NCBI RefSeq assembly: GCF_000219875.1 | Contig: NC_017167.1 | Span: 1,547,092 to 1,611,091 of the forward strand | Reading direction: 5' to 3' | From: Alicyclobacillus acidocaldarius subsp. acidocaldarius Tc-4-1 | GTDB lineage: Bacteria > Bacillota > Bacilli > Alicyclobacillales > Alicyclobacillaceae | DNA length: 64,000 bases | Part shown: positions 1-64,000 of the stretch, piece after piece | Layout: each line of letters opens with the position of its first letter | Numbering within the stretch: position 1 is the stretch's first letter | Program-made: the position numbers and the translations under genes | The notes under the pieces: model-generated | Told to the model about the DNA's origin: nothing | The model's input: the letters and a program-made list of their open reading frames with translations, nothing else | Database searches by the model: none

Positions 1-927
1 AATGAGCGCTGCCGCGAGGCCGGGGCCGGCGATTTGAAAGGCGTTGGCGTCCGCGCCCACTGGCCTCTGCGACAACTCGATTTGATACGGGATCCGATGC
101 CGTTCGGCGCAGTCCACGAGCCGCCGAAACACGCGCCGATGGAGGTTGGGGCCAAAGGAGATGGCGACGCCGCCCTCGAGCGGAAATGACTCATCGGGCG
201 CCTGCCCAGGAAACGCCCCGAAGGTCACGTCAACGGCGATGGCAATGTCCGGCGCGAGTCCAAATCCGGCTGTTCTGGCCCCTCGCAAGCCGACTTCCTC
301 CTGCACCGTGAACACGGCGTAGAGATCCGCGTGGTGCACCATGCCTTTCAGCAAGGCGAGCGCCTCGAGCAGAACCGCCGCGCTTGCCCGGTTGTCGACC
401 GATTTGCCCGCGATCCGGCCGTTCAGGAGATCGACGGGCGCGCGGCGAAGCGTGACGCGATCGCCCACGCGGACGCGGGACCGCACCTCGTCCTCGGGGA
501 GGGCGAGATCGATGTACAGATCTTCGAGTTTCGCGGCTTTCGACCGCTCGGAAGGCGGCGTGAGGTGCGGCGGTTTGGCCCCAATGACGCCCCAGACCTG
601 GCCGCTTTGGGTGTGAACCAAGACCTCTTGCCCGACGAGCGCTCGCGGATCAAATCCCCCCGCCTGCGTGACGCGGAGAAATCCGCCCGATTCGATGCGG
701 GTGACGACGAGCGCGATTTCATCGATGTGCGCAGACACGAGAACCCGCGGCCGCCGCCCTTCTCCGACACCTGGAACGAGGCCGACGAGGTTGCCGAGCG
801 GGTCGGTCCACATCTCCGTCGCATATTCCGATAGATGAGGGAGAATGAGGTTGCGCACGTCCTCCTCGAAGCCTGGCCCGCCGTGCGCTTCGAGCAGCTG
901 CTTGAACACGCTCATGTACTTGGACAA
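1..927 (-). CDS. M42 family glutamyl/leucyl aminopeptidase, 3' end outside window
   Basis: No stop codon is met before the left edge, so the C-terminus is missing; 309 codons are present. The reading shows the M42 co-catalytic metal pattern: the SAHIDEI segment, the SVDNRAS segment, EEVGLRGA (catalytic Glu-Glu) and VDVTF. Members are cytoplasmic, form large dodecameric shells and trim N-terminal residues from peptides; some were once called endoglucanase M. Start chosen at TTG 927 because GAGGAGG (936-942) lies 8 bases upstream; an in-frame ATG at 915 is the alternative. It lies upstream of nothing on the same strand for about 35 bp, where the pseudouridine synthase gene ends. Family assignment is firm; the exact substrate is not known. 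Confidence 0.9.
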   Translation of the reverse strand, partial: MSKYMSVFKQLLEAHGGPGFEEDVRNLILPHLSEYATEMWTDPLGNLVGLVPGVGEGRRPRVLVSAHIDEIALVVTRIESGGFLRVTQAGGFDPRALVGQEVLVHTQSGQVWGVIGAKPPHLTPPSERSKAAKLEDLYIDLALPEDEVRSRVRVGDRVTLRRAPVDLLNGRIAGKSVDNRASAAVLLEALALLKGMVHHADLYAVFTVQEEVGLRGARTAGFGLAPDIAIAVDVTFGAFPGQAPDESFPLEGGVAISFGPNLHRRVFRRLVDCAERHRIPYQIELSQRPVGADANAFQIAGPGLAAALI

Positions 928-961
928 AGGTGACACCTCCTCATACCGCACGCCATTCCGT

Positions 962-1975
962 TCAGGCGTCCATGGGGCCGTAGATGGGATCGCCCGGCGG
1001 CTCCACATCCTGTGCCTTGTCGCACCACACTTCGATGTCATCTCTGCCGGCCACGGTTTGCCAGAGTTCGCGCATATCGTCGGCGACACGCGCGCGAACC
1101 TTGCACATCACGCGGTCTTCGACGCGCGGCCACGACAGCGCGTAGGCGTGAAGTGCCTGGCGGCCAAATGCCTTTTCGTAAAACGAAGCTTGCCCCAGCG
1201 GATCGCGCCGGTTGGCGAGCGCGTACGTGTAGTCGCGATCGCCCACAAGGGGCATGCCGTGATAGGCCATCTGGGCCCGGATCTGATGGGTCCGGCCAGT
1301 CTCGAGGACGAGTGCCACCAGCGCGAGCGGCCCAGCCTGCACCAGCGGGAGAACGTGGGTGACCGCGCGATCCCCCCGTTCGGGGGGCACGACGATGCGC
1401 CGCGACGGGCGGTGCGGGTTCGGCGCCAAGCCGTCCACAAACGTGATCCACCGCCCGGTTTCACAGCCCTCGGGTGCGTAGACGATGGCTACGTAGCGCC
1501 TGTCGACGAGACCTTGGCGAAGGGCGCGATCCAACTGATGGTGCGCGTGCGCGTGTTTGGCGATGAGAACTGCACCCGACGTGTACTTGTCCAGCCGGTG
1601 GACGGCGTGTGGCACGCCGCTATCGCGAAGGTAGTGTGCGGCAGCAGCTAGAAGCGATCCGCGGCGCTCGTGCGGAGACGGATGCGTCAACATACCTGCA
1701 GGCTTGTTGACGACGATCACGTCATCGTCTTCGTAACAGATCTCGAGCGGGATATCCTCGGGCTCGACCGCGACCTCCTCCTCCGGCCGTTCCCAGGTGA
1801 CGCGATCGCCGTCCTGCACAATGACCGACAGGTAGACCGGTTCTCCGTTCACATAAAATCCACCCGCCTGAATGATGCGCCGGAGCATCCTGCGGGACAT
1901 GCCGAGCCGCCCGCTCAGCACGGACGACAAGCGCCGACCCGCGAGGTCGCTTGGCACCACGTATTCCTCCAACAA
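962..1975 (-). CDS. RluA/RluD-family 23S rRNA pseudouridine synthase
   Basis: It converts specific uridines of rRNA to pseudouridine. An N-terminal S4-like RNA-binding segment (AGRRLSSVLSGRLGMSRR) is followed by the PseudoU_synth_2 catalytic domain with HRLDKYTSG; the Asp of RLD is the catalytic residue. The usual motif is RLDxxTSG, so Tyr here is a tolerated position. GRTHQIRAQ in the C-terminal half is another family signature. The ORF is open up to GTG 1999, but AGGGGGTGG at 1982-1990 fits a ribosome-binding site for TTG 1975 (or 1972), and homologues begin near the S4 segment; GTG 1960 after GGAGG is a third option. The short upstream gene overlaps the longest form, which suggests coupling. 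Confidence 0.9.
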   Translation of the reverse strand: MLEEYVVPSDLAGRRLSSVLSGRLGMSRRMLRRIIQAGGFYVNGEPVYLSVIVQDGDRVTWERPEEEVAVEPEDIPLEICYEDDDVIVVNKPAGMLTHPSPHERRGSLLAAAAHYLRDSGVPHAVHRLDKYTSGAVLIAKHAHAHHQLDRALRQGLVDRRYVAIVYAPEGCETGRWITFVDGLAPNPHRPSRRIVVPPERGDRAVTHVLPLVQAGPLALVALVLETGRTHQIRAQMAYHGMPLVGDRDYTYALANRRDPLGQASFYEKAFGRQALHAYALSWPRVEDRVMCKVRARVADDMRELWQTVAGRDDIEVWCDKAQDVEPPGDPIYGPMDA

Positions 1976-1995
1976 CCGTTCCCACCCCCTACACG

Positions 1996-2097
1996 TCACA
2001 GGCCGAGGTGGCGCACAGAGAAGTACAGGTACGCCACGCCGATGGCGACGAGACCGCCGAGTACCGCTGCATACAGCAACTTATCCAGGGTGCGCAT
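1996..2097 (-). CDS. 33-aa single-pass membrane peptide
   Basis: A short ORF of 33 codons beginning ATG at 2097, preceded by GAGGTGA at a normal spacing. It starts MRTLDKLLYAAVLGGLV and carries one hydrophobic stretch (LLYAAVLGGLVAIGVAYLYF) with a positively charged tail (VRHLGL). It ends just upstream of the pseudouridine synthase gene, so the two are probably one transcript. I do not recognise a family; such micro-proteins are common in spore formers. The call rests on the ribosome-binding site and the membrane-like composition. Confidence 0.5.
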   Translation of the reverse strand: MRTLDKLLYAAVLGGLVAIGVAYLYFSVRHLGL

Positions 2098-2216
2098 GCC
2101 AACTCACCTCATTTTAACTTTCTCGGCGCGACCTTGCCCTATGCGGCGTTTGCGCCGTATGCGAACGGGCCATAACAAAGATGGGCTCGTTCGCCCGAAC
2201 AAGAGGTGCTTTCAGC

Positions 2217-2420
2217 ATGTCCAACGTCCCTTACACCTACCGAGTGGTTGGCCGCGAAGCCGCGGTTTGGCATACGTCGCCCTGCGCTCACGGGTGCGAT
2301 TATATCATTCAAATCCTTGGACCGGACCACGATGTACAGATGGAATTCTGCCCGCTTGACGCGGAGCAACTCGCCGGGCTGTTGCTCGAAGCCGTCGAAT
2401 GGAGTCATCGGTCCGACTAG
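2217..2420 (+). CDS. conserved-type hypothetical protein, 67 aa
   Basis: Start chosen at ATG 2217 because GAGGTG sits 8 bases upstream; an in-frame ATG at 2181 lacks a good site. The product is soluble, with three Cys residues (CAHGCDY... and EFCPLD) and an acidic C-terminus ending EAVEWSHRSD. No family recognised. It stands alone between the divergent rRNA-modification gene and the LysM/SLT gene, and is codon-biased like its neighbours. Confidence 0.6.
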   Translation: MSNVPYTYRVVGREAAVWHTSPCAHGCDYIIQILGPDHDVQMEFCPLDAEQLAGLLLEAVEWSHRSD

Positions 2421-2498
2421 CTTGTCATACTTGTCCCCTCGAGCGCGTACATCTCTCCATAAAACAGGCCGCGAGGCTGTGTCAAAGGGGAGATGCGA

Positions 2499-3599
2499 AT
2501 GTTTGGCCGCCGTTGGCAGGCCCTCATGGCCGGAGCCCTCGCGTTTGTCGCTGCCGTCGGACTCTGGACGGGCGACCGAGCGAACCGGGCGCCGGAAACC
2601 GTAGCCCCCGTCGTCGACGCCCGCACAGCGCCCGAGCGCTCCTCGAGCCTCTCGCTCTTGCCGCGAGTGGAATGGACGGCACACCGCGCGCCTTCGGCGG
2701 AACCGTCCCACTCGGGCGCGCTCGACGTCCACCTCGTGCACCGTCCGATGAGTGCCCCGATGGTTCAGGTGGAGATGCGGCACGCGGAGATGCGCCACGC
2801 ATCCGCCGTCCACCTTCGTGGTGCGAGCGCGGTGGCGAAGAAGCCCGTTCGAACGACACTCCTCCGCGTCCACGCAGGGGAGTGCCTGTGGAGCATTGCC
2901 GAAACCCATCACACGACCGTGGCGGAATTGATGCGCGATAACCACCTTCACTCCACAGTTCTTCGAGTGGGACAGGTATTGCGTCTGCCCGCGGGCGTTC
3001 ACCGCCCATTCGCGTTGCCGAAGTCGCCGAAAGCGAGTTCCTCGCCTCTCGTGCCGAGCCTGACCTACACGGTCCAACCGGGGGACTCGCTTTGGGAGAT
3101 CTCGAACATCTTTGGCGTCTCGATTTCCGCCATCTGCAGCGCGAATCACCTGACCCAAGCGGCCATCTATCCCGGCCAACGGCTCGTCATCGAGCCTTCC
3201 AGCGCCTTCGGCGGATCGCAGGCACAAAGCGTGCTGTTGCGCGAAGCACCGTCTTGGCTGATCCCTATCTACAAGGCGGCCGGCGCCAAGTACGACATTC
3301 CCTGGACCGTGCTCGCCGCCATCCACAAAGTCGAGACGGATTTCAGCACGGACGGCGACATCGAATCGTACGCCGGCGCCATCGGACCTATGCAGTTCAT
3401 GCCATCGACCTTTGCCATCTTCGGGGTCCCTGCCCCAGGCCATAAAGTTGCGAACATCCACAACGTCGAGGACGCCATCTACTCGGCCGCGAACATGCTG
3501 CACCGGGAAGGATTCAGTTCAGATCCGTACTACGCCATTTGGACGTACAATCACTCGGCGAGCTACGTCGAGGACGTCCTGCACTTGGCAGTCACCTGA
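2499..3599 (+). CDS. secreted cell-wall lytic enzyme: two LysM domains plus SLT lytic transglycosylase
   Basis: Cleaves peptidoglycan glycan strands outside the membrane. An N-terminal hydrophobic signal segment (ALMAGALAFVAAVGLW) is followed by a low-complexity linker, LysM 1 (around residues 125-170, ECLWSIAETHHT), LysM 2 (around 190-235, YTVQPGDSLWEIS) and a C-terminal transglycosylase SLT-like domain with KVETDFS (catalytic Glu), AGAIGPMQFMPSTF and a closing AIWTYNHS. ATG 2499 is preferred over 2493 because GGGGAG lies 6 bases upstream of it. The last 8 bases overlap the convergent VWA gene. The LysM pair binds glycan and positions the lytic domain. Role in growth, sporulation or germination cannot be told from sequence. 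Confidence 0.9.
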   Translation: MFGRRWQALMAGALAFVAAVGLWTGDRANRAPETVAPVVDARTAPERSSSLSLLPRVEWTAHRAPSAEPSHSGALDVHLVHRPMSAPMVQVEMRHAEMRHASAVHLRGASAVAKKPVRTTLLRVHAGECLWSIAETHHTTVAELMRDNHLHSTVLRVGQVLRLPAGVHRPFALPKSPKASSSPLVPSLTYTVQPGDSLWEISNIFGVSISAICSANHLTQAAIYPGQRLVIEPSSAFGGSQAQSVLLREAPSWLIPIYKAAGAKYDIPWTVLAAIHKVETDFSTDGDIESYAGAIGPMQFMPSTFAIFGVPAPGHKVANIHNVEDAIYSAANMLHREGFSSDPYYAIWTYNHSASYVEDVLHLAVT

Positions 3600-5430
3600 C
3601 GGCGGAGATGGCCCCGCGCAAAATCTGCTTGAGCGCGCGCTCCATCGCCAGTGGCACGTCGTTGGGCGTTCTCGCGATGGCGAACGCGTGCCCGTACAGG
3701 TAACGCACGGCGTCGACGAGGGCCGCATCCACATCGCTCGCCACGACGAGGTGCACGACCTCGATACCCCGAGCGCGGACCTCTGCCACCGCGCGCCGCG
3801 TGTCCTCGTAGCCTCCCTCGTATCCCTCGGCAGCCGGCCTCGCGTCACTCACCAAAACCATCCATTTCGACGCCTGCGCAAACCGCGCCAGGCGCGCTGC
3901 GACGTGCCGTATCGCCGCGCCATCCCGATTGTCCAGTTCCGGTCGAAGCGCCCAAACCGCGGCGAGCGCGCCGGGATCGCGCGACTTTTCAAACGGCACG
4001 ACGTCCCAGATGACCGTCTCCAGGCGCGAAGCGCCCATCGGGGCATCGTCTTCCCAATAGGCCGAGACGCCAAACGACGCGCCCAGTGCGCGCAACACAT
4101 CCCCGAGCATCACAACGGCTTCTTTGCACGCGGGCAGGTACGGTTCCATGGAGCCCGAGACGTCGATGAGGATCTGCACGGCTGCGTCGTGCGCCAGAGG
4201 CCGCTCTTTTCTCGCCAGCACGCGCGGATACGGCTCGAACGCGACGCGCTCCACGTGCTTCAGCGTGCGCCCATGGCGCGACAACCCGCCTCCCCAAGCT
4301 CGGCGGCGCTCAAGATATTTCGCGAGGAGGCTCTGAAGCCGACGTCGATCCCGCGCCTGCGCGCGGCGCACGGACCGAAGCCAGTCTTGAGCCTCAGGCG
4401 TCGGGGGAACGTAGCCGCGCTCTCGGATGGCGTAGTCCGCATCCAGCCCCTGTTCGGCGCGAGGCGCCTCGTCGGCCTCCAGTCGTCCCTCGTGTTCCCC
4501 GCGAGTGTGGCTGCGCCGCGGCGGGCCTGACAGGCGAGCGAATGCCGTTCGTCCCACCTGCGCGACGTCATCGTCACCCAGCCGCCCCGCTCGAGCGGTC
4601 GGCGCCGCGCGGGAGCCCGTTTTCGCCGGTCCCTGGAGCAAGGCTCCGCGTTCCTCGTCCCGGGGTCGCGTCCAGATCTCCACGCGCGGATTCGACGCGC
4701 CTTCGACGGGTTCACTGTGGCGAAGCGCATGGCGTGATCGCGAGGGCGTATGAAAGCCCTCCAGATCTGCCGTGTCGCGAGAGGCTCCCGGGGCGAGATC
4801 CAACCAGATCTCGGCCAAATCTTCCACGCTCCGCCGCGCCATCGCCTCGCTTAGGCGATCCGCGGCCCACGCGGCAGCGAGAAGGGTGTCGCCTGAGAGC
4901 GCACTGCGCACGCTCATCGAGCGCCCGAGAAGTTCCGCCAACAGTTCCAAGTAGACGCACTCGGCGATGTCGATCCGGCCACCGTCTCGAGATCTCCATG
5001 CGGCCTGCCTTCGGACGCGGCTGCGATGAAAGGCCATTCGCTTGGCGAAGAGCCTTGCGACGCGTGGCCGCTCTCGAGAAAGCCAGAACATCAGGCGCGC
5101 GTCCTCGACGGTCATAAGCCATTGCCAAGCAAGCTTCGGGGCTTGGCATCTCTCCGACTCGCGGCGCGCGCTGAACAGGGCCGCCACATCGGTCAGCCGA
5201 ACGCTACCTCCAGCGCGCAGGTACACCTCGGCGCGCTCAAGCGCCCGCCGTTCCGCCCCACTTGCGGTCCGGTACGCATCGGGCAACTCGATGACACCTG
5301 TAGCGAGGTTGATGCTTGAGAGGCGGCCATACCTGCAACAAAGGCGGGCGTTGCGCGACAGAGCGCGAGCGAGGCCGGTGTACAGCGAGAGCGAAGGCTC
5401 GTCCTCGTATGGACTCGTGAAACGAAACAT
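3592..5430 (-). CDS. VWA-domain protein, CoxE/NorD-like partner of the MoxR ATPase
   Basis: 612 aa. The C-terminal third is a von Willebrand A domain with an intact MIDAS start (ILIDVSGSMEPY, DxSxS) and a later SDARPA aspartate; the N-terminal half is helical and arginine rich without a recognised domain. MoxR AAA ATPases and such VWA proteins commonly sit in pairs and act as chaperones that insert metals or activate enzyme complexes (e.g. NorQ/NorD, CoxD/CoxE). GGGAGG lies 7 bases before ATG 5430, and the ATPase stop is 12 bases upstream, so the two form an operon. No client enzyme is encoded nearby, so the target is unknown. Confidence 0.85.
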   Translation of the reverse strand: MFRFTSPYEDEPSLSLYTGLARALSRNARLCCRYGRLSSINLATGVIELPDAYRTASGAERRALERAEVYLRAGGSVRLTDVAALFSARRESERCQAPKLAWQWLMTVEDARLMFWLSRERPRVARLFAKRMAFHRSRVRRQAAWRSRDGGRIDIAECVYLELLAELLGRSMSVRSALSGDTLLAAAWAADRLSEAMARRSVEDLAEIWLDLAPGASRDTADLEGFHTPSRSRHALRHSEPVEGASNPRVEIWTRPRDEERGALLQGPAKTGSRAAPTARAGRLGDDDVAQVGRTAFARLSGPPRRSHTRGEHEGRLEADEAPRAEQGLDADYAIRERGYVPPTPEAQDWLRSVRRAQARDRRRLQSLLAKYLERRRAWGGGLSRHGRTLKHVERVAFEPYPRVLARKERPLAHDAAVQILIDVSGSMEPYLPACKEAVVMLGDVLRALGASFGVSAYWEDDAPMGASRLETVIWDVVPFEKSRDPGALAAVWALRPELDNRDGAAIRHVAARLARFAQASKWMVLVSDARPAAEGYEGGYEDTRRAVAEVRARGIEVVHLVVASDVDAALVDAVRYLYGHAFAIARTPNDVPLAMERALKQILRGAISAVR

Positions 5431-5442
5431 CCGCCCGCCTCC

Positions 5443-6279
5443 CTATGCGCCGCCAAAGTAGCTCGACGCGAGTTCCATGACCAGATCCTGTTCCCGCGGA
5501 TCGCTGAGTTTGCCGGCGATGGCATAGCGAATCGCCCGCAGGGGCGGCATCTGTGTCGAGAGGTCGCACGCGTCCAAAAGAGCGCGAATGGACGCGGCTT
5601 CGACAGGGAGTTCCCCGACTTCGCTTGCCCGGACCAGATCGGCCGACAGGCGAACGAACCGTTCGACGTGATCTCGGCTCGATAGCGCGGTGGCCTCGCG
5701 AATCAATTCTGCCAGCACGTCGCCCTGGACGTAGGACACGTCGAATACGACGAAACGGTTCAGCAGGGCTTCGTTGAGGGGCGAGGTGCCGGCGTACCCC
5801 TCGTTGATGGCCGCAATCACGCAGAAGTTCGGGTGGGCTTCCACCAGCTCGGCAGTCAGCGGATTGGTCAGTTGGCGGCGGTGGTCGAGTGCACCGTGCA
5901 AAACGGGCAGGACCTCGGGCCGAGCGACGTTGAGCTCGTCGATGTACAGCATACGGCCGAGCCGCATCGCCCGAATGACGGGGCCTTCGACGTATTCAAC
6001 GACGGTTCTGCCTTCGGCAATCCCGAGCGTCCGATAGCCAAGAAGGGCCTCTAAATCGAGATCGACCGAGCAGTTCACAGACTCCATCTCGAGGCCGAGC
6101 CTTTCCGCAAGCGCCTCGGCGAGGCGCGTTTTGCCGCTCCCTGTGGGACCGCGCAGCAACAGGTGCTTGCCGAGCCGAAGCGCGGCTTCCGCGTCGTCCA
6201 CCAGGTGGGGGCTATTCGCAAGAAAGCGCGGCGAACCCCGGCTGGTGATCGGCGCCTCCCGTCCGCTGTCGATGTCCAT
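5443..6279 (-). CDS. MoxR-family AAA+ ATPase (NorQ/CbbQ type)
   Basis: 278 aa, the usual length for the family. Walker A GPTGSGKT near residue 45, Walker B MLYIDELN near residue 113, and a sensor-1 region IAAINEGYAG; a C-terminal AAA lid follows. It should hydrolyse ATP in the cytoplasm to remodel a client together with the VWA protein encoded 12 bp downstream. Ribosome-binding site GGGGTGA precedes ATG 6279. The specific client (oxidoreductase, transporter or wall-related) cannot be inferred from neighbours. Confidence 0.9.
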   Translation of the reverse strand: MDIDSGREAPITSRGSPRFLANSPHLVDDAEAALRLGKHLLLRGPTGSGKTRLAEALAERLGLEMESVNCSVDLDLEALLGYRTLGIAEGRTVVEYVEGPVIRAMRLGRMLYIDELNVARPEVLPVLHGALDHRRQLTNPLTAELVEAHPNFCVIAAINEGYAGTSPLNEALLNRFVVFDVSYVQGDVLAELIREATALSSRDHVERFVRLSADLVRASEVGELPVEAASIRALLDACDLSTQMPPLRAIRYAIAGKLSDPREQDLVMELASSYFGGA

Positions 6280-6377
6280 GCGTCCCTCACCCCTTTCTGA
6301 ATCCGGGCACGTGTCCTTAGCGCGTGGATCTCACGTGGCGTACGATATGCCAGAACCGCGAAGAGGAGGTGGCTGAT

Positions 6378-6485
6378 ATGTACGGCGTGTTTGGTAGCTA
6401 CACGCAGTGGGCCGTCGTGTTTCTGATCATCTTCGTGCTGTTCTTCCTGTTGGTGCCCGCGTACGGCGCCCCCGCAACCTGCTGA
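6378..6485 (+). CDS. 35-aa YjcZ-like small membrane protein
   Basis: Starts ATG 6378 after a near-perfect AGGAGGTGG. The peptide has a short polar/aromatic head (MYGVFGSYTQW), one transmembrane helix (AVVFLIIFVLFFLLVP) and a Tyr-Gly tail ending in Cys. The layout resembles the YjcZ/YczN-type sporulation micro-proteins of Bacillaceae, but similarity is by pattern only. A strong rho-independent terminator follows directly, which supports a real single-gene transcript. Confidence 0.7.
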   Translation: MYGVFGSYTQWAVVFLIIFVLFFLLVPAYGAPATC

Positions 6486-6496
6486 GCATGCGGAAA

Positions 6497-6522
6497 GGCC
6501 GCCCCGCCGGGCGGCCCGTTTT
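6497..6522 (+). terminator. rho-independent terminator after the 35-aa gene
   Basis: An 8-bp perfect stem, GGCCGCCC (6497-6504) with GGGCGGCC (6509-6516), a 4-base loop and a CGTTTT tail. It lies 11 bp past the stop codon of the small membrane protein. Confidence 0.8.
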
Positions 6523-6608
6523 CCGTGGCGCGACGAGCGCATGAAATGCGCCCCAGCGAGCAAGATTAAGTGCGCAACGTGAAACCGAGGTGCGCTGGGG
6601 GCTACGAC

Positions 6609-6692
6609 ATGGTGTTCATTGCATGGTTCATCGTGGCATTCGTCGCTGCCGTTCTCATCGTGTACTTTGCGAAACCGCGCCGGCGCGAGTGA
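6609..6692 (+). CDS. 27-aa single-pass membrane peptide
   Basis: ATG 6609 with a GGGGG stretch upstream; the peptide reads MVFIAWFIVAFVAAVLIVYF then a basic tail KPRRRE. It is one transmembrane helix with a positive cytoplasmic end. It ends 2 bp from the convergent lipoyl-domain gene. It is too short to assign; the start site and the clean membrane helix are the only evidence. Confidence 0.4.
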   Translation: MVFIAWFIVAFVAAVLIVYFAKPRRRE

Positions 6693-6694
6693 AT

Positions 6695-6931
6695 TCAACC
6701 TTCCTCGATCCGGCAGAGTACATCGTCCATGCGGACGTGATCGCCCTCTTTGGCGACAATCTCCTTCAACACCCCGCTCACTTCCGCGGGCACTTCGACG
6801 GTCACCTTGTCCGTCGTCACCTCAAGCAACGGCTCGTCCTTCTCGACGCGGTCGCCCTCCGCCTTCAGCCAGGACGTGACGACCGCCTTGGTGACGCTGT
6901 CCCCCAGTTGGGGCAGGCGTACCTCCACCAT
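6695..6931 (-). CDS. stand-alone biotinyl/lipoyl-attachment domain protein
   Basis: 78 aa made of one lipoyl domain. The swinging-arm lysine lies in TTDKVTVEV near residue 41, matching the DKA/DKV context of E2 lipoyl domains of 2-oxoacid dehydrogenases rather than the MKM context of biotin carriers. No catalytic E2 domain and no dehydrogenase genes are nearby. AAGGAGG precedes ATG 6931 and the glycosyltransferase stop is 12 bp upstream, so the genes are probably cotranscribed. It could be a lipoyl carrier for an enzyme encoded elsewhere; function unproven. Confidence 0.85.
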   Translation of the reverse strand: MVEVRLPQLGDSVTKAVVTSWLKAEGDRVEKDEPLLEVTTDKVTVEVPAEVSGVLKEIVAKEGDHVRMDDVLCRIEEG

Positions 6932-6943
6932 GTGAACCCTCCT

Positions 6944-7657
6944 TCAATCCGCCCGAAGTTCAATGGGCTCGCGCCATATGGCCTGCGCCTGAGACGGCGA
7001 AAGCTGGCCGTCGTCCACCATGTTCTCCAGCACCACCTGTTGACGAGATCGCGCAAGGGCGTAATGGGTCAACGGGTCGTATGCGGAGGGGGCGTTCGGC
7101 AGTCCGGCCACGAGCGTGAGCTCACCCGCGTTACAATCCCACGGCGGCTTGCCAAAATACGTCTCACAGGCATTATACAACCCGTACGCGCCGTGGCCAA
7201 AGTACACGACGTTGGTGTACAGCGTGAAGACCTCTTGCTTGGACATGGTGTCGTACAGGCCGATGGCGTACCACGCCTGCAGCAGCTTTCGCCGAAGCGT
7301 TTTTTGCTTGCCCAGAAGCGTGTTGTCGACCAATTGTTGCGTTAACGTCGACCCGCCTTCCACGTAGCCGTCGCGCTCCACATCCACCACGACGCTTCGC
7401 ACAATCCCAATGGGATCGATGCCGGGATCGGACCAGAATCGCCGGTCCTCGGTGGCGATCACGGCCTGGCGAAACACGGCGGGGATTTGGCCGTATCGGA
7501 TGGGATGCACATGCTTGTCGAGCATGCGCACGGCCGCCGCCTGCCTCACGCGCGTGGCGATAGGATTCAACGTGTGAAAGTATACGTCCTGCCCGACCCA
7601 GAAGGCCACCAGGCCGAGAAGCGCCCGCATCCACCCGCGCTTGAAACCGCGTCTCAA
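6944..7657 (-). CDS. monofunctional peptidoglycan glycosyltransferase (GT51)
   Basis: 237 aa, one N-terminal membrane anchor (LLGLVAFWVGQDVYF) then a GT51 transglycosylase domain. Signature motifs: ATEDRRFWSDPGID (catalytic Glu of EDxxFxxHxG; His is replaced by Pro-Gly here), GGSTLTQQLVDN, QEVFTLYTNVVYFGHGAYG and AGLPNAPSAYDP. It lacks a penicillin-binding transpeptidase domain, so it would polymerise lipid II only. It probably starts at TTG 7657, preceded by GGCGGTGA. It sits 12 bp downstream of a CBS-domain gene. Confidence 0.88.
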   Translation of the reverse strand: MRRGFKRGWMRALLGLVAFWVGQDVYFHTLNPIATRVRQAAAVRMLDKHVHPIRYGQIPAVFRQAVIATEDRRFWSDPGIDPIGIVRSVVVDVERDGYVEGGSTLTQQLVDNTLLGKQKTLRRKLLQAWYAIGLYDTMSKQEVFTLYTNVVYFGHGAYGLYNACETYFGKPPWDCNAGELTLVAGLPNAPSAYDPLTHYALARSRQQVVLENMVDDGQLSPSQAQAIWREPIELRAD

Positions 7658-7669
7658 TCGCTCACCGCC

Positions 7670-8125
7670 TCAGGGCCGTTTTATTCCCTTGCGTATCACC
7701 CCGTTCAGATAAGCGAGAATGCCATGGCGCGTGAGCAGCCCGACGAACTTTCCGCTCTCGTCTTCCACGCACAAAAACGGCGCGTCGATGCTGAGTTGAA
7801 GTGCGCGCAGAAACGGCTCCCATCGCCCGATGCGGTGAAAGTCCGTGCGCATCACATCCTGGACGGTGAACGTCGAAAGCGCCTCAAACTCAATGCGCTC
7901 GAGCCCCAGAATCCGGTCCAGGATGAGTGTCTTGCTGATGATGCCCACCACCCGCCCGTCCGTCGTCACGACAGGAATGGCCGAATAGCCGGATTTAATC
8001 AAAACCAACAGCGCATGCTCCGCGCTGTGCTGCGGATGTACGCAAGCCACATCGTCCGCGTCGATGATGAGGCGAGCAATGTCCTCGTCCTGCAACGTCA
8101 AAGACTGCATAGTCTCCATAGACAT
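7670..8125 (-). CDS. tandem CBS-domain protein (CbpA/YkuL type)
   Basis: 151 aa holding two CBS motifs (around residues 15-70 and 85-145), each with the GxxPVV/hGhhT pattern (GYSAIPVVTTDGRVVGIIS; FVGLLTRHGIL). Tandem CBS modules bind adenine nucleotides, including c-di-AMP in some Firmicutes. No effector domain is attached, so it likely acts on a partner. AAGGAGA lies 9 bases before ATG 8125. It may be cotranscribed with the glycosyltransferase gene downstream. Confidence 0.85.
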   Translation of the reverse strand: MSMETMQSLTLQDEDIARLIIDADDVACVHPQHSAEHALLVLIKSGYSAIPVVTTDGRVVGIISKTLILDRILGLERIEFEALSTFTVQDVMRTDFHRIGRWEPFLRALQLSIDAPFLCVEDESGKFVGLLTRHGILAYLNGVIRKGIKRP

Positions 8126-8225
8126 AGACGAACGTCTCCTTGAAGCACAGACTGTGCCTGTCGGTGTTCGCCTCGTATTTTACCAGAACGCGGTCGCCGC
8201 CGATACGGCGACGCCGCGCCTCCCA

Positions 8226-8429
8226 TCACGACACGGGTCCCACGCGACGGTGCGTCATGTCGGGCGGCGGCACGACAGCCGGGTCCAGCCGTTCATGCGC
8301 GATCTCGGGTGCGACGCCTCCGTCCTGCTGCAACCGGTCAATCCCGTCGTACACCGAATCCAGGTAGACCTCGCTCCCGTGCGCCTGGTTGCCATCCGAC
8401 ACAGGCGTGTGGCCGCGTTCGTCCGCCAT
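8226..8429 (-). CDS. small acidic hypothetical protein, 67 aa
   Basis: Start placed at ATG 8429 (MADERGHTPVSDG) because AAGGAGG lies 9 bases upstream; a longer form from 8459 lacks a site. The peptide is soluble, rich in Asp/Gly/Pro, with an internal YLDSVYDGIDRLQQDGG stretch. No family recognised. It lies alone between the CBS gene and cheR. Confidence 0.55.
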   Translation of the reverse strand: MADERGHTPVSDGNQAHGSEVYLDSVYDGIDRLQQDGGVAPEIAHERLDPAVVPPPDMTHRRVGPVS

Positions 8430-8525
8430 GGCTCTCGCCTCCTTCGCATGGATTCCCATCTGTTATCATGACCACGCAAGGACGGCGTTATTCGACCCCA
8501 AGGACGCGCCTCGCTCACCTTGGGT

Positions 8526-9269
8526 TCAAGGCCCGTCGGCTTTTTGATAGAGGAAGGGTGCGACAAGGCGAAGCCCGCACGCATCCATCCCGACCAACTG
8601 CTCGGTGCTTCCCACGAACAGATGACCTCCCGGCTTCAACGCCTGAGAAAACCCCGCGATGATCCGCTGTTTGGCGGCATCAGTCAAATAGATCAGGAGA
8701 TTTCGGCATACGATGAGATCGAGATCGCGAGGATACGGATCGGCGAGAAGATTGTGCCGCTCGAAGCGGACGCACTGCCGGACCGCAACCGACACACGCC
8801 ATCCTTCCGGCGTTGGCTCAAAAAAGCGTTGCAGGCGGTCCGGAGATACATTCGCCAAGGCGCGGGGCGAATAGACGCCGTGCAAAGCCTGTTCGAGCGC
8901 CCGCTCGTCCACATCCGTGGCCCAAATATCGGCGTGAAGCCCAAGTTCGGCACAGACCATGGCCAGGCTATAAGGCTCCTCACCGTGGGCGCAACCCGCG
9001 CTCCATGCGCGAAAGGGCGAGGCCGCGACAACCTCAAGCTTCGCCTTGAGATCGGCCCATCGCTCGGGGTTCCGAAAAAATTCTGACACTTGAATCGTGA
9101 TGCGATCCACCAGTTCCCGGAGAAGCGAGGCGTCGCACGAGAGCGCGGCCGCATAGGACGCGAAGTCCGAGAAACCGCGCCTATCTCGAAGGTGGGCTAG
9201 ACGTCGCTCCATCTGGGGCCGCTTGTAATGACTCAGATCGATCCCGGTCAATCGTCGAACGCGCTCCAC
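8526..9269 (-). CDS. cheR: chemotaxis protein methyltransferase
   Basis: CheR transfers methyl groups from S-adenosylmethionine to glutamates of chemoreceptors in the cytoplasm. It has the N-terminal helical CheR_N segment (YKRPQMERRLAHLRDR), the linker RITIQVSEFFRNP and a Rossmann methyltransferase core starting WSAGCAHGEEPYSLAM; VCRNLLIYL follows. 247 aa is near the family length of about 256. The GTG start at 9269 has a weak upstream site; the frame is open a little further (YLEFVERVRR) but with no standard start. In B. subtilis cheR follows ndk; here a patatin gene has come between them. No other che genes are in the window. Confidence 0.92.
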   Translation of the reverse strand: MERVRRLTGIDLSHYKRPQMERRLAHLRDRRGFSDFASYAAALSCDASLLRELVDRITIQVSEFFRNPERWADLKAKLEVVAASPFRAWSAGCAHGEEPYSLAMVCAELGLHADIWATDVDERALEQALHGVYSPRALANVSPDRLQRFFEPTPEGWRVSVAVRQCVRFERHNLLADPYPRDLDLIVCRNLLIYLTDAAKQRIIAGFSQALKPGGHLFVGSTEQLVGMDACGLRLVAPFLYQKADGP

Positions 9270-9291
9270 AAACTCAAGATACGGGTCCAGG

Positions 9292-10191
9292 ATGACTCAC
9301 TCCATAAAGGCGGGGATTTCTTTGGGGGACACGAAGTGGGATCTCGGCATCGCGCTCTCCGGAGGCACGCTCAAAGCCGCGGCGCACGTGGGCGTGCTTT
9401 CCGCACTTGATCAGCTGGGCATCCGCCCGGACGCCATCGCAGGCACGAGCGCGGGATCACTTGTCGGATGCCTGTACGCATACGGCTATCGCTCCGAAGA
9501 TCTCGAGCGACTGGTTCGCTCATTTCCCGGTTGGCGCCTTGTAGACTATGGGTTTCCCGCCGTGCAGTCCGCCTTGGCCCTCGCGGCCAGCCGCCTCGGC
9601 ATGGGTGCCACTCGAGATCCTGTTCCGCCGGCCCTGTTACGCGGCGTGCGTTTTCGCCAGTACGTCGAGCGCCTCCTCGCACACCGCCGGCCTCAAATGC
9701 CGGTGTTTGTGCTCGCGACGGACCTCATCTCTGGACGCCCCATCGTCTTCACGCCGAATGACCTCCGACTAGATGCCGTGGAACGAACCGAAGCCATAGC
9801 GATAGCCGTCGCTGGCAGTTGTGCGCTTCCTGGCGTGTTTCGTCCTGTGCAGCACGGTCCCTACCTGCTCGTGGACGGCGCCATGCGCCACTACGTGCCG
9901 GTCTCCGTGCTGCGCCAACTCGGGTGTCGCAGGATTCTCGCTGTCAATCTGTACAGACTCCCCGCCGAATTTCGCCCCAAAACCATGATCGACGTCTTTC
10001 TCCGCGCCTTCGACATTCTCCTGCGAGAATCGATTGACAACGATCTCGACGCCCCTTCGGTGCTCCTTCTGGAACCCGACCTGAGCGCAATCAAGGGACA
10101 CCCGTTTGAGCGCCTGCCGGGGTACATTCGCGCGGGGCGCGCGTGTGTAGAACAACAAGCCGAGGCGATTCGCAACTTTGTGCGTTCGTGA
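9292..10191 (+). CDS. patatin-like phospholipase family protein
   Basis: 299 aa with the patatin Ser/Asp dyad: oxyanion segment LSGGTLKAAAHVGVL, nucleophile elbow GTSAGS near residue 55 and DGA (LVDGAMRH) near residue 193. Members are lipid acyl hydrolases; bacterial ones of this size are cytoplasmic or membrane-associated. ATG 9292 has no strong site; TTG 9322 after AAAGGCGG is an alternative that would begin MGDTKWDLG. It is transcribed divergently from cheR and towards ndk. Substrate unknown. Confidence 0.88.
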   Translation: MTHSIKAGISLGDTKWDLGIALSGGTLKAAAHVGVLSALDQLGIRPDAIAGTSAGSLVGCLYAYGYRSEDLERLVRSFPGWRLVDYGFPAVQSALALAASRLGMGATRDPVPPALLRGVRFRQYVERLLAHRRPQMPVFVLATDLISGRPIVFTPNDLRLDAVERTEAIAIAVAGSCALPGVFRPVQHGPYLLVDGAMRHYVPVSVLRQLGCRRILAVNLYRLPAEFRPKTMIDVFLRAFDILLRESIDNDLDAPSVLLLEPDLSAIKGHPFERLPGYIRAGRACVEQQAEAIRNFVRS

Positions 10192-10197
10192 CGCATG

Positions 10198-10221
10198 AAA
10201 AAACCCGCGCATAAGCGCGGG
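10198..10221 (-). terminator. terminator of the mtrB-hepS-menG-hepT-ndk operon
   Basis: A perfect 7-bp stem (CCCGCGC/GCGCGGG, 10204-10221) with a 4-base loop, followed on the minus strand by six T. It lies just beyond ndk and just past the convergent patatin stop. Confidence 0.85.
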
Positions 10222-10226
10222 CCATC

Positions 10227-10676
10227 TCACGCCAACCAGGCGTCCACGGTTCGCTCGTACGTCAGCGCACCCTCCGGGAACCATAGCTCGATCTCCCGCT
10301 TCGCGCTCTCGGGCGAATCGGAACCGTGCACGACGTTCATGCCGATTGTGAGGCCGAGATCGCCGCGAATCGTGCCGGGAGCGGCCTCAGCCGGATTGGT
10401 CTTGCCCATCATCGCACGCACTACGGCGATGGCGTTCTCGCCCTCCCAGATCATGGCGAACACAGGCGACGACGTGATGAACTGAACCAAGTCGCCAAAG
10501 AAGGGCCGCTCGCGGTGCTCCGCATAATGCGACTCCGCTAGCTCCTTCGAAACCTGTACGAGTTTGGCAGCGACGAGCTTCAGCCCCTTGCGCTCGAATC
10601 GCGCCACAATTTCACCGACGAGTCCACGCTGTACGCCGTCGGGCTTCACCATGACAAATGTCTGTTCACGGGCCAT
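10227..10676 (-). CDS. ndk: nucleoside diphosphate kinase
   Basis: 149 aa, the standard length. It transfers the gamma phosphate of ATP to NDPs through a phosphohistidine; the active-site His lies in [13 protein letters not shown]. The fold signatures VKPDGVQRG and [14 protein letters not shown] are intact. Start taken at ATG 10676 ([14 protein letters not shown]); the ORF extends upstream to 10721 without family support. It is the last gene of the hepS-menG-hepT-ndk group, as in B. subtilis. Confidence 0.97.
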
Positions 10677-10762
10677 GTCTTCCATCCCTCGCTCTGTGCT
10701 TGTTGTCCGCGGGCAGGCCACAGACGGCGCTATTGTAAGAAATTCGCCAGGCTCAATGCAAG

Positions 10763-11728
10763 TCAGTACTGTCGGCGAAGGATGAACGAGGTGAGGCCCA
10801 TCAACTGCTCGCGGACCGTTTCACGGCCTACCCCTTGCAGGAGCTCCCTCGATTTCTCGAGATATCGCTCTGCCAGGCGTTCCGCGTCCGCAAGCGCTCC
10901 CGACGCCACAACGAGTTGAATGGCTTCCTCGGCCTCCTCCTCGCGCATCCCCTCGCGCACCAAGGCCCTGAGGCGCTCACCAATCCCCGGGCGAGACGAC
11001 GCCAACAGCGCCGGCAGCGTCAAATTTCCCTGGCGCAGGTCTCCGCCCACAGGTTTGCCCACAATCTCCGCTGCTCCCGTGAAGTCGAGCAAGTCGTCCA
11101 CAATCTGAAACGCCATCCCGACCGCGTGTCCGAATCGCGCGAGTGCCGCGACCTCGCGCGGGTGAACGCCTCCCACCATCGCACCCAATTGACAGCTCAG
11201 CGAGATGAGCAGCGCCGTCTTGCGGTGAATGCGGCGCAGATACGTCATCACGCCTTGCGACCAATTGTAAAAGTCCTCAATCTGTTCGATCTCGCCCTCA
11301 CACAAGAGCACAATGCCCTTCGCCATCAGCCGGTGAACTTCCAGGTTGTCCACTTCGGCGAGCAGCTGAATGGCGCGAGCGAACAAGTAGTCGCCCGTGT
11401 ACATCGCAGCCAGATTGCCGTAACTCTTCCGGACCGTGGGCCTGCCTCGCCGGAGGTCGGCACGGTCGATCACGTCGTCATGCACTAACGTCGCCATGTG
11501 AATCATCTCAAGCGCCGCGGCGACCTTGGCAACATCTTCAGACCATTCGCGCTCGCCGAGGCCGCAGATGAGCGCAAACAGAGGACGAATCCGCTTGCCT
11601 CCGGCCTCGAGCAGCGTCCGTCCCGCTTTTGCGAGATCCGCGTGATCCGCGCGCGCACGCTCGTCCAACAGCCGTTCGACGCGATCGAGTTCTTGGCGGT
11701 ACAGAAGATAGATTTCATGGAATTCCAC
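10763..11728 (-). CDS. hepT: heptaprenyl diphosphate synthase component II
   Basis: 321 aa polyprenyl synthetase catalytic subunit. It extends farnesyl diphosphate with isopentenyl diphosphate to make the C35 side chain of menaquinone-7. Both aspartate-rich motifs are present: first DDxxD in [18 protein letters not shown] and second in [12 protein letters not shown]. It works as a heterodimer with component I, encoded two genes upstream. It lies 12 bp downstream of menG, consistent with one transcript. Confidence 0.95.
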
Positions 11729-11740
11729 GCCGACCGCTCC

Positions 11741-12445
11741 TCATTTCCATCCGATGTGGAAGGCCGCGATGCCAAACGTCAGCGGGCGGCTCCAAACGTC
11801 GCGCAAGCCCACGCGTCGAAACATCTCCTCGAGTCCCTTCCGATCAGGAAAGTCGATGAGCGACTCCGGCAGCCAGGCGTACGGCGCTCGATCCCCCACC
11901 ACAAGCTCCCCGATTTTGGGGAGAATGCGGTAAAAGTAAAAGTAGTACAGCCGCCGAAACCACGCGGCCTCCGGCTTCGACAGCTCGAGCGAGACCACCG
12001 CGCCGCCCGGCTTCACCACTCGGGCCATCTCGCGCAAACAGCCTTCGGCACTCGGCATGTTGCGCAGGGCAAAGCCGATGGTGCATAGGTCAAAGGTGTT
12101 GTCTGGGAACGGGAGGTTCATCGCGTCGCCGTGTACAAATTGGACGCGATCGCGAAACGCGAACCGCTCCAGCCTCTCTTCCGCGACCTCCAGCATGGCC
12201 TCCGTGAAGTCGAGCCCGATGACCCGCCCCTCGGGTCCAAGCCGCTTGGCGATGGCAAACGTCCACGCGCCTGTGCCTGCAGCTACGTCGAGCACCTGAG
12301 AGTTCGGCGTCAGGGGCAACTGGCGCATCGCATAGTGGCGCCACAGCCGATGCTGCTGGAAGCTCAACACCGAGTTCATCGCGTCGTAGCGCCGCGCGAT
12401 CTTCGAAAAGACGTCGTGAACGTAAGCCGATTTGTCTCCGTGCAT
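11741..12445 (-). CDS. menG: demethylmenaquinone methyltransferase
   Basis: 234 aa UbiE/MenG methyltransferase that adds the last methyl group to demethylmenaquinone using S-adenosylmethionine. SAM-binding motif I is DVAAGTGAWTFAIAKR; family signatures YDAMNSVLSFQQHRLWR and TIGFALRNMPSAEGCLREM are intact. The ATG at 12445 follows the hepS stop by one base (TGAGATG), which implies translational coupling. The longer open frame upstream overlaps hepS in another frame and is not coding. Confidence 0.95.
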   Translation of the reverse strand: MHGDKSAYVHDVFSKIARRYDAMNSVLSFQQHRLWRHYAMRQLPLTPNSQVLDVAAGTGAWTFAIAKRLGPEGRVIGLDFTEAMLEVAEERLERFAFRDRVQFVHGDAMNLPFPDNTFDLCTIGFALRNMPSAEGCLREMARVVKPGGAVVSLELSKPEAAWFRRLYYFYFYRILPKIGELVVGDRAPYAWLPESLIDFPDRKGLEEMFRRVGLRDVWSRPLTFGIAAFHIGWK

Positions 12446-12446
12446 C

Positions 12447-13154
12447 TCAACGCTTCCCTTCCGCGGCCTGAAGCCCTTGTGGCTCTTCGGGAAGGGCGTA
12501 GTCCAGTACGGACCATGTCCCGCGTAGCCGGGCTGCGTCTTTGGGCGTGAGCACAACACCTTCGCGCGCCCGGGAGGAAACGGTGCCGCGCGTAAACACG
12601 CGAACCTTCGCCCCACCGGCCAGGACGTGGTGCCGCACCGCCTCCTCCACTTTCGCCATCCACGGCCCCGGGTCTGGGTGATAATGGCGTACCAAGGCTC
12701 GCAACAGCTCCGCCTCGATGGTCGACATGCGTTCCACATACACGTCGAGCGACAGCGGCGATGCCATCAGCAGATCCATCTTCGCTTCGTTGATCCGCAC
12801 GACCGCCTCGCACAACTCATGCATGAGCTGGCGATCTCCGAGTTCAGCGAGGATCAAGTAGTATTTGCTGCTATCGTAATCCCCGGCCAACACCACGAGT
12901 CCTTGTTCCGCCGCGCCCCACTCATCGATCTCGTCGTGAATGGAAAGCCCTTGCTCCAGCAAGAGCACGGCGGTGAGCACCCGTTCTGCCTCGCTCTCGG
13001 GCACCGCAGCCGACTGCAGGATGGCATAACCGAGATGGAAATGAAATGGACTCACCGCCTGGCGGACCTTCCGCTTGGCCAAGTAGTCGTGATCCATATG
13101 CGCCTTGGCGCAACGCGCGACGCGTTGAAACATTGCCTCCCGAGCGTCCGTCAA
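12447..13154 (-). CDS. hepS: heptaprenyl diphosphate synthase component I
   Basis: 235 aa regulatory/small subunit of heptaprenyl diphosphate synthase (HEPPP_synt_1 family), which has no DDxxD motif and sets chain length with component II. Recognised from the position between mtrB and menG and the family segments LLLEQGLSIHDEID and GDYDSSKYYLILAELGD. TTG 13154 is chosen because AAGGAGATGA lies 7 bases upstream; the ORF extends to 13211 without a better site. Confidence 0.9.
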   Translation of the reverse strand: MTDAREAMFQRVARCAKAHMDHDYLAKRKVRQAVSPFHFHLGYAILQSAAVPESEAERVLTAVLLLEQGLSIHDEIDEWGAAEQGLVVLAGDYDSSKYYLILAELGDRQLMHELCEAVVRINEAKMDLLMASPLSLDVYVERMSTIEAELLRALVRHYHPDPGPWMAKVEEAVRHHVLAGGAKVRVFTRGTVSSRAREGVVLTPKDAARLRGTWSVLDYALPEEPQGLQAAEGKR

Positions 13155-13224
13155 GCCGGTGTCATCTCCTTCGAACGGGCCGACCCTCGTATGCTGCGGA
13201 TAGTATATCATAAATGGTGGACGC

Positions 13225-13458
13225 TCACGCGTCCTCGTCGGTCCGCACGATCCCGTACCTCGTGTAGATGACCGCTTTTCCTCGGACTTTGATGGCCGAG
13301 GTGTGCTCTGTAAACTGCGCGATCATGACTTCACTCTTGTCCAACTTCTCTGCGTGGTGAAACCGCGTCTGCGGGCCACGCGTCATGCCGTTGACCTGAA
13401 CTCCATTTTCGAGCGCCCGAATGACCACGTAGTCGCCGCTGTAGGGCGTGTCAGCCAA
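13225..13458 (-). CDS. mtrB: tryptophan RNA-binding attenuation protein (TRAP)
   Basis: 77 aa. TRAP forms an 11-subunit ring that, when loaded with tryptophan, wraps GAG/UAG repeats in trp leader RNA and stops trp operon expression. Residues typical of the family include [32 protein letters not shown] and [14 protein letters not shown], covering the Trp pocket and the Lys-Lys-Arg RNA-contact set. It heads the hepS-menG-hepT-ndk group as in B. subtilis. The usual upstream partner folE (mtrA) is not here, and no anti-TRAP gene is seen. Confidence 0.95.
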
Positions 13459-13483
13459 GGCCGCAGCCTCCTTCGAATCCGCC

Positions 13484-13517
13484 TAAAATACGAAGACCAG
13501 CGTTCAACACGCTGGTC
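13484..13517 (-). terminator. terminator downstream of tRNA-Pro
   Basis: Perfect 8-bp stem GACCAGCG/CGCTGGTC (13495-13502 with 13510-13517), 7-base loop, then TTCGTATTTT on the minus strand. It separates the tRNA gene from mtrB. Confidence 0.65.
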
Positions 13518-13519
13518 AC

Positions 13520-13596
13520 TGGTCGGAATGACGGGATTTGAACCCGTGACCTCTACCTCCCCAAGGTAGCGCGCTACCAGGCTGCGCCACATCCCG
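13520..13596 (-). tRNA. tRNA-Pro (GGG)
   Basis: 77 nt including an encoded CCA. Acceptor stem CGGGATG/CATTCCG with one G-T pair, anticodon stem CTACC/GGTAG and loop TTGGGGA giving anticodon GGG, and a T arm containing GGTTCAAATCC. It is transcribed alone between the alcohol dehydrogenase and mtrB. Confidence 0.95.
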
Positions 13597-13769
13597 ACGT
13601 TCTTCGCTCTTTTCGTGAAGCCGTTGATGATTGTAACACGCACCTCCCGTTTGTGCAAGAGCATGAGGCCTCTGTGTGTTGGAGTTGGCTTGCGCGTCGA
13701 CCTGAAGCCTCGCTCATTCACACGGCGATGACGCGGCCTGTCCTTGAGCCACGCCATCGCCGCGCCGAA

Positions 13770-14819
13770 TCAGAAGGTTGTGATCACGTTGAAACCTTTG
13801 GTTTCAAATCTCGTCATCTTGTCAAACACTTCGTTGACCTCTTCGAGCCGGACCTCTCGCTCCACCAGGTTTCTTGGCCTCAGGCGGCCTTCGGCCACCA
13901 GTGCGAGGAGCCCCGCGTAGTCCGGGTGCGGTATGCCGAGGCTCCCCACCACTTCAATCTCGCAACTGGTGATGAGATCCATGGGAAGGGGCACAAAGCC
14001 GCCCTCTTGCGACGTGGTGAGCCCGATTTGGACGTGTCTTCCTCCTTTGCGAAGGCTCAACACGGAGTTCAGGACCGTGTCCCGGATCCCAAGCGCGTCG
14101 ATGCTCACGTGGGCCCCGCCCTTGGTAATCTCCCGGATGGCCTCCACTACAGGCTGCGTTTTGGCGTTGACGACCTCACACGCGCCTTCCGCGCGCGCCT
14201 TAGCCAGCTTCTCGTCGTCCACGTCCACCGCGATGACACGAGCGCCCACCGCGTACGCCGTCTGAATGGCCGAGAGGCCCACGCCGCCCGCGCCGTGCAC
14301 GGCCACCCACTGTCCAGGCTTGACACCGCCCCGCATGACGCCATGATATCCGGTCATGAATCGACACCCGATCGCGGCCGCCGTCAGGGCGTCGACGCCT
14401 TCCGGCAGGCGAATCAGATTCAAGTTCGCGTTGCGGACGACCACATACTCTGCGAAGCTGCCGTCCCAACTGAATCCGTAGATACCGACGTGATCGCACC
14501 GGTTTGGCACGCCCGCGTGACAGTATTCACAGTGCCCACACGCATAGTGAAACGGCACCGTCACCTTGTCGCCGACTTGAAAATCGCGCACCTCGCGCCC
14601 CAACGCGACGATCTCGCCGCCGAACTCGTGACCGGGCGTGATGGGCAACTGCGGCGACAGCCCGAGCCACGTCCAGTCCCCCATCCATCCATGCCAGTCG
14701 CTTCGACAGATGCCGGTCGCCTCCACCCGGATGACGGCGTCCTCTGGCCCCGGTGTCGGATCCGGCACGCGTTCAATGACGAGTGGCTCGCGAAAGCCTA
14801 CCATTCTCGCTGCTTTCAC
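13770..14819 (-). CDS. zinc-dependent alcohol dehydrogenase
   Basis: 349 aa medium-chain dehydrogenase. It shows the catalytic-zinc region GHEFGGEIV with CRSDWHG upstream, four Cys of the structural zinc (CGHCEYCHAGVPNRC) and a Rossmann motif VHGAGGVGLSAIQTA. It should oxidise alcohols, or reduce aldehydes, with NAD(P). Substrate is not set by sequence. It occupies the place that hbs and folE hold between spoIVA and mtrB in B. subtilis, so it looks like a local replacement. Confidence 0.9.
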   Translation of the reverse strand: MKAARMVGFREPLVIERVPDPTPGPEDAVIRVEATGICRSDWHGWMGDWTWLGLSPQLPITPGHEFGGEIVALGREVRDFQVGDKVTVPFHYACGHCEYCHAGVPNRCDHVGIYGFSWDGSFAEYVVVRNANLNLIRLPEGVDALTAAAIGCRFMTGYHGVMRGGVKPGQWVAVHGAGGVGLSAIQTAYAVGARVIAVDVDDEKLAKARAEGACEVVNAKTQPVVEAIREITKGGAHVSIDALGIRDTVLNSVLSLRKGGRHVQIGLTTSQEGGFVPLPMDLITSCEIEVVGSLGIPHPDYAGLLALVAEGRLRPRNLVEREVRLEEVNEVFDKMTRFETKGFNVITTF

Positions 14820-14913
14820 GGCTTGTCCACGCTCCCTTTTCGTTTGGTCGGACCTGCGTCCTCTCCATGTCTATGAGCGCATGTCCGCTTTCATGCGTGC
14901 CCGGAGACGCGAC

Positions 14914-14944
14914 AAAGCCCGCCCGATCGCGCGGAACGGGCGGG
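14914..14944 (-). terminator. probable terminator of spoIVA
   Basis: Perfect 8-bp stem CCCGCCCG/CGGGCGGG (14918-14925 with 14937-14944) 14 bp past the spoIVA stop. The minus-strand tail CTTTGTC is a weak T run, so efficiency is uncertain. Confidence 0.5.
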
Positions 14945-14958
14945 AACTTGAAATGCGT

Positions 14959-16437
14959 TCATAGGATGATAGCGATGAGACCGCCGCTGCCCTCGTTGAT
15001 GATGCGCTGCAGGGTCTCTTTCAGCTTGAACTGCGCGCTTTCCGGCATGAGCGACAGCTTTGCCGAGATGCCCTCTCGAACGATGGCCGCAAGGGACTTG
15101 CCGAAAATGTCGCTCTCCCAGATCTTGAGTGGGTCCTTTTCGAAGTCCTGCATCAGATACCGCACGAGCTCCTCCGACTGCTTCTCCGTACCGACAATCG
15201 GCGCGAACTCGCTCTCCACGTCCACCCGGATCATGTGAATCGAAGGAGCTGTCGCTTTGAGCCGGACGCCGAACCGAGATCCTTGTTTGATAAGCTCCGG
15301 TTCGTCGAGCGTCATCTCCTCGAGCGCAGGCGGCGCAATGCCGTATCCCGTGAGCTTCACCATGCGCAGCGCGTCCGCCACCTTGTCGTACTCGCGCTTT
15401 GCGTACGTGAACTCTTTCATCATCTTCAGCAGCTGGTCGCGACCGGTGATTTGCACGCCGACGATCTCCGTCAGCACCTGATCGTACAGTTCATCCGGCG
15501 CGTCCAGTTCAATGACGGCAATCCCGTGGCCCATGTCCATGTGGGCGAGACCGCAGGACGAGACGAACGAGTACTGCGCGAACTGGGCAACCACGCGATC
15601 GATGTCGCGCACGCGGCGGATGTCCCGGATGGTCTCGCGGACGGCCTCTTCAAACTGCTGGCGCAGCCAGTGATCGGGATCGAGCACCATGACCCAGTTC
15701 GGCAGGTTGACGTTGACCTCTTTGACCGGGAACTCGTACAGCGCCTCGCGAAGCACATAGTAGATCTCGTGCGTCGTCAACGTGGCACAGGAGAGAGCCA
15801 GGACCGGCACGTCGTACTTCGCAGCAAGCTCCTCCCGAAGCTGGAGCACGCGCGGGTGATCCGGCGTGACCGAATTGACAATCATGACAAACGGCTTGCC
15901 GAGTTCCTTCAGTTCGGCGACCACGCGCTCCTCAGCCGTGACGTAGTTTTCGCGCGGAATTTCGGCCACGGACCCGTCCGTTGTGACGACGATGCCGATG
16001 GTCGAATGGTCCGCAATCACCTTGCGCGTGCCAATCTCAGCTGCCTCCTGAAACGGGACGGGATCGTCAAACCACGGGGTCGTGACCATCCGCGGCCCGT
16101 TCTCGTCCTCGTAACCGCGGGCGCCCTCGACCGCATAGCCGACGCAGTCGACGATGCGAACGTTGACGTCCAGCCCTTCCGCGACGTGCACTTGGACCGC
16201 TTGATTCGGGATGAATTTGGGTTCTGTCGTCATGATGGTGCGCCCCGCGGCGCTCTGGGGAAGTTCGTCGATGGCGCGGGCGCGGTCGGCCTCGTCCTGA
16301 ATGTTGGGGATGACAATGAGTTCCATGAACTTCTTAATAAACGTCGATTTGCCAGTGCGCACGGGGCCGACCACGCCGAGGTATATATCGCCCCCCGTCC
16401 GCTCCGCAATGTCTTGAAAGACGTCGAATTTTTCCAC
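14959..16437 (-). CDS. spoIVA: stage IV sporulation protein A, coat morphogenetic ATPase
   Basis: 492 aa, the same length as in B. subtilis. SpoIVA polymerises on the outer forespore membrane, using ATP, and forms the base of the spore coat. The N-terminal TRAFAC-like domain has Walker A GPVRTGKST near residue 25 and the Asp-containing VRIVDCVGYAVEGA; the C-terminal end closes GGLIAIIL, matching the membrane-contact tail. GTG 16437 is selected for the GGAGG 8 bases upstream and the family start (MEKFDVFQDIAERTGGDIY). It should be expressed in the mother cell. Confidence 0.97.
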   Translation of the reverse strand: MEKFDVFQDIAERTGGDIYLGVVGPVRTGKSTFIKKFMELIVIPNIQDEADRARAIDELPQSAAGRTIMTTEPKFIPNQAVQVHVAEGLDVNVRIVDCVGYAVEGARGYEDENGPRMVTTPWFDDPVPFQEAAEIGTRKVIADHSTIGIVVTTDGSVAEIPRENYVTAEERVVAELKELGKPFVMIVNSVTPDHPRVLQLREELAAKYDVPVLALSCATLTTHEIYYVLREALYEFPVKEVNVNLPNWVMVLDPDHWLRQQFEEAVRETIRDIRRVRDIDRVVAQFAQYSFVSSCGLAHMDMGHGIAVIELDAPDELYDQVLTEIVGVQITGRDQLLKMMKEFTYAKREYDKVADALRMVKLTGYGIAPPALEEMTLDEPELIKQGSRFGVRLKATAPSIHMIRVDVESEFAPIVGTEKQSEELVRYLMQDFEKDPLKIWESDIFGKSLAAIVREGISAKLSLMPESAQFKLKETLQRIINEGSGGLIAIIL

Positions 16438-16703
16438 GATTCTCCCTCCTCGAGATGACCGGCGTGGACAGCATGAACGCATGCCTCGCCCCGGCCCACC
16501 GACAATCCACGTAGACCGTCACGCAATCGATGGACAGTAGCCAATATATGCGGCGCAAAGGCCGGTATGCTTCGCGAAGCAGAGCGCCTCGTCCCTGACG
16601 CCACTATGTATACGGGAGAGAGAATCGAGGTAGAACCACGACAAGAGGAGAAGCGGAGCAGACAAGGGATCCACGCACTCGAAGGCGCGGATCCCCAGCA
16701 TCG

Positions 16704-17084
16704 TCAGCGCTGAATGTGTTGACGGTACGCTTCAGCGTCCAACAGCGCCTCGAGTTCTGAGGGGTCCGACATTTCGACGACAATCATCCAAGCTTCCTCG
16801 TACGGCGACTCGTTGACCTTCTCCGGCGCGTTGGCGAGCGCCTCATTGACTTCGATGACGCGCCCGCTGACCGGCGCGTATAAGTCGGAGACCGTCTTCA
16901 CGGACTCTACCGTGCCGAAGGTCTCACCGGCCTTGAGCTCGGCGCCCTTCTCCGGCAATTCGACGTAGACAATGTCGCCTAGTTCGTCCTGCGCATAATC
17001 CGTGATCCCGATGTAGGCGCGCGATCCGTCGACCCGCACCCATTCGTGTTCGCGCGAATACTTAAGTCCCTCAGGAATGTTCAC
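16704..17084 (-). CDS. gcvH: glycine cleavage system H protein
   Basis: 126 aa lipoyl carrier that shuttles the methylamine group between the P and T proteins of the glycine cleavage complex. The lipoylated Lys is in [15 protein letters not shown] near residue 63; the family start YSREHEWV is clear. It begins with GTG after GGAGG. It sits alone, between gpsA and spoIVA, with no gcvP/gcvT nearby; the 267 bp to spoIVA hold no gene that I can support. Confidence 0.95.
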
Positions 17085-17151
17085 GAACAGGCCTCCCTCC
17101 CCGGTTCACCGAAGGTAGTGTACCAGATCCCCTGCATCACCGCCATCTCGG

Positions 17152-18189
17152 TCAAGGCAGTCGAAACTCCGCCGTCAGCGGTTGAGCCCCGACCACTTCC
17201 ATCTCGTGATTTTTGTCTCGCGTCATGAGCAACTCGATCCCCTCGCTCGGCGAAATGTCACCCATCAGCACCCGCTCGATGGCGTGAGTGATGGGCATTT
17301 CCACGCCGTATGTTTCCGCTAGTTGCTTGGCGGCAAACGTCGCGTTCACACCCTCCACCGCCATGCCGATGGCGTCAAGCACCTCCGGCAGAGGAAGGCC
17401 CTTCGCCAACAAGCGGCCTGCGCGATGGTTGCGGCTGTGCTCGCTCGTGCAGGTGACAATGAGATCGCCGATCCCGGCGAGGCCCGAAAACGTCAGCGGA
17501 GACGCGCCGAGTGCGACACCCAAGCGCGTGATCTCGGCGAGTCCTCGCGTCATCAGCGCCGCTCTCGTGTTATCTCCAAGCCCCAGGCCCTCGGCCATGC
17601 CCACGCCGAGCGCAATGATATTTTTGAGGGCGCCACCCAGCTCCACGCCGATCACATCCGCCTGCGTGTACACGCGAAATCGATCGGTCATAAACGCGTC
17701 CTGTGCGCATTCAGCTACGCGCTTGCTTGCGCTCGCGACGACGACCGTCGTCGGCATCTGCCGCACCACCTCTTCCGCGTGGGACGGGCCGGAAATCACA
17801 GCGAGACGGCGTTCAATTCCCGGCATTTCTCTTTCGAGCCAGGCACTCACCCGCAGATTGTCCGGGCGCACAAACCCCTTCACCGCATGCACAATAAGGG
17901 CGTGATCGTCCAGATCACGAAGAAGCGGCAGAACCTCCGCGACGGACGCAGATGGCACGGCTAACACCACGAGCCTGGCTCCTGAAAGCGCTTCTTTCGC
18001 GCCGAGAACGGCCTTTAGGCCTTCAGGCAGGACGGCGCCGGGAAGGTAGCGCTCGTTACGTCGGCGCAGGTTGATGTCTTCAACGACCTCCGATCGCCGC
18101 GCCCAGATCGACACGTCCCAGCCATTCCACGCCAACACCGAACCCAGGGCAGTCCCCCAACTGCCCGCCCCCAAGATGCACGCTTTCAT
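17152..18189 (-). CDS. gpsA: glycerol-3-phosphate dehydrogenase [NAD(P)+]
   Basis: 345 aa. Reduces dihydroxyacetone phosphate to sn-glycerol 3-phosphate for phospholipid synthesis. It starts with the Rossmann motif GAGSWGTALG, and GALKNIIALGVG carries the catalytic lysine. The ATG overlaps the plsY stop by four bases, so the genes are coupled; PlsY then uses the product. Confidence 0.97.
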   Translation of the reverse strand: MKACILGAGSWGTALGSVLAWNGWDVSIWARRSEVVEDINLRRRNERYLPGAVLPEGLKAVLGAKEALSGARLVVLAVPSASVAEVLPLLRDLDDHALIVHAVKGFVRPDNLRVSAWLEREMPGIERRLAVISGPSHAEEVVRQMPTTVVVASASKRVAECAQDAFMTDRFRVYTQADVIGVELGGALKNIIALGVGMAEGLGLGDNTRAALMTRGLAEITRLGVALGASPLTFSGLAGIGDLIVTCTSEHSRNHRAGRLLAKGLPLPEVLDAIGMAVEGVNATFAAKQLAETYGVEMPITHAIERVLMGDISPSEGIELLMTRDKNHEMEVVGAQPLTAEFRLP

Positions 18190-18800
18190 CGCACACCCTC
18201 GCTCGTCCGCTCAAAAATTCTCCGCTCCGTGCCGTGCAACAACCGATCGATATTCGAGCGATGGCGGTACACAGCGAGTGCAGCGAGCACCACGCTAGCC
18301 GCAAAGATCCATCCCTCGAAGTGAAACACCGCAATCAGAATGGGAACCACGCACACGAACACGAGCGAGCCGAGCGATACGTACCGCGTGAGGGCGATCA
18401 CGGCGAGGCAGACGAGCCCGGCGATCACAGCGGGAAGCGGCGCGAGCCACAACAACACGCCGATGGTCGTGGCAACGCCTTTCCCGCCGCGAAATCCAAA
18501 AAATACGGGCCAATTGTGCCCCACGACGACGGCCACGGCAGACAGAGCCAGCGCCGACATGGCGTGCGGCGCCAGCGCGTTCGCGATCCACAGTGAGATG
18601 GCGCCTTTGAGCCCATCGAACAGAAGCACCAACACGCCCCATTTGAGACCGACGGTGCGCATCGTGTTGGTGGCGCCTGCGTTTCCGCTTCCCTCAGAAC
18701 GGATGTCGCGACCGCTGACCCACCGGACGACCAGCGTGCTCGTCGAGATGGAGCCTATCAAATACGCGACGATCATTGACAACAGCCCAGACCAAGCCAT
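18186..18800 (-). CDS. plsY: acyl-phosphate:glycerol-3-phosphate acyltransferase
   Basis: 204 aa, five predicted membrane helices. It moves an acyl chain from acyl phosphate to position 1 of glycerol 3-phosphate in the membrane. The three conserved loops are present: EGSGNAGATNTMR, GHNWPVFFGFRGGKGVATTIG and a later RY... segment. Neighbours der (upstream) and gpsA (downstream, 4-bp overlap) match the Bacillales order. Confidence 0.96.
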   Translation of the reverse strand: MAWSGLLSMIVAYLIGSISTSTLVVRWVSGRDIRSEGSGNAGATNTMRTVGLKWGVLVLLFDGLKGAISLWIANALAPHAMSALALSAVAVVVGHNWPVFFGFRGGKGVATTIGVLLWLAPLPAVIAGLVCLAVIALTRYVSLGSLVFVCVVPILIAVFHFEGWIFAASVVLAALAVYRHRSNIDRLLHGTERRIFERTSEGVR

Positions 18801-18823
18801 TCACCAACGCTCCCTCGCAGGCC

Positions 18824-20158
18824 TCAAGACGAGCCCGACTGCGCTTCGTCACGCGCCCGCAACACAATGCGAATCGGCGTGCCTCGAAAGCCGAACGCTT
18901 CTCGAAGTTGATTCTCGAGATAACGCTCGTACGAGAAGTGACTCAACTCCGTGTCATTGACAAAAATCACAAACGTGGGCGGCTTCACGCTGACCTGCGT
19001 GCCGTAATAGATCCGAAGCCTCCGCCCGCCCTTCGAGGGCAGTGAAACGGATACCTGAGCGTCCGCGAGCACTCGGTTCAATGTTGAGGTTGGCACGCGC
19101 ATCGCGTGATATTCGGCAAGTTCCTTAGCCACGTCCAGCAGTTTACCCACTCGCTGCCCCGTGAGCGCGGAGACAAAGATCACAGGCGCAAACCGAAGAA
19201 ACGGGAATTCCTCCCGAATCTTCTCCTCGAATCGATGCGCGGTCTTGTCGTCCTTCTCAATGGCGTCCCATTTGTTCACCACAAACGCGATGGCACATCC
19301 GGCATCCAATGCGTAGCCCGCGACTCGCTTGTCCTGCTCCACAATCCCGGTCTCTGCGTCGAGCACCACGAAGGCGACATCCGCCCTGTCCAAAGCCCGA
19401 AGCGCCCTCAGCACGCTGTATTTTTCGATGCGCTCGTACACTTTTCCTTTTCGCCGCATGCCCGCGGTGTCCACCAGCACATACGCCTGACCATCGCGCT
19501 CGAGCGGCGTGTCCACCGCGTCGCGAGTCGTTCCCGCCACCGGGCTGACCATCACGCGCTCCTCGCCCAGCAACCGGTTCACCAAGCTCGACTTGCCCAC
19601 GTTGGGCCTCCCGATGAACGCGATGCGAATGGCATCTTCGTCCTCATCCTCGCCGCTCGCCTTCGGAAGCGCAGCGACGACGGCATCCAACAAATCACCT
19701 GTGCCGCGGCCATGCTCGGCCGAAAACGGAATCGGCTCTCCAAAGCCGAGCCGATAAAATTCGTAGCTTAGCGCGTGCTGTTGGACGTGATCGAGCTTGT
19801 TGACGCCGAGCACCACAGGTTTGCGTGCTCGGCGCAACACCTGGGCTACGTGCTCGTCCGCCTGTGTGACGCCCTGACGCCCGTCGACGACAAATAAGAT
19901 GACGTCCGCTTCGTCAATGGCGATCTGCGCCTGCACGCGGATGAGGTTTCCCATCTCGTCTTCTTCATCCATCTCGATGCCGCCGGTGTCGATCACGCGA
20001 AACGGCACGCCGTTCCACTCGCTTTTTCCATAGATCCGATCTCTTGTCACGCCGGGCGTGTCCTCGACAATGGAAACTCGCCGGCCGACGAGCCGATTGA
20101 ACAGGGTCGATTTCCCGACATTCGCACGCCCTACAATGGCCACTACAGGCAAGGCCAT
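18824..20158 (-). CDS. der: ribosome-assembly GTPase Der (EngA)
   Basis: 444 aa with two tandem GTPase domains and a C-terminal KH-like domain. Walker A motifs GRANVGKST (residue about 9) and GRPNVGKSS (about 183); G3 DTGG and DTAG; G4 NKLD and NKWD. It is needed for 50S subunit maturation. GGAGGTGA lies 7 bases before ATG 20158. Confidence 0.97.
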
Positions 20159-20235
20159 GATCTCGTCACCTCCGATCCTCTCTATCCCATGCGCGCAAGG
20201 TCAGCAGCCCATTATCCCGGAATTCGCGGCGAACG

Positions 20236-20766
20236 TCAACGGCCCGCTTCTTCCCTCGATCCGCGCCACGCCTGAGCGGATGTCAGCAGTCGACACAGCT
20301 CAAACGTCGCGGCAAACACAAACACGGTGGCCATTTCCAACGCGTCTCGCCCAAGCACCCATCCGGCTAACACGAGTCCCACGCTTGCCAGCGCCCGAGT
20401 GGACGGGGCCGGAGAGACGATAGAAGCCGCAGCGCCCACCATCGCCGCTGCCCACACCTCTGGCGGGATACCGCCCCAATCTGCAAACGGGGCCATCCTC
20501 GGCCAGGCCACCATCGCAGCGATGGCGGCGAACGCTGCGCCAGTCGCGCGACGCCATCTCATGCCGGATAGGCTCACCATTTCATATATCGACACCGCCA
20601 GCCAGATGGTCGGCGAAACCCATTCTGGAATGAACCACCTCAACAGCCAAGCCGCCAAACATCCTGCGATGGCGGCCCTCACCACCCAGCGAGGCGCGAT
20701 GGAAGAAGGCGGCCAAAGCGAGAGCCAAATCGCCGCCGGGACCAGCCACATCATCGCATCCTGCAC
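20236..20766 (-). CDS. multi-pass membrane protein in the YphA position
   Basis: 176 aa, very hydrophobic, with about five to six helices rich in Trp and Ala. No catalytic motif is visible. In B. subtilis the membrane protein YphA holds this position between ypfD and der, so it may be an equivalent, but I base this on position and size only. The C-terminal tail (RGSREEAGR) is polar. Confidence 0.65.
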   Translation of the reverse strand: MQDAMMWLVPAAIWLSLWPPSSIAPRWVVRAAIAGCLAAWLLRWFIPEWVSPTIWLAVSIYEMVSLSGMRWRRATGAAFAAIAAMVAWPRMAPFADWGGIPPEVWAAAMVGAAASIVSPAPSTRALASVGLVLAGWVLGRDALEMATVFVFAATFELCRLLTSAQAWRGSREEAGR

Positions 20767-20825
20767 GCCACAACGCCCCTACGCTTCACACGGAGATTCT
20801 ACGCGGCCACAGGCCTCAGCGCGAG

Positions 20826-20848
20826 AAAACCCCGCCTTCCAGGCGGGG
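20826..20848 (-). terminator. terminator of rpsA (ypfD)
   Basis: Perfect 8-bp stem CCCCGCCT/AGGCGGGG (20830-20837 with 20841-20848), 3-base loop, followed by TTTT on the minus strand. Confidence 0.75.
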
Positions 20849-20866
20849 TCTTGCACGAAGCAATGG

Positions 20867-22024
20867 TCACTTAAACAAATCGCCGAACAGATCGCCGAGC
20901 GTTGGGCCAGAGGCGCCTTCGTTGCGAGGCTCAGTCGGCCTGCGATCTCGCCGCCCCCCTCGCCCTTGGCCGCCTCGCGGCTGAGACGAATCCCGCATGG
21001 ACAGCGAAATGCGTTTGCGCTCCGGATCCACGCTCAGCACGCGGACTGTCACCTCTTGGCCAGGCTGAAGGACATCGGAGGGCTTATCGACGCGCTCGTT
21101 CGAGATCTGAGAAACGTGAACCAGCCCTTCCAAGCCGGGGCGGAGCTCGACAAACGCACCGAAATCCAACACTCGGCGCACCACTCCTTGGACGACGTCT
21201 CCCGGTTGAAACTCGTGAGCGTACGTTTCCCAGGGCTCCGGCAGCGCCGCCTTAATGGACAGCGAAATGCGACCGGCCTCGGGATCTACGCGCAGCACGC
21301 GAACCTTGACTCGATCGCCCTCGCGCACCACTTCGGATGGATGGTTGACGTGGGAAAACGACAGTTCGGAGATGTGGACCAGCCCGTCGGCGCCGCCCAC
21401 ATCGACAAACGCGCCGAAGTCGGTCAGCCGCTGCACCGTTCCCTCAATGACGTCTCCCGGCTTCAACTCTTCGAACAGCTTCCTTGCCCGCGCCTCGCTT
21501 TCTTCCTCCAACACGGCGCGCCGCGAGAGGATCAGCTTGTTCTTCTGCGGATCGACCTCAATCACTTTGGCGCGGAGCTTCTGCCCCTTAAACTGCTCGA
21601 GGTTTTCGACGAAGTGGCGATCCACCAAAGACGCCGGAATAAACGCGCGGACGCCGACGTCTGCCACGAGGCCGCCCTTGACGACGTCCCGAATCTCCAC
21701 CTCAATCGGCTCTCCACTTTCCAGCAATCGCTGCATTCGCTCCCACGCAGACGCCTGTTCAGCGCGCCGCTTTGAAAGCGTCACATGGCCGGATTCCATG
21801 TCGACCTTCAGCACTTGCGCCGTCACCGTGCTGCCCACGCTCACGACATCACTCGGATGCGTTCCCGGCACCGCCGACAACTCCTGCGGCGATATATGCC
21901 CCTCATAACCGTGAGGCAGCGCGACGGTCACACCGTGATCATCCACGGCCGTCACTTCGCCGGTCACCACGTCCCCCTCGCGAACCGCCGCATCGGTCAA
22001 CATTTCACGCAAATCCTCTGACAT
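20867..22024 (-). CDS. rpsA: S1 RNA-binding domain protein (30S ribosomal protein S1 homologue, YpfD)
   Basis: 385 aa with four S1 domains (around residues 15-85, 100-170, 190-258, 275-345) each showing the G-x-V-x-G core; the latter two have FGAFV-D/E and G-L-V-H-x-S-Q/E. A basic, Gly/Arg-rich tail follows. It is shorter than the six-domain S1 of enterobacteria, as is normal for Firmicutes. ATG 22024 is favoured by GGGAGG 8 bases upstream, over ATG 22045. The 238 bp upstream contain an extended -10-like TGCTATAGG and no gene. Confidence 0.92.
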   Translation of the reverse strand: MSEDLREMLTDAAVREGDVVTGEVTAVDDHGVTVALPHGYEGHISPQELSAVPGTHPSDVVSVGSTVTAQVLKVDMESGHVTLSKRRAEQASAWERMQRLLESGEPIEVEIRDVVKGGLVADVGVRAFIPASLVDRHFVENLEQFKGQKLRAKVIEVDPQKNKLILSRRAVLEEESEARARKLFEELKPGDVIEGTVQRLTDFGAFVDVGGADGLVHISELSFSHVNHPSEVVREGDRVKVRVLRVDPEAGRISLSIKAALPEPWETYAHEFQPGDVVQGVVRRVLDFGAFVELRPGLEGLVHVSQISNERVDKPSDVLQPGQEVTVRVLSVDPERKRISLSMRDSSQPRGGQGRGGRRDRRPTEPRNEGASGPTLGDLFGDLFK

Positions 22025-22262
22025 GTCAATGGCCTCCCGTTTCATTGGTCACTTTATGATGGCAACGCGCGACAGGAGTCGGCGTTTCTTCGCATGCGCC
22101 ATCGCGACGCCAAGCCCACGTTGACCTTCCACAAAGGGTACCTATAGCATACCAAATTGGACAAGCCGCAAACGCTGTTTTGGAATTGCGGCACCAACTT
22201 TTCATACGCTTACTGTAACACAGTTGCGCCACAAGGAAAACGCTGAGGAAAACGCTCGCCCT

Positions 22263-22867
22263 TCAGCTCGATTGTTCCTGACCGCCGGTCAGCCGAAGCA
22301 ACTGGTCTCGGAGATTTCGCATGATCTGCTCGTCCGGCTCTTCCCGCACATCGATGGGATGTCCAAACTTCACCTCGATGCGCCCGAACAAGCGATACCG
22401 TCCTCGGATACCCACAGGCTGAATCACCGCGCCCGCTTTTCTAGCGATAGAGGCGATTCCGGGTTGTAGCGGTCCGAGTTTGCCCGTTCGCGACCGGTGC
22501 CCTTCAGGAAACATCACAAGGCAAGTTCCGCTTTGCAGTACATCAATCGCCGTGCGGATGGCGCGCCGATCCACGCGGCCACGCTCGATGGGAAAACCTC
22601 CAAGCGAGAGGAAGATGCGCCGAAGCACAGGGATGCGAAACAGTTCGGCCTTGCCCATGAACCGTATGTATCGCGGGACCAGAATCCCTAGAAGGGGAGG
22701 ATCGAAATTCGAAAGATGATTCGACGCAATGATGACGCCTCCCTCACGCGGGAGCCTCTCCAAACCCTCCACACGAATGCGAAAGCACGTACGAAAAACG
22801 CGGTAACGACCGCCCGGGCGAAGCGGTAAAAGGGCGTACGGGGCAAATCGCTGGCTTCACCGGACAT
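22263..22867 (-). pseudogene. plsC: 1-acyl-sn-glycerol-3-phosphate acyltransferase, apparent frameshift
   Basis: PlsC acylates position 2 of lysophosphatidic acid at the membrane. The catalytic motif NHLSNFDPP (HX4D) and PEGHRSRTG are intact in the frame ending at 22263. The N-terminal part (MSGEASDLPRTPFYRFARA..., ATG 22867) lies in another frame; the two join in sense as AFF-RTCFRIRVEGLERL if one T is added to a five-T run at 22794-22798. Total length is 605 nt, one short of a multiple of three, and the repaired protein would have 201 aa. GGTGGAG precedes 22867. It may be a sequencing error or a real break; a start at 22772 (GTG) would drop the N-terminal helix. Confidence 0.85.
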
Positions 22868-23533
22868 GCGCATTCTCCACCAACTGCACGATCTCCTCGA
22901 CTACGGATTCAATGCTCTTGTCCGTGGAATCGATCCGCACCGCGTCCTCGGCCATGCGAAGCGGAGCGACGGCCCGTTCGGAATCCTTGCGATCCCGCTC
23001 GATTACGTTTTGACCATCTCGTCAAGCGACACTTCATAGCCCATGCGCCGGTACTCTTCCTGGCGCCTGCGCGCTCGTTCCTCCGGCGCGGCTGTGAGAA
23101 ACACCTTCACCGTGGCGTGAGGCAGAACCACCGTTCCGATGTCCCGCCCGTCCATCACAACGGAATGGCGCTCGGCGAACGCGCGCTGCCATTCGGTCAA
23201 CAATTGGCGCACCCGAGGGTGCGCGGCAACCGTGGAGACCAACGCACTGACCTCCGGGGCGCGGAGTCTGGACGTGACGTTCACCCCGTCGATGAGTACC
23301 TGCAGCGTGCGGTCTTCCCCCTCTTCAAACGAGACGCGGTGAGCGTCGAGAACGGCTTCGACAGCGCGCTCAGAGTGGACATCAATCCCCTCTTGTGCGC
23401 AGAGATACGCGACGGCACGATACATGGCGCCTGTGTCGACATACATCAGATTCAGCCGCTCCGCGACCCGCTTCGCAACCGTGCTCTTCCCGGCGCCTGC
23501 AGGTCCGTCGATGGCGATGGTCACAGGTGCCAC
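22857..23533 (-). pseudogene. cmk: cytidylate kinase, apparent frameshift near the C-terminus
   Basis: Cmk phosphorylates CMP and dCMP. P-loop GPAGAGKST, MYVDTGAMYRAVAY and MDGRDIGTVVLP are all present. After EVSLDEMVKT the frame meets TAA at 23003-23005, but the next frame continues IERDRKDSERAVAPLRMAEDAV... to a TGA at 22857-22859, exactly the conserved C-terminal LID and final helix. Restoring one base gives 225 aa, the normal length; as read the protein is about 50 residues short. Start GTG 23533 has AAGGAGG upstream. The repaired stop overlaps the plsC start, as expected of an operon. Confidence 0.9.
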
Positions 23534-23613
23534 GTCGAAACCTCCTTCCGGTTCGATCACTCATTTTCTCGATGGTAACACAACCGGAAAAGGCTCGGCA
23601 ATGCGGTTAACGT

Positions 23614-24093
23614 TCAGAAAAAGGCCACGGGCTCGAGTGAAGCGGTCGCCGTGCCACCGCCGAGTGTGATGGTCTCTCCCGTCACCGGATAGAGCATGTC
23701 ATTCGAGCCGTCTCGAACATACAGCGTGACCGGCGGGCCCTGGGGCGTCGCGTCGCGAAACGAGATCACATCACCTGCGTGAACGAGAATCTGCATCTCG
23801 TTCGTCGTAAACGGCCCAAGCGAGACGCCGTTTCGGAAGACAATCACATTCGCCGCCCGTTCCGCACTGTCCGCCGTCAGGATGATGCTTCCGGTCGCCC
23901 CCTGAAGCCCCGGCGGTGTCCCCGTTTGCATGGCCATGACCGGCCGAGATCGCGCCATGGCTTCTACCCGCTCCCTCACCCGCGGCATCTGCATGGCCAA
24001 CTGAGCCAGCACGAGCGTGGTCAGGGTCCCGAGCGCGACAGGAACCAAGATATCGTCCAGCATGCGGCGCATCCGTTGAATCGCCATGGACAT
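23614..24093 (-). CDS. hypothetical membrane-anchored protein, 159 aa
   Basis: One N-terminal helix (LVPVALGTLTTLVLAQLAM) followed by an extracytoplasmic beta-rich segment (ATGSIILTADSAERAANVIVFRNG ... ETITLGGG). The pattern is that of a small anchored beta-sandwich. It sits between the PilZ gene and cmk, where B. subtilis has ypfB, but I see no reliable likeness to that protein. No motif suggests a function. Confidence 0.6.
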   Translation of the reverse strand: MSMAIQRMRRMLDDILVPVALGTLTTLVLAQLAMQMPRVRERVEAMARSRPVMAMQTGTPPGLQGATGSIILTADSAERAANVIVFRNGVSLGPFTTNEMQILVHAGDVISFRDATPQGPPVTLYVRDGSNDMLYPVTGETITLGGGTATASLEPVAFF

Positions 24094-24136
24094 CCCTCCA
24101 CAGCTAAACGTATGCGCCGCGGGACGCGCTATGAAT

Positions 24137-24802
24137 CTATCTTCTCCTCAGCGCGCGCTGTCGGATAAAGGTGTAGCGGACCACCTGATCGCGCACGCGC
24201 TCTGGGATATCCACGAACTGCATCGATAGGGTGCGGCCCGTCCCTTCCGCTTCTATACGCACCACCTGACAAAGGGCCTGCAGCCGGTATCCCGTATACG
24301 GCAGGGTCACATCGACATGGACCCGATCCCGGTAGACGATATCGACGGCATCCTTCGCGCGAACTGCCAGTCCCCCACCGCTAATGTCAATAGCCTGAAC
24401 GAGATAACTCTCTCCGGTGCGCAAACAGGTGAGTTTAACCTGCGCGTCCAAAGAAACGCGAAAATATTCCCGGCGCTGAATGCGCACTAAGTCCGAGCCC
24501 CTGAGCGGGTGGACCAAGCGTACGGCCGGCGTCGGAATGTACGACAGCCCCAAGACGCGAGAGCGATATTGGTAGACATCGTTCTCCGAAGCGGCGTATT
24601 CGATCATCCACGTCGCATCGACATGGACCTCCATCTCTCGCCCAGTTCCCTGGTGGACGGGAACGTCCGCATACAGAAATTCGTCATCGAGATCTGCAAC
24701 GCGCGACTTATAACTGTTCTCAGAGTTGTCTCCCACGACGCGGACGCGCAACGGGGCCCCTATCGGTGGCACTATGGGCATACCGTTCCCCATCCCTTCC
24801 AA
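24137..24802 (-). CDS. ypfA: PilZ-domain c-di-GMP receptor (YpfA/YcgR type)
   Basis: 221 aa: an N-terminal YcgR-like segment (residues about 1-105), then a PilZ domain. Both c-di-GMP contacts are present: REYFR (RxxxR, in RRREYFR-like RIQRREYFR) near residue 113 and DISGGG (DxSxxG) near residue 140. Such proteins brake flagellar motility when c-di-GMP is high. Position between ypeB and cmk matches B. subtilis ypfA. The start is uncertain among TTG 24802, ATG 24793 and ATG 24781. Confidence 0.88.
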   Translation of the reverse strand: MEGMGNGMPIVPPIGAPLRVRVVGDNSENSYKSRVADLDDEFLYADVPVHQGTGREMEVHVDATWMIEYAASENDVYQYRSRVLGLSYIPTPAVRLVHPLRGSDLVRIQRREYFRVSLDAQVKLTCLRTGESYLVQAIDISGGGLAVRAKDAVDIVYRDRVHVDVTLPYTGYRLQALCQVVRIEAEGTGRTLSMQFVDIPERVRDQVVRYTFIRQRALRRR

Positions 24803-24884
24803 TCTCCTGCCTTATTATACACGCAGAAAGGGAGGTTGCGGGGAAACATCGGCAGAAAGGCTCGATTGCGCCAAAAGCCTCGAA

Positions 24885-26138
24885 TTATGTCAAGCGTTCG
24901 ATGCTCAACTCGTGCCCCGTTGAGACGTCGAGAACCACGCGGTAGGGCTCGTCGCTGCCGCCGAGGGTGCCGTCAAACGCGACGGCTTGAACCCATCGCC
25001 CGTTCGGATCCTCTGCCAAAACGCGGCGCTCGTCCTGAACGTGAAACTGTGGACCGAGGCGCGCGCGAAGAGCGTTCTCAGACAGCGGATGGGGAGCAGG
25101 CGGAAGAGTCTTTGGAGGCCACTTGCCGCGATCGTAAAATCCAATCACCTCGCCGTCGTCCAGCGCTACAACGACCCTGCAACTCGCATCCAGTGCCGGG
25201 ACACCTTGGACGACGGGTTGATAGGTAAACCTGGCAATGCCGTCCACTTGACTGGCGTAAGTCCGCACCATGTTCGACAATCCAATCCTCTTCAACCAAC
25301 GAGACGCGACGCCCGCTGCATCTGCCAGATCCACTCGAGGCTCACCATTCGGGCGCGTCAAGCGGTAACTGGCGAGCGTTCCCGTCTTTGCAAACTCGAT
25401 GCGCACAGGCCGTCCCCTGACGGAGCCGGTCACCAGGATATACGAACCGTTGCGCGGATCGCGAATATCACTGACCTTCGCCTGGTCCACTCGCTCGCCC
25501 GCCACCTGCTCGGCCCTCCGAATCCAAGGCGCCGCATCCTTGCTCGCTGAGGCCGGGGCGGGCTTCGGCGCAGCGCTCGGTTGCACCACACTCGCCTGGA
25601 CTCGGGCAAGCGCATTGCGCACGGATGGCGCAAGTTCGGTGCCTGTTCTGCCGTCAAGGACAGGCCCTGCATGCCACGCAATGGGCTCGAGCTGCGTCTC
25701 CAAGCGCCCTACCGTTTGATACGCATGCCGCAAAGTATTCTGTACGGTCACGTTGTGCGGATCGGCATCTGTTGTCATCCAATGTGCGGCGTCGTAGTCG
25801 ATCTGATGCAGCTCCTGATTCACCCGGTGATCGGGCCCGCCGTCGGGAATTCGCGCCATGTCCAACTGCGCCGCGTATGCGTATTTCTCCACGTCTGCCA
25901 GATGACGACGGAAGGATTCAGGGTCTGCCACAATCGAAGCCGAGGCGAGCGCTGCACGCAGCGCATCGAGGTCTGCGACCGCCGCTCGCAAAGCACCCGA
26001 ATACCCAGCATCCACCATGGATGACATCGCCTGCGCCCGGCTTCGCTCGTGATCGCCCCATGCAAAGGCCGCGCCGCCTACCGCGATCACGGCCGCCGCC
26101 GCCCCGGCCCACCACGTCCATTTGCGCATGAGATTCAC
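24885..26138 (-). CDS. ypeB: germination protein YpeB
   Basis: 417 aa, a little shorter than the about 450 aa of B. subtilis. One N-terminal helix (WTWWAGAAAAVIAVGGAAFA), a helical region and C-terminal PepSY-like repeats (ERRVLAEDPNGRWVQAV; EPYRVVLDVSTGHEL). It is needed to place and stabilise SleB in the spore. The gene sits 7 bp downstream of sleB and forms the usual sleB-ypeB pair. Confidence 0.92.
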   Translation of the reverse strand: MNLMRKWTWWAGAAAAVIAVGGAAFAWGDHERSRAQAMSSMVDAGYSGALRAAVADLDALRAALASASIVADPESFRRHLADVEKYAYAAQLDMARIPDGGPDHRVNQELHQIDYDAAHWMTTDADPHNVTVQNTLRHAYQTVGRLETQLEPIAWHAGPVLDGRTGTELAPSVRNALARVQASVVQPSAAPKPAPASASKDAAPWIRRAEQVAGERVDQAKVSDIRDPRNGSYILVTGSVRGRPVRIEFAKTGTLASYRLTRPNGEPRVDLADAAGVASRWLKRIGLSNMVRTYASQVDGIARFTYQPVVQGVPALDASCRVVVALDDGEVIGFYDRGKWPPKTLPPAPHPLSENALRARLGPQFHVQDERRVLAEDPNGRWVQAVAFDGTLGGSDEPYRVVLDVSTGHELSIERLT

Positions 26139-26145
26139 CCCCTCA

Positions 26146-26946
26146 TCAGGCTGTGAAAATGTGGTGACCTATCATGACAAGCTCCGGTTGCGCCCACATC
26201 CAGGCGTTCGACGTCTTGGCAGGATTGAAGTAGTAGAGAGCGCCATGTGTGGGATCCCATCCGTTGACCGCATCAATCACCGCCTGCATCGCCTCTCGAT
26301 TGGGCTGAAGGTTGATCTGGCCGTCGTTCACGCAGTCAAATGCGCCTGGCTGATACACGATGGCCGGAATGGACTTGGGAAACTTCGGGTCATGTAAACG
26401 GTTCAAGATCACCGCTGCAACAGCCACTTGGCCCTCAAACGGTTCCCCGCGAGCCTCGCCGTAGACCACATGGGCCATGAGATTGAGGTCGCTCGCACTC
26501 AGGTTGTCCATCCCATGGGTGAAACCGTCCCCAGAAATCAGCGTGCCGTCACTGGAACTGGTCGCGCGCTGTGCGGCGCCAGAGGACGTCGAACCCGAAG
26601 AAGCACTGGGAAAGTCCATCTTGTAGCTCCAATTGGGCGTCGCCTTCACCAGCATGATCTTGGTTCGCATGTCGACCTCGCCGGTCACCGGAAGTCCAAA
26701 ATTGTACTGAAAGGTGCGGACAGCCCAATAGGTCTTCCAACCGAAGATGCCATCAATGCGCCCCCAGTAGTAGCCCAGCAGATGGAGACGCCCCTGCAGT
26801 TCGTCGACGTCGTATCCCGTGCTGCCGTAAATGAGATTGCGCGCCGTGAACGCTTGAATTGAGGGCGTCGCAAGGGACGGCTCGGCGGCCATCCACGCGG
26901 AGAGGATGAGTGCCCATGCCGAGAATGCGCGTTTCGCCCTGCTCAT
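26146..26946 (-). CDS. sleB: spore cortex-lytic enzyme
   Basis: 266 aa. Signal peptide (AFSAWALILSAWMAAEPSLA), a peptidoglycan-binding repeat (residues about 38-95, GYDVDELQGRLHLLGYY), a Ser/Gly linker and a hydrolase_2 lytic transglycosylase domain with VYGEARGEPFEGQVAVAAV (catalytic Glu) and QPGAFDCVNDGQI. It degrades muramic-lactam cortex during germination and depends on YpeB, encoded next. Confidence 0.95.
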   Translation of the reverse strand: MSRAKRAFSAWALILSAWMAAEPSLATPSIQAFTARNLIYGSTGYDVDELQGRLHLLGYYWGRIDGIFGWKTYWAVRTFQYNFGLPVTGEVDMRTKIMLVKATPNWSYKMDFPSASSGSTSSGAAQRATSSSDGTLISGDGFTHGMDNLSASDLNLMAHVVYGEARGEPFEGQVAVAAVILNRLHDPKFPKSIPAIVYQPGAFDCVNDGQINLQPNREAMQAVIDAVNGWDPTHGALYYFNPAKTSNAWMWAQPELVMIGHHIFTA

Positions 26947-27005
26947 TCGTCATCCTCCTTTCACAGAAGCTCGCACCGGCGACACCCCGTAGTCTGCAGA
27001 CACGC

Positions 27006-27035
27006 AAAAAAATATGCCCGGGTTCGCCCCGGGCA
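27006..27035 (-). terminator. rho-independent terminator
   Basis: Perfect 8-bp stem TGCCCGGG/CCCGGGCA with 5-base loop, followed by seven T on the minus strand. It closes the transcript of the zinc-ribbon-like gene 22 bp upstream and insulates sleB. Confidence 0.85.
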
Positions 27036-27057
27036 CATCGCATTCCGTCCAACGTCC

Positions 27058-27255
27058 TCAGCCAATGACCTCGATATCAAAGTCCTTGTCGTTATCGCAC
27101 AGGCATCGTTTGAATCCCGTCTCAATATTGCCTTTTGAGTCGCGCGTGCCTCGCAGAATGAACGTCTCGCCACACTTCCTGCAGCGGATCATCACCTTAA
27201 TCCGATGGGCAGCAGGTGTCGATTCCTGAGCCGACAACGACGACTCTGCGCGCAT
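27058..27255 (-). CDS. small zinc-ribbon-like protein, 65 aa
   Basis: Four Cys in two pairs, CRKC and CLC-like (FKRCLCDNDKDF), suggest one bound zinc. The N-terminus (about 20 residues) is polar and disordered. GGAGGAGG precedes ATG 27255. It lies between the glutamate dehydrogenase gene and sleB, ending in its own terminator. Function unknown; a nucleic-acid or protein-binding role is only a guess. Confidence 0.65.
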   Translation of the reverse strand: MRAESSLSAQESTPAAHRIKVMIRCRKCGETFILRGTRDSKGNIETGFKRCLCDNDKDFDIEVIG

Positions 27256-27284
27256 AGGGCTCCCTCCTCCACTTCATCCCGCTT

Positions 27285-28559
27285 TTATATCCATCCGCGC
27301 CAGCGGCTCGCCTCCGCCAACCGCTGAACGCCGACGATATAGGCGGCAAGCCGCATATTCACTCCATACCGAACTGCGACTTGATACACGCGGTCGAACG
27401 ACTGCCGGACGCGATCGTCCAACTTCGCTTGGACTTCAGGCTCACTCCAGTAATATCCCTGGTTGTTCTGAACCCATTCAAAGTACGAGACGATCACGTC
27501 CCCGGCAAACGAAAGCACATCTGGAATCACCAGAATCTCGCGCTCCGTCAGGATCTCAAGGGCATCTTGCGGCGTCGACACGTTAGCCGCCTCAACCACC
27601 AGCGATGCCTTGATTTTCGCAGCTAATTCCGCTGTGATCGCCGCGCCTGAGGCGGCCAGCACCAGGATGTCGCACGGATGTTCTAGGAGCTCGCGGTTGG
27701 TCAGCACATCGCGGTACAACCGCGTCACCGTTCCAAACGAATCCCTTCGCTCCAGCAACTCGTCCACGTCCAGACCCGCCTCGCGGTACAGGGCGCCATA
27801 CGCGTCACCCACGCCGACAATGCGAGCTCCCCGGTCACTCAAGTACTTCGCCAGGTAGCTCCCGATACCTCCAAAACCCTGAACGATGACGCGTTGTCCT
27901 TCGAGGGTCTGTTGCCTCTGCCTCACCGCTTCCTCCAGCGTCAGTGCGACGCCGCGCGCCGCAGCGCCATCTCGGCCGCGCGTCCCCCCCAAAATCACGG
28001 GCTTCCCTGTGATGAAGCCAGGACTGTCTGACTCGCGAATGTGGGAGTACTCGTCCAACATCCACGCCATGTTCTGCGAATTGCTGAACGCATCAGGCGT
28101 GGGGACATCCTTCGCCGGCCCCACAATCTGACTCACCGCGCGCACATAACTCCTGCTCACGCGTTCGATCTCCGAGAAGGACATGTCGCGCGGATCGCAC
28201 ACAATGCCGCCCTTTGCGCCCCCGAAGGGAAGTTCTGCGATGCCACACCGAATCGACATCCAGATGGCGAGCGCTTCCATCTCCTCAAGTGTAATGTCTG
28301 GATGCAGCCGTATGCCGCCCTTCGTGGGCCCGATAGCGTCATTGTGCTGAACGCGGTAGCCGGTAAACACCCGTACGGTTCCGTCGTCCATGCGCACAGG
28401 GAATCTTACTGTCAACACGCGCATGGGCAGTTTCAGGAGATCAAAGGCCTCCGGCCCATATCCTAGGACGTCGAGTGCCTGCCGGACGATGTCCTGCGTA
28501 TCCTGAAGCATGGACGCACCCTGGTGACGCTTGTCCGCAGACGCCACAGAATCTGCCAC
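27285..28559 (-). CDS. gudB: NAD-specific glutamate dehydrogenase
   Basis: 424 aa, matching RocG/GudB. Deaminates glutamate to 2-oxoglutarate. The catalytic Lys lies in GPTKGGIRLHPD, a second in PFGGAKGGIVCDP; the Rossmann motif is VQGFGGIGSYLAKYL. GTG 28559 is picked because AAAAGGTGG lies 7 bases upstream and it gives the normal length; the ORF is open to 28631. In B. subtilis gudB also neighbours a mecA paralogue, which supports gudB over rocG, but the paralogue cannot be settled by sequence alone. Confidence 0.92.
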   Translation of the reverse strand: MADSVASADKRHQGASMLQDTQDIVRQALDVLGYGPEAFDLLKLPMRVLTVRFPVRMDDGTVRVFTGYRVQHNDAIGPTKGGIRLHPDITLEEMEALAIWMSIRCGIAELPFGGAKGGIVCDPRDMSFSEIERVSRSYVRAVSQIVGPAKDVPTPDAFSNSQNMAWMLDEYSHIRESDSPGFITGKPVILGGTRGRDGAAARGVALTLEEAVRQRQQTLEGQRVIVQGFGGIGSYLAKYLSDRGARIVGVGDAYGALYREAGLDVDELLERRDSFGTVTRLYRDVLTNRELLEHPCDILVLAASGAAITAELAAKIKASLVVEAANVSTPQDALEILTEREILVIPDVLSFAGDVIVSYFEWVQNNQGYYWSEPEVQAKLDDRVRQSFDRVYQVAVRYGVNMRLAAYIVGVQRLAEASRWRGWI

Positions 28560-28669
28560 AGTGTGTACCACCTTTTCCCGGTTGTCGACAACATGGAATC
28601 GAATGAAGACAGCCCTAGTATACACGCCCACCCGCGTTCCGAAAAGCAGCCGAGATCGCAGTTGGGCAC

Positions 28670-28704
28670 AAAAAACAGAGTAACTAGAATGATCTAGTTA
28701 CTCT
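28670..28704 (-). terminator. terminator of mecA
   Basis: Perfect 12-bp stem AGAGTAACTAGA/TCTAGTTACTCT (28677-28704), 4-base loop, then GTTTTTT on the minus strand. It separates mecA from the glutamate dehydrogenase gene. Confidence 0.92.
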
Positions 28705-28720
28705 CGGATAGGCGGAACCC

Positions 28721-29335
28721 TCACGTCGGAAAGTTCCGGAGAAGCTGTTCCACGGCGTGATCCGCAAAAATCACCTTGCCGTACTCTCCGAGCACCCATG
28801 GCGTCACCCGACTCATCTCACCATACTCCACCAGAATGGAAAATACCTCTTCCCACTGATCAGGTCTGAGGTCGCCATGGATCACCAACTGATAAGCGCC
28901 TTCGTGATGATAGAGCGATGTATGGATGGGATACTGGCGCAACGTCTTGCACGCGTCCAAGAGGTTATCCAAATCGCGGAACGCCATCACCATGTGGGTC
29001 GGCGTTGACCGCGGCGAAAATCCGTGATCTCGCTCGAAGTATGTTTCCTCTTCGTCTCCATAATCCCCGTCGTCATGGCCAGCCCCAGGCATGGACGGGA
29101 TACGCGTGACAATGACCACCACGCCCTCTGTCGGCATCGTGAACGCCTCCACGGAAATCGGACCCGCGATATCAAATCCGACTTCCATATAAGCGGTCTC
29201 CATCATATCCCAAAAAAGATCCTGCACCTTTTTCCCATTGTGCCAAATTTCATCGCGATCGATCCCGCGTTCCTCGAGATCGTCATAGCTGATGAAAATC
29301 CGCACCTTGTCTCGGGCAATTCGCTCGACTCGCAT
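28721..29335 (-). CDS. mecA: adaptor protein MecA/MecB for ClpC
   Basis: 204 aa. MecA proteins load substrates such as ComK onto ClpC and help ClpC assemble. The N-terminal part (MRVERIARDKVRIFISYDDLEERG) binds substrate; an acidic linker (HDDGDYGDEEETYFE) joins the ClpC-binding C-terminal domain (FRDLDNLLDACKTL...FADHAVEQLL). AAGGAGG lies 8 bases before ATG 29335. B. subtilis has two such genes; neighbour gudB suggests the ypbH (mecB) counterpart. Confidence 0.92.
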   Translation of the reverse strand: MRVERIARDKVRIFISYDDLEERGIDRDEIWHNGKKVQDLFWDMMETAYMEVGFDIAGPISVEAFTMPTEGVVVIVTRIPSMPGAGHDDGDYGDEEETYFERDHGFSPRSTPTHMVMAFRDLDNLLDACKTLRQYPIHTSLYHHEGAYQLVIHGDLRPDQWEEVFSILVEYGEMSRVTPWVLGEYGKVIFADHAVEQLLRNFPT

Positions 29336-29490
29336 CGGCGTTCCCTCCTTATCGCCAAAGGCCGAGTGAAAGGGCGTGTGATAAATTATATTATACCTCA
29401 TTTGTTCCCCATGTCATGGCGTGCGCCATCATTCCGAATGTGTCCCCGCGCAGTTGCTGGAACACCCCACGTCTCCCACTCAAACAGCCA

Positions 29491-30471
29491 TCACGTGGAG
29501 GCTCGCTCCACGATGTTGTGCTGCAGAATCACGGTGTAGTTGTCCACCGGCTCATCCTGTAAGAGCTTGGTGAGCAATCGCATGGAGACTGCGCCGAAAT
29601 CATACATCGGCTGCGCAATCACAGTCATCTCAGGGCGCACCATCACAGCGAGACGCGTGTTATCAAACGCGATCACCTTCACGTCCTCAGGCACCGATTT
29701 CCCCATGTCTTGCACAGCATGAATCGCGGCCAGCCCCAACTCGTCCGAAGCCGCAACGACACCATCCAAATCGTGCTCCTCGAAGTACGCGCGGATCACG
29801 GGAAGAGACGTCTCGTAGCGGCCACGCCCCGTCCGAATGACGTGAAGCTCCTGTCCGCGCATCCGATTCTGGGCACCCTGCAACCGCCGATCCGCCACGA
29901 CCGAGTACCCTTCGTCCATGGTGATAAAGCCGATTCGGCGACAACCCTTTTGGAGCAAGAAGTTCACCGCATCCCGCCCCGAACGATAGTTGTCGATATT
30001 CACCGACGGAATCCGGCGCTCTGGATCCTCTGTCGCGCACAGCACGACAGGAATCTGCGCCTCCTCAAACGCGTCGATCTCACGTGAAGTAAGAACATTC
30101 GTCATGTACAAGATTCCATCCACCTGTTTTTCCCACATTGTCCCAATCAAACCAACCTCGCGATCGACCTGAGCGTCTGAGTTGACCAACAGAATGTTGT
30201 AATCATACATGTTCGCGATGTCCTCGATCCCGCGAACCATCTCTGCGACAAAAGCCGCCGAAACGTCCGGCACGATCACGCCAATCGTGCGCGTCCGCTT
30301 GCTCGCAAGACCCCTCGCTACCGCGTTCGGCCGGTAGCCCAGTTTTGCAATTGCCTCCAATACCCGCTTTTTTGTATCCTCTTTGACCACGGCCGTCCCG
30401 TTGATCACGCGAGACACGGTAGCCATGGACACTTTTGCTTCTCTTGCAACGTCGTATATTGTAACAGGCAT
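29491..30471 (-). CDS. ccpA: catabolite control protein A
   Basis: 326 aa LacI/GalR regulator. HTH at residues about 3-25 (TIYDVAREAKVSMATVSRVIN) with the hinge helix GLASKRTRTIGVIVPD, then a periplasmic-binding-protein-like domain. CcpA with HPr-Ser46-P binds cre sites to set carbon catabolite repression. Start ATG 30471 follows AAAGGTGGGG. I saw no good cre site directly upstream in the window. Confidence 0.92.
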   Translation of the reverse strand: MPVTIYDVAREAKVSMATVSRVINGTAVVKEDTKKRVLEAIAKLGYRPNAVARGLASKRTRTIGVIVPDVSAAFVAEMVRGIEDIANMYDYNILLVNSDAQVDREVGLIGTMWEKQVDGILYMTNVLTSREIDAFEEAQIPVVLCATEDPERRIPSVNIDNYRSGRDAVNFLLQKGCRRIGFITMDEGYSVVADRRLQGAQNRMRGQELHVIRTGRGRYETSLPVIRAYFEEHDLDGVVAASDELGLAAIHAVQDMGKSVPEDVKVIAFDNTRLAVMVRPEMTVIAQPMYDFGAVSMRLLTKLLQDEPVDNYTVILQHNIVERAST

Positions 30472-30587
30472 GGACAACCCCACCTTTCGTACGTCATCGG
30501 CAATCCATGGTATTCGGAGTCGTGTCCTTATTATAATCAAGTTTGGCCGGTCTCTGTCCAGTTCTTAGCTCACCAAGTCCACATATG

Positions 30588-30611
30588 AAAAAAGCCCGCC
30601 GAAGGCGGAGC
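30588..30611 (-). terminator. terminator of the rrn-tRNA-Leu transcript
   Basis: GC-rich hairpin (GCCCGCC with GGCGGAGC-side pairing, 30594-30611) and six T on the minus strand. It lies about 110 bp beyond the tRNA-Leu. Confidence 0.8.
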
Positions 30612-30719
30612 TGCCAAGTGGCTTCCGTATGCTCAACTCGACATCAGTCTGTCGTAGAATCACAGCAACTGGACATAAACAAAGGGCTCGGACCACTCCG
30701 AACCCACACATATCTTCAA

Positions 30720-30799
30720 TGCGGGTGGAGGGACTCGAACCCCCACGGTCGCCCGCCAGAACCTAAATCTGGTGCGTCTGCCAATTCCGCCACACCCGC
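30720..30799 (-). tRNA. tRNA-Leu (TAG)
   Basis: 80 nt, class II with a short variable arm. Acceptor stem GCGGGTG/CACCCGC, discriminator A, anticodon stem CCAGA/TCTGG and loop TTTAGGT giving anticodon TAG; T arm contains GGTTCGAGTCC. No CCA is encoded. It follows the 5S gene by 17 bp and is probably in the same transcript. Confidence 0.95.
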
Positions 30800-30816
30800 A
30801 TACATCTGTCACTCGC

Positions 30817-30931
30817 CTGGCAACGACCTACCTTCCCAGGAGGCTTCCCTCCCAGTATTCTCGGCGCTGGAGGTCTTCACGTCCGTGTTCGGGATGGGTA
30901 CGGGTGTTGCCCCTCCGCTATGGTCACCAGA
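30817..30931 (-). rRNA. rrf: 5S ribosomal RNA
   Basis: About 115 nt with the conserved segments GGTGACCATAGCGG, ACCCGTACCCATCCCGAACACGG (5S core) and TGGGAAGGTAGGTCGTTGCCAG. Ends are set by complementarity of the terminal stem, to within a few bases. Confidence 0.93.
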
Positions 30932-31050
30932 CCTGCTTCGCTCCATGCTCGCTCGGAGGGCTTCGGCCTTCGGCCTGCAGATCTCCTCGCTCGCATGTCG
31001 CTTCGCATCTGTCTTCTTGGCCCTTGCCTCCGTGCATAGGGAGCCTTTCA

Positions 31051-33999
<2,949 letters not shown>

Positions 34000-34045
34000 T
34001 TGCCTTTCTCCCTATGCACTTGCCAAGGTCCTCCGAGAGAGCTCT

Positions 34046-34068
34046 CGCTCCCTCAAAACTAAACACAC
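34046..34068 (-). other. 3' half of 16S precursor processing stem (16S-23S spacer)
   Basis: On the RNA this segment (GTGTGTTTAGTTTTGAGGGAGCG) is nearly fully complementary to the leader segment at 35701-35723. Such long stems around 16S are cut by RNase III. Confidence 0.6.
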
Positions 34069-34104
34069 CCAACCTCCCAAACCCGCAAGCCCCGTCCTTC
34101 TCCC

Positions 34105-35650
<1,546 letters not shown>

Positions 35651-35700
35651 TGCTTTATCCTGACCGTTCGGTCACAAGGACTTACGGGCTTGGTGGTCTC

Positions 35701-35723
35701 GTGTGTTTAGTTTTCAAGGAGCG
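35701..35723 (-). other. 5' half of 16S precursor processing stem (leader)
   Basis: Leader RNA CGCTCCTTGAAAACTAAACACAC pairs with the spacer segment at 34046-34068 except for about three positions. CTTGAAAAC also resembles the boxA region of Bacillus rrn leaders. Confidence 0.55.
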
Positions 35724-35774
35724 ATTCCCGCGCCACCGCGCGGATTTCCTGCCGCCTCGCGGGCGGCGAGAATG

Positions 35775-35804
35775 ATACTATCACCGCCTCCCCCTCTGTG
35801 TCAA
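35775..35804 (-). promoter_or_regulatory. rrn P promoter, sigma-A type
   Basis: -35 TTGACA (35799-35804, all six consensus bases) and -10 TAGTAT (35775-35780) separated by 18 bp. It points into the 16S leader. The 125 bp between it and 16S hold a CCGCC/GGCGG hairpin and the processing stem. Confidence 0.8.
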
Positions 35805-35872
35805 GGGGGTGCGCGAAAAAACATCAGGATCACAGCGCCAGCCGGAACGCTTGCAAACTGGCGCGCGTCAGC

Positions 35873-35907
35873 AAAAAGAACACGCGCCGCCCTGCATGTC
35901 GGCGCGT
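35873..35907 (-). terminator. terminator between the 55-aa gene and the rrn promoter
   Basis: Stem ACGCGCCG/CGGCGCGT (35882-35889 with 35900-35907), 10-base loop, then GTTCTTTTT on the minus strand. A second inverted repeat GCGCCAG/CTGGCGC (35835-35864) follows nearer the promoter. They isolate the rrn operon. Confidence 0.65.
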
Positions 35908-35953
35908 TGGTCGAACCTCTCCCTTTATGAATGAACCGCCAGGTTGAATCCGT

Positions 35954-36121
35954 TTATCCTCGGCTCCCATGATAATAGTCCAGAAGGCGCTCCTGAACCC
36001 ATTGCTTATTTTCTGCGTCCGCAAACTCCCGCTTGGTTTCCATGGGTGCATGGAAATCCGCCTGGTCTGAAAAGACAACGCCCTGCAAGTCTCCACCCTT
36101 CACCGGATGACTCCTCGTCAT
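35954..36121 (-). CDS. 55-aa orphan protein upstream of rrn
   Basis: Reads MTRSHPVKGGDLQGVVFSD then ADFHAPMETKREFADAENKQ and ends WVQERLLDYYHGSRG. It is soluble and charged, with a C-terminal helix. ATG 36121 is preceded by GGGGAG at 8 bases; GTG 36103 after AGGAG is an alternative. A promoter lies upstream (36196-36224) and a terminator downstream, so it is a one-gene transcript. The FADAENK... segment recalls YfhD-like small proteins but I cannot confirm this. Confidence 0.6.
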   Translation of the reverse strand: MTRSHPVKGGDLQGVVFSDQADFHAPMETKREFADAENKQWVQERLLDYYHGSRG

Positions 36122-36195
36122 CTTCACCACTCCCCCAGGGTCGAATTCGCCGTTGATCTACAACAGATGATATATAACAGCTCTGTTTTGTCTTT

Positions 36196-36224
36196 ATTGT
36201 ATAAATGACAGCCCGAAAAGTCCA
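36196..36224 (-). promoter_or_regulatory. putative sigma-A promoter of the 55-aa gene
   Basis: TGGACT (36219-36224) and TACAAT (36196-36201) with 17-bp spacing, pointing to the small gene. The stretch 36122-36236 is AT-rich compared with its surroundings. Confidence 0.5.
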
Positions 36225-36236
36225 GCGATTTTTCAA

Positions 36237-37604
36237 CTAATTTCGAACTTCATCGTTCTTCAGCGTGTCGTTCACAGGACACACTTCCATTCCCGACTCC
36301 AGCAGAAACGGATGAATGCGACGCGGCGCTCCGTGCATCACACGAGGCACGAGCGCGTACAATTCATGTCGGGCTCGCGTCATGGCGACGTACAACAAGC
36401 GCCGCTCTTCATCGATATCGATGTCAAAAGTCGAACCAGGAGACACGGCCATATCAAGCAACGCCACGATATCCCATTCCTTACCCTTGCTGTCGTGAAA
36501 GGTGCGAAATTCAACTCCTTTCGCGACAATATCCCACTGCGCTCCGAAGGCTCGCCGAAGCGCCATCCACGCGACGGCCAGCTGATGGCGCGTGCGCCCC
36601 AGGATCGCCGCAGAGCGCCCTTCACGTATCGCGCGGCGGAGCAGATGCGCCACAAGACGCCATTGCGCGGTTCGGTCGGGGACTTCATACGCCATGCAGA
36701 CACCTTCTGCCTCGCTCACGCTGCGGAGCGGCTTATCCACTCGAACTTTGACGTGACGAATCAGCTGCGCGGCGTGACCTAAGATTCTTCGGTCGGATCT
36801 GAAATTCAAGGTGAGCAAGTATCGACGAGCGTTGGGAAGAACCTCCGCCGCGCGCTGGAGAAACACGGGCGAAGCGCCGCGAAAAGCGTAAATGGACTGA
36901 TCGTCATCGCCGACGACGAAGGCTAAAGCGCCGTTTCGCTCCACGAGCGACGTGAGGAGAGCCCATTGCAGTTGATTCGTGTCCTGAAACTCATCCACCA
37001 AAATGTAGCTCATTCCAAACAGCCGTATCTTCGACGCCGAAGGCGACTGAAACAGATGGAGCGACGCGAGAAGAATATCGTCATGGTCCCAGCGGTTTAG
37101 CGCTCGCTTTCTGCGCATATATGACTCAAGAATTTGCTTTTCTTGATGGTCCACCTTGTCAATCTCCATTCCGCCGACCATCCGGCTATACAGGGTGAGA
37201 TACGATTGGAGTTCGTACGTGCTCACGGCGCGGCGTTCGCCCAAAACGTCCACCACGGCTTCTCGCATGAGAGCGTACTGCTCCCGCTGGCCGAGGAGAG
37301 GATACACTTGAAAATCCGCCTCTAAAAGCGCTCGAAAAAAGACGGAATGAAACGTCCCCATGGTACAGGACTCCACGTCTACAGCGTGCAGTCGTTCGTG
37401 CCCTCGTAACTTCTGACGCATGTGTTCGGCAGCCTGCCTCGTAAATGTCATGGCGAGAATGCGCTGAGAGGGTATTCGTCCCGTAGCGATGACCTGAGCC
37501 AAATGTTCCGTCATCACGGTGGTCTTGCCACTCCCAGGCGCCGCCACCACGACAGACGAGACGTTCTTGGGTTCGATCACGGCCCACTGTTCCTCCGTCC
37601 ACAT
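36237..37604 (-). CDS. compact UvrD/PcrA-family superfamily 1 helicase
   Basis: 455 aa, against about 700 for PcrA/UvrD. All core motifs are seen: Q motif (WTEEQWAVI), I APGSGKTT, Ia MTFTRQAA, II LVDEFQDTN, III VVGDDDQSIYAFRGA, IV LTLNFRSD, V FHDSKGKEWDIV and VI LLYVAMTRARHEL. The large 2B subdomain and most of 1B are missing or very short, and there is no nuclease domain. ATP-dependent 3'-5' unwinding is expected from the family. ATG 37604 is preferred (GGGGG 7 bases upstream). It stands alone, so the repair or plasmid-like role is not set. Confidence 0.88.
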   Translation of the reverse strand: MWTEEQWAVIEPKNVSSVVVAAPGSGKTTVMTEHLAQVIATGRIPSQRILAMTFTRQAAEHMRQKLRGHERLHAVDVESCTMGTFHSVFFRALLEADFQVYPLLGQREQYALMREAVVDVLGERRAVSTYELQSYLTLYSRMVGGMEIDKVDHQEKQILESYMRRKRALNRWDHDDILLASLHLFQSPSASKIRLFGMSYILVDEFQDTNQLQWALLTSLVERNGALAFVVGDDDQSIYAFRGASPVFLQRAAEVLPNARRYLLTLNFRSDRRILGHAAQLIRHVKVRVDKPLRSVSEAEGVCMAYEVPDRTAQWRLVAHLLRRAIREGRSAAILGRTRHQLAVAWMALRRAFGAQWDIVAKGVEFRTFHDSKGKEWDIVALLDMAVSPGSTFDIDIDEERRLLYVAMTRARHELYALVPRVMHGAPRRIHPFLLESGMEVCPVNDTLKNDEVRN

Positions 37605-37750
37605 CCGATATCCCCCGCTCCCATTCAACACCTCTCAGGCACCTGCGTCGATGATGGCGGGGAGAATGCCAACTCCCTGGGAAAGCCTGCGTGAGAAGAC
37701 GGGCGGAGTCAGAAGGTGTGATATCATGGAACGGTCAAGGGGGAAACACT

Positions 37751-38458
37751 GTGGCCATCTACGCGATCGCAGATTTGCACTTGGATACCTCGAACAGCAA
37801 ACCGATGGATGTGTTCGGACCAGCGTGGCGCGATCACGCCGAAAAGATCGCGCACCACTGGCTCGAGCGCGTTCAAGAGGATGACATCGTGGTCATGCCA
37901 GGTGACATTTCTTGGGCGATGAAGCTCGAAGAGGCCGCGCCCGACCTGGCCTGGATCGGACGTCTTCCTGGGCAAAAGGTGCTGATTCGGGGAAACCATG
38001 ATTTTTGGTGGGGAGGGATTCAGCGGGTTCGCAAGGCGCTACCTCCGCGCATGTATGCCTTGCAGAACGATTGCCTTGTCCTTGACGACGTGTGTTTCGC
38101 AGGCACTCGAGGATGGACGCTTCCCCACCACCCTTCCTATCACCCGGAAGTGGACGAACCCATTCTCAAGAGGGAGATTCTGCGCCTCGAGCTGTCGCTA
38201 AAGGCAGCGGTCAAAGAGGAAAAGCCGATTCTGTGTCTGATGCACTACCCGCCCATCGACGCTCAACGTCTGGACTCTCCGTTTCATGAACTGCTCGCAG
38301 CCTACGGCGTCCGAGCGTGCGTGTACGGACATTTACATGGCCCCGCGCATCGATTCGCGTTGAATGGCGAGATCGACGGGGTTCATTACCAATTGGTGAG
38401 CTGCGATTATCTTCATTTTATTCCATGGAAAATTCCGAACGAATGGTTACAGCCGTGA
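37751..38458 (+). CDS. calcineurin-like metallophosphoesterase
   Basis: 235 aa with the full two-metal motif set: DLHLD, GDISW, GNHD, HYPP and GHLHG. It hydrolyses a phosphoester; substrates of this clade are mostly unknown. GTG 37751 has AAGGGGG 7 bases upstream; the longer frame from 37691 has no site. Its stop abuts the convergent methyltransferase gene (2 bp). Confidence 0.88.
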   Translation: MAIYAIADLHLDTSNSKPMDVFGPAWRDHAEKIAHHWLERVQEDDIVVMPGDISWAMKLEEAAPDLAWIGRLPGQKVLIRGNHDFWWGGIQRVRKALPPRMYALQNDCLVLDDVCFAGTRGWTLPHHPSYHPEVDEPILKREILRLELSLKAAVKEEKPILCLMHYPPIDAQRLDSPFHELLAAYGVRACVYGHLHGPAHRFALNGEIDGVHYQLVSCDYLHFIPWKIPNEWLQP

Positions 38459-38460
38459 GC

Positions 38461-39180
38461 TCACCCCTTCGGTACAAGCAGAAACACGGCGTATCCAAGC
38501 GCCTGGCCAAAGCGCGCCATCCAAGCGAAATGCTCGGCTAGGGCCCGCCCGACTTCAGGGTCCGAGAGTATGGCCGCATGGGCGTCAGGAACGGGAGCTG
38601 AAGGCGGAAGCTCACGCGCAAGACTCCAGATAGACCCCGTTCGCAACACCGCAGGCTGAAATCCAGCGGCAAGGAAACGATCGCGCCAACTCGAGAGCGT
38701 GGGCACTTCTCGCGTTCCATACACACGTGCGGCTTCTTCGTGCCATCCCGAGGGAGGACGGATAGGCGCCACCATCTCCACAAAGACGGCAAATCCGCTC
38801 GCCTTCAACACCCGACGCACTTCTTGCAACACCACCGGGATGTTCGTGAACACAAGGACCGATTCGCCAACCACGGCATCAAACGACGCAGGTGGCCACG
38901 GCAAGTCCTCTGCCGATCCCACGACCGTGTCCAACGCGAGATGAGCCTGTTGAGCACGGTCGCGCACGCGGTCGATCATGTCCTGTCGAACGTCAAGTGC
39001 TGTGACGCGCATACCTCGTTCCGCAAGCCGCAGGGCGGTGGCGCCTGTCCCACACCCCACCTCGAGCACAGAGGCTCCCGCCGAAAGGGGTACGCGATTG
39101 AGCCACCATTCCGTCAACGCAAGTCCTCCAGCATGAGCCCCCACGACATCCGCTCGGCTCAAGGCATCTAAGTAGTCCAC
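38461..39180 (-). CDS. class I SAM-dependent methyltransferase
   Basis: 239 aa. Motif I EVGCGTGATALRLAERG near residue 45, motif II-like VTALDVRQDM and LPWPPASFDAVVGESVLVF. Looks like a UbiE-type small-molecule methyltransferase, but the substrate cannot be named. GTG start with GGGG upstream. Confidence 0.85.
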   Translation of the reverse strand: MDYLDALSRADVVGAHAGGLALTEWWLNRVPLSAGASVLEVGCGTGATALRLAERGMRVTALDVRQDMIDRVRDRAQQAHLALDTVVGSAEDLPWPPASFDAVVGESVLVFTNIPVVLQEVRRVLKASGFAVFVEMVAPIRPPSGWHEEAARVYGTREVPTLSSWRDRFLAAGFQPAVLRTGSIWSLARELPPSAPVPDAHAAILSDPEVGRALAEHFAWMARFGQALGYAVFLLVPKG

Positions 39181-39286
39181 TCCAAGTTCCCCTTAAAAGA
39201 TCGTACGCGCGCAAGCGCCCGTTGGATTGGGCGGTTGCACCGTTCGAGCACCTGGTATACTTGGGCGAGGAGAGGAGGGGGCGCTC

Positions 39287-39634
39287 GTGACCCCGATTGT
39301 TCGCGTCTTTGAAGCCTGCGTCGAGCAGCCGGGCGACGTGATGTTTCTACCTTCGGCGCTCATGTTCGTGCTCGAAAATGGTCAGTTCCACATCTACAGC
39401 GAGGGCTCGATGCACAACTTTTGGCGATCCGCCTGTACTCGCTATGCGTGGCACGAATTAGAGAGCGGGATCGTCGTCGACGGGCATCATGTCCGCCTGA
39501 TGGATATCACCGCGCAGTTGGAGCAACTTGTCCCGCGGAACGCGTGGACGGCCCGGCGGATAGTCTGGGCATGGTACAATCAGAATCCGCGTCAGCGCTT
39601 CTATTTGCGGCGACACGTCCAGGGCGGCTTCTGA
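39287..39634 (+). CDS. hypothetical protein, 115 aa
   Basis: GTG 39287 follows GGAGGGGG. The product is soluble and rich in aromatic residues (FHIYSEGSMHNFWRS; IVWAWYNQNPRQRFYLRR). No family recognised. A TATACT box at 39252-39257 with TTGCAC 15 bp upstream may be its promoter. Confidence 0.6.
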   Translation: MTPIVRVFEACVEQPGDVMFLPSALMFVLENGQFHIYSEGSMHNFWRSACTRYAWHELESGIVVDGHHVRLMDITAQLEQLVPRNAWTARRIVWAWYNQNPRQRFYLRRHVQGGF

Positions 39635-39683
39635 ATCGAACAAGCCTTCCCGGCCCCAATCTTGGACGTGGGGTCCATCGACA

Positions 39684-40385
39684 TCACGCCTCACCCAGAA
39701 TCGCCTTGACGCGCTGGCGAAGCACATCCGCTGCGATGGCAAACCCTATTCCTTGAGAACTCTGGGACACGGCCGTGTTCATGCCGATGACCTCGCCCCG
39801 CAAGTTGATGAGCGGTCCGCCGCTGTTGCCGCGGTTGATGGCCGCGTCGGTTTGGATGAGGTTGGGATACTCGCGGTCGCCGATCTGGAGCGGGCGATTC
39901 TTGGCACTCACGATTCCGACCGTCACGGTGTGATCGAGCCCGAGCGGCGATCCGATGGCCACCACCCACTCGCCGACCTGGACGTCTTTGCTGTGACCAA
40001 GCCGCAAAACGGGCGACGGGACCGGGATGTTCGCCCAAAGCACTGCGATGTCGTGCTTCCGATCTCGTCCGACGAGATCGGCCTCGACCAGGTCCTTCCG
40101 GCCAAACACCCGAAGCATGATTCGATCCGCTTCCGCGATCACGTGTTCGTTGGTAAGGATGTAGCCCTTGGGGTGGAACATGAATCCTGTTCCGATATTG
40201 AGGGCAGCGCGTCCTTCTCGCGGCAAAGGCCGCTCCCAAGGAAAAAAGAGGGCGCGGTCTCGGTAGGGGGTTTGGATGACTTCAATGCCGACGACGCACT
40301 TTTTATATCGCTCCACAAGCCGGACGAAATTGGGGAGATGAAGCTGAGCGGCACGCTTACCCGGCGTGGAATGAGTCTTTTTCAC
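39684..40385 (-). CDS. HtrA-like trypsin-fold serine protease without PDZ or membrane anchor
   Basis: 233 aa. Catalytic triad His in ILTNEHVIAEA, Asp in RKHDIAVLW and Ser in AAINRGNSGGPLIN. The protease domain fills the whole chain; no signal peptide, transmembrane helix or PDZ domain is present, unlike HtrA/DegP. It may be cytoplasmic, or released by a non-standard route. It starts at GTG 40385 after GGGGTGATG. Confidence 0.88.
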   Translation of the reverse strand: MKKTHSTPGKRAAQLHLPNFVRLVERYKKCVVGIEVIQTPYRDRALFFPWERPLPREGRAALNIGTGFMFHPKGYILTNEHVIAEADRIMLRVFGRKDLVEADLVGRDRKHDIAVLWANIPVPSPVLRLGHSKDVQVGEWVVAIGSPLGLDHTVTVGIVSAKNRPLQIGDREYPNLIQTDAAINRGNSGGPLINLRGEVIGMNTAVSQSSQGIGFAIAADVLRQRVKAILGEA

Positions 40386-40472
40386 CTGTCATCACCCCTT
40401 GGCGGGATCAAGGCCGATCCACGATGCGCTGTTCATTGTATTCGCCAAGAGGATGACGCGTGCCGCACGCGG

Positions 40473-40643
40473 CTAAGCGTCAAGCGTCCGGTACCGCACA
40501 CCGTAATTGCCCCGCCGCGTGCGGTAGACCTGAACCGACGAGGCGTCCAGCCGCTGGCGCGTGCCGGAATCGCGAAGGTTCATGGCCACGTACATCGCGA
40601 CCGCCTTCGAATCATACAGCCGCGCTTCGTAAATCCAGGTCAT
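40473..40643 (-). CDS. 56-aa small protein of the MTW[IV]Y family
   Basis: Reads MTWIYEARLYDSKAVAMYVA and ends SSVQVYRTRRGNYGVRY plus a short tail. It is a clear paralogue of the protein at 43916-44110 (same MTW[IV]Y head, LYD[ST]K, a DA-[SL]V[YF] core and G-x-YGV near the end). GGGAGGGG precedes ATG 40643. It sits between the DUF2797 gene and the HtrA-like gene. No known family recognised; see findings. Confidence 0.7.
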   Translation of the reverse strand: MTWIYEARLYDSKAVAMYVAMNLRDSGTRQRLDASSVQVYRTRRGNYGVRYRTLDA

Positions 40644-40659
40644 TCGTACCCCTCCCCGC

Positions 40660-41499
40660 CTAGTTTGCCCCCACCTCCGCCGAACATGAGGCGCTGCGGT
40701 GCTCCACAACCACCTCATGCCCCGCCCAGCGCTTCACGTTGAGCACGCCGTCGTCGAACAAGAGATACTGACCTTTGATTCCTCGAATGACCCCGCCCAC
40801 CGCCTCATCCGAGGCAAGCACGAGGGAGGTGAGCATGACGTTGAAGCCCGGTTGCCGCGGATAGGCGAGACGCTCTGGCCGCACATCGGCAACCAGATAG
40901 GGGTGATAGGGTTGAGCGACAGAAGCCTGTACTTCGCGTGCGACCTCGACGAGCGGTCGATCCGGCCCAGCCTCGTCGGCCAACATCTTTCGCCAATGCG
41001 TCTTGTCCGCCATCCACTGCGAGATGTGCACTTCCAGATCTCCAGCGGTCTTCCGATCCGGCACCTCCGCAATCACGGCGGCCTCTATGGCTCCCTGATC
41101 CATCCAACGTTTGAGATGCCGTCCCTTCCGCGTAATCCCGACCTTGAATCCGCTGCTCCACGCGATGTACACGTAATGCGGCACCATACAGTGTGCCGCC
41201 GCGAACGCCTCGTCGCGACACGTCCCGAGGTGAAAATGGCATTGATGCGGCTTGACGATGCACAGATCGCACTCGGCCAGAGTCTGCACACAGGGAAAAC
41301 AATATCCATTCTGATACAGCTTCTTGACGCTTCTCCCACAGGCCACGCAGCGAAGCGCGCCCGTCGCCCGAAACACCAGCGTATCTCCCACCGCAATCGG
41401 GATGGAACACGGCCCGTCCGCGCTCTCCATCCGCAGGCGGTATGAGACGGGCATGCCGAAGCTGGGTTCGAGTTCGCGCAAATCCCCCGTCCACAACAT
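40660..41499 (-). CDS. DUF2797-domain protein with zinc clusters and a GIY-YIG-like segment
   Basis: 279 aa. Residues about 50-120 hold many Cys/His (CVACGRS, CFPCVQ, CDLC, CHFHLGTC), likely two zinc sites; then a segment YVYIAWSSGFKVGITRKGR that looks like the GIY-YIG beta-hairpin. Such proteins have been grouped as DUF2797. ATG 41499 follows GGGGGAC. Function not known; nucleic-acid binding is plausible but unproven. Confidence 0.8.
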   Translation of the reverse strand: MLWTGDLRELEPSFGMPVSYRLRMESADGPCSIPIAVGDTLVFRATGALRCVACGRSVKKLYQNGYCFPCVQTLAECDLCIVKPHQCHFHLGTCRDEAFAAAHCMVPHYVYIAWSSGFKVGITRKGRHLKRWMDQGAIEAAVIAEVPDRKTAGDLEVHISQWMADKTHWRKMLADEAGPDRPLVEVAREVQASVAQPYHPYLVADVRPERLAYPRQPGFNVMLTSLVLASDEAVGGVIRGIKGQYLLFDDGVLNVKRWAGHEVVVEHRSASCSAEVGAN

Positions 41500-41567
41500 A
41501 AAACAGTCCCCCAGACGAAACACTACAACCGCTTCAAGCGAATCATACAAGAAAGAGGGAGCATCGG

Positions 41568-42224
41568 ATGTACATCGCGCTCGCCGTTCTGCCTGGACTG
41601 CTGCTCCTCGCACTGATTTACGCCTACGACAGACTCCACCCAGAGCCCAAGCGCGAGATCGCCAAGTTGTTTGGGTTAGGCGCGCTCGTAGTGCTGCCGG
41701 CCGGCGTGATCGAACGCGCTCTCTTGGACCACGCGTCGGCCCAAACCACCACGTGGCGGGGACTTTTGGCGACGGCCTTCTTTGTCGCTGGCATGGTGGA
41801 GGAGTTTCTCAAGGCTGCCGTATTCGAACGAACCGTCCTCGACCGCGGCCGTCTGCACGCTCCCGTCGACGCGATTGTCTACGCGTGCGCCATTGGACTC
41901 GGATTCGCGACTGTGGAAAACGTTTTGTACGTCACCAGTTCGGGGTTCTGGACGGCAGTCGTCCGGGCCCTCACCGCTGTGCCTGCGCACTTCATGTTCG
42001 CCATCCTCATGGGATATCAGTTCGCGCGCGCGCGGTTTCTCGGCACATCCCGAGCGTGGGGCTACATTGCACCCGCTATCGCTCACGGCGTCTATGACAC
42101 GTTTGCACTCGCCGGATCGCTCATTGCGGACTTCGTCCTCGCGGGCGTGCTTTTCCTTCTCTGCGAATACAGCCTTCAGATCCTGCGGCGCGCCCGGCAG
42201 CCATGGCGCACTCGATGGACGTGA
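41568..42224 (+). CDS. prsW: PrsW-type intramembrane metalloprotease
   Basis: 218 aa with about seven helices. The glutamate pair EEFLK in GMVEEFLKAAVFERT and the later His motifs (AHFMFAILMGY; AHGVYDTF) are the PrsW metal ligands. In B. subtilis PrsW makes the first cut of anti-sigma-W (RsiW). GAGGGAG lies upstream of ATG 41568. It lies far from sleB/gudB, its B. subtilis location. Confidence 0.9.
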   Translation: MYIALAVLPGLLLLALIYAYDRLHPEPKREIAKLFGLGALVVLPAGVIERALLDHASAQTTTWRGLLATAFFVAGMVEEFLKAAVFERTVLDRGRLHAPVDAIVYACAIGLGFATVENVLYVTSSGFWTAVVRALTAVPAHFMFAILMGYQFARARFLGTSRAWGYIAPAIAHGVYDTFALAGSLIADFVLAGVLFLLCEYSLQILRRARQPWRTRWT

Positions 42225-42225
42225 G

Positions 42226-42600
42226 TTATCGAAGGTCGTAACCCTGCGCGCCGAACGGGCGCGGGCCACTCGCGACCCCACGAAACACCAGCAGCCATGC
42301 GCGCTGGGCGCGGTAAATGCTCATCTCGGTGCACTCGTCCAACATGAGCAGTTGGAACAGGTTCATATTCGTCTGGCAATACGGACTCATATGCTCGTCC
42401 TGCAGACGAAGGCCAAGGACGCGATGCCGATCTCGCTCGCGCAACTCGATACCGCCCTCTCCGTGAATCTCACCGATGCTCACCTCTAGGCGTGCAGCGT
42501 CTGCGCGATCCGCCACAAGGGTCTCGTACAGTTGGCGGAGAGAACGCGCCTTGCGGCTGCGATCCGTCACGAGCACGTAATGGATCTTGTCCGATTCCAC
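42226..42600 (-). CDS. hypothetical protein, 124 aa
   Basis: GTG 42600 with GAGGGGAT upstream. A soluble, charged N-terminal half (YVLVTDRSRKARSLRQLYETL) and a C-terminal aromatic part. Its stop meets the convergent prsW stop. No family recognised. Confidence 0.55.
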   Translation of the reverse strand: MESDKIHYVLVTDRSRKARSLRQLYETLVADRADAARLEVSIGEIHGEGGIELRERDRHRVLGLRLQDEHMSPYCQTNMNLFQLLMLDECTEMSIYRAQRAWLLVFRGVASGPRPFGAQGYDLR

Positions 42601-42658
42601 AACATCCCCTCATCTTTGTCAGAACATGCGGTGCGGCGAGACCGCATCGCTGCTGTTA

Positions 42659-43372
42659 CTATACTTCACCCGGGCAAAAAAGAGAATCCGAGCCACTCGC
42701 GCCTCCGAGCAAATAGGGAACCCAGTCCTCCGCATGATCGCCCACCCAAGCAATCGGCACATTACGCCTTCTCGCCACTTCGTACAATTCGCGAACTGGC
42801 GTCATCTGAAGTTCCGTGCCCACGATGAGCAGCCCCCGCGCTTCCGTCACCCAGTCCAACGCTCGCGCAATGTGACGCACCTCCTCACCTTCCAGGACGA
42901 ACCCTGGACGAAGCACGTCTCCACACGTCGGACACTTCGGAAGTGCTTCCTTCCACGCCAACGCAGACTGAAAAATGCCGCCGCACGCGTCGCACCGCAA
43001 TTCCCGAAGATTGCCGTGCAACTCGATGACCCGCTTGCTCCCCGCAGCCCGGTGAAGGCCGTCGATGTTCTGCGTGACGACGGGAACGTCTGCGTGAGCC
43101 AGCGCCAAGTGTGCACGGTTCGGCCGCTTCCTCTGCCACTCCCTGGCGATGATTCGGAACGCCTCAAACGCCTCAAGGGGCTGTTCTCGCCATAGGGTCG
43201 GCTGAAACAAACGCCGTAGTGGAACCCCCGCGACGACATCGTCCACAGTAGGCAAGCCACTCTCCACGCTGATGCCGGCTCCCGTGATGGCAACCAGGTG
43301 AGACTTCGGCCAAGTCCACAGATGTCCATGGACCCCCTTGGCAGGCGGTTTGCCAGAACAGTAGTATAACAT
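42659..43372 (-). CDS. Sir2-family protein with a divergent substrate-loop motif
   Basis: 237 aa. NAD-fold motif GAGISVESG, the TQNIDGLH triad (catalytic His in IELHGNL), a zinc ribbon (CDAC... CPTC) and GTELQMTP. The usual GIPDFRG after GAGxSxxSG reads GLPTVDDVV, so the conserved Phe-Arg pair is absent. A normal Sir2 removes acyl groups from lysine using NAD+; here activity should be tested. It is divergent from the XRE gene. Confidence 0.82.
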   Translation of the reverse strand: MLYYCSGKPPAKGVHGHLWTWPKSHLVAITGAGISVESGLPTVDDVVAGVPLRRLFQPTLWREQPLEAFEAFRIIAREWQRKRPNRAHLALAHADVPVVTQNIDGLHRAAGSKRVIELHGNLRELRCDACGGIFQSALAWKEALPKCPTCGDVLRPGFVLEGEEVRHIARALDWVTEARGLLIVGTELQMTPVRELYEVARRRNVPIAWVGDHAEDWVPYLLGGASGSDSLFCPGEV

Positions 43373-43441
43373 TCAACAAATCCTTTCCGAGGTGATGCAG
43401 ATAACTCGTACATAACAGTAAAGTTTATTCCCATTTTTGCA

Positions 43442-43471
43442 TTTACAATGAAGTCGAGGCCTTGATACATT
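43442..43471 (+). promoter_or_regulatory. putative sigma-A promoter of the XRE gene
   Basis: TTTACA (43442-43447) and TACATT (43466-43471) 18 bp apart, 44 bp before the start. The 140 bp between the Sir2 and XRE starts are AT-rich and shared by both promoters. Confidence 0.5.
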
Positions 43472-43514
43472 GTCGGTGAGTTAGACCATGAGGGGTTTCA
43501 GGGAGGAGATCGCG

Positions 43515-43952
43515 ATGAAGGATTCATTTGGTGCACGTGTGAGAGCCATTCGTCACAGCCGCGGTTGGTCCCAACAGGAGCTCGCCATGCGAGCGGGCGT
43601 GTCCACACCTCACATTTCTTCCATCGAACGCGACAAACGGAGACCCTCTTTGGATTACGCCAAGCGATTGGCCGACGCGTTAGGGGTACCGCTGCACGTG
43701 CTGTGCGACCCTGAGATGACGTACGAACCGAAGCGCATGCGGAATTCGGTTTACGAGCTGCCAACGCCGCTCCAACACTTCGTGCTCAACGAGGAATCAT
43801 TCCCCTATTTGGAAGCCGCCCATCGCATGAGTCAATTGTCCAAAGAAGAAGCATCCTTTCTCTGGCAATTGATCGACGTGCTGGCTCAAAAGAAGAACCT
43901 GCTGACCCGGCTGCGTTACTTCGAACACCGTTCCGACTCGGATGAATCGTGA
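43515..43952 (+). CDS. XRE-family transcriptional regulator
   Basis: 145 aa. Lambda-repressor-like HTH at residues about 8-60 (VRAIRHSRGWSQQELAMRAGV, STPHISSIERDKR) and a helical C-terminal part. GGAGG precedes ATG 43515. Its last 37 bases overlap the end of the convergent 64-aa gene. Target unknown. Confidence 0.85.
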   Translation: MKDSFGARVRAIRHSRGWSQQELAMRAGVSTPHISSIERDKRRPSLDYAKRLADALGVPLHVLCDPEMTYEPKRMRNSVYELPTPLQHFVLNEESFPYLEAAHRMSQLSKEEASFLWQLIDVLAQKKNLLTRLRYFEHRSDSDES

Positions 43953-44110
43953 GCCAGTAAAATCTTCACACCATACCGGCCGTTCTGCGTCTGAAACACC
44001 GAAAGATAGCGCGCATCGCTTGAGGACGCCACGGCGTCCTCAAGCCGCGCCAGGCGGCAGGAAGCTTGAAACTTGGTGTCATACAGCTTGGAATCGTACA
44101 CCCACGTCAT
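43916..44110 (-). CDS. 64-aa small protein of the MTW[IV]Y family, after resE
   Basis: Reads MTWVYDSKLYDTKFQASCRL then ARLEDAVASSSDARYLSVFQ and TQNGRYGVKILLA. It shares the head, the LYD[ST]K block and the G-x-YGV block with the 56-aa protein at 40473-40643. Its ATG overlaps the intended TGA of resE (ATGA), which is why an apparent reading-frame fusion is seen. GGAGGAGG is upstream. It would be the third gene of a resD-resE transcript. Confidence 0.72.
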   Translation of the reverse strand: MTWVYDSKLYDTKFQASCRLARLEDAVASSSDARYLSVFQTQNGRYGVKILLAHDSSESERCSK

Positions 44111-45880
44111 GAGACGCCTCCTCCTTCGCCGTCCTGATTCGAAAAAGCGAGTGGCAACACCACCGTGAACGTCGTGCCTTCTCCCCAGCCGGCTTTCCAC
44201 CAAAATCTCTCCGCGGTGTTCAATCACCAACTGGCGGGCGATGGCCAAGCCCAGTCCGGTTCCGGACCGCGACCTTGTGCGAGCTTTATCCGCCTTGTAA
44301 AAGCGCTCGAAAATATACGGGATGTCCTCTTCCGGGATGCCGCTGCCTGTATCGGCCACGCGGACGTAGGCATAGTCATGACGAATGTCCAGCTCAAATC
44401 GAATGGTACCCTGAGACGTATGCCGAAATGCATTATCGAGCAGGTTCGTGAAGACCTGCTCCAGACGATCCTCGTCGCCATCGACCATGACAGGATGATC
44501 CGGGATGGAAACTTCAAACGCCAATTGGTCCTCGTCGCCCGCAAGCGCCTGAAACTTGCGCGCCACGCGCCGCATGACCTGGGTGAGATCGACGCGCGCA
44601 AAATGGAGCTTGAATTGTCCGCTTTCCAGCTGGGCGAGGTTGAGGAGATCATTGACAAGGCGCTTCATGCGCATGGTTTCATCGTGAATGATCTCCGTCA
44701 ACTCGCGGCGCATATCTGGATCATCCGAGATGTCGTCCAGAAGAGCCTCCGTGTATCCCTGCAACATGCTGAGAGGTGTCCTCAGTTCGTGCGAGACATT
44801 CGCGATGAAGTCCTTGCGGAGGCGATCCAGCCGCCTCTCCTCCGTGATGTCACGAAGGACACAGAGTGCTCCGCGCAACGTCGTGCCGTCCGCCTCGTAC
44901 AAAGGGAGCATCGTAATGCCGATGGTGCGGCCGTCCCAGGTGTCTTCGCGGTAGACCGCGTCCTGTTGTTCACGCACACGCACCCATAGGCTCATTAGAC
45001 GATCCGGGAGTCTCTCCTCATCGACAATCCCGCGCTCTGCCACCGAGAGATGGCGCAGATGGCGCTTTGCGGGGGGATTTGCCAACACAACTCGGCCGTC
45101 GAGATCGGTCGCAACCACGCCGTCTTGCAGCGACGAAAGAATTCGCTGCAGTCCCTCACGTTCCATCGAGAGCTGCTCGATGGTCTCTGCCAACTGACGA
45201 GCGAGCGCATTGAACGTGTGCCCGAGCCGCCCCACTTCGTCGTTGGTCACCACGCGAACGCGCTGACGGTAGTGGCCGCGCGCCATTTCCTCGGCGGCTC
45301 GGGTCATGTCGACCAACGGACGAGACAGATTTTTTGAGATCACAAACGCAAATCCCGTCGCGAGAATCACGCCGAGCACCGTATCAAACAGCACCATGTT
45401 GCGAATCTCTCGCAATGGCTCGTCCAAGACGCTTGTGTCCTGCGAGACGGCCACGAGACCTGGTTGCGGCGCTCGGGCATTCGGGATCTGCACGTACACG
45501 GTGAGCCGATGCACTTTGCCAAAAGTCCCGCGCAGCGCGACCGGCTGACCGCGCGACAGCGCCTGCCTTTGCGCGGGCGTCATGGCGGCATAGGCTGCTT
45601 TCAGCGCCGCATTGGAGGTATACGGAATTCCATACACCACCGTCGCCCGCTCCACACGCCTGGCGATGTCACTCGCGACTTGCTCTTTGATGGAGCGATC
45701 CGTTTCCGTGGCGAGAACGGACTCGACGGTCAGCGCGAGCTGGGTAAGACTCGCTTCTTCGCGGGTCACAATGTACTTGTTAAAAACCTGCTGGAGCAAA
45801 ACCGACAGGAGCGCCTGAATGACAAACACCATGCCGACGATCGTCAGCCACATCTTGGCTACGATACTATTTCGGATCAC
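44107..45880 (-). pseudogene. resE: sensor histidine kinase ResE, apparent frameshift near its C-terminus
   Basis: Expected membrane sensor of the respiration-linked ResDE pair, about 590 aa. In order: helix 1 near residue 10, an extracellular loop, helix 2 near residue 165, HAMP, PAS, the phospho-acceptor His in VSHELRTPL, N box NLLDNAFRHT, G1 DTGSGIPEED and G2 GTGLGLAIA. After LVESRLG the frame turns to RRHDVHGG...; adding a one-base skip at CTGGGGAGAAGG (44177-44187) gives GEGTTFTVVLPLAFS and a TGA at 44107-44109. The length 1774 nt is one above a multiple of three. GTG 45880 overlaps the resD stop. Confidence 0.87.
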
Positions 45881-46578
45881 GAAGCCACCTCGAACTTGTA
45901 CCCGACGCCCCACACGGTCACAATGTAGCGGCTCACCTCGGGCGAAGCCTGGCCCAGCTTTTCGCGAAGCCGTTTGATATGTGTGTCTACGGTGCGCTGA
46001 TCTCCGAAGAACTGATAATTCCAAACATCCCTCAGCAGTTCTTCACGGCTAAAGACCTTATCAGGGCGCTGAGCCATGTAGACTAAAAGGTCGAACTCCT
46101 TCGGGGTCAGATTGACCTCCTGACCGTTGACCTCGACGCGGCGCGCGTCGATCTGAATCTCCAAGCCGGGAAACGTAAGCGTTTGAATCGCATTTCGGCC
46201 ATACTCCACTTCACCGGTGCGCTTGAGCATGGCCTTCACGCGCAGCACGAGTTCGCGCGGGCTGAACGGCTTGACGACATAGTCGTCGGCTCCCAGTTCG
46301 AAGCCGTGGACGCGATTCGCCTCATCGCCCGCTGCGGTCAGCATCATAATGGGCACGTTGCTGTGCTGACGAATTTGCGCGCACACGTCACGACCGTCCA
46401 TCCCGGGCAACATCAGGTCTAAAATAATCAATGCGTACGCCTGATTCAAAGCCTTGTTGAGTGCTTCTTTTCCATCAGCCGCCTCATCGACCTCAAACCC
46501 GTTTCGCTCGAGGTACATGCGAACCAATCGGCGAATCCGTTCCTCGTCGTCCACAACCAAGATTCGCGTCTGTGCCAT
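45877..46578 (-). CDS. resD: response regulator ResD (OmpR/PhoB family)
   Basis: 233 aa. Receiver with DDE near residue 10, phospho-acceptor Asp in LILDLMLPGMDG, Lys in VVKPFSPREL, and a C-terminal winged helix (FDLLVYMAQRPDKVFSREELLRDVW...DTHIKRLREKL). ResD activates respiration and anaerobic genes when phosphorylated by ResE. ATG 46578 is preceded by GGAGGTG. ResABC, normally upstream, are absent. Confidence 0.9.
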   Translation of the reverse strand: MAQTRILVVDDEERIRRLVRMYLERNGFEVDEAADGKEALNKALNQAYALIILDLMLPGMDGRDVCAQIRQHSNVPIMMLTAAGDEANRVHGFELGADDYVVKPFSPRELVLRVKAMLKRTGEVEYGRNAIQTLTFPGLEIQIDARRVEVNGQEVNLTPKEFDLLVYMAQRPDKVFSREELLRDVWNYQFFGDQRTVDTHIKRLREKLGQASPEVSRYIVTVWGVGYKFEVAS

Positions 46579-46643
46579 GCCTACACCTCCGCCTGTGGCC
46601 CCTTCCGTCCCATTATACGGCCAGGAACGTTTGGCAAACAACG

Positions 46644-46673
46644 CAGCCGACCGAGCGTAAGCCCGGCCGGCTG
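46644..46673 (-). terminator. terminator between the lipoprotein gene and resD
   Basis: 10-bp stem (one G-T pair), 46644-46653 with 46664-46673, followed on the minus strand by CGTTGTTTG. The T run is broken, so strength is uncertain. Confidence 0.5.
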
Positions 46674-46688
46674 ACGTTTGAAAAACGC

Positions 46689-47213
46689 TCAGGATGGGAA
46701 CATGCGAACCACAGACGTTTTGAAGCTCTGCCAGACGCCCTGAACCAGATGGCCTTGCTGCATCATCCGCTGAAAGTGCTCAAACCTCGCGTACACGTCC
46801 GGATCCTCGCTGACGTACACCTGGCGGATCGCTGGAAATGCGGATTTCACGTGCTCCGCAATCTGGTCCTTGTTCGTCTGTTTGGAGCCGGCCGCTGGTG
46901 GCGTTTGAATGGCGAGATAAGCCACATCGCCCATCACGAAGGCGATGGCCTGCTGTGCATAGCCGGATCGCACGAGATAGGAGGCGATGTCATTGGCCTC
47001 ACGAAAGGTCGCGGCCGCCTGATCACCCATCGCTTGTCCTACGCGATCCGCTGCTTGCCCTGCTCGTTGGACGGTATTGGCCACAGCGTTGCCCGCCTGT
47101 CTCGAGGCCTGCGCGACACGGTTGGCGGCTTGTGACGCGTTGTCCACTCGCCCGCACCCGGTCACCACCAAAACCATCCACAGTGCGGCTGCAATCCGCG
47201 CCGACTTGATCAT
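46689..47213 (-). CDS. YhcN/YlaJ-type sporulation lipoprotein
   Basis: 174 aa with a lipoprotein signal (AALWMVLVVTGCG; Cys lipidated) and an extracytoplasmic domain. The Ala/Gln-rich repeat region and the final HVKSAFPAIRQVYVSEDPDVY segment match the YhcN/YlaJ family of forespore lipoproteins. ATG 47213 is favoured by GAGGGGGTGC upstream. It is in the gap where resABC lie in B. subtilis. Confidence 0.78.
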   Translation of the reverse strand: MIKSARIAAALWMVLVVTGCGRVDNASQAANRVAQASRQAGNAVANTVQRAGQAADRVGQAMGDQAAATFREANDIASYLVRSGYAQQAIAFVMGDVAYLAIQTPPAAGSKQTNKDQIAEHVKSAFPAIRQVYVSEDPDVYARFEHFQRMMQQGHLVQGVWQSFKTSVVRMFPS

Positions 47214-47276
47214 CGTCAACAGCACCCCCTCATCGTGTAGGATGCTGTCTCGAGCTCTGTCCATGCACACCGACGC

Positions 47277-48098
47277 TCAGTCGCGGCGGACGTTGCGGTC
47301 TCGAGAAAGCGACCGCGCAGGACCCTTGCCACCGGATTCGCGCCGGATCGTCGGCCGTCGGTACGGAGGCGGTGTCATGCCCGCCGTCTGGTACAACGCG
47401 ACCCACTCATCCTGGCTCAGGGCACGCCATTGGCCCGTCTTCAGGTGACCGAGTGAGATAGGTCCGAATGCAATCCTCTTCAATCGCAGCACAGGCAGCC
47501 CGAGCCGCTCGAACATCCTCCGCACCTGCCGATTTCGGCCTTCGTGAATAGCGAGATGGACGACGGCGACGCCGTCCTCGCCATCCGCCTGCCGAAGGAC
47601 CTCGACCCTCGCGGGGGCGGTCACACCATCCTCTAGCTCCACGCCCTCCATCAGGGCCCGCCGAGTTTCTCGATCCACGATCCCCCGCACCGAAACGCGG
47701 TACACTTTTTCGATCTCACGCGAAGGGTGAAGCAGCCTCTGCGTCAGTTCGCCGTCATTCGTGAATAGCAAAAGCCCGCTCGTGTCATAGTCGAGCCGGC
47801 CGACCGGGTACACGCGTTCTCGGATCGGAGGCAAAAGTTCCATCACCGTGCGCCGTCCCAACGGATCGGATACCGTGGACAGATAGGCGACGGGCTTGTT
47901 CAACACAAGCACCACTGGCTGCTCGAGCTCAATGGGCACGCCATCCACCGCGATGCGCTGACGTGACGGATCGACCTTTGCGCCCAACTGGGTCACAACC
48001 TCGCCGTCCACGCTGACCCGCCCGGCGAGGATGAGCTCCTCACACTTCCTGCGCGACGCGACGCCAGCATGTGCCAACACCTTCTGCAATCGTTCCAT
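47277..48098 (-). CDS. rluB: 23S rRNA pseudouridine synthase RluB
   Basis: 273 aa. N-terminal S4 domain (ERLQKVLAHAGVASRRKCEELI) and an RsuA/RluB catalytic domain with the Asp in GRLDYDTSGLLLFTNDG. Adds pseudouridine near the 23S position 2605 region (E. coli numbering). Placed between spmB and resDE as in Bacillus. Start ATG 48098; a longer frame starts at 48128. Confidence 0.92.
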   Translation of the reverse strand: MERLQKVLAHAGVASRRKCEELILAGRVSVDGEVVTQLGAKVDPSRQRIAVDGVPIELEQPVVLVLNKPVAYLSTVSDPLGRRTVMELLPPIRERVYPVGRLDYDTSGLLLFTNDGELTQRLLHPSREIEKVYRVSVRGIVDRETRRALMEGVELEDGVTAPARVEVLRQADGEDGVAVVHLAIHEGRNRQVRRMFERLGLPVLRLKRIAFGPISLGHLKTGQWRALSQDEWVALYQTAGMTPPPYRRPTIRRESGGKGPARSLSRDRNVRRD

Positions 48099-48141
48099 CC
48101 TAATCCGAACTCCCATCCTCCTGCGCAACGAGCCAGGTTCG

Positions 48142-48687
48142 CTAGACCTGTATCATACCAGACACGAGCCAAACTGCGAAAACCGACGCGAGCACGCTGA
48201 CGAAGTCGCTCATAAGCCCTACGGCGAGCGCGTAGCGAAACCGATAGATGCCCACACTTCCGAAATATACCGTCAAAATGTACAGCGTGGTGTCGGATGA
48301 GGCTTGCATGGTCGAGGCCAACAACCCCAAATGGGAATCGGGCCCGTGTTTCCGAAAAATGTCGATCATGAAGGCCAGACTGCCCTGGCCCGTGATGGGC
48401 CGCAGAATGCCCATCGGCGCCACTTCAGCAGGAACGTGCAGCCAGGTGAGGACCGGATCGAGCAGCTGAACGAGCCCGTCCATGGCGCCGGATGCGCGAA
48501 AGACACTGACCGCCACCATCATCGCAACGAGATGCGGGATGAGCCGAATGGCTGTCGAAAAACCGCCTTTGGCGCCTTGCACGAAAGTCTGGTAAATGGG
48601 CACCCGCCGCCAGGCTCCGATCACCAGGATCAGGCTCACGACAAGTGGGAGCGTCCATTCGCTGATGACGGCCAGTGCCTCGCTCAT
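48142..48687 (-). CDS. spmB: spore maturation protein B
   Basis: 181 aa, about five helices. The nucleoside-recognition (Gate) segment is GGFSTAIRLIPHLVAMMVAVSVFRASG. SpmA and SpmB are needed for full dehydration of the spore core. ATG 48687 overlaps the spmA stop by four bases. Confidence 0.92.
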   Translation of the reverse strand: MSEALAVISEWTLPLVVSLILVIGAWRRVPIYQTFVQGAKGGFSTAIRLIPHLVAMMVAVSVFRASGAMDGLVQLLDPVLTWLHVPAEVAPMGILRPITGQGSLAFMIDIFRKHGPDSHLGLLASTMQASSDTTLYILTVYFGSVGIYRFRYALAVGLMSDFVSVLASVFAVWLVSGMIQV

Positions 48688-49277
48688 CGCACCTGCCTCC
48701 GATGGGAAAGCGCTCGAAAGAGACGATCGAGGACCAGTGCCGCACACGTACCAATGAGCGAGGCGACCAAGGTGGTAAGGACCACGGCCGAGGGATGAGC
48801 AGAATGGTACTGCATGCGGATGGCAATGACGGTCGTGGGAATCAACGTGATGCTAGCCGTGTTCACGGCCAGAAGCGTGCACATGGCGTCCGAAGCCCTG
48901 TCCGGATGGGGATTCAACTTCTGCAGTTCCTCCATCGCCTTAAGGCCTAGAGGCGTCGCGGCATTCCCAATGCCCAGAAGGTTGGCGCTCATGTTGGCCA
49001 AGATGGCGCCCATCGCGGGATGATCGGCGGGGACGGAAGGAAACAGGCGGCGAGCGACGGGCTTTAACTTTCGAGCCAGCCAAGCCACGGCACCGGCGCG
49101 CTCTGCGATGTGCATAAGCCCCATCCACAGACTGATGGCGCCGATAAGACCGATGCACAACTCCACGCCGCTTTCCGCGCCTTTCAGGATGGCGCTGGAC
49201 ACCATCGGCATGCGGCCGGTGACCATCGCAGTAGCGACGCCGGAGAGGAACAACGCGAGCCAAATGAAGTCGATCAC
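48684..49277 (-). CDS. spmA: spore maturation protein A
   Basis: 197 aa, four to five helices; contains the Gate-like stretch ISLWMGLMHIAERAGAVAWL and the conserved ANMSANLLGIGNAATPLGLKAM. GTG 49277 follows GGGAGGTG. Confidence 0.93.
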   Translation of the reverse strand: MIDFIWLALFLSGVATAMVTGRMPMVSSAILKGAESGVELCIGLIGAISLWMGLMHIAERAGAVAWLARKLKPVARRLFPSVPADHPAMGAILANMSANLLGIGNAATPLGLKAMEELQKLNPHPDRASDAMCTLLAVNTASITLIPTTVIAIRMQYHSAHPSAVVLTTLVASLIGTCAALVLDRLFRALSHRRQVR

Positions 49278-49351
49278 GGCACGGCACCTCCCGCGGGGCG
49301 AACTTGTCCCGTACAAGGAGTATGCCGGAGGATCGGACCGTATGACGGGCT

Positions 49352-49756
49352 TTACATGACCGGAGGATCCGACGTCTTTTGCTTGGAAAATAGGCTCTGG
49401 ATTCGCTCCAACATGGCGGGCGCGAGGTCAATCAGTCGGTCGTACAGCTGATTCTGGTGATCCGCCGACAGGAGCCGAACATTGTTGCCGTGCACAATGA
49501 GAAAGCCAATCGGCGTGATGGAAACGCCGCCCCCCGATCCGCCTCCGAACGGGAGATCGCCTTGTCCCTGACCGTGCGCGTCCCCTCCCTCAATCTGACT
49601 TCCGCCGGCTGCAAACCCAAAGCCCACTTTCGACACTGGCAAGATGACCGTTCCGTCCGGCGTCTCGACCGGATCGCCGATGATGGTGTTCACGTCCACC
49701 ATCTCGCGAAGATTCGACATCGCGGTCTGCATGAGACTCTGAATGGGATGATCCAC
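49352..49756 (-). CDS. gerW: GerW-family germination protein (YtfJ)
   Basis: 134 aa, typical length. Conserved Gly-rich core (FGFAAGGSQIEGG, PFGGGSGGGVSITP, FLIVHGNNVRLL) and C-terminal DLAPAMLERIQ. GerW is needed for normal L-alanine germination in B. subtilis. GTG 49756 is preceded by GAGGAGG at 9 bases. Overlaps nothing; it ends 2 bp from the DUF2953 gene. Confidence 0.9.
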   Translation of the reverse strand: MDHPIQSLMQTAMSNLREMVDVNTIIGDPVETPDGTVILPVSKVGFGFAAGGSQIEGGDAHGQGQGDLPFGGGSGGGVSITPIGFLIVHGNNVRLLSADHQNQLYDRLIDLAPAMLERIQSLFSKQKTSDPPVM

Positions 49757-49757
49757 G

Positions 49758-50354
49758 TTACGACGCCCTCCTCTTCCAAGCCGTCAACATGCAAAGTCCT
49801 GCAGCTATAACGTACCCTGTGCGAATGCGCACTATGCTCCTCGCGTAGATGGTCAACAAGACATCTTGGAACGCGGGAGCAATGGAGACGGTTGGAACGC
49901 GGTGCATCCTCACTCGACTGCCAATCCAACCCAAAATTGTGTAGATGGCGGCGTAACACACGCCCACGAGCACGCCTGTCTGAACGGACTCCCCGGCGCC
50001 CATTCGAGCTTCCAGCTGCAATTCTTCGACGTGGACATGCGGCGCCATGCGATCGAGCGCGCGAAGCGCACGGTGCGCGAAGGATCGCCAAGCGTTCAGC
50101 GAGAGCGAGGGGCGGCTGGGCTCGGGCAGACGGTCCGCCGTCGGACCGCGCCCTCTCTTTGGCTGCACCCTGCCCTCCCCACTCGCCCACCTCCACCGCA
50201 CCCGGACCAATCCATACATCGCTCGAACGTGGGCGCGGATTTCGTCCGATCCCGCACGCCTGTATTCCACCTCCACGCGGATGGGGGCCGCCATGAAAAG
50301 GACGCACAGCGCCACACACAGCCCGCATGCGATGCCAATCCAACCGAATCCCAT
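49758..50354 (-). CDS. ytfI: DUF2953-domain membrane protein (YtfI type)
   Basis: 198 aa. An N-terminal helix (WIGIACGLCVALCVLFMAAP), a basic cytoplasmic segment, and a second hydrophobic stretch. B. subtilis ytfI lies beside ytfJ (gerW), matching here. ATG 50354 after GAGGTG. Biochemistry unknown. Confidence 0.78.
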   Translation of the reverse strand: MGFGWIGIACGLCVALCVLFMAAPIRVEVEYRRAGSDEIRAHVRAMYGLVRVRWRWASGEGRVQPKRGRGPTADRLPEPSRPSLSLNAWRSFAHRALRALDRMAPHVHVEELQLEARMGAGESVQTGVLVGVCYAAIYTILGWIGSRVRMHRVPTVSIAPAFQDVLLTIYARSIVRIRTGYVIAAGLCMLTAWKRRAS

Positions 50355-50421
50355 GGATGCAGGCACCTCACTCGCATTCACGAGCTAGGGTGCACCCAGA
50401 ACCTGGTCGATATGCAATCTC

Positions 50422-50985
50422 TCAGTCCCGCGCGAGATCTGCCGACATCGCGAACAAATCGGGCCGCCCCTCCTTTCCCGCAAAATCGGGCAGCGGCGGA
50501 AGTTCGTCCAAGGATCTCAATCCAAACTGGCGGAGAAACTCCATCGTGGTCCCGTATAAAATCGGCCGACCCGGTCCGTCCTGCCGCCCCACTTCTTGGA
50601 CAAGCCCCCGGTGGATAAGAGTGGCGAGTGCGCGATCCGACTGTACGCCCCGAATCTCCTCGATTTCGGCACGCGTGATGGGCTGCTTATACGAGATGAT
50701 AGCCAGAACTTCCAACGCGGCCTGTGACAGACTGGAACGGGCAGGTTGATCCGCCATCCGGCGAAAATACGGTGCAAACTCAGGGCGCGTCACGAGTTGC
50801 CACGTGTCTCCTGTGTGGAGCAGCGTCAGCCCTGAACCACGTTCCTCCAAGTGCGCGGCGAGCAGGTGGCAGAGATCGCGCGCCTGGCCCTCCGACACGT
50901 CCAACACCTGCGCAATCTCGCGGGTCGACATCCCCTCCGAACCGGCGGCGAACAACACCGCTTCAAGCGCAGCGACCAATTCCAT
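50422..50985 (-). CDS. scpB: segregation and condensation protein B
   Basis: 187 aa with two winged-helix domains (residues about 1-80 and 90-165; AIISYKQPITRAEIEEIRGV is typical). It binds ScpA and the SMC heads. ATG 50985 after GGGGG is preferred; TTG 50991 overlaps the scpA stop and is possible. Confidence 0.94.
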   Translation of the reverse strand: MELVAALEAVLFAAGSEGMSTREIAQVLDVSEGQARDLCHLLAAHLEERGSGLTLLHTGDTWQLVTRPEFAPYFRRMADQPARSSLSQAALEVLAIISYKQPITRAEIEEIRGVQSDRALATLIHRGLVQEVGRQDGPGRPILYGTTMEFLRQFGLRSLDELPPLPDFAGKEGRPDLFAMSADLARD

Positions 50986-50987
50986 GA

Positions 50988-51704
50988 TCAATCCCCCGTC
51001 CAGACAAGTTCAATGGGACCGAACGGCTCCGCTTGTCGGCACGTCAGGCGGCCATCCTTGAGCAACTCCAGGATGGCGAGAAACGCGGCCACCAGAGCCT
51101 CCCGCGTGAACCTCCCGCCGAGGAGCCAGGTGAATTCTGCGGACCGATATCGTCGCATGCGTTCGGCGATCTCGTCCATCCACTCCTCGACCTTTTCGAC
51201 CTTTCCGCGGATTTCTGCAACGCGCTCCGACGGCGGCAACCGCAGGTACAGCTTGCGAAACGCGTCGACGAGGTCCCACAGCGTCACGTCGAGCCTCTCT
51301 GCCTGGGTATCGGGCCGGTATGGGCGCAGATCCATCGGCTCGCGGCCGTACACCTGGGCGTTCCGCGCGGCGAGATCGGCCAGCTGAGCGGCGGCCCACT
51401 TGCACCGCTCGTACTCGAGCAATTGTTGCACGAGCGGGAGCCGCGGATCTTCTTCTTCGTCAGGCGCGGCTGATCTCCGCGGAAGCAACATGCGCGACTT
51501 AATCGACAGGAGCGTCGCCGCCATCACTAGAAATTCACTCGCGATGTCGAGCGACCACCGCTCGAGGTCATCCAAGTATTGAAGGTACTGTTCGGTAATC
51601 GCGGCAATGGGAATGTCATAAATGTCGATCTCATTCTTGCGGATGAGATGCAAGAGCAGATCGAGTGGGCCTTCGAACTGCGCGAGTCGGATTTCGTAGG
51701 ACAC
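50988..51704 (-). CDS. scpA: segregation and condensation protein A (kleisin)
   Basis: 238 aa kleisin that bridges the two SMC heads of condensin. N-terminal signature FEGPLDLLLHLIRKNEIDIYDIP and the C-terminal winged helix (AFLAILELLKDGRL). GTG 51704 after GGAGG. Forms a unit with scpB. Confidence 0.96.
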   Translation of the reverse strand: MSYEIRLAQFEGPLDLLLHLIRKNEIDIYDIPIAAITEQYLQYLDDLERWSLDIASEFLVMAATLLSIKSRMLLPRRSAAPDEEEDPRLPLVQQLLEYERCKWAAAQLADLAARNAQVYGREPMDLRPYRPDTQAERLDVTLWDLVDAFRKLYLRLPPSERVAEIRGKVEKVEEWMDEIAERMRRYRSAEFTWLLGGRFTREALVAAFLAILELLKDGRLTCRQAEPFGPIELVWTGD

Positions 51705-51717
51705 CTTGCGCCTCCTC

Positions 51718-52323
51718 TCACACGCCGTAGCAGTACGACATCACGGCGTAGACGAGATCGGAAAACGCGCGGTTTGCGGGTGGAAGAAGGAAGATGAGCA
51801 ACAGGAACCAGGGGCCGTAAGCATCCAGCCACGCGAGCGAAAGGCGCCAGCGCACGGGCAACAGTGCATACAGGGCGCGCCATCCGTCGAGCGGTGGAAT
51901 GGGCAGGATATTCAACAACACCAGGGCGACGTTTACCTCGAAAGCCAAACCCAACAGTTGCTGCAAGGCGTCCGAGACCGACACCACCGGAAGGCTTTGC
52001 ACGGCGAAGCTCAACGCGGCCAGGACGACATTGGCCAGGGGACCGGCCAATGCGACCCACGCCATCCCGGCGCGAGGATGGCGAAATGCACCCGGGTGGA
52101 TCTCGACGGGGCGCGCCCAGCCGATGGGTGCCACCAGCATGGCGATAAGGCCCGTCAAATCGAGGTGCGCTGCGGGATTGAGTGTCAACCGCCCTTGACG
52201 CCTGGGCGTCGAATCCCCGAGCCAGGTCGCCATCGCCGCATGCGCAAACTCGTGCAGCACCAGACTCGCAAGCACGAGAGCGAAGCGCAAGATCCAGACG
52301 GGATTGAGCCATGAAGCGAACAA
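51718..52323 (-). CDS. site-2 protease family (M50) membrane protein
   Basis: 201 aa, about five helices. Zinc site HEFAH near residue 24, and the third ligand Asp in NILPIPPLDGWRAL. There is no PDZ domain. TTG 52323 follows AGGAGG. The gene ends 13 bp before scpA starts. Possible role: cleavage of anti-sigma factors; not shown. Confidence 0.9.
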   Translation of the reverse strand: MFASWLNPVWILRFALVLASLVLHEFAHAAMATWLGDSTPRRQGRLTLNPAAHLDLTGLIAMLVAPIGWARPVEIHPGAFRHPRAGMAWVALAGPLANVVLAALSFAVQSLPVVSVSDALQQLLGLAFEVNVALVLLNILPIPPLDGWRALYALLPVRWRLSLAWLDAYGPWFLLLIFLLPPANRAFSDLVYAVMSYCYGV

Positions 52324-52372
52324 TCCGATGCCTCCTGCCGGTGAATGGATACCGGCATTATATCACGCGCGT

Positions 52373-53158
52373 TCACAGCGCTGATAGGCGAAGCGACCAA
52401 GAGACGCGCTCGAGATCCGACGCCCCTGCCCGCATGCACATTTGGCGAAGTCTTGCCGCGAGATCCTCGTCGCGCGTGGCAATGAACAGTCGGTTTTGGG
52501 CGGTGAGCGGAAGACCCACGGGAAGATCCAGCAGTACGGGGAAGGAGGAGCGCATGACGTCCAGAAACCCCCTCCAATACGAGGAGCGATATCCTGCTGT
52601 AATGAGGTTGTACACCACCGTCCCGCGATTCGAGGTGACGCGAGCGAGGCAGGACACCGTTCCCGGGGCGAGGCAGGGTTGATAAATGCTCGCCTTCAGA
52701 TACGCGTCTACGAAGACGAGGTCGTAGGTGGCGGCGTGGGGCGAGGAGATGAACTGCACGCCATCTCCAACCCAGTAGTTCGCCTCGCGGTGAGACGGCG
52801 CCTGGAAAAACTCGATTCCGAGGGTCAGCACGGTCTCGTCGATCTCGACGCCATGAAGGGCCGCCTCCGGATGAAGGCGGCGAACATGGTGGAGGCTCGT
52901 CCCCGCCCCCACGCCGATGGCGAGAAACGCCCGAATCGGCTCATGAGCCTCGGCGAGAGCCGCGAACGCTCGTTGATACGGAAAAACGGGGCGCTCAGGC
53001 CGGGCGAGATCGAGCGCCCCCTGCCAGCCGCCGTTTCGCCCGAAACGCATCTGTCGAATGCCCTTCTCTTCGACGACCTCAATCCAACGATGAACCGTAC
53101 CTGGTCCCGCGTACAAAAGCTTCGTATCCTTCAACCCCTGTCGTGCGCGAATGTCCAT
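52373..53158 (-). CDS. spermidine/spermine synthase-like methyltransferase fold protein
   Basis: 261 aa with a Rossmann core (FLAIGVGAGTSLHHVRRLHPEA, GVEIDETVL, DLVFVDAYL). It looks like polyamine aminopropyltransferases, but the N-terminal barrel is short and the canonical GGGxG reads GVGAG. Family role: transfer of aminopropyl from decarboxylated SAM; whether true here is uncertain. The ATG at 53158 lies only 7 bases after a TATAAT box, see findings; TTG 53116 after AAGGA is an alternative. Confidence 0.7.
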   Translation of the reverse strand: MDIRARQGLKDTKLLYAGPGTVHRWIEVVEEKGIRQMRFGRNGGWQGALDLARPERPVFPYQRAFAALAEAHEPIRAFLAIGVGAGTSLHHVRRLHPEAALHGVEIDETVLTLGIEFFQAPSHREANYWVGDGVQFISSPHAATYDLVFVDAYLKASIYQPCLAPGTVSCLARVTSNRGTVVYNLITAGYRSSYWRGFLDVMRSSFPVLLDLPVGLPLTAQNRLFIATRDEDLAARLRQMCMRAGASDLERVSWSLRLSAL

Positions 53159-53198
53159 GCTCGCTATTATACTGCACACACGCGCATCGGCCGAGAGG

Positions 53199-53333
53199 TC
53201 ACGCTGCAGCCATCGCGGGTCGACGCCACACGCGCACGATCATCGGCCAAAAGGGGCGCACGAAGCCGAAAAACATCTGAAACATGCCAAAGTAGCGGAA
53301 GACCCGGGGCAGAAACGCCAAGATGCTGAGCAC
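53199..53333 (-). CDS. 44-aa hydrophobic peptide after spoVAEA
   Basis: GTG 53333 preceded by GGAGGGGGTGA. Reads MLSILAFLPRVFRYFGMFQM then FFGFVRPFWPMIVRVWRRPA and MAAA: one amphipathic/membrane helix with Arg flanks. It lies 22 bp after the spoVAEA stop on the same strand, so it is probably the last gene of the spoVA transcript. No family recognised. Confidence 0.6.
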   Translation of the reverse strand: MLSILAFLPRVFRYFGMFQMFFGFVRPFWPMIVRVWRRPAMAAA

Positions 53334-53355
53334 GTCGTCTCACCCCCTCCATCGT

Positions 53356-54012
53356 CTACTGAAGGGTATGTCGCATCCGAGTCGTGGGTGTGGGCAGCCG
53401 TCCGCTGGGCGCAAGATGGCGGCGCCCCGCGCGCCAGGCGAGTTCCATGAGAACCCATTCGATGGCGCTCGTCGTGACCGGAGCGCCGCGCGCGGGCGCA
53501 TCGAGTCCCCCTATTTTACCGATGTCGCCGATGCCGACGATGAGCGGCACATCCAAGCCGCAGAGCGCGTCCACGGTGTCCCCCGCGACGAGGTAGGCGT
53601 CCGTCTCATGTCCCTCCTTGTCGACCGCATGCTCGACGCGGCGGCCGTGACAATCGACGCTGAAGTCGACGGGTGTTCCGCGCACCCCTCCCGTGTGCGA
53701 AGCGACGGCCAGAATGGCGGCGATTTCGACCGACGGATGCGCACCGAGGACCCGCAGCGCAGACTCTCCTGCCGCCTCGGCGGGATCGCCGTTGTCATCC
53801 AGCATGACGATGACCGGATCGCGCGGGGCGGCCTCAACGCACCGCACGAGTTCCACGCCACTCAACCGTGTGGGATTTCCCCGGCTCTGCGCGACGAATG
53901 AACACCCTGTGCGCTTCGCTGCGATAGCCAGGGCTCGTGCAGCGACGCGATCGCCGTCCGTCACCACAATCACGCGGCGGGGATGCGAGACCACGTGGCG
54001 CAAGTGCCTCAC
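53356..54012 (-). CDS. spoVAEA: stage V sporulation protein AE, SpoVAEA
   Basis: 218 aa soluble protein. Segments [30 protein letters not shown] and [14 protein letters not shown] match the DUF1256-like SpoVAEA family. Part of the dipicolinate-channel operon. GTG 54012 overlaps the stop of spoVAEB (GTGA). The longer frame to 54360 overlaps spoVAEB and is not coding. Confidence 0.88.
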
Positions 54013-54368
54013 CCCTTCGGTTTCGCAAACACGGCGGCGAGAAACGCGAACACGATGGCGGCGGAGATACCCGCGCTCGTGACCTCGAAGATGCCGGTGA
54101 TCACGCCAATCAGCCCGTGAATCTTCGCCTCGTGCATGGCGCCGTGCACAAGGGCGTTCCCGAAGCTCGTGATGGGCACGGTCGCGCCAGCGCCGGCGAA
54201 CTTGATGAGCGGATCGTAAAGCCCTAAGCCGTCCGCCACCGCGCCAGCCACAACGAGGATGGACATGACGTGCCCAGGCGTGAGTTTGGTCGTGTCCATG
54301 ATCACTTGCCCAATGGCGCAGATGGCGCCACCCACCAAAAACGCCCACAAGAACGTCCACGCCGACAT
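54009..54368 (-). CDS. spoVAEB: stage V sporulation protein AE, SpoVAEB
   Basis: 119 aa, three to four helices, with the family segment [21 protein letters not shown] and [18 protein letters not shown]. It is a membrane part of the SpoVA channel that moves Ca-dipicolinate. ATG 54368 is 1 bp after the spoVAD stop and has GGGGGG upstream. Confidence 0.93.
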
Positions 54369-54369
54369 G

Positions 54370-55395
54370 TCAATCCCCCCGTTCGAATGCGATGGCGTGC
54401 GAGATGGACGGAATCGTATCCCCTTGCTGAGCGCTGACCTGCGATAGCAGCGCTCCCGTGGCGCACACCAGCAGCCGGTGAATGTGGCCGCGGTCCATCT
54501 CTCGGAACAGGTGTCCGAAGGTCACCAGGGTGCTGCACGCAGCCCCGCTGCCGCCCGAAAACACCTCAGGCTGATTTTCGTCATAGATCATGGCGCCACA
54601 ATCCTGGACCCGCTCCTCTGCGACCGTTGCTGACGCCAACCCCTGTTCGACGAGAAGATGGCGCAGGATGTCCAGCCCGACGCGGCCGAGATCACCCGTG
54701 ACGACGAGATCGTAGTCGACGACAGAGCGGCCGGTATCTTGCAGATGCTGTCGCAACGTATCACACGCGGCCGGCGCCATCGCCGCGCCCATTTCCCATG
54801 GGCACCTGACGCCGAAGTCCGCGATCTCGCCAATGGTTGCGTGGGTGATTTGCCACTTCCCACGGCCTCGCGCGAGGATGGCCGCGCCAGCGCCCGTGAC
54901 GGTGCGCTGAGCGGTTGGCGGGCGCTGGACGCCGTACTCCGTGGGATATCGGAACTGGCGCTCGGCCGTGCTGGTGTGACTCGACGTGCCGACGAGGACG
55001 ACATCCGCAAATCCGGTCGCCACAGCCAGACCAGCCACGGCAAGCGCCTCGCAGATGGAAGCGCAAGCGCTGTACACGCCCAGCATAGGCCTGGCCAAAG
55101 GCCTTAACCCCATATAGAACGATGTCAGTTGCGCGTTGAGATCCGCGCCGACGACGAGGTCGAGATCGCTCGGATGGACAGCCGCTTTTTCGCACGCGAT
55201 CTCGGCTGCTCGGCGAAACAACGCCTGTTCCGCCCGTTCCCAGGTGGCTTGCCCAGCGCGATCGTCATTTACGCGGACGTCGAAGGCGTCGGAGAGCGGG
55301 CCTTGCCCCTCCAAGGAGCCAGCCACGGTCGAAGTGGCCTTGACGGCTACCTGGCGTTCGCCGAATGCCCACGTGGAGCGCCCTAGTCTTGCCAC
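54370..55395 (-). CDS. spoVAD: stage V sporulation protein AD
   Basis: 341 aa thiolase-like protein that binds dipicolinate. Segments [37 protein letters not shown] and [19 protein letters not shown] are conserved. It is attached to the inner spore membrane. Sits between spoVAC and spoVAEB. Confidence 0.95.
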
Positions 55396-55410
55396 ACGTC
55401 ATCGCCCCTT

Positions 55411-55869
55411 CTAGAGGTGCTCCACCACGTATCGGATGAGCGCGATGAAGAACGCGCTGACAACCCCGTAGACAATGACGGGACCCGAGACCTTGAACAT
55501 GTTGCCGCCCACGCCCGCCACGAATCCCTCGCTGCGGTGTTCCATGGCGGCGGACGTCATCGTGTTGGAAAAACCTGTAACAGGTACGGCCGATCCGGCG
55601 CCAGCCCACTGCGCAAATCGGTCGTAGACGCCCATGGCGGTGAAGATCGCTGCTAGCAGGATGAGCACGGCGACCGTTGGATTCCCGGCCTCGGTGGGCT
55701 TGAAGCCGCCATACCGCACGAACAGGGCTTGGATCGCCTGTCCCAGTTCGCAGATGAGCCCACCGACGATGAAGGCTCGCACCGTATTTCGGAGGATGGG
55801 CCGTCCGGGCGTCAGGCGATTCACAAGCGCGTGGTACCGGGCTTGCTCCTCGGGTGTCGCGATTGGCAT
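55411..55869 (-). CDS. spoVAC: stage V sporulation protein AC
   Basis: 152 aa, several helices, with VGGLICELGQAIQALF and the GAGSAVPVTGFSNTMTSAAMEHRSEG segment; a mechanosensitive-like channel subunit for Ca-dipicolinate. ATG 55869 is preferred (GGGGGG 7 bases upstream). A spoVAA/AB counterpart is missing here. Confidence 0.93.
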   Translation of the reverse strand: MPIATPEEQARYHALVNRLTPGRPILRNTVRAFIVGGLICELGQAIQALFVRYGGFKPTEAGNPTVAVLILLAAIFTAMGVYDRFAQWAGAGSAVPVTGFSNTMTSAAMEHRSEGFVAGVGGNMFKVSGPVIVYGVVSAFFIALIRYVVEHL

Positions 55870-55919
55870 GCAAAATCCCCCCATCTCTTCTCGTCTATGT
55901 AACATGCCCCGAGGGCGCG

Positions 55920-55941
55920 AAAAAAGCCGCCCTTGGGCGGC
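55920..55941 (-). terminator. terminator of the spoIIA operon
   Basis: Stem GCCGCC/GGCGGC with a short loop and six T on the minus strand, 24 bp after the sigF stop. So spoVAC-AD-AE likely has its own, forespore-specific promoter in the 50 bp that follow; a CATGTTA sequence there is -10-like for sigma-G but the -35 is poor. Confidence 0.75.
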
Positions 55942-55964
55942 GACAAGTTGTTCCAGAGACGATG

Positions 55965-56735
55965 TTATTCCAGTTCCTGTCGAATTTGCTGCAGGATTCG
56001 CTTTTCCAAACGCGAGACTTGCACCTGAGAAATGCCCAACACGCGCGCCACGTCGCTCTGCGTCTTATCGCGGAAGAATCGCATGTACACGATGAAGCGC
56101 TCACGCTCCGGTAGTCGCCCGATGATCTCGTGCAGCTCGACCTTGTCGAACTTGCCCTCGGTCTCCTCGTCCGCTATCTGGTCCATCAGATAGATGGGAT
56201 CCCCGTCGTTTTCGTACACGGTCTCATGGATCGACGCCGGTGCGCGAAGGGCTTCTTGCGCAAACACGATTTCCGAAGGCTCCATGCCCATGGCCTCGGC
56301 AATCTCGGTGATGTGCGGCTGGCGACCGAGTTCCTTCGCGAGCCGATCCCGCACGTGGCGGATCTGTTTCGCCGTCTCCTTGAGACTTCGGCTCACTTTG
56401 ACCGTGCTGTCGTCCCTCAGAAACCGCTGGATCTCGCCGATGATCATGGGGACGGCATACGTCGAGAATTTGACGTCGTAAGACAGGTCGAACTTGTCGA
56501 CGGCCTTCATCAGGCCGATGCATCCGATTTGGAAGAGATCTTCCGCTTCATAACCTCGCCCGAGAAATCGCTGGACGACGGCCCACACGAGGCGCTGGTT
56601 GTGAACAATGAGTCGCTCCCTCGCCTCCGCGTCGCCGTTGTGGCTCCGCTCCAGAAGCTCCCGGACCTCTTCGTCGGACAGTTTCTCATATTCATCCACA
56701 TGGTGTGGAACGGGGCGCTCCTTTGCCTGATCCAC
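55965..56735 (-). CDS. sigF: forespore RNA polymerase sigma factor SigF
   Basis: 256 aa. Region 2 (NQRLVWAVVQRFLGRGYEAEDLFQIGCIGLMKAVDKFD, broken here as recognised), region 3 and region 4 HTH (TQSDVARVLGISQVQVSRLEK). First compartment-specific sigma factor, held inactive by SpoIIAB. GTG start after GGGGGG. It follows spoIIAB by 12 bp. Confidence 0.96.
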   Translation of the reverse strand: MDQAKERPVPHHVDEYEKLSDEEVRELLERSHNGDAEARERLIVHNQRLVWAVVQRFLGRGYEAEDLFQIGCIGLMKAVDKFDLSYDVKFSTYAVPMIIGEIQRFLRDDSTVKVSRSLKETAKQIRHVRDRLAKELGRQPHITEIAEAMGMEPSEIVFAQEALRAPASIHETVYENDGDPIYLMDQIADEETEGKFDKVELHEIIGRLPERERFIVYMRFFRDKTQSDVARVLGISQVQVSRLEKRILQQIRQELE

Positions 56736-56747
56736 GTGCGACCCCCC

Positions 56748-57218
56748 TCACATCACGTCAGGGGCAGTTCGGAACGTCTTGATGAGCGTGACGCGCGTTC
56801 CTTCTCCTGGCTTGGACTCGATCTCCATCTTGTCGACGAAGGTCTCCATGATGGTCATGCCCATGCCTGACCGTTCGAGCTCGGGGCGCGACGTGTACAT
56901 CGGTTGTTTGGCGAGGTCCACGTCGGGAATGCCCACGCCCCGGTCCTCGACGACGACTCGCACGCGATTTCCGTACAAGGCGCACTCCACGGTCACCTCG
57001 CCGATCTCGTCCGGGTAACCGTGAATGATGGCGTTTGTCACGGCCTCCGACACCGCCGTTTTCAATTCCGTCAACTCTTCCATCGTCGGATCGAGCGGCG
57101 CCACAAACGAAGCGACCGCCACGCGAGCCAGCGACTCGTTCTCCGACCGGCTCGGAAACACAAGGCGCAGATAGTTGTCCACGCGCACGTCTTCGGCCAC
57201 TCGTTCCACGGCCATCAC
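56748..57218 (-). CDS. spoIIAB: anti-sigma F factor SpoIIAB
   Basis: 156 aa GHKL-fold kinase. N box SEAVTNAIIHGYPDE, G1 VEDRGVGIPDV, G2 RSGMGMTIME. It binds SigF and phosphorylates SpoIIAA. The GTG at 57218 overlaps the spoIIAA stop (GTGA); ATG 57215 is an alternative. Confidence 0.95.
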   Translation of the reverse strand: MMAVERVAEDVRVDNYLRLVFPSRSENESLARVAVASFVAPLDPTMEELTELKTAVSEAVTNAIIHGYPDEIGEVTVECALYGNRVRVVVEDRGVGIPDVDLAKQPMYTSRPELERSGMGMTIMETFVDKMEIESKPGEGTRVTLIKTFRTAPDVM

Positions 57219-57559
57219 GCTCCCAGGATTGCTGCCACCGCAGCTTCTTCAGAGTCGTAAACGGGTATCACCTTGAGCAAACCCGACATTTCGAAGAGCC
57301 GCCTCAACGTCGGGTTGACTTCACAAAGCGCCATTTTACCCCCGTGCTCGGAGACGCTTCGATACCGGCCCAGAATGAGTCCGAGGCCCGAACTGTCCAT
57401 AAAATCGATGTTCCGAAACGACATCACGAGACCCCGGTAGCCGTGCTCCGCCAATTGTTGTTCGATCCGGTCCCTCATTTGTTCCACGGCGTGGTGATCC
57501 AGTTCTCCCTTTAACTCGATCACCACGATTCCTCGCTCTAATTTGGTCTCGACAGACAC
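57215..57559 (-). CDS. spoIIAA: anti-sigma F antagonist SpoIIAA
   Basis: 114 aa STAS domain. The phosphorylated Ser is in FMDSSGLGLILGRY near residue 57. Dephosphorylated SpoIIAA frees SigF from SpoIIAB. GTG 57559 after GAGGGG fits the normal length. Confidence 0.95.
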   Translation of the reverse strand: MSVETKLERGIVVIELKGELDHHAVEQMRDRIEQQLAEHGYRGLVMSFRNIDFMDSSGLGLILGRYRSVSEHGGKMALCEVNPTLRRLFEMSGLLKVIPVYDSEEAAVAAILGA

Positions 57560-57593
57560 CTTGCATCCCCTCTCCTTATGCGGTCTGGTCAAG

Positions 57594-57623
57594 AAATTCA
57601 CGGCCTAAACGGGGAATTCCTGC
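57594..57623 (-). promoter_or_regulatory. sigma-H type promoter of spoIIA
   Basis: -35 GCAGGAATT (57615-57623, matches RnAGGAwww) and -10 CGTGAATTT (57594-57602, close to RnnGAATww) 12 bp apart. B. subtilis spoIIA is read by sigma-H with Spo0A-P; the same class is seen here. The -10 first base is C, not a purine. Confidence 0.7.
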
Positions 57624-57726
57624 CCATTGACAAAAGTAGTGGAGAATCTACTGAATTCGACAACCAAACGATGACGCATCAGAGGCGCTGGCGGTACAAT
57701 GGAAAGGAGAAGATAGGAGGCGAAGT

Positions 57727-59037
57727 ATGGAGACGCTTGGTCAAAAGATTCGCGCGCTGCGCAAGGCGCGAGGCATGACGCAGGCCGAACTCGCTCGAGG
57801 ACTCGCAACCGCCAGTATGATCAGCCAGATCGAATCCGACAGGACAATGCCGTCTGCCCAACTGCTGACCCAGATCGCGGCGCGCCTCGGCGTCGATGTC
57901 TCCGAGTTCCAGAAGCAACTGGCCGGATCGTCTGAGGAGGCTCACACGTATCGCCGTGCCAAGCAACTTGCGGAACAGGGACACTATGAAGAAGCCATTC
58001 GGCATTTTCTTTCGCTCTCCTGGCCGCTTCACTCGCAGTTTCGCCCGGAACTCGTCTTTCAGGATATGGGAGACTGTTATTTGAAGGCCGGAGACTACGA
58101 ACAGGCCGCCCGCCTCTACGACGCGTTGGTCTTCGCGGGGTTTGCGCGAGGCGACATGTCGAGCGTGGTCCGAGGCTACTATTACGGGGCTCTCGCGCGG
58201 CGGCGGTTGCAGCGAGACGAGGAGGCCATCCTATACTTGCAGCGCGCGCGCCAAGCGCTCGCGGCGTCTGGGCTTCAAATGCCCCTCCGTCTGAAGATCG
58301 AGATGACCCTCGCGCGGCTGCTCCTCCAGTATGGCCCCGTGGCCGAGGCGCGGTCCCTCTACGAAGGCATCCTGGCGCGCGACACGGAACCCATGTCCAC
58401 GGTCGATCGCGCCCACGCCCACCACGGACTCGCCTGTGCGGCTGCAGCCGTCGGCGACTATCGAGCGGCCATCGAACATGCGGGGCGCGCCATTGAGCTG
58501 CACGAAGACGCTGGCAATCGCGCCTTGGCGATGCGCTGCCGCATCAATTTGGGAGCGTTCTTGCGACTCGGAGGAGATGTTGCGGGCGCACTGTCCCATC
58601 TCCTCGACCTGGAGGATAGGACGAGTCCTCGAGACGAAGTCCTTCGGGTTGCGCTCGATCACGAGTTGGCGCTGACCTATCAGGCGCTGCATCAGCCTGC
58701 GTCCGCGATGGATCGCGTATCCCGAGCGCTCGCGATGACCCGGGTCGGCCCCGAGATCCGAGCCCAGCTTCACCTGCTCGCAGCCTCGCTGAACCTCGAG
58801 TTGGGCGATCTCGACCGGGCCGAGTTGGAGCTTCGCGCCCTCGACGCGCTTGTCGCCGAGCATCCCGACATCGCGCCTTCGGGGTACCTCCATCTGAAGG
58901 CCGAAGTGTATCTGCACAAGGGGAGCACCCCCGAGATCCTGCAGCTCTGCGAGGAAGCCGTCGCCCGGGAAACTCAGCGCCATCCCGAACGGCCATGGGC
59001 TGCGCCCGATCGATTCTGGCTATTTCCCCGCCAATAA
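57727..59037 (+). CDS. XRE HTH-TPR regulator (RNPP-like layout)
   Basis: 436 aa. HTH at residues about 7-60 (MTQAELARG... ISQIESDRTMPS) then about eight TPR-like helix pairs up to residue 410. This is the layout of peptide-sensing regulators (Rgg/PlcR/Rap relatives). AGGAGG lies 6 bases before ATG 57727. It diverges from spoIIA over a 167-bp intergenic region. No short pheromone gene is seen directly downstream, so peptide control is only possible. The end lacks a terminator of its own strand except the shared hairpin. Confidence 0.82.
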   Translation: METLGQKIRALRKARGMTQAELARGLATASMISQIESDRTMPSAQLLTQIAARLGVDVSEFQKQLAGSSEEAHTYRRAKQLAEQGHYEEAIRHFLSLSWPLHSQFRPELVFQDMGDCYLKAGDYEQAARLYDALVFAGFARGDMSSVVRGYYYGALARRRLQRDEEAILYLQRARQALAASGLQMPLRLKIEMTLARLLLQYGPVAEARSLYEGILARDTEPMSTVDRAHAHHGLACAAAAVGDYRAAIEHAGRAIELHEDAGNRALAMRCRINLGAFLRLGGDVAGALSHLLDLEDRTSPRDEVLRVALDHELALTYQALHQPASAMDRVSRALAMTRVGPEIRAQLHLLAASLNLELGDLDRAELELRALDALVAEHPDIAPSGYLHLKAEVYLHKGSTPEILQLCEEAVARETQRHPERPWAAPDRFWLFPRQ

Positions 59038-59038
59038 G

Positions 59039-59085
59039 AAAAAACGCGCCCAATCGACACGGTTCGCGCCGCCTGAGGCGGCGCG
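59039..59085 (-). terminator. terminator after dacF
   Basis: Perfect 9-bp stem CGCGCCGCC/GGCGGCGCG (59065-59085) and, further on, GGGCGCG with TTTTTT on the minus strand. An alternative fold pairs the first CGCGCC with GGCGCG next to the T run. It also lies just past the convergent XRE-TPR stop. Confidence 0.6.
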
Positions 59086-59105
59086 TCCTGCTTGATGGCG
59101 CGGTT

Positions 59106-60350
59106 TCATTGGGCTTGGCCGAACGTGATCACTTTCTTCACGGTCTTGCCAAGGCTCTGGAAGAACGTGGCCTTTGGCACGTCCTCCTTCGCGACAACCG
59201 GGACATCCGCCACGACGCGTCCTCCCGATTTGACCAGAACATGTCCGACGACCTGGCCGCGGGACACGGGAGCCTTGAGCGTCATCCACTGGATCTCGGT
59301 CGTGTACGCGGTGTTGTGGGCACGCTCGGTGACAAAAGCCACGGGCTCGGCCGTCACCGCCTCGACGCGATCGCGCGTGCCTCGTTTGACCGCGACCTGC
59401 CCCACGACGTGGCCGCGGGGATAGACCTGAACCGATTTGTAGTGTGCGAATGCGTAATTCAGCATCGCCGCGACTTCGGCATTCCGGACCGTAGGTTTAG
59501 GCTCCCCCATCACGACGGCGATCACGCGAAACCCATCGCGCTTCGCCGTAGCAGAAAGACAATACTTCGCCTCCTGCGTGTAACCCGTCTTGAGGCCGTC
59601 GACTCCATCGTAAAAGCGCACGAGTTTGTTGGTGTTCACCAGCCAGAGGGGGTGATCGGTATCTTTGCGCAAGTAATCGCTGTACACCGAGGTAAACGCC
59701 GTGACCTCGGGATGCATCAGGAGCGCCCTCGACATGATGGCGATGTCGCGCGCACTGGAATAATGGTTTGGAGCAGGCAGCCCGTTGCAGTTAGCGAAGT
59801 GCGTGTCGGTCATGCCGAGTTCCTTCGCGCGTTGGTTCATGCGGGCGACGAACGCCTCTTCGCTCCCGTCAAGGTGTTCTGCCATAGCGACGCAGGCGTC
59901 GTTCGCCGAAGCGATGGCGATGCCTTTCACGAGGTCCCGCACGGTCATGGTCTCGCCGGGTTCGAGAAAGATTTGCGAACCGCCCATGCTCGCGGCTCGC
60001 TCGCTCGCCTGGACGCGATCGGTCCACTTCAGCTTGCCGCTGTCAATCGCTTCGAAGATGAGAAGAAGGGTCATGATCTTCGTGATGCTCGCCATGGGCA
60101 GCCGCTCGTGGGCATTTTTCGCGTAGAGCACCTTGCCGGTTGCAAAATCCATGAGGACCGCAGACCGCGCCTGTTTGGCGAGATCGACGCTTGAGGTTGG
60201 CGTAGAGGTCGTCGAGCCCGCGTCCGTCGCCTCGCGCATTTGCGCAATCCCAGGCGCTGACGCAGCACGAGCAATCTGTGGCATGGCGCTCGTCGCGATG
60301 AGACACAGAGCGCCGAGGCCAAGCCCGAGCGCGCGAGAATGCCGCTTCAT
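59106..60350 (-). CDS. dacF: D-alanyl-D-alanine carboxypeptidase DacF
   Basis: 414 aa PBP5-family. Signal peptide (GLGLGALCLIATSAMPQIARA), SxxK in ASITKIMT, SxN in SANDACV, KTG in DGLKTGYTQ; a C-terminal beta domain and an amphipathic end. It trims D-Ala from peptides, in the forespore in Bacillus. ATG 60350 has GGAGG upstream; the longer frame to 60764 runs over deoB and is not coding. Confidence 0.95.
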   Translation of the reverse strand: MKRHSRALGLGLGALCLIATSAMPQIARAASAPGIAQMREATDAGSTTSTPTSSVDLAKQARSAVLMDFATGKVLYAKNAHERLPMASITKIMTLLLIFEAIDSGKLKWTDRVQASERAASMGGSQIFLEPGETMTVRDLVKGIAIASANDACVAMAEHLDGSEEAFVARMNQRAKELGMTDTHFANCNGLPAPNHYSSARDIAIMSRALLMHPEVTAFTSVYSDYLRKDTDHPLWLVNTNKLVRFYDGVDGLKTGYTQEAKYCLSATAKRDGFRVIAVVMGEPKPTVRNAEVAAMLNYAFAHYKSVQVYPRGHVVGQVAVKRGTRDRVEAVTAEPVAFVTERAHNTAYTTEIQWMTLKAPVSRGQVVGHVLVKSGGRVVADVPVVAKEDVPKATFFQSLGKTVKKVITFGQAQ

Positions 60351-60444
60351 CCTGCAACCTCCTCTCTCGGAGTCCACCGATTCGAAATCGGCGTTAGTGT
60401 GTGCAAGACGAAGCGGCGCTACGCATCCTCCATGCTTTATGTGT

Positions 60445-61617
60445 TCACGCGCGGCGGAGATCCCGGAGAAACGATTTCCCGACGGGCGGAAGCGGCACAC
60501 CGAAGTACTCTGCCACGGTGGCGCCGAGATCGGCGAAGGTTTCTCGCTCGCCGAGATCGACGGGCCGGGCCATGTCGAGATGGTAGGCGAGAATCGGGAC
60601 GCGTTCGCGCGTGTGATCCGTGCCAGGGACCGTTGGGTCGCAGCCATGATCGGCGGTGATGACCAGGAGGTCGCCCGGGCGAAGCCGCGACAGCACGCCC
60701 TCCAGATCCGCGTCAAACGCTTCGATGGCGCGGGCGAATCCCACTGGGTCATTTCGGTGCCCATACTTCGAATCGAAATCTACCAAGTTGGCGTAAATCA
60801 AGCCGGAGGTCTCGCTGTCCATCGCCTCCACCAGCTTTTGCATGCCATCCCGATTGTCCGCGGTGTGCACCGCCCGCGTGATGCCCCGATGGTTGTAAAT
60901 GTCTGCGATTTTCCCAATCCCAATCACAGGGTATCCGGCGGCCTCGATGACATCGAGCACCGTCGGGCCGAAATCCAGCGAATAGTCCCGGCGGCGATCC
61001 GTTCGCACAAACCGCCCCGGTTCGCCGACGAACGGCCGCGCAATCACCCGACCCACGGCGTGAGGACCAACCAGGATGGACCTTGCGTATTCGCACCAAT
61101 CGTATAACGTCTCCACGGGCACCACGTCTTCGTGCGCAGCGACCTGAAAGACGCTGTCCGCCGAGGTATAGACGATGGGCCGGCCCGTCTCGAGATGCTC
61201 TCTCCCATAAGCCTCGATGACCCAGGTGCCAGACGCCGGGCGATTGCAAAGGACCGGTTTGCCCACATACCGCTCGAACGGCTCAATGATCTCCGGCGGA
61301 AACCCGTTCGGATACGTCGGCATCGGCTGTGACAGGACAATGCCCACGAACTCGAGGTGACCGTTCGTCGTATCCTTCCCGGCGGATCGCTCCACCATGG
61401 TGCCATACCCGCCCACGCCGACAGGCGCTACGCCGGCGATGGGCGCAATGCGCCCCAGGCCAAGGCGTTCAAGGTTGGGAACTCGCAGTCCGCCCACCGC
61501 CTCCGCGACGTGCGCAATGGTATTGCTTTGAACATCGGCCTCCCCGTACTCCGCGGCATCCGGCGCCGCGCCGATCCCACAACTGTCGAGCACAATCCAA
61601 ATGAGACGCTTGTCCAA
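60445..61617 (-). CDS. deoB: phosphopentomutase
   Basis: 390 aa alkaline-phosphatase-fold mutase that interconverts (deoxy)ribose 1- and 5-phosphate. Motifs: [23 protein letters not shown] (phospho-Thr), [15 protein letters not shown] and [13 protein letters not shown] 61617 follows GGAGG at 7 bases. In B. subtilis drm is followed by pupG before dacF; pupG is missing here. Confidence 0.96.
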
Positions 61618-61636
61618 CCCACATCCTCCATTCGTA

Positions 61637-62521
61637 TTACGCCCGCGGATGCGCGTTGCGATACACCTCGCGCAGCCTATGCGGTGTGACGTGCGTGTAC
61701 CGCTCCGTCGTCGAGATGTCGGCGTGTCCCAGGAGTTCCTGAACGACTCGGAGATCCGCGCCGCCCTCCAGTAAATGGGTGGCGAACGAGTGCCGAAGCG
61801 TGTGCGGTGTGACCTCGACCGATACGCCTGCCTGCTGTGCATAGCCCTTCAAGATGTTCCAGAACCCTTGCCGAGTGAGCCGCCGGCCAAAGCGATTGAC
61901 AAACACCGCGCCTTCTCCCCGGTCCCGCACCAGAAGCGGCCTGCCGTAGCGCAGGTACAGACGGAGGGCATCCTGGGCCATCTCGCCCAGTGGCACCACG
62001 CGCTCCTTCTTGCCCTTTCCGAACACGCGGACGAATCCGGCGGCCAGCTCGACGTCTTCGAGCGACAGCGCCACAAGCTCGCTCACACGCATCCCCGTGG
62101 CGTAGAGCGTCTCTAGCATGGCGCGATCGCGCAGTCCCATGGCATCCGGTCGACGGACGGCGGCCATCAGCCGTTCCACGTCCTCTTCCGAGACGACCCG
62201 AGGAAGGTGCTCGTCCGGAGCCGCCACCTCGATGTGCGCCGTCGGATCCGCTTCGAGGACGCCTTCACGCAGAAGGTAGCGGAAGAACGAGCGAAGCGCA
62301 GACATCCTGCGAGCAATGGTCGTCGATTTCATGCCTCGCCCCTTCAGGTCGGACAGATAGCGGAGCACGGCCGTACGGTCCGCATCTCGGATGGTCCGAT
62401 GCTCTCGCGCGAGGTAGCGACAGAAATCGGTCAAGTCTCGCGCGTAACTTGTAGCCGTATTTTCCGAGAGACCTCGCTCCAGCCGGAGATGATCCAAAAA
62501 GGTGCGAATGTCTGGGTCCAC
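61637..62521 (-). CDS. xerD: site-specific tyrosine recombinase XerD
   Basis: 294 aa. N-terminal SAM-like domain and catalytic residues Arg in TGMRVSEL, Lys in [10 protein letters not shown], His-Arg in [12 protein letters not shown], His in GHADIS and the Tyr in TTERYTH. Resolves chromosome dimers at dif with XerC. The deoB start lies 19 bp after the stop. Start GTG 62521 after GGGGGTG. Confidence 0.95.
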
Positions 62522-62555
62522 CGCATTTCACCCCCTGCGTGCGACGATTGAGCTT

Positions 62556-62879
62556 TCACCGCGGATGCCGCATGAGCTCGTACAGCCGCTCGCGATTGTC
62601 CGGCTGCACGGCGACATCAAGCAGCGCGATGTTGCGCGTCTCCTGTCCGCAGCAGGTGCAGCGGTGGACGATCTGGAGTCCCTTCTTCGAGTGATACTCG
62701 ACGCGCACCGGTTCCATGAGCCCACCGCACGAATTGGCGCGATCGCCCGGATCAACGTCTACGTGCAGAGAATACAAACAGCGAGGACAGTGGTTCCGGC
62801 ACGTTCGTTCTGCAGGCTCCACCCGGAGGCCGCAGTGCGCGCAGGTGAACGGCTCGTTTCGGCGAATAAACGCAGCCAT
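62556..62879 (-). CDS. RNHCP-domain zinc protein
   Basis: 107 aa. Cys pairs CAHC, CRNHCPRC and CTCC suggest zinc binding; RNHCPRCLYSLHVD is the RNHCP signature. ATG 62879 is 6 bases after GGGAGG. It overlaps the spoIIM stop region by a few bases and is likely coupled to it. Function not known. Confidence 0.85.
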   Translation of the reverse strand: MAAFIRRNEPFTCAHCGLRVEPAERTCRNHCPRCLYSLHVDVDPGDRANSCGGLMEPVRVEYHSKKGLQIVHRCTCCGQETRNIALLDVAVQPDNRERLYELMRHPR

Positions 62880-62881
62880 GG

Positions 62882-63559
62882 TCATCCTCCCAAAAGCCGG
62901 GTCACCATCGGCGGAACAACAAACGCTTGGACAGCCGCCGCGAGCATCACGCCGCCTAGGCACATCACGCTTCTCCCAGTATACCTCACGAACTGAAGCG
63001 TCCACTGATAGAGGGGAACGGATTGGGCGACAATCTGATACGAAAACCGGATGGCGTTGACACTCGCCAGGAGAAACGCGAACAGGAAAATGGCCTGATG
63101 AACAAAGATCCCGATGGAAGCCACCACAAAACCCTTCCACCCGAATTGAAGCGAGGTGAACGCCACGGCGAAACCCGTCTCGAAGGCGCGCGCGAACACC
63201 GCGGCCGCTACGATGGGTATACCTACCGCAGAGGAACCCGCCAGCCACACGAGCGCAAGCCAAGCCGCATCCGAGACAAACCGGCTTGCGAACACCGAAC
63301 TGCCCGATGCCAGCTGGCCGTGCAGCGTAGCCAACAGGAACGCCTCCAACTGATTGGCAAGCTCCAGCTTGTCCGTCGGCCGGAGTTCTCCAGCCACAAT
63401 CCCACCAAAGGCGACGCCGGACAGGACCATGCCAAGCAGAAACGCCCAAATATGCGCTTCTTGGGACAGCCGGCGCGCTACCCCTCGCCGCAACCGAAAC
63501 CAAGCGAGCGAAAGCGACAAAGGCGAGCGCCTGCGGGCCATCCACGCGGTTGCTCTCAT
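62882..63559 (-). CDS. spoIIM: stage II sporulation protein M
   Basis: 225 aa, about five helices. The SpoIIM family membrane segments include HIWAFLLGMVLSGVAFGG and GIFVHQAIFLFAFLLASV. With SpoIID/SpoIIP it degrades septal peptidoglycan so the mother cell can engulf the forespore. GGGAGGAGG lies upstream of ATG 63559. Confidence 0.9.
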   Translation of the reverse strand: MRATAWMARRRSPLSLSLAWFRLRRGVARRLSQEAHIWAFLLGMVLSGVAFGGIVAGELRPTDKLELANQLEAFLLATLHGQLASGSSVFASRFVSDAAWLALVWLAGSSAVGIPIVAAAVFARAFETGFAVAFTSLQFGWKGFVVASIGIFVHQAIFLFAFLLASVNAIRFSYQIVAQSVPLYQWTLQFVRYTGRSVMCLGGVMLAAAVQAFVVPPMVTRLLGG

Positions 63560-63648
63560 GACCGTGCCTCCTCCCGAATCGCGGAGACGTAGACACGACC
63601 ATGTCTATGACGAGCAGTCGATGAATAGACTCGCTCGAATGCCGACCC

Positions 63649-64000
63649 TCACGCCTCCTCGATGCGCCCATACCGTCCGGCACCGCCCGGCGAGACAGGC
63701 AGTCGGCCGCTCAAAGCTGCCGCAATTCGGGCGGCCAGCTTCGCTCCGACCACGTCGGCGAGCGCCTGTTCAGAAGGCGGAGCGTACAGCAGGGAGACTT
63801 CCCCACCGAACGCATCGAGCAACTTGGCGTACGTCCGAGGTCCCACGCCGGGGACAAAGGAGAGGGGAACGATGTAGCGGTAGGGTGCCCGCCAAGGCGG
63901 ATGAACAGGCGAGTCGTCGTCCGCGATGGCTTCAATCCGATCCCACACTCCCTGCACCAACCCTGTGTCCGCGCCACAGGCACACGATTTCGACGCGACC
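63649..64000 (-). CDS. endonuclease Q-like protein, 5' end outside window
   Basis: The open frame runs to the right edge with no start. It begins SCACGADTGLVQGVWDRIEA and contains APYRYIVPLSFVPGVGPRTY, a Cys-X-Cys-Gly zinc-like pair followed by a helix-hairpin-helix DNA-binding segment, as in the C-terminus of TIGR00375/EndoQ proteins. About 117 residues are present; the PHP nuclease domain is off-window. Confidence 0.78.
   Translation of the reverse strand, partial: VASKSCACGADTGLVQGVWDRIEAIADDDSPVHPPWRAPYRYIVPLSFVPGVGPRTYAKLLDAFGGEVSLLYAPPSEQALADVVGAKLAARIAAALSGRLPVSPGGAGRYGRIEEA

Follow-up and report, generated by a model that had tools for sequence, protein, structure and literature searches.

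The window, a 64,000-bp stretch of the Alicyclobacillus acidocaldarius subsp. acidocaldarius Tc-4-1 genome, contains an intact gene for an XRE-TPR regulator beside the operon encoding sigma-F (Table 1). An earlier interpretation made from the DNA letters (the sequence-only reading) had placed this gene divergent from spoIIA across a shared gap of 167 bp, and both the orientation and the exact length hold. That reading did not mention dacF, which adjoins the other side of the gene and so places the regulator between dacF and spoIIAA. On the spoIIA side, the minus-strand run is spoIIAA-spoIIAB-sigF-spoVAC-spoVAD-spoVAE, with the three spoVA genes in line after sigF (positions 54009 to 55905) and no gene intervening between sigF and spoVAC.

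Table 1. Features of the dacF-regulator-spoIIA locus (positions in the window)
Feature	Position	Strand	Basis
sigF (spoIIAC)	55965..56735	-	TIGR02885 above cut-off
spoIIAB, start codon provisional	56748..57215	-	TIGR01925 above cut-off
spoIIAA, GTG start at 57559	57215..57559	-	TIGR02886 above cut-off
Shared region between spoIIAA and regulator start codons, 167 bp	57560..57726	.	Sequence
Sigma-H-type -10 CGTGAATTT, 12 bp past -35	57594..57602	-	Consensus; one mismatch to RNNGAATNN
Sigma-H-type -35 GCAGGAATT	57615..57623	-	
Second Spo0A-type box, within CTACTTTTGTCAA	57627..57639	-	Conserved with or without regulator
Distal Spo0A-type box TTGTCGAA	57656..57663	-	Conservation, consensus
Regulator promoter-like site ATGACG-N18-TACAAT	57671..57700	+	TACAAT present in 6/6 close species
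XRE-TPR regulator gene, 436 aa, ATG start, intact	57727..59037	+	ORF call, Pfam, AlphaFold2 model
XRE helix-turn-helix domain, residues 8-61	57748..57909	+	Pfam HTH_3, E 1.1e-12
Nine TPR helix pairs, residues 59-417	57901..58977	+	AlphaFold2 model
68-bp gap between regulator and dacF stops; terminator-like hairpin and T-run in dacF direction	59038..59105	-	
dacF, D-alanyl-D-alanine carboxypeptidase, convergent with regulator	59106..60350	-	Pfam Peptidase_S11 + PBP5_C

Beyond the HTH_3 domain, the rest of the regulator matches several TPR families in Pfam. An AlphaFold2 model built on an alignment of 62 homologues shows the HTH followed by nine helix pairs, with a mean pLDDT of 89.8. The HTH_3 match, the TPR matches, and this confident model bear out the earlier description of an HTH-TPR protein with peptide-receptor architecture; the estimate of about eight repeats is corrected to nine helix pairs. 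The HTH is the part of the regulator family with the highest conservation. No NCBIfam family scored above its cut-off, so the protein is without a named family there. A second, distant HTH-TPR protein of 477 aa is encoded in the same genome (G000:C1:2725563-2726996; L202:3064-4497), divergent from an OmpR-type response regulator gene. Relatives are found at L203 and L204, with a divergent gene of similar size.

Distribution and divergence of the regulator

The sequence-only reading had named absence from close relatives as evidence against its proposal. Instead, the regulator lies between dacF and spoIIAA in all 15 genomes of the genus, and 11 of the 13 remaining family genomes have it in the same slot (26 of 28 overall, the two exceptions being G015 and G016). 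Species with a copy in the slot include Alicyclobacillus sendaiensis, A. mali, A. hesperidum, A. fastidiosus, A. pomorum, A. contaminans, A. herbarius, and A. tolerans. In the sister family f2, the regulator occupies the slot in 12 of 13 assessable genomes, a count that leaves out one contig ending after the regulator and dacF and two contigs that are too short; the genome without it is G032. Since the position is kept in dozens of genomes, chance placement is excluded. We infer that the absences in G015, G016, and G032 are losses, because these genomes hold no full-length copy elsewhere; the regulator would thus be dispensable for keeping spoIIA.

Outside the order, the regulator adjoins spoIIA in family f36 and in two genomes of f14, with one intervening gene in two further f14 genomes; this gene has the size of a pyridine-nucleotide oxidoreductase, an identity established in one genome. 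In the six genomes of Tumebacillaceae (f37), one to three genes lie between the regulator and spoIIA. Several sister-order genomes carry an oxidoreductase gene directly 5' of spoIIAA on the same strand (L083:2298-3635, L198:1959-3302, and L163:3219-4601); those of L083 and L163 are of the pyridine nucleotide-disulphide type, and that of L198 has no annotation. As the sequence-only reading had noted for B. subtilis, the slot lacks the gene in most Bacilli families: the regulator is not beside spoIIA in 31 other families, represented by one or two genomes each, most of which have dacF directly upstream of spoIIA. Unlinked homologues are found in f22 and f29.

The regulator diverges much faster than its neighbors. 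Between the window and A. sacchari, identity is 42% for the regulator, compared with 83% for spoIIAA, 85% for spoIIAB, and 76% for dacF. Its dN/dS of 0.09-0.14 indicates purifying selection. Divergence is slower in the first half of the TPR array (residues 67-230) than in the second, and the A helices are usually more conserved than their paired B helices. The A helices are expected to line the concave groove, and this conservation pattern, common for TPR proteins, is no more than a hint of a ligand.

Phylogenetic trees, which were quick searches without bootstrap, recovered the spoIIA-linked copies as well-supported clades within each lineage, with no such support at the deep branches. A large group of Tumebacillus paralogues branches with the Tumebacillus copy near spoIIA (support 95-96), a grouping that also includes unlinked copies from other families.

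Promoter elements, operator candidates, and the dacF terminator

Among six close species, the spoIIA side of the shared region is invariant at 94 of 105 positions; for the side facing the regulator, the count is 27 of 62. At a threshold of at least 15 of 18 matches, the 0A-plus-GCAGGA element is present in 39 of 43 loci with the regulator, in 32 of 37 loci without it, and in none of 1,600 shuffles. This element, with its sigma-H part, is equally frequent without the regulator and therefore represents general spoIIA promoter architecture that is uninformative about the regulator. The upstream 0A box lies approximately 40 bp before the regulator -10, a placement from which Spo0A could act on the regulator gene as well as on spoIIA. 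At the distal box, a perfect TGTCGRA occurs in 23 of 24 Alicyclobacillaceae loci with the gene, in 6 of 11 f2 loci, and in none of the 33 loci without the regulator.

The search for a regulator operator yielded no conserved spoIIA promoter site specific to the regulator, a result that leaves room for a species-specific one. The motif CTASTTTTGTC-N5-GCAGGAW was rejected as an operator because it is present in families without the gene. TA[GT]TANAAT is enriched near linked copies (26 of 49, compared with 3 of 50 paralogues), although these sequences are related and the motif includes a normal -10; f2 lacks the motif, and the window has a degenerate form of it. A palindrome search near the regulator -10 was negative for most loci and strong in L083 and L185 only, and an inverted repeat at this position was consequently rejected as a general operator. 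The long inverted repeats beside the -10 in these two loci, TACTATTCC-N12-GGAATAGTA upstream of position 3787 in L083 and ACACTATTTC-N7-GAAATAGTGT upstream of the regulator gene in L185, are candidate operators in sister orders. Neither loci with the regulator nor those without have a strict sigma-F promoter before spoIIAA, so this comparison is uninformative.

We also considered, and rejected, a meaningful loss in Alicyclobacillaceae of a third 0A-like CGA box (present in 1 of 24 loci, compared with 23 of 33). The difference is better explained by a dacF terminator (CTCGATTTTTT) that, at loci where dacF is next to spoIIA, lies right against the promoter. In many Bacilli families with dacF before spoIIA, a strong intrinsic terminator abuts the Spo0A/sigma-H element (loci L131, L136, L147, L149-L151, L154, L157, L158, and L166); it often ends in CTCGATTTTTT, and its loop often contains a 0A-like box.

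Read-through from dacF is reportedly a contributor to sigma-F autoregulation in B. subtilis, a finding attributed to Schuch and Piggot in 1994. The regulator insertion could then matter mainly by parting dacF from spoIIA and blocking this read-through. The opposite orientation of the regulator gene, together with a strong terminator in the dacF direction that the window shares with most of its closest relatives, would fit this. However, even where the regulator is absent, many families have a terminator-like hairpin separating dacF from spoIIA (17 of 33, about a dozen of them strong), and the regulator coding sequence is itself under purifying selection. We therefore consider this explanation very improbable.

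Candidate signals and function

The sequence-only reading saw no companion pheromone gene, and this observation extends to all linked copies surveyed: none of the 24 has a small ORF bearing a signal peptide at its end, and a companion peptide adjoining the regulator was rejected on this basis. The space between a linked regulator and dacF is under about 210 bp, and two weak small-ORF matches start more than 175 nt downstream of linked copies. A Phr-like propeptide gene accompanies 6 of 48 unlinked paralogues, all six in Tumebacillus; by count alone, the difference from 0 of 24 linked copies is not significant. The six Tumebacillus ORFs (L052, L062, L065, L069, L070, and L078, near position 5280) encode 36-61 aa with a signal peptide, overlap the receptor stop by 4 nt, and carry motifs such as SINDPT (twice) and FDPDPL, both C-terminal, and SIVDP/SIYDP. 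Judged by this organization, these are apparent RRNPP-type quorum-sensing pairs, and we found no published work joining Tumebacillus with RRNPP. Putative eavesdropper RRNPP receptors have been discussed (PMC9765709).

We favor, with a probability of about 0.6, the explanation that an orphan, ligand-responsive, RRNPP-like regulator occupies the dacF-spoIIA slot with its own promoter as first target and spoIIA as second; control of itself is probable and control of spoIIA possible. The gene would have been inherited mainly vertically in this slot across Alicyclobacillales and sister orders and would be made from its own sigma-A-type promoter. The protein is predicted to dimerize and to bind in or near the 167-bp region, where a ligand (an imported peptide or a metabolite) or a protein partner in the TPR groove may alter binding. 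Its most likely target would be its own promoter, amounting to autoregulation; a reasonable second step would be for it to modulate the neighboring spoIIA promoter, driven by Spo0A and sigma-H, with a putative effect on sigma-F. In favor of this explanation are the domain content with the confident model, the profile matches to structures of PlcR, NprR, and Rap, the low dN/dS, and the usually stronger conservation of the A helices. In addition, the slot is kept in 26 of 28 family and 12 of 13 sister-family genomes despite fast divergence, and analogy with the propeptide-bearing Tumebacillus relatives and with RstA, an orphan, self-repressing RRNPP protein that affects sporulation, may point the same way. 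Counting against it, there is no regulator-specific site, the pair is not adjacent in Tumebacillaceae or in part of f14, the gene is lost from G015, G016, and G032, and RRNPP homology is inseparable from generic TPR similarity.

The alternative explanations overlap, so our confidences do not sum to one. The regulator may control only itself or distant genes, with its site beside spoIIA an inherited insertion that has no function for spoIIA. We rate this as a serious possibility at somewhat below even odds, given the one to three genes that part the pair in Tumebacillaceae and half of f14, a spoIIA promoter without a regulator-specific element, and the unlinked homologues in f22 and f29; yet neutral shuffling should have parted the genes, and in two families almost every genome has them adjacent. 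That same near-constant divergent adjacency despite fast protein divergence, together with the peptide-receptor architecture, the propeptide-bearing relatives in Tumebacillus, and the 94 invariant positions out of 105 that lie 5' of spoIIA in six species, would fit the strong form of the sequence-only reading, in which the protein controls spoIIA directly and an extracellular peptide thereby gates early gene expression in the forespore. We find this doubtful, as the conserved elements are those of the general Spo0A/sigma-H promoter and equally frequent without the gene, the 24 linked copies have no adjacent pheromone gene, and spoIIA is kept in lineages without the regulator while the pair is parted in sister orders. 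The tie of sigma-F expression to a signal suggested by the sequence-only reading is likewise unsupported so far: the elements facing spoIIA are shared with genomes without the gene, three lineages keep spoIIA without the regulator, and intervening genes occur between the two in sister orders.

The Rap family and other well-studied RRNPP proteins influence sporulation at an upstream point, the phosphorelay. A receptor retained next to the sigma-F operon in several lineages would let a later signal enter. We think it improbable, though conceivable, that this amounts to an order-wide ligand-gated checkpoint after Spo0A that acts directly at the sigma-F operon, with the receptor setting spoIIA transcription in response to an imported peptide or metabolite and with copies of the receptor having founded the Tumebacillus pheromone receptors. 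Even without action on spoIIA, the favored orphan regulator marks a large, barely described HTH-TPR group, some members of which have their own pheromones.

Comparison with known HTH-TPR receptors

The sequence-only reading had proposed a comparison with PlcR, Rgg, and Rap. Structures of PlcR, NprR, and Rap match the regulator profile, but with lower scores than generic TPR proteins, and the fold search likewise places eukaryotic TPR proteins ahead of PlcR; specific RRNPP homology is thus not separable from generic TPR similarity. A search against viral protein folds gave generic TPR matches only, and a viral origin was rejected.

RRNPP(A) receptors have five or nine TPRs and an XRE-type HTH that is absent only in Rap-like members. 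The regulator has the N-terminal XRE-type HTH and a C-terminal array of nine TPRs; the adjacent secreted propeptide gene, to which orphans are known exceptions, is found beside none of the 24 linked copies. NprR of Bacillus shares the HTH-nine-TPR build, and its structures 5dbk and 4gpk match the regulator profile over the later TPRs with E of about 1e-17. The NprR gene has the NprX propeptide gene as its neighbor, whereas the regulator has none. PlcR of the Bacillus cereus group is also an HTH-TPR peptide receptor, the sole HTH-TPR regulator among the matches listed in the fold search, and its HTH aligns with that of the regulator; PlcR differs in having five TPRs, an adjacent papR, and a virulence regulon. 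The Rap phosphatases, TPR proteins acting on Spo0F, lack the HTH that the regulator has.

Two further systems were compared by description. AloR is an HTH-TPR receptor reported essentially from Paenibacillaceae (PMC7425212), with a nine-TPR fold (PMC12700828). The aloP propeptide gene normally follows AloR, in contrast to the linked regulator copies, which none follows; some AloR copies are orphans, and one AloR controls a spo0E gene (PMC7425212). RstA of Clostridioides difficile is an orphan of RRNPP type without an adjacent propeptide; it affects sporulation and acts as a repressor of its own gene (PMC6414698). It belongs to another species group and is not known to be linked to spoIIA. PMC10075063 mentions candidate RRNPP systems in Alicyclobacillaceae only in passing, and for the linkage of the regulator to spoIIA we found no published description. 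Although RRNPP membership is not settled, because there is no propeptide gene next to the regulator and its specific homology is inseparable from generic TPR similarity, the regulator resembles an RRNPP receptor of the HTH-nine-TPR kind represented by AloR and NprR.
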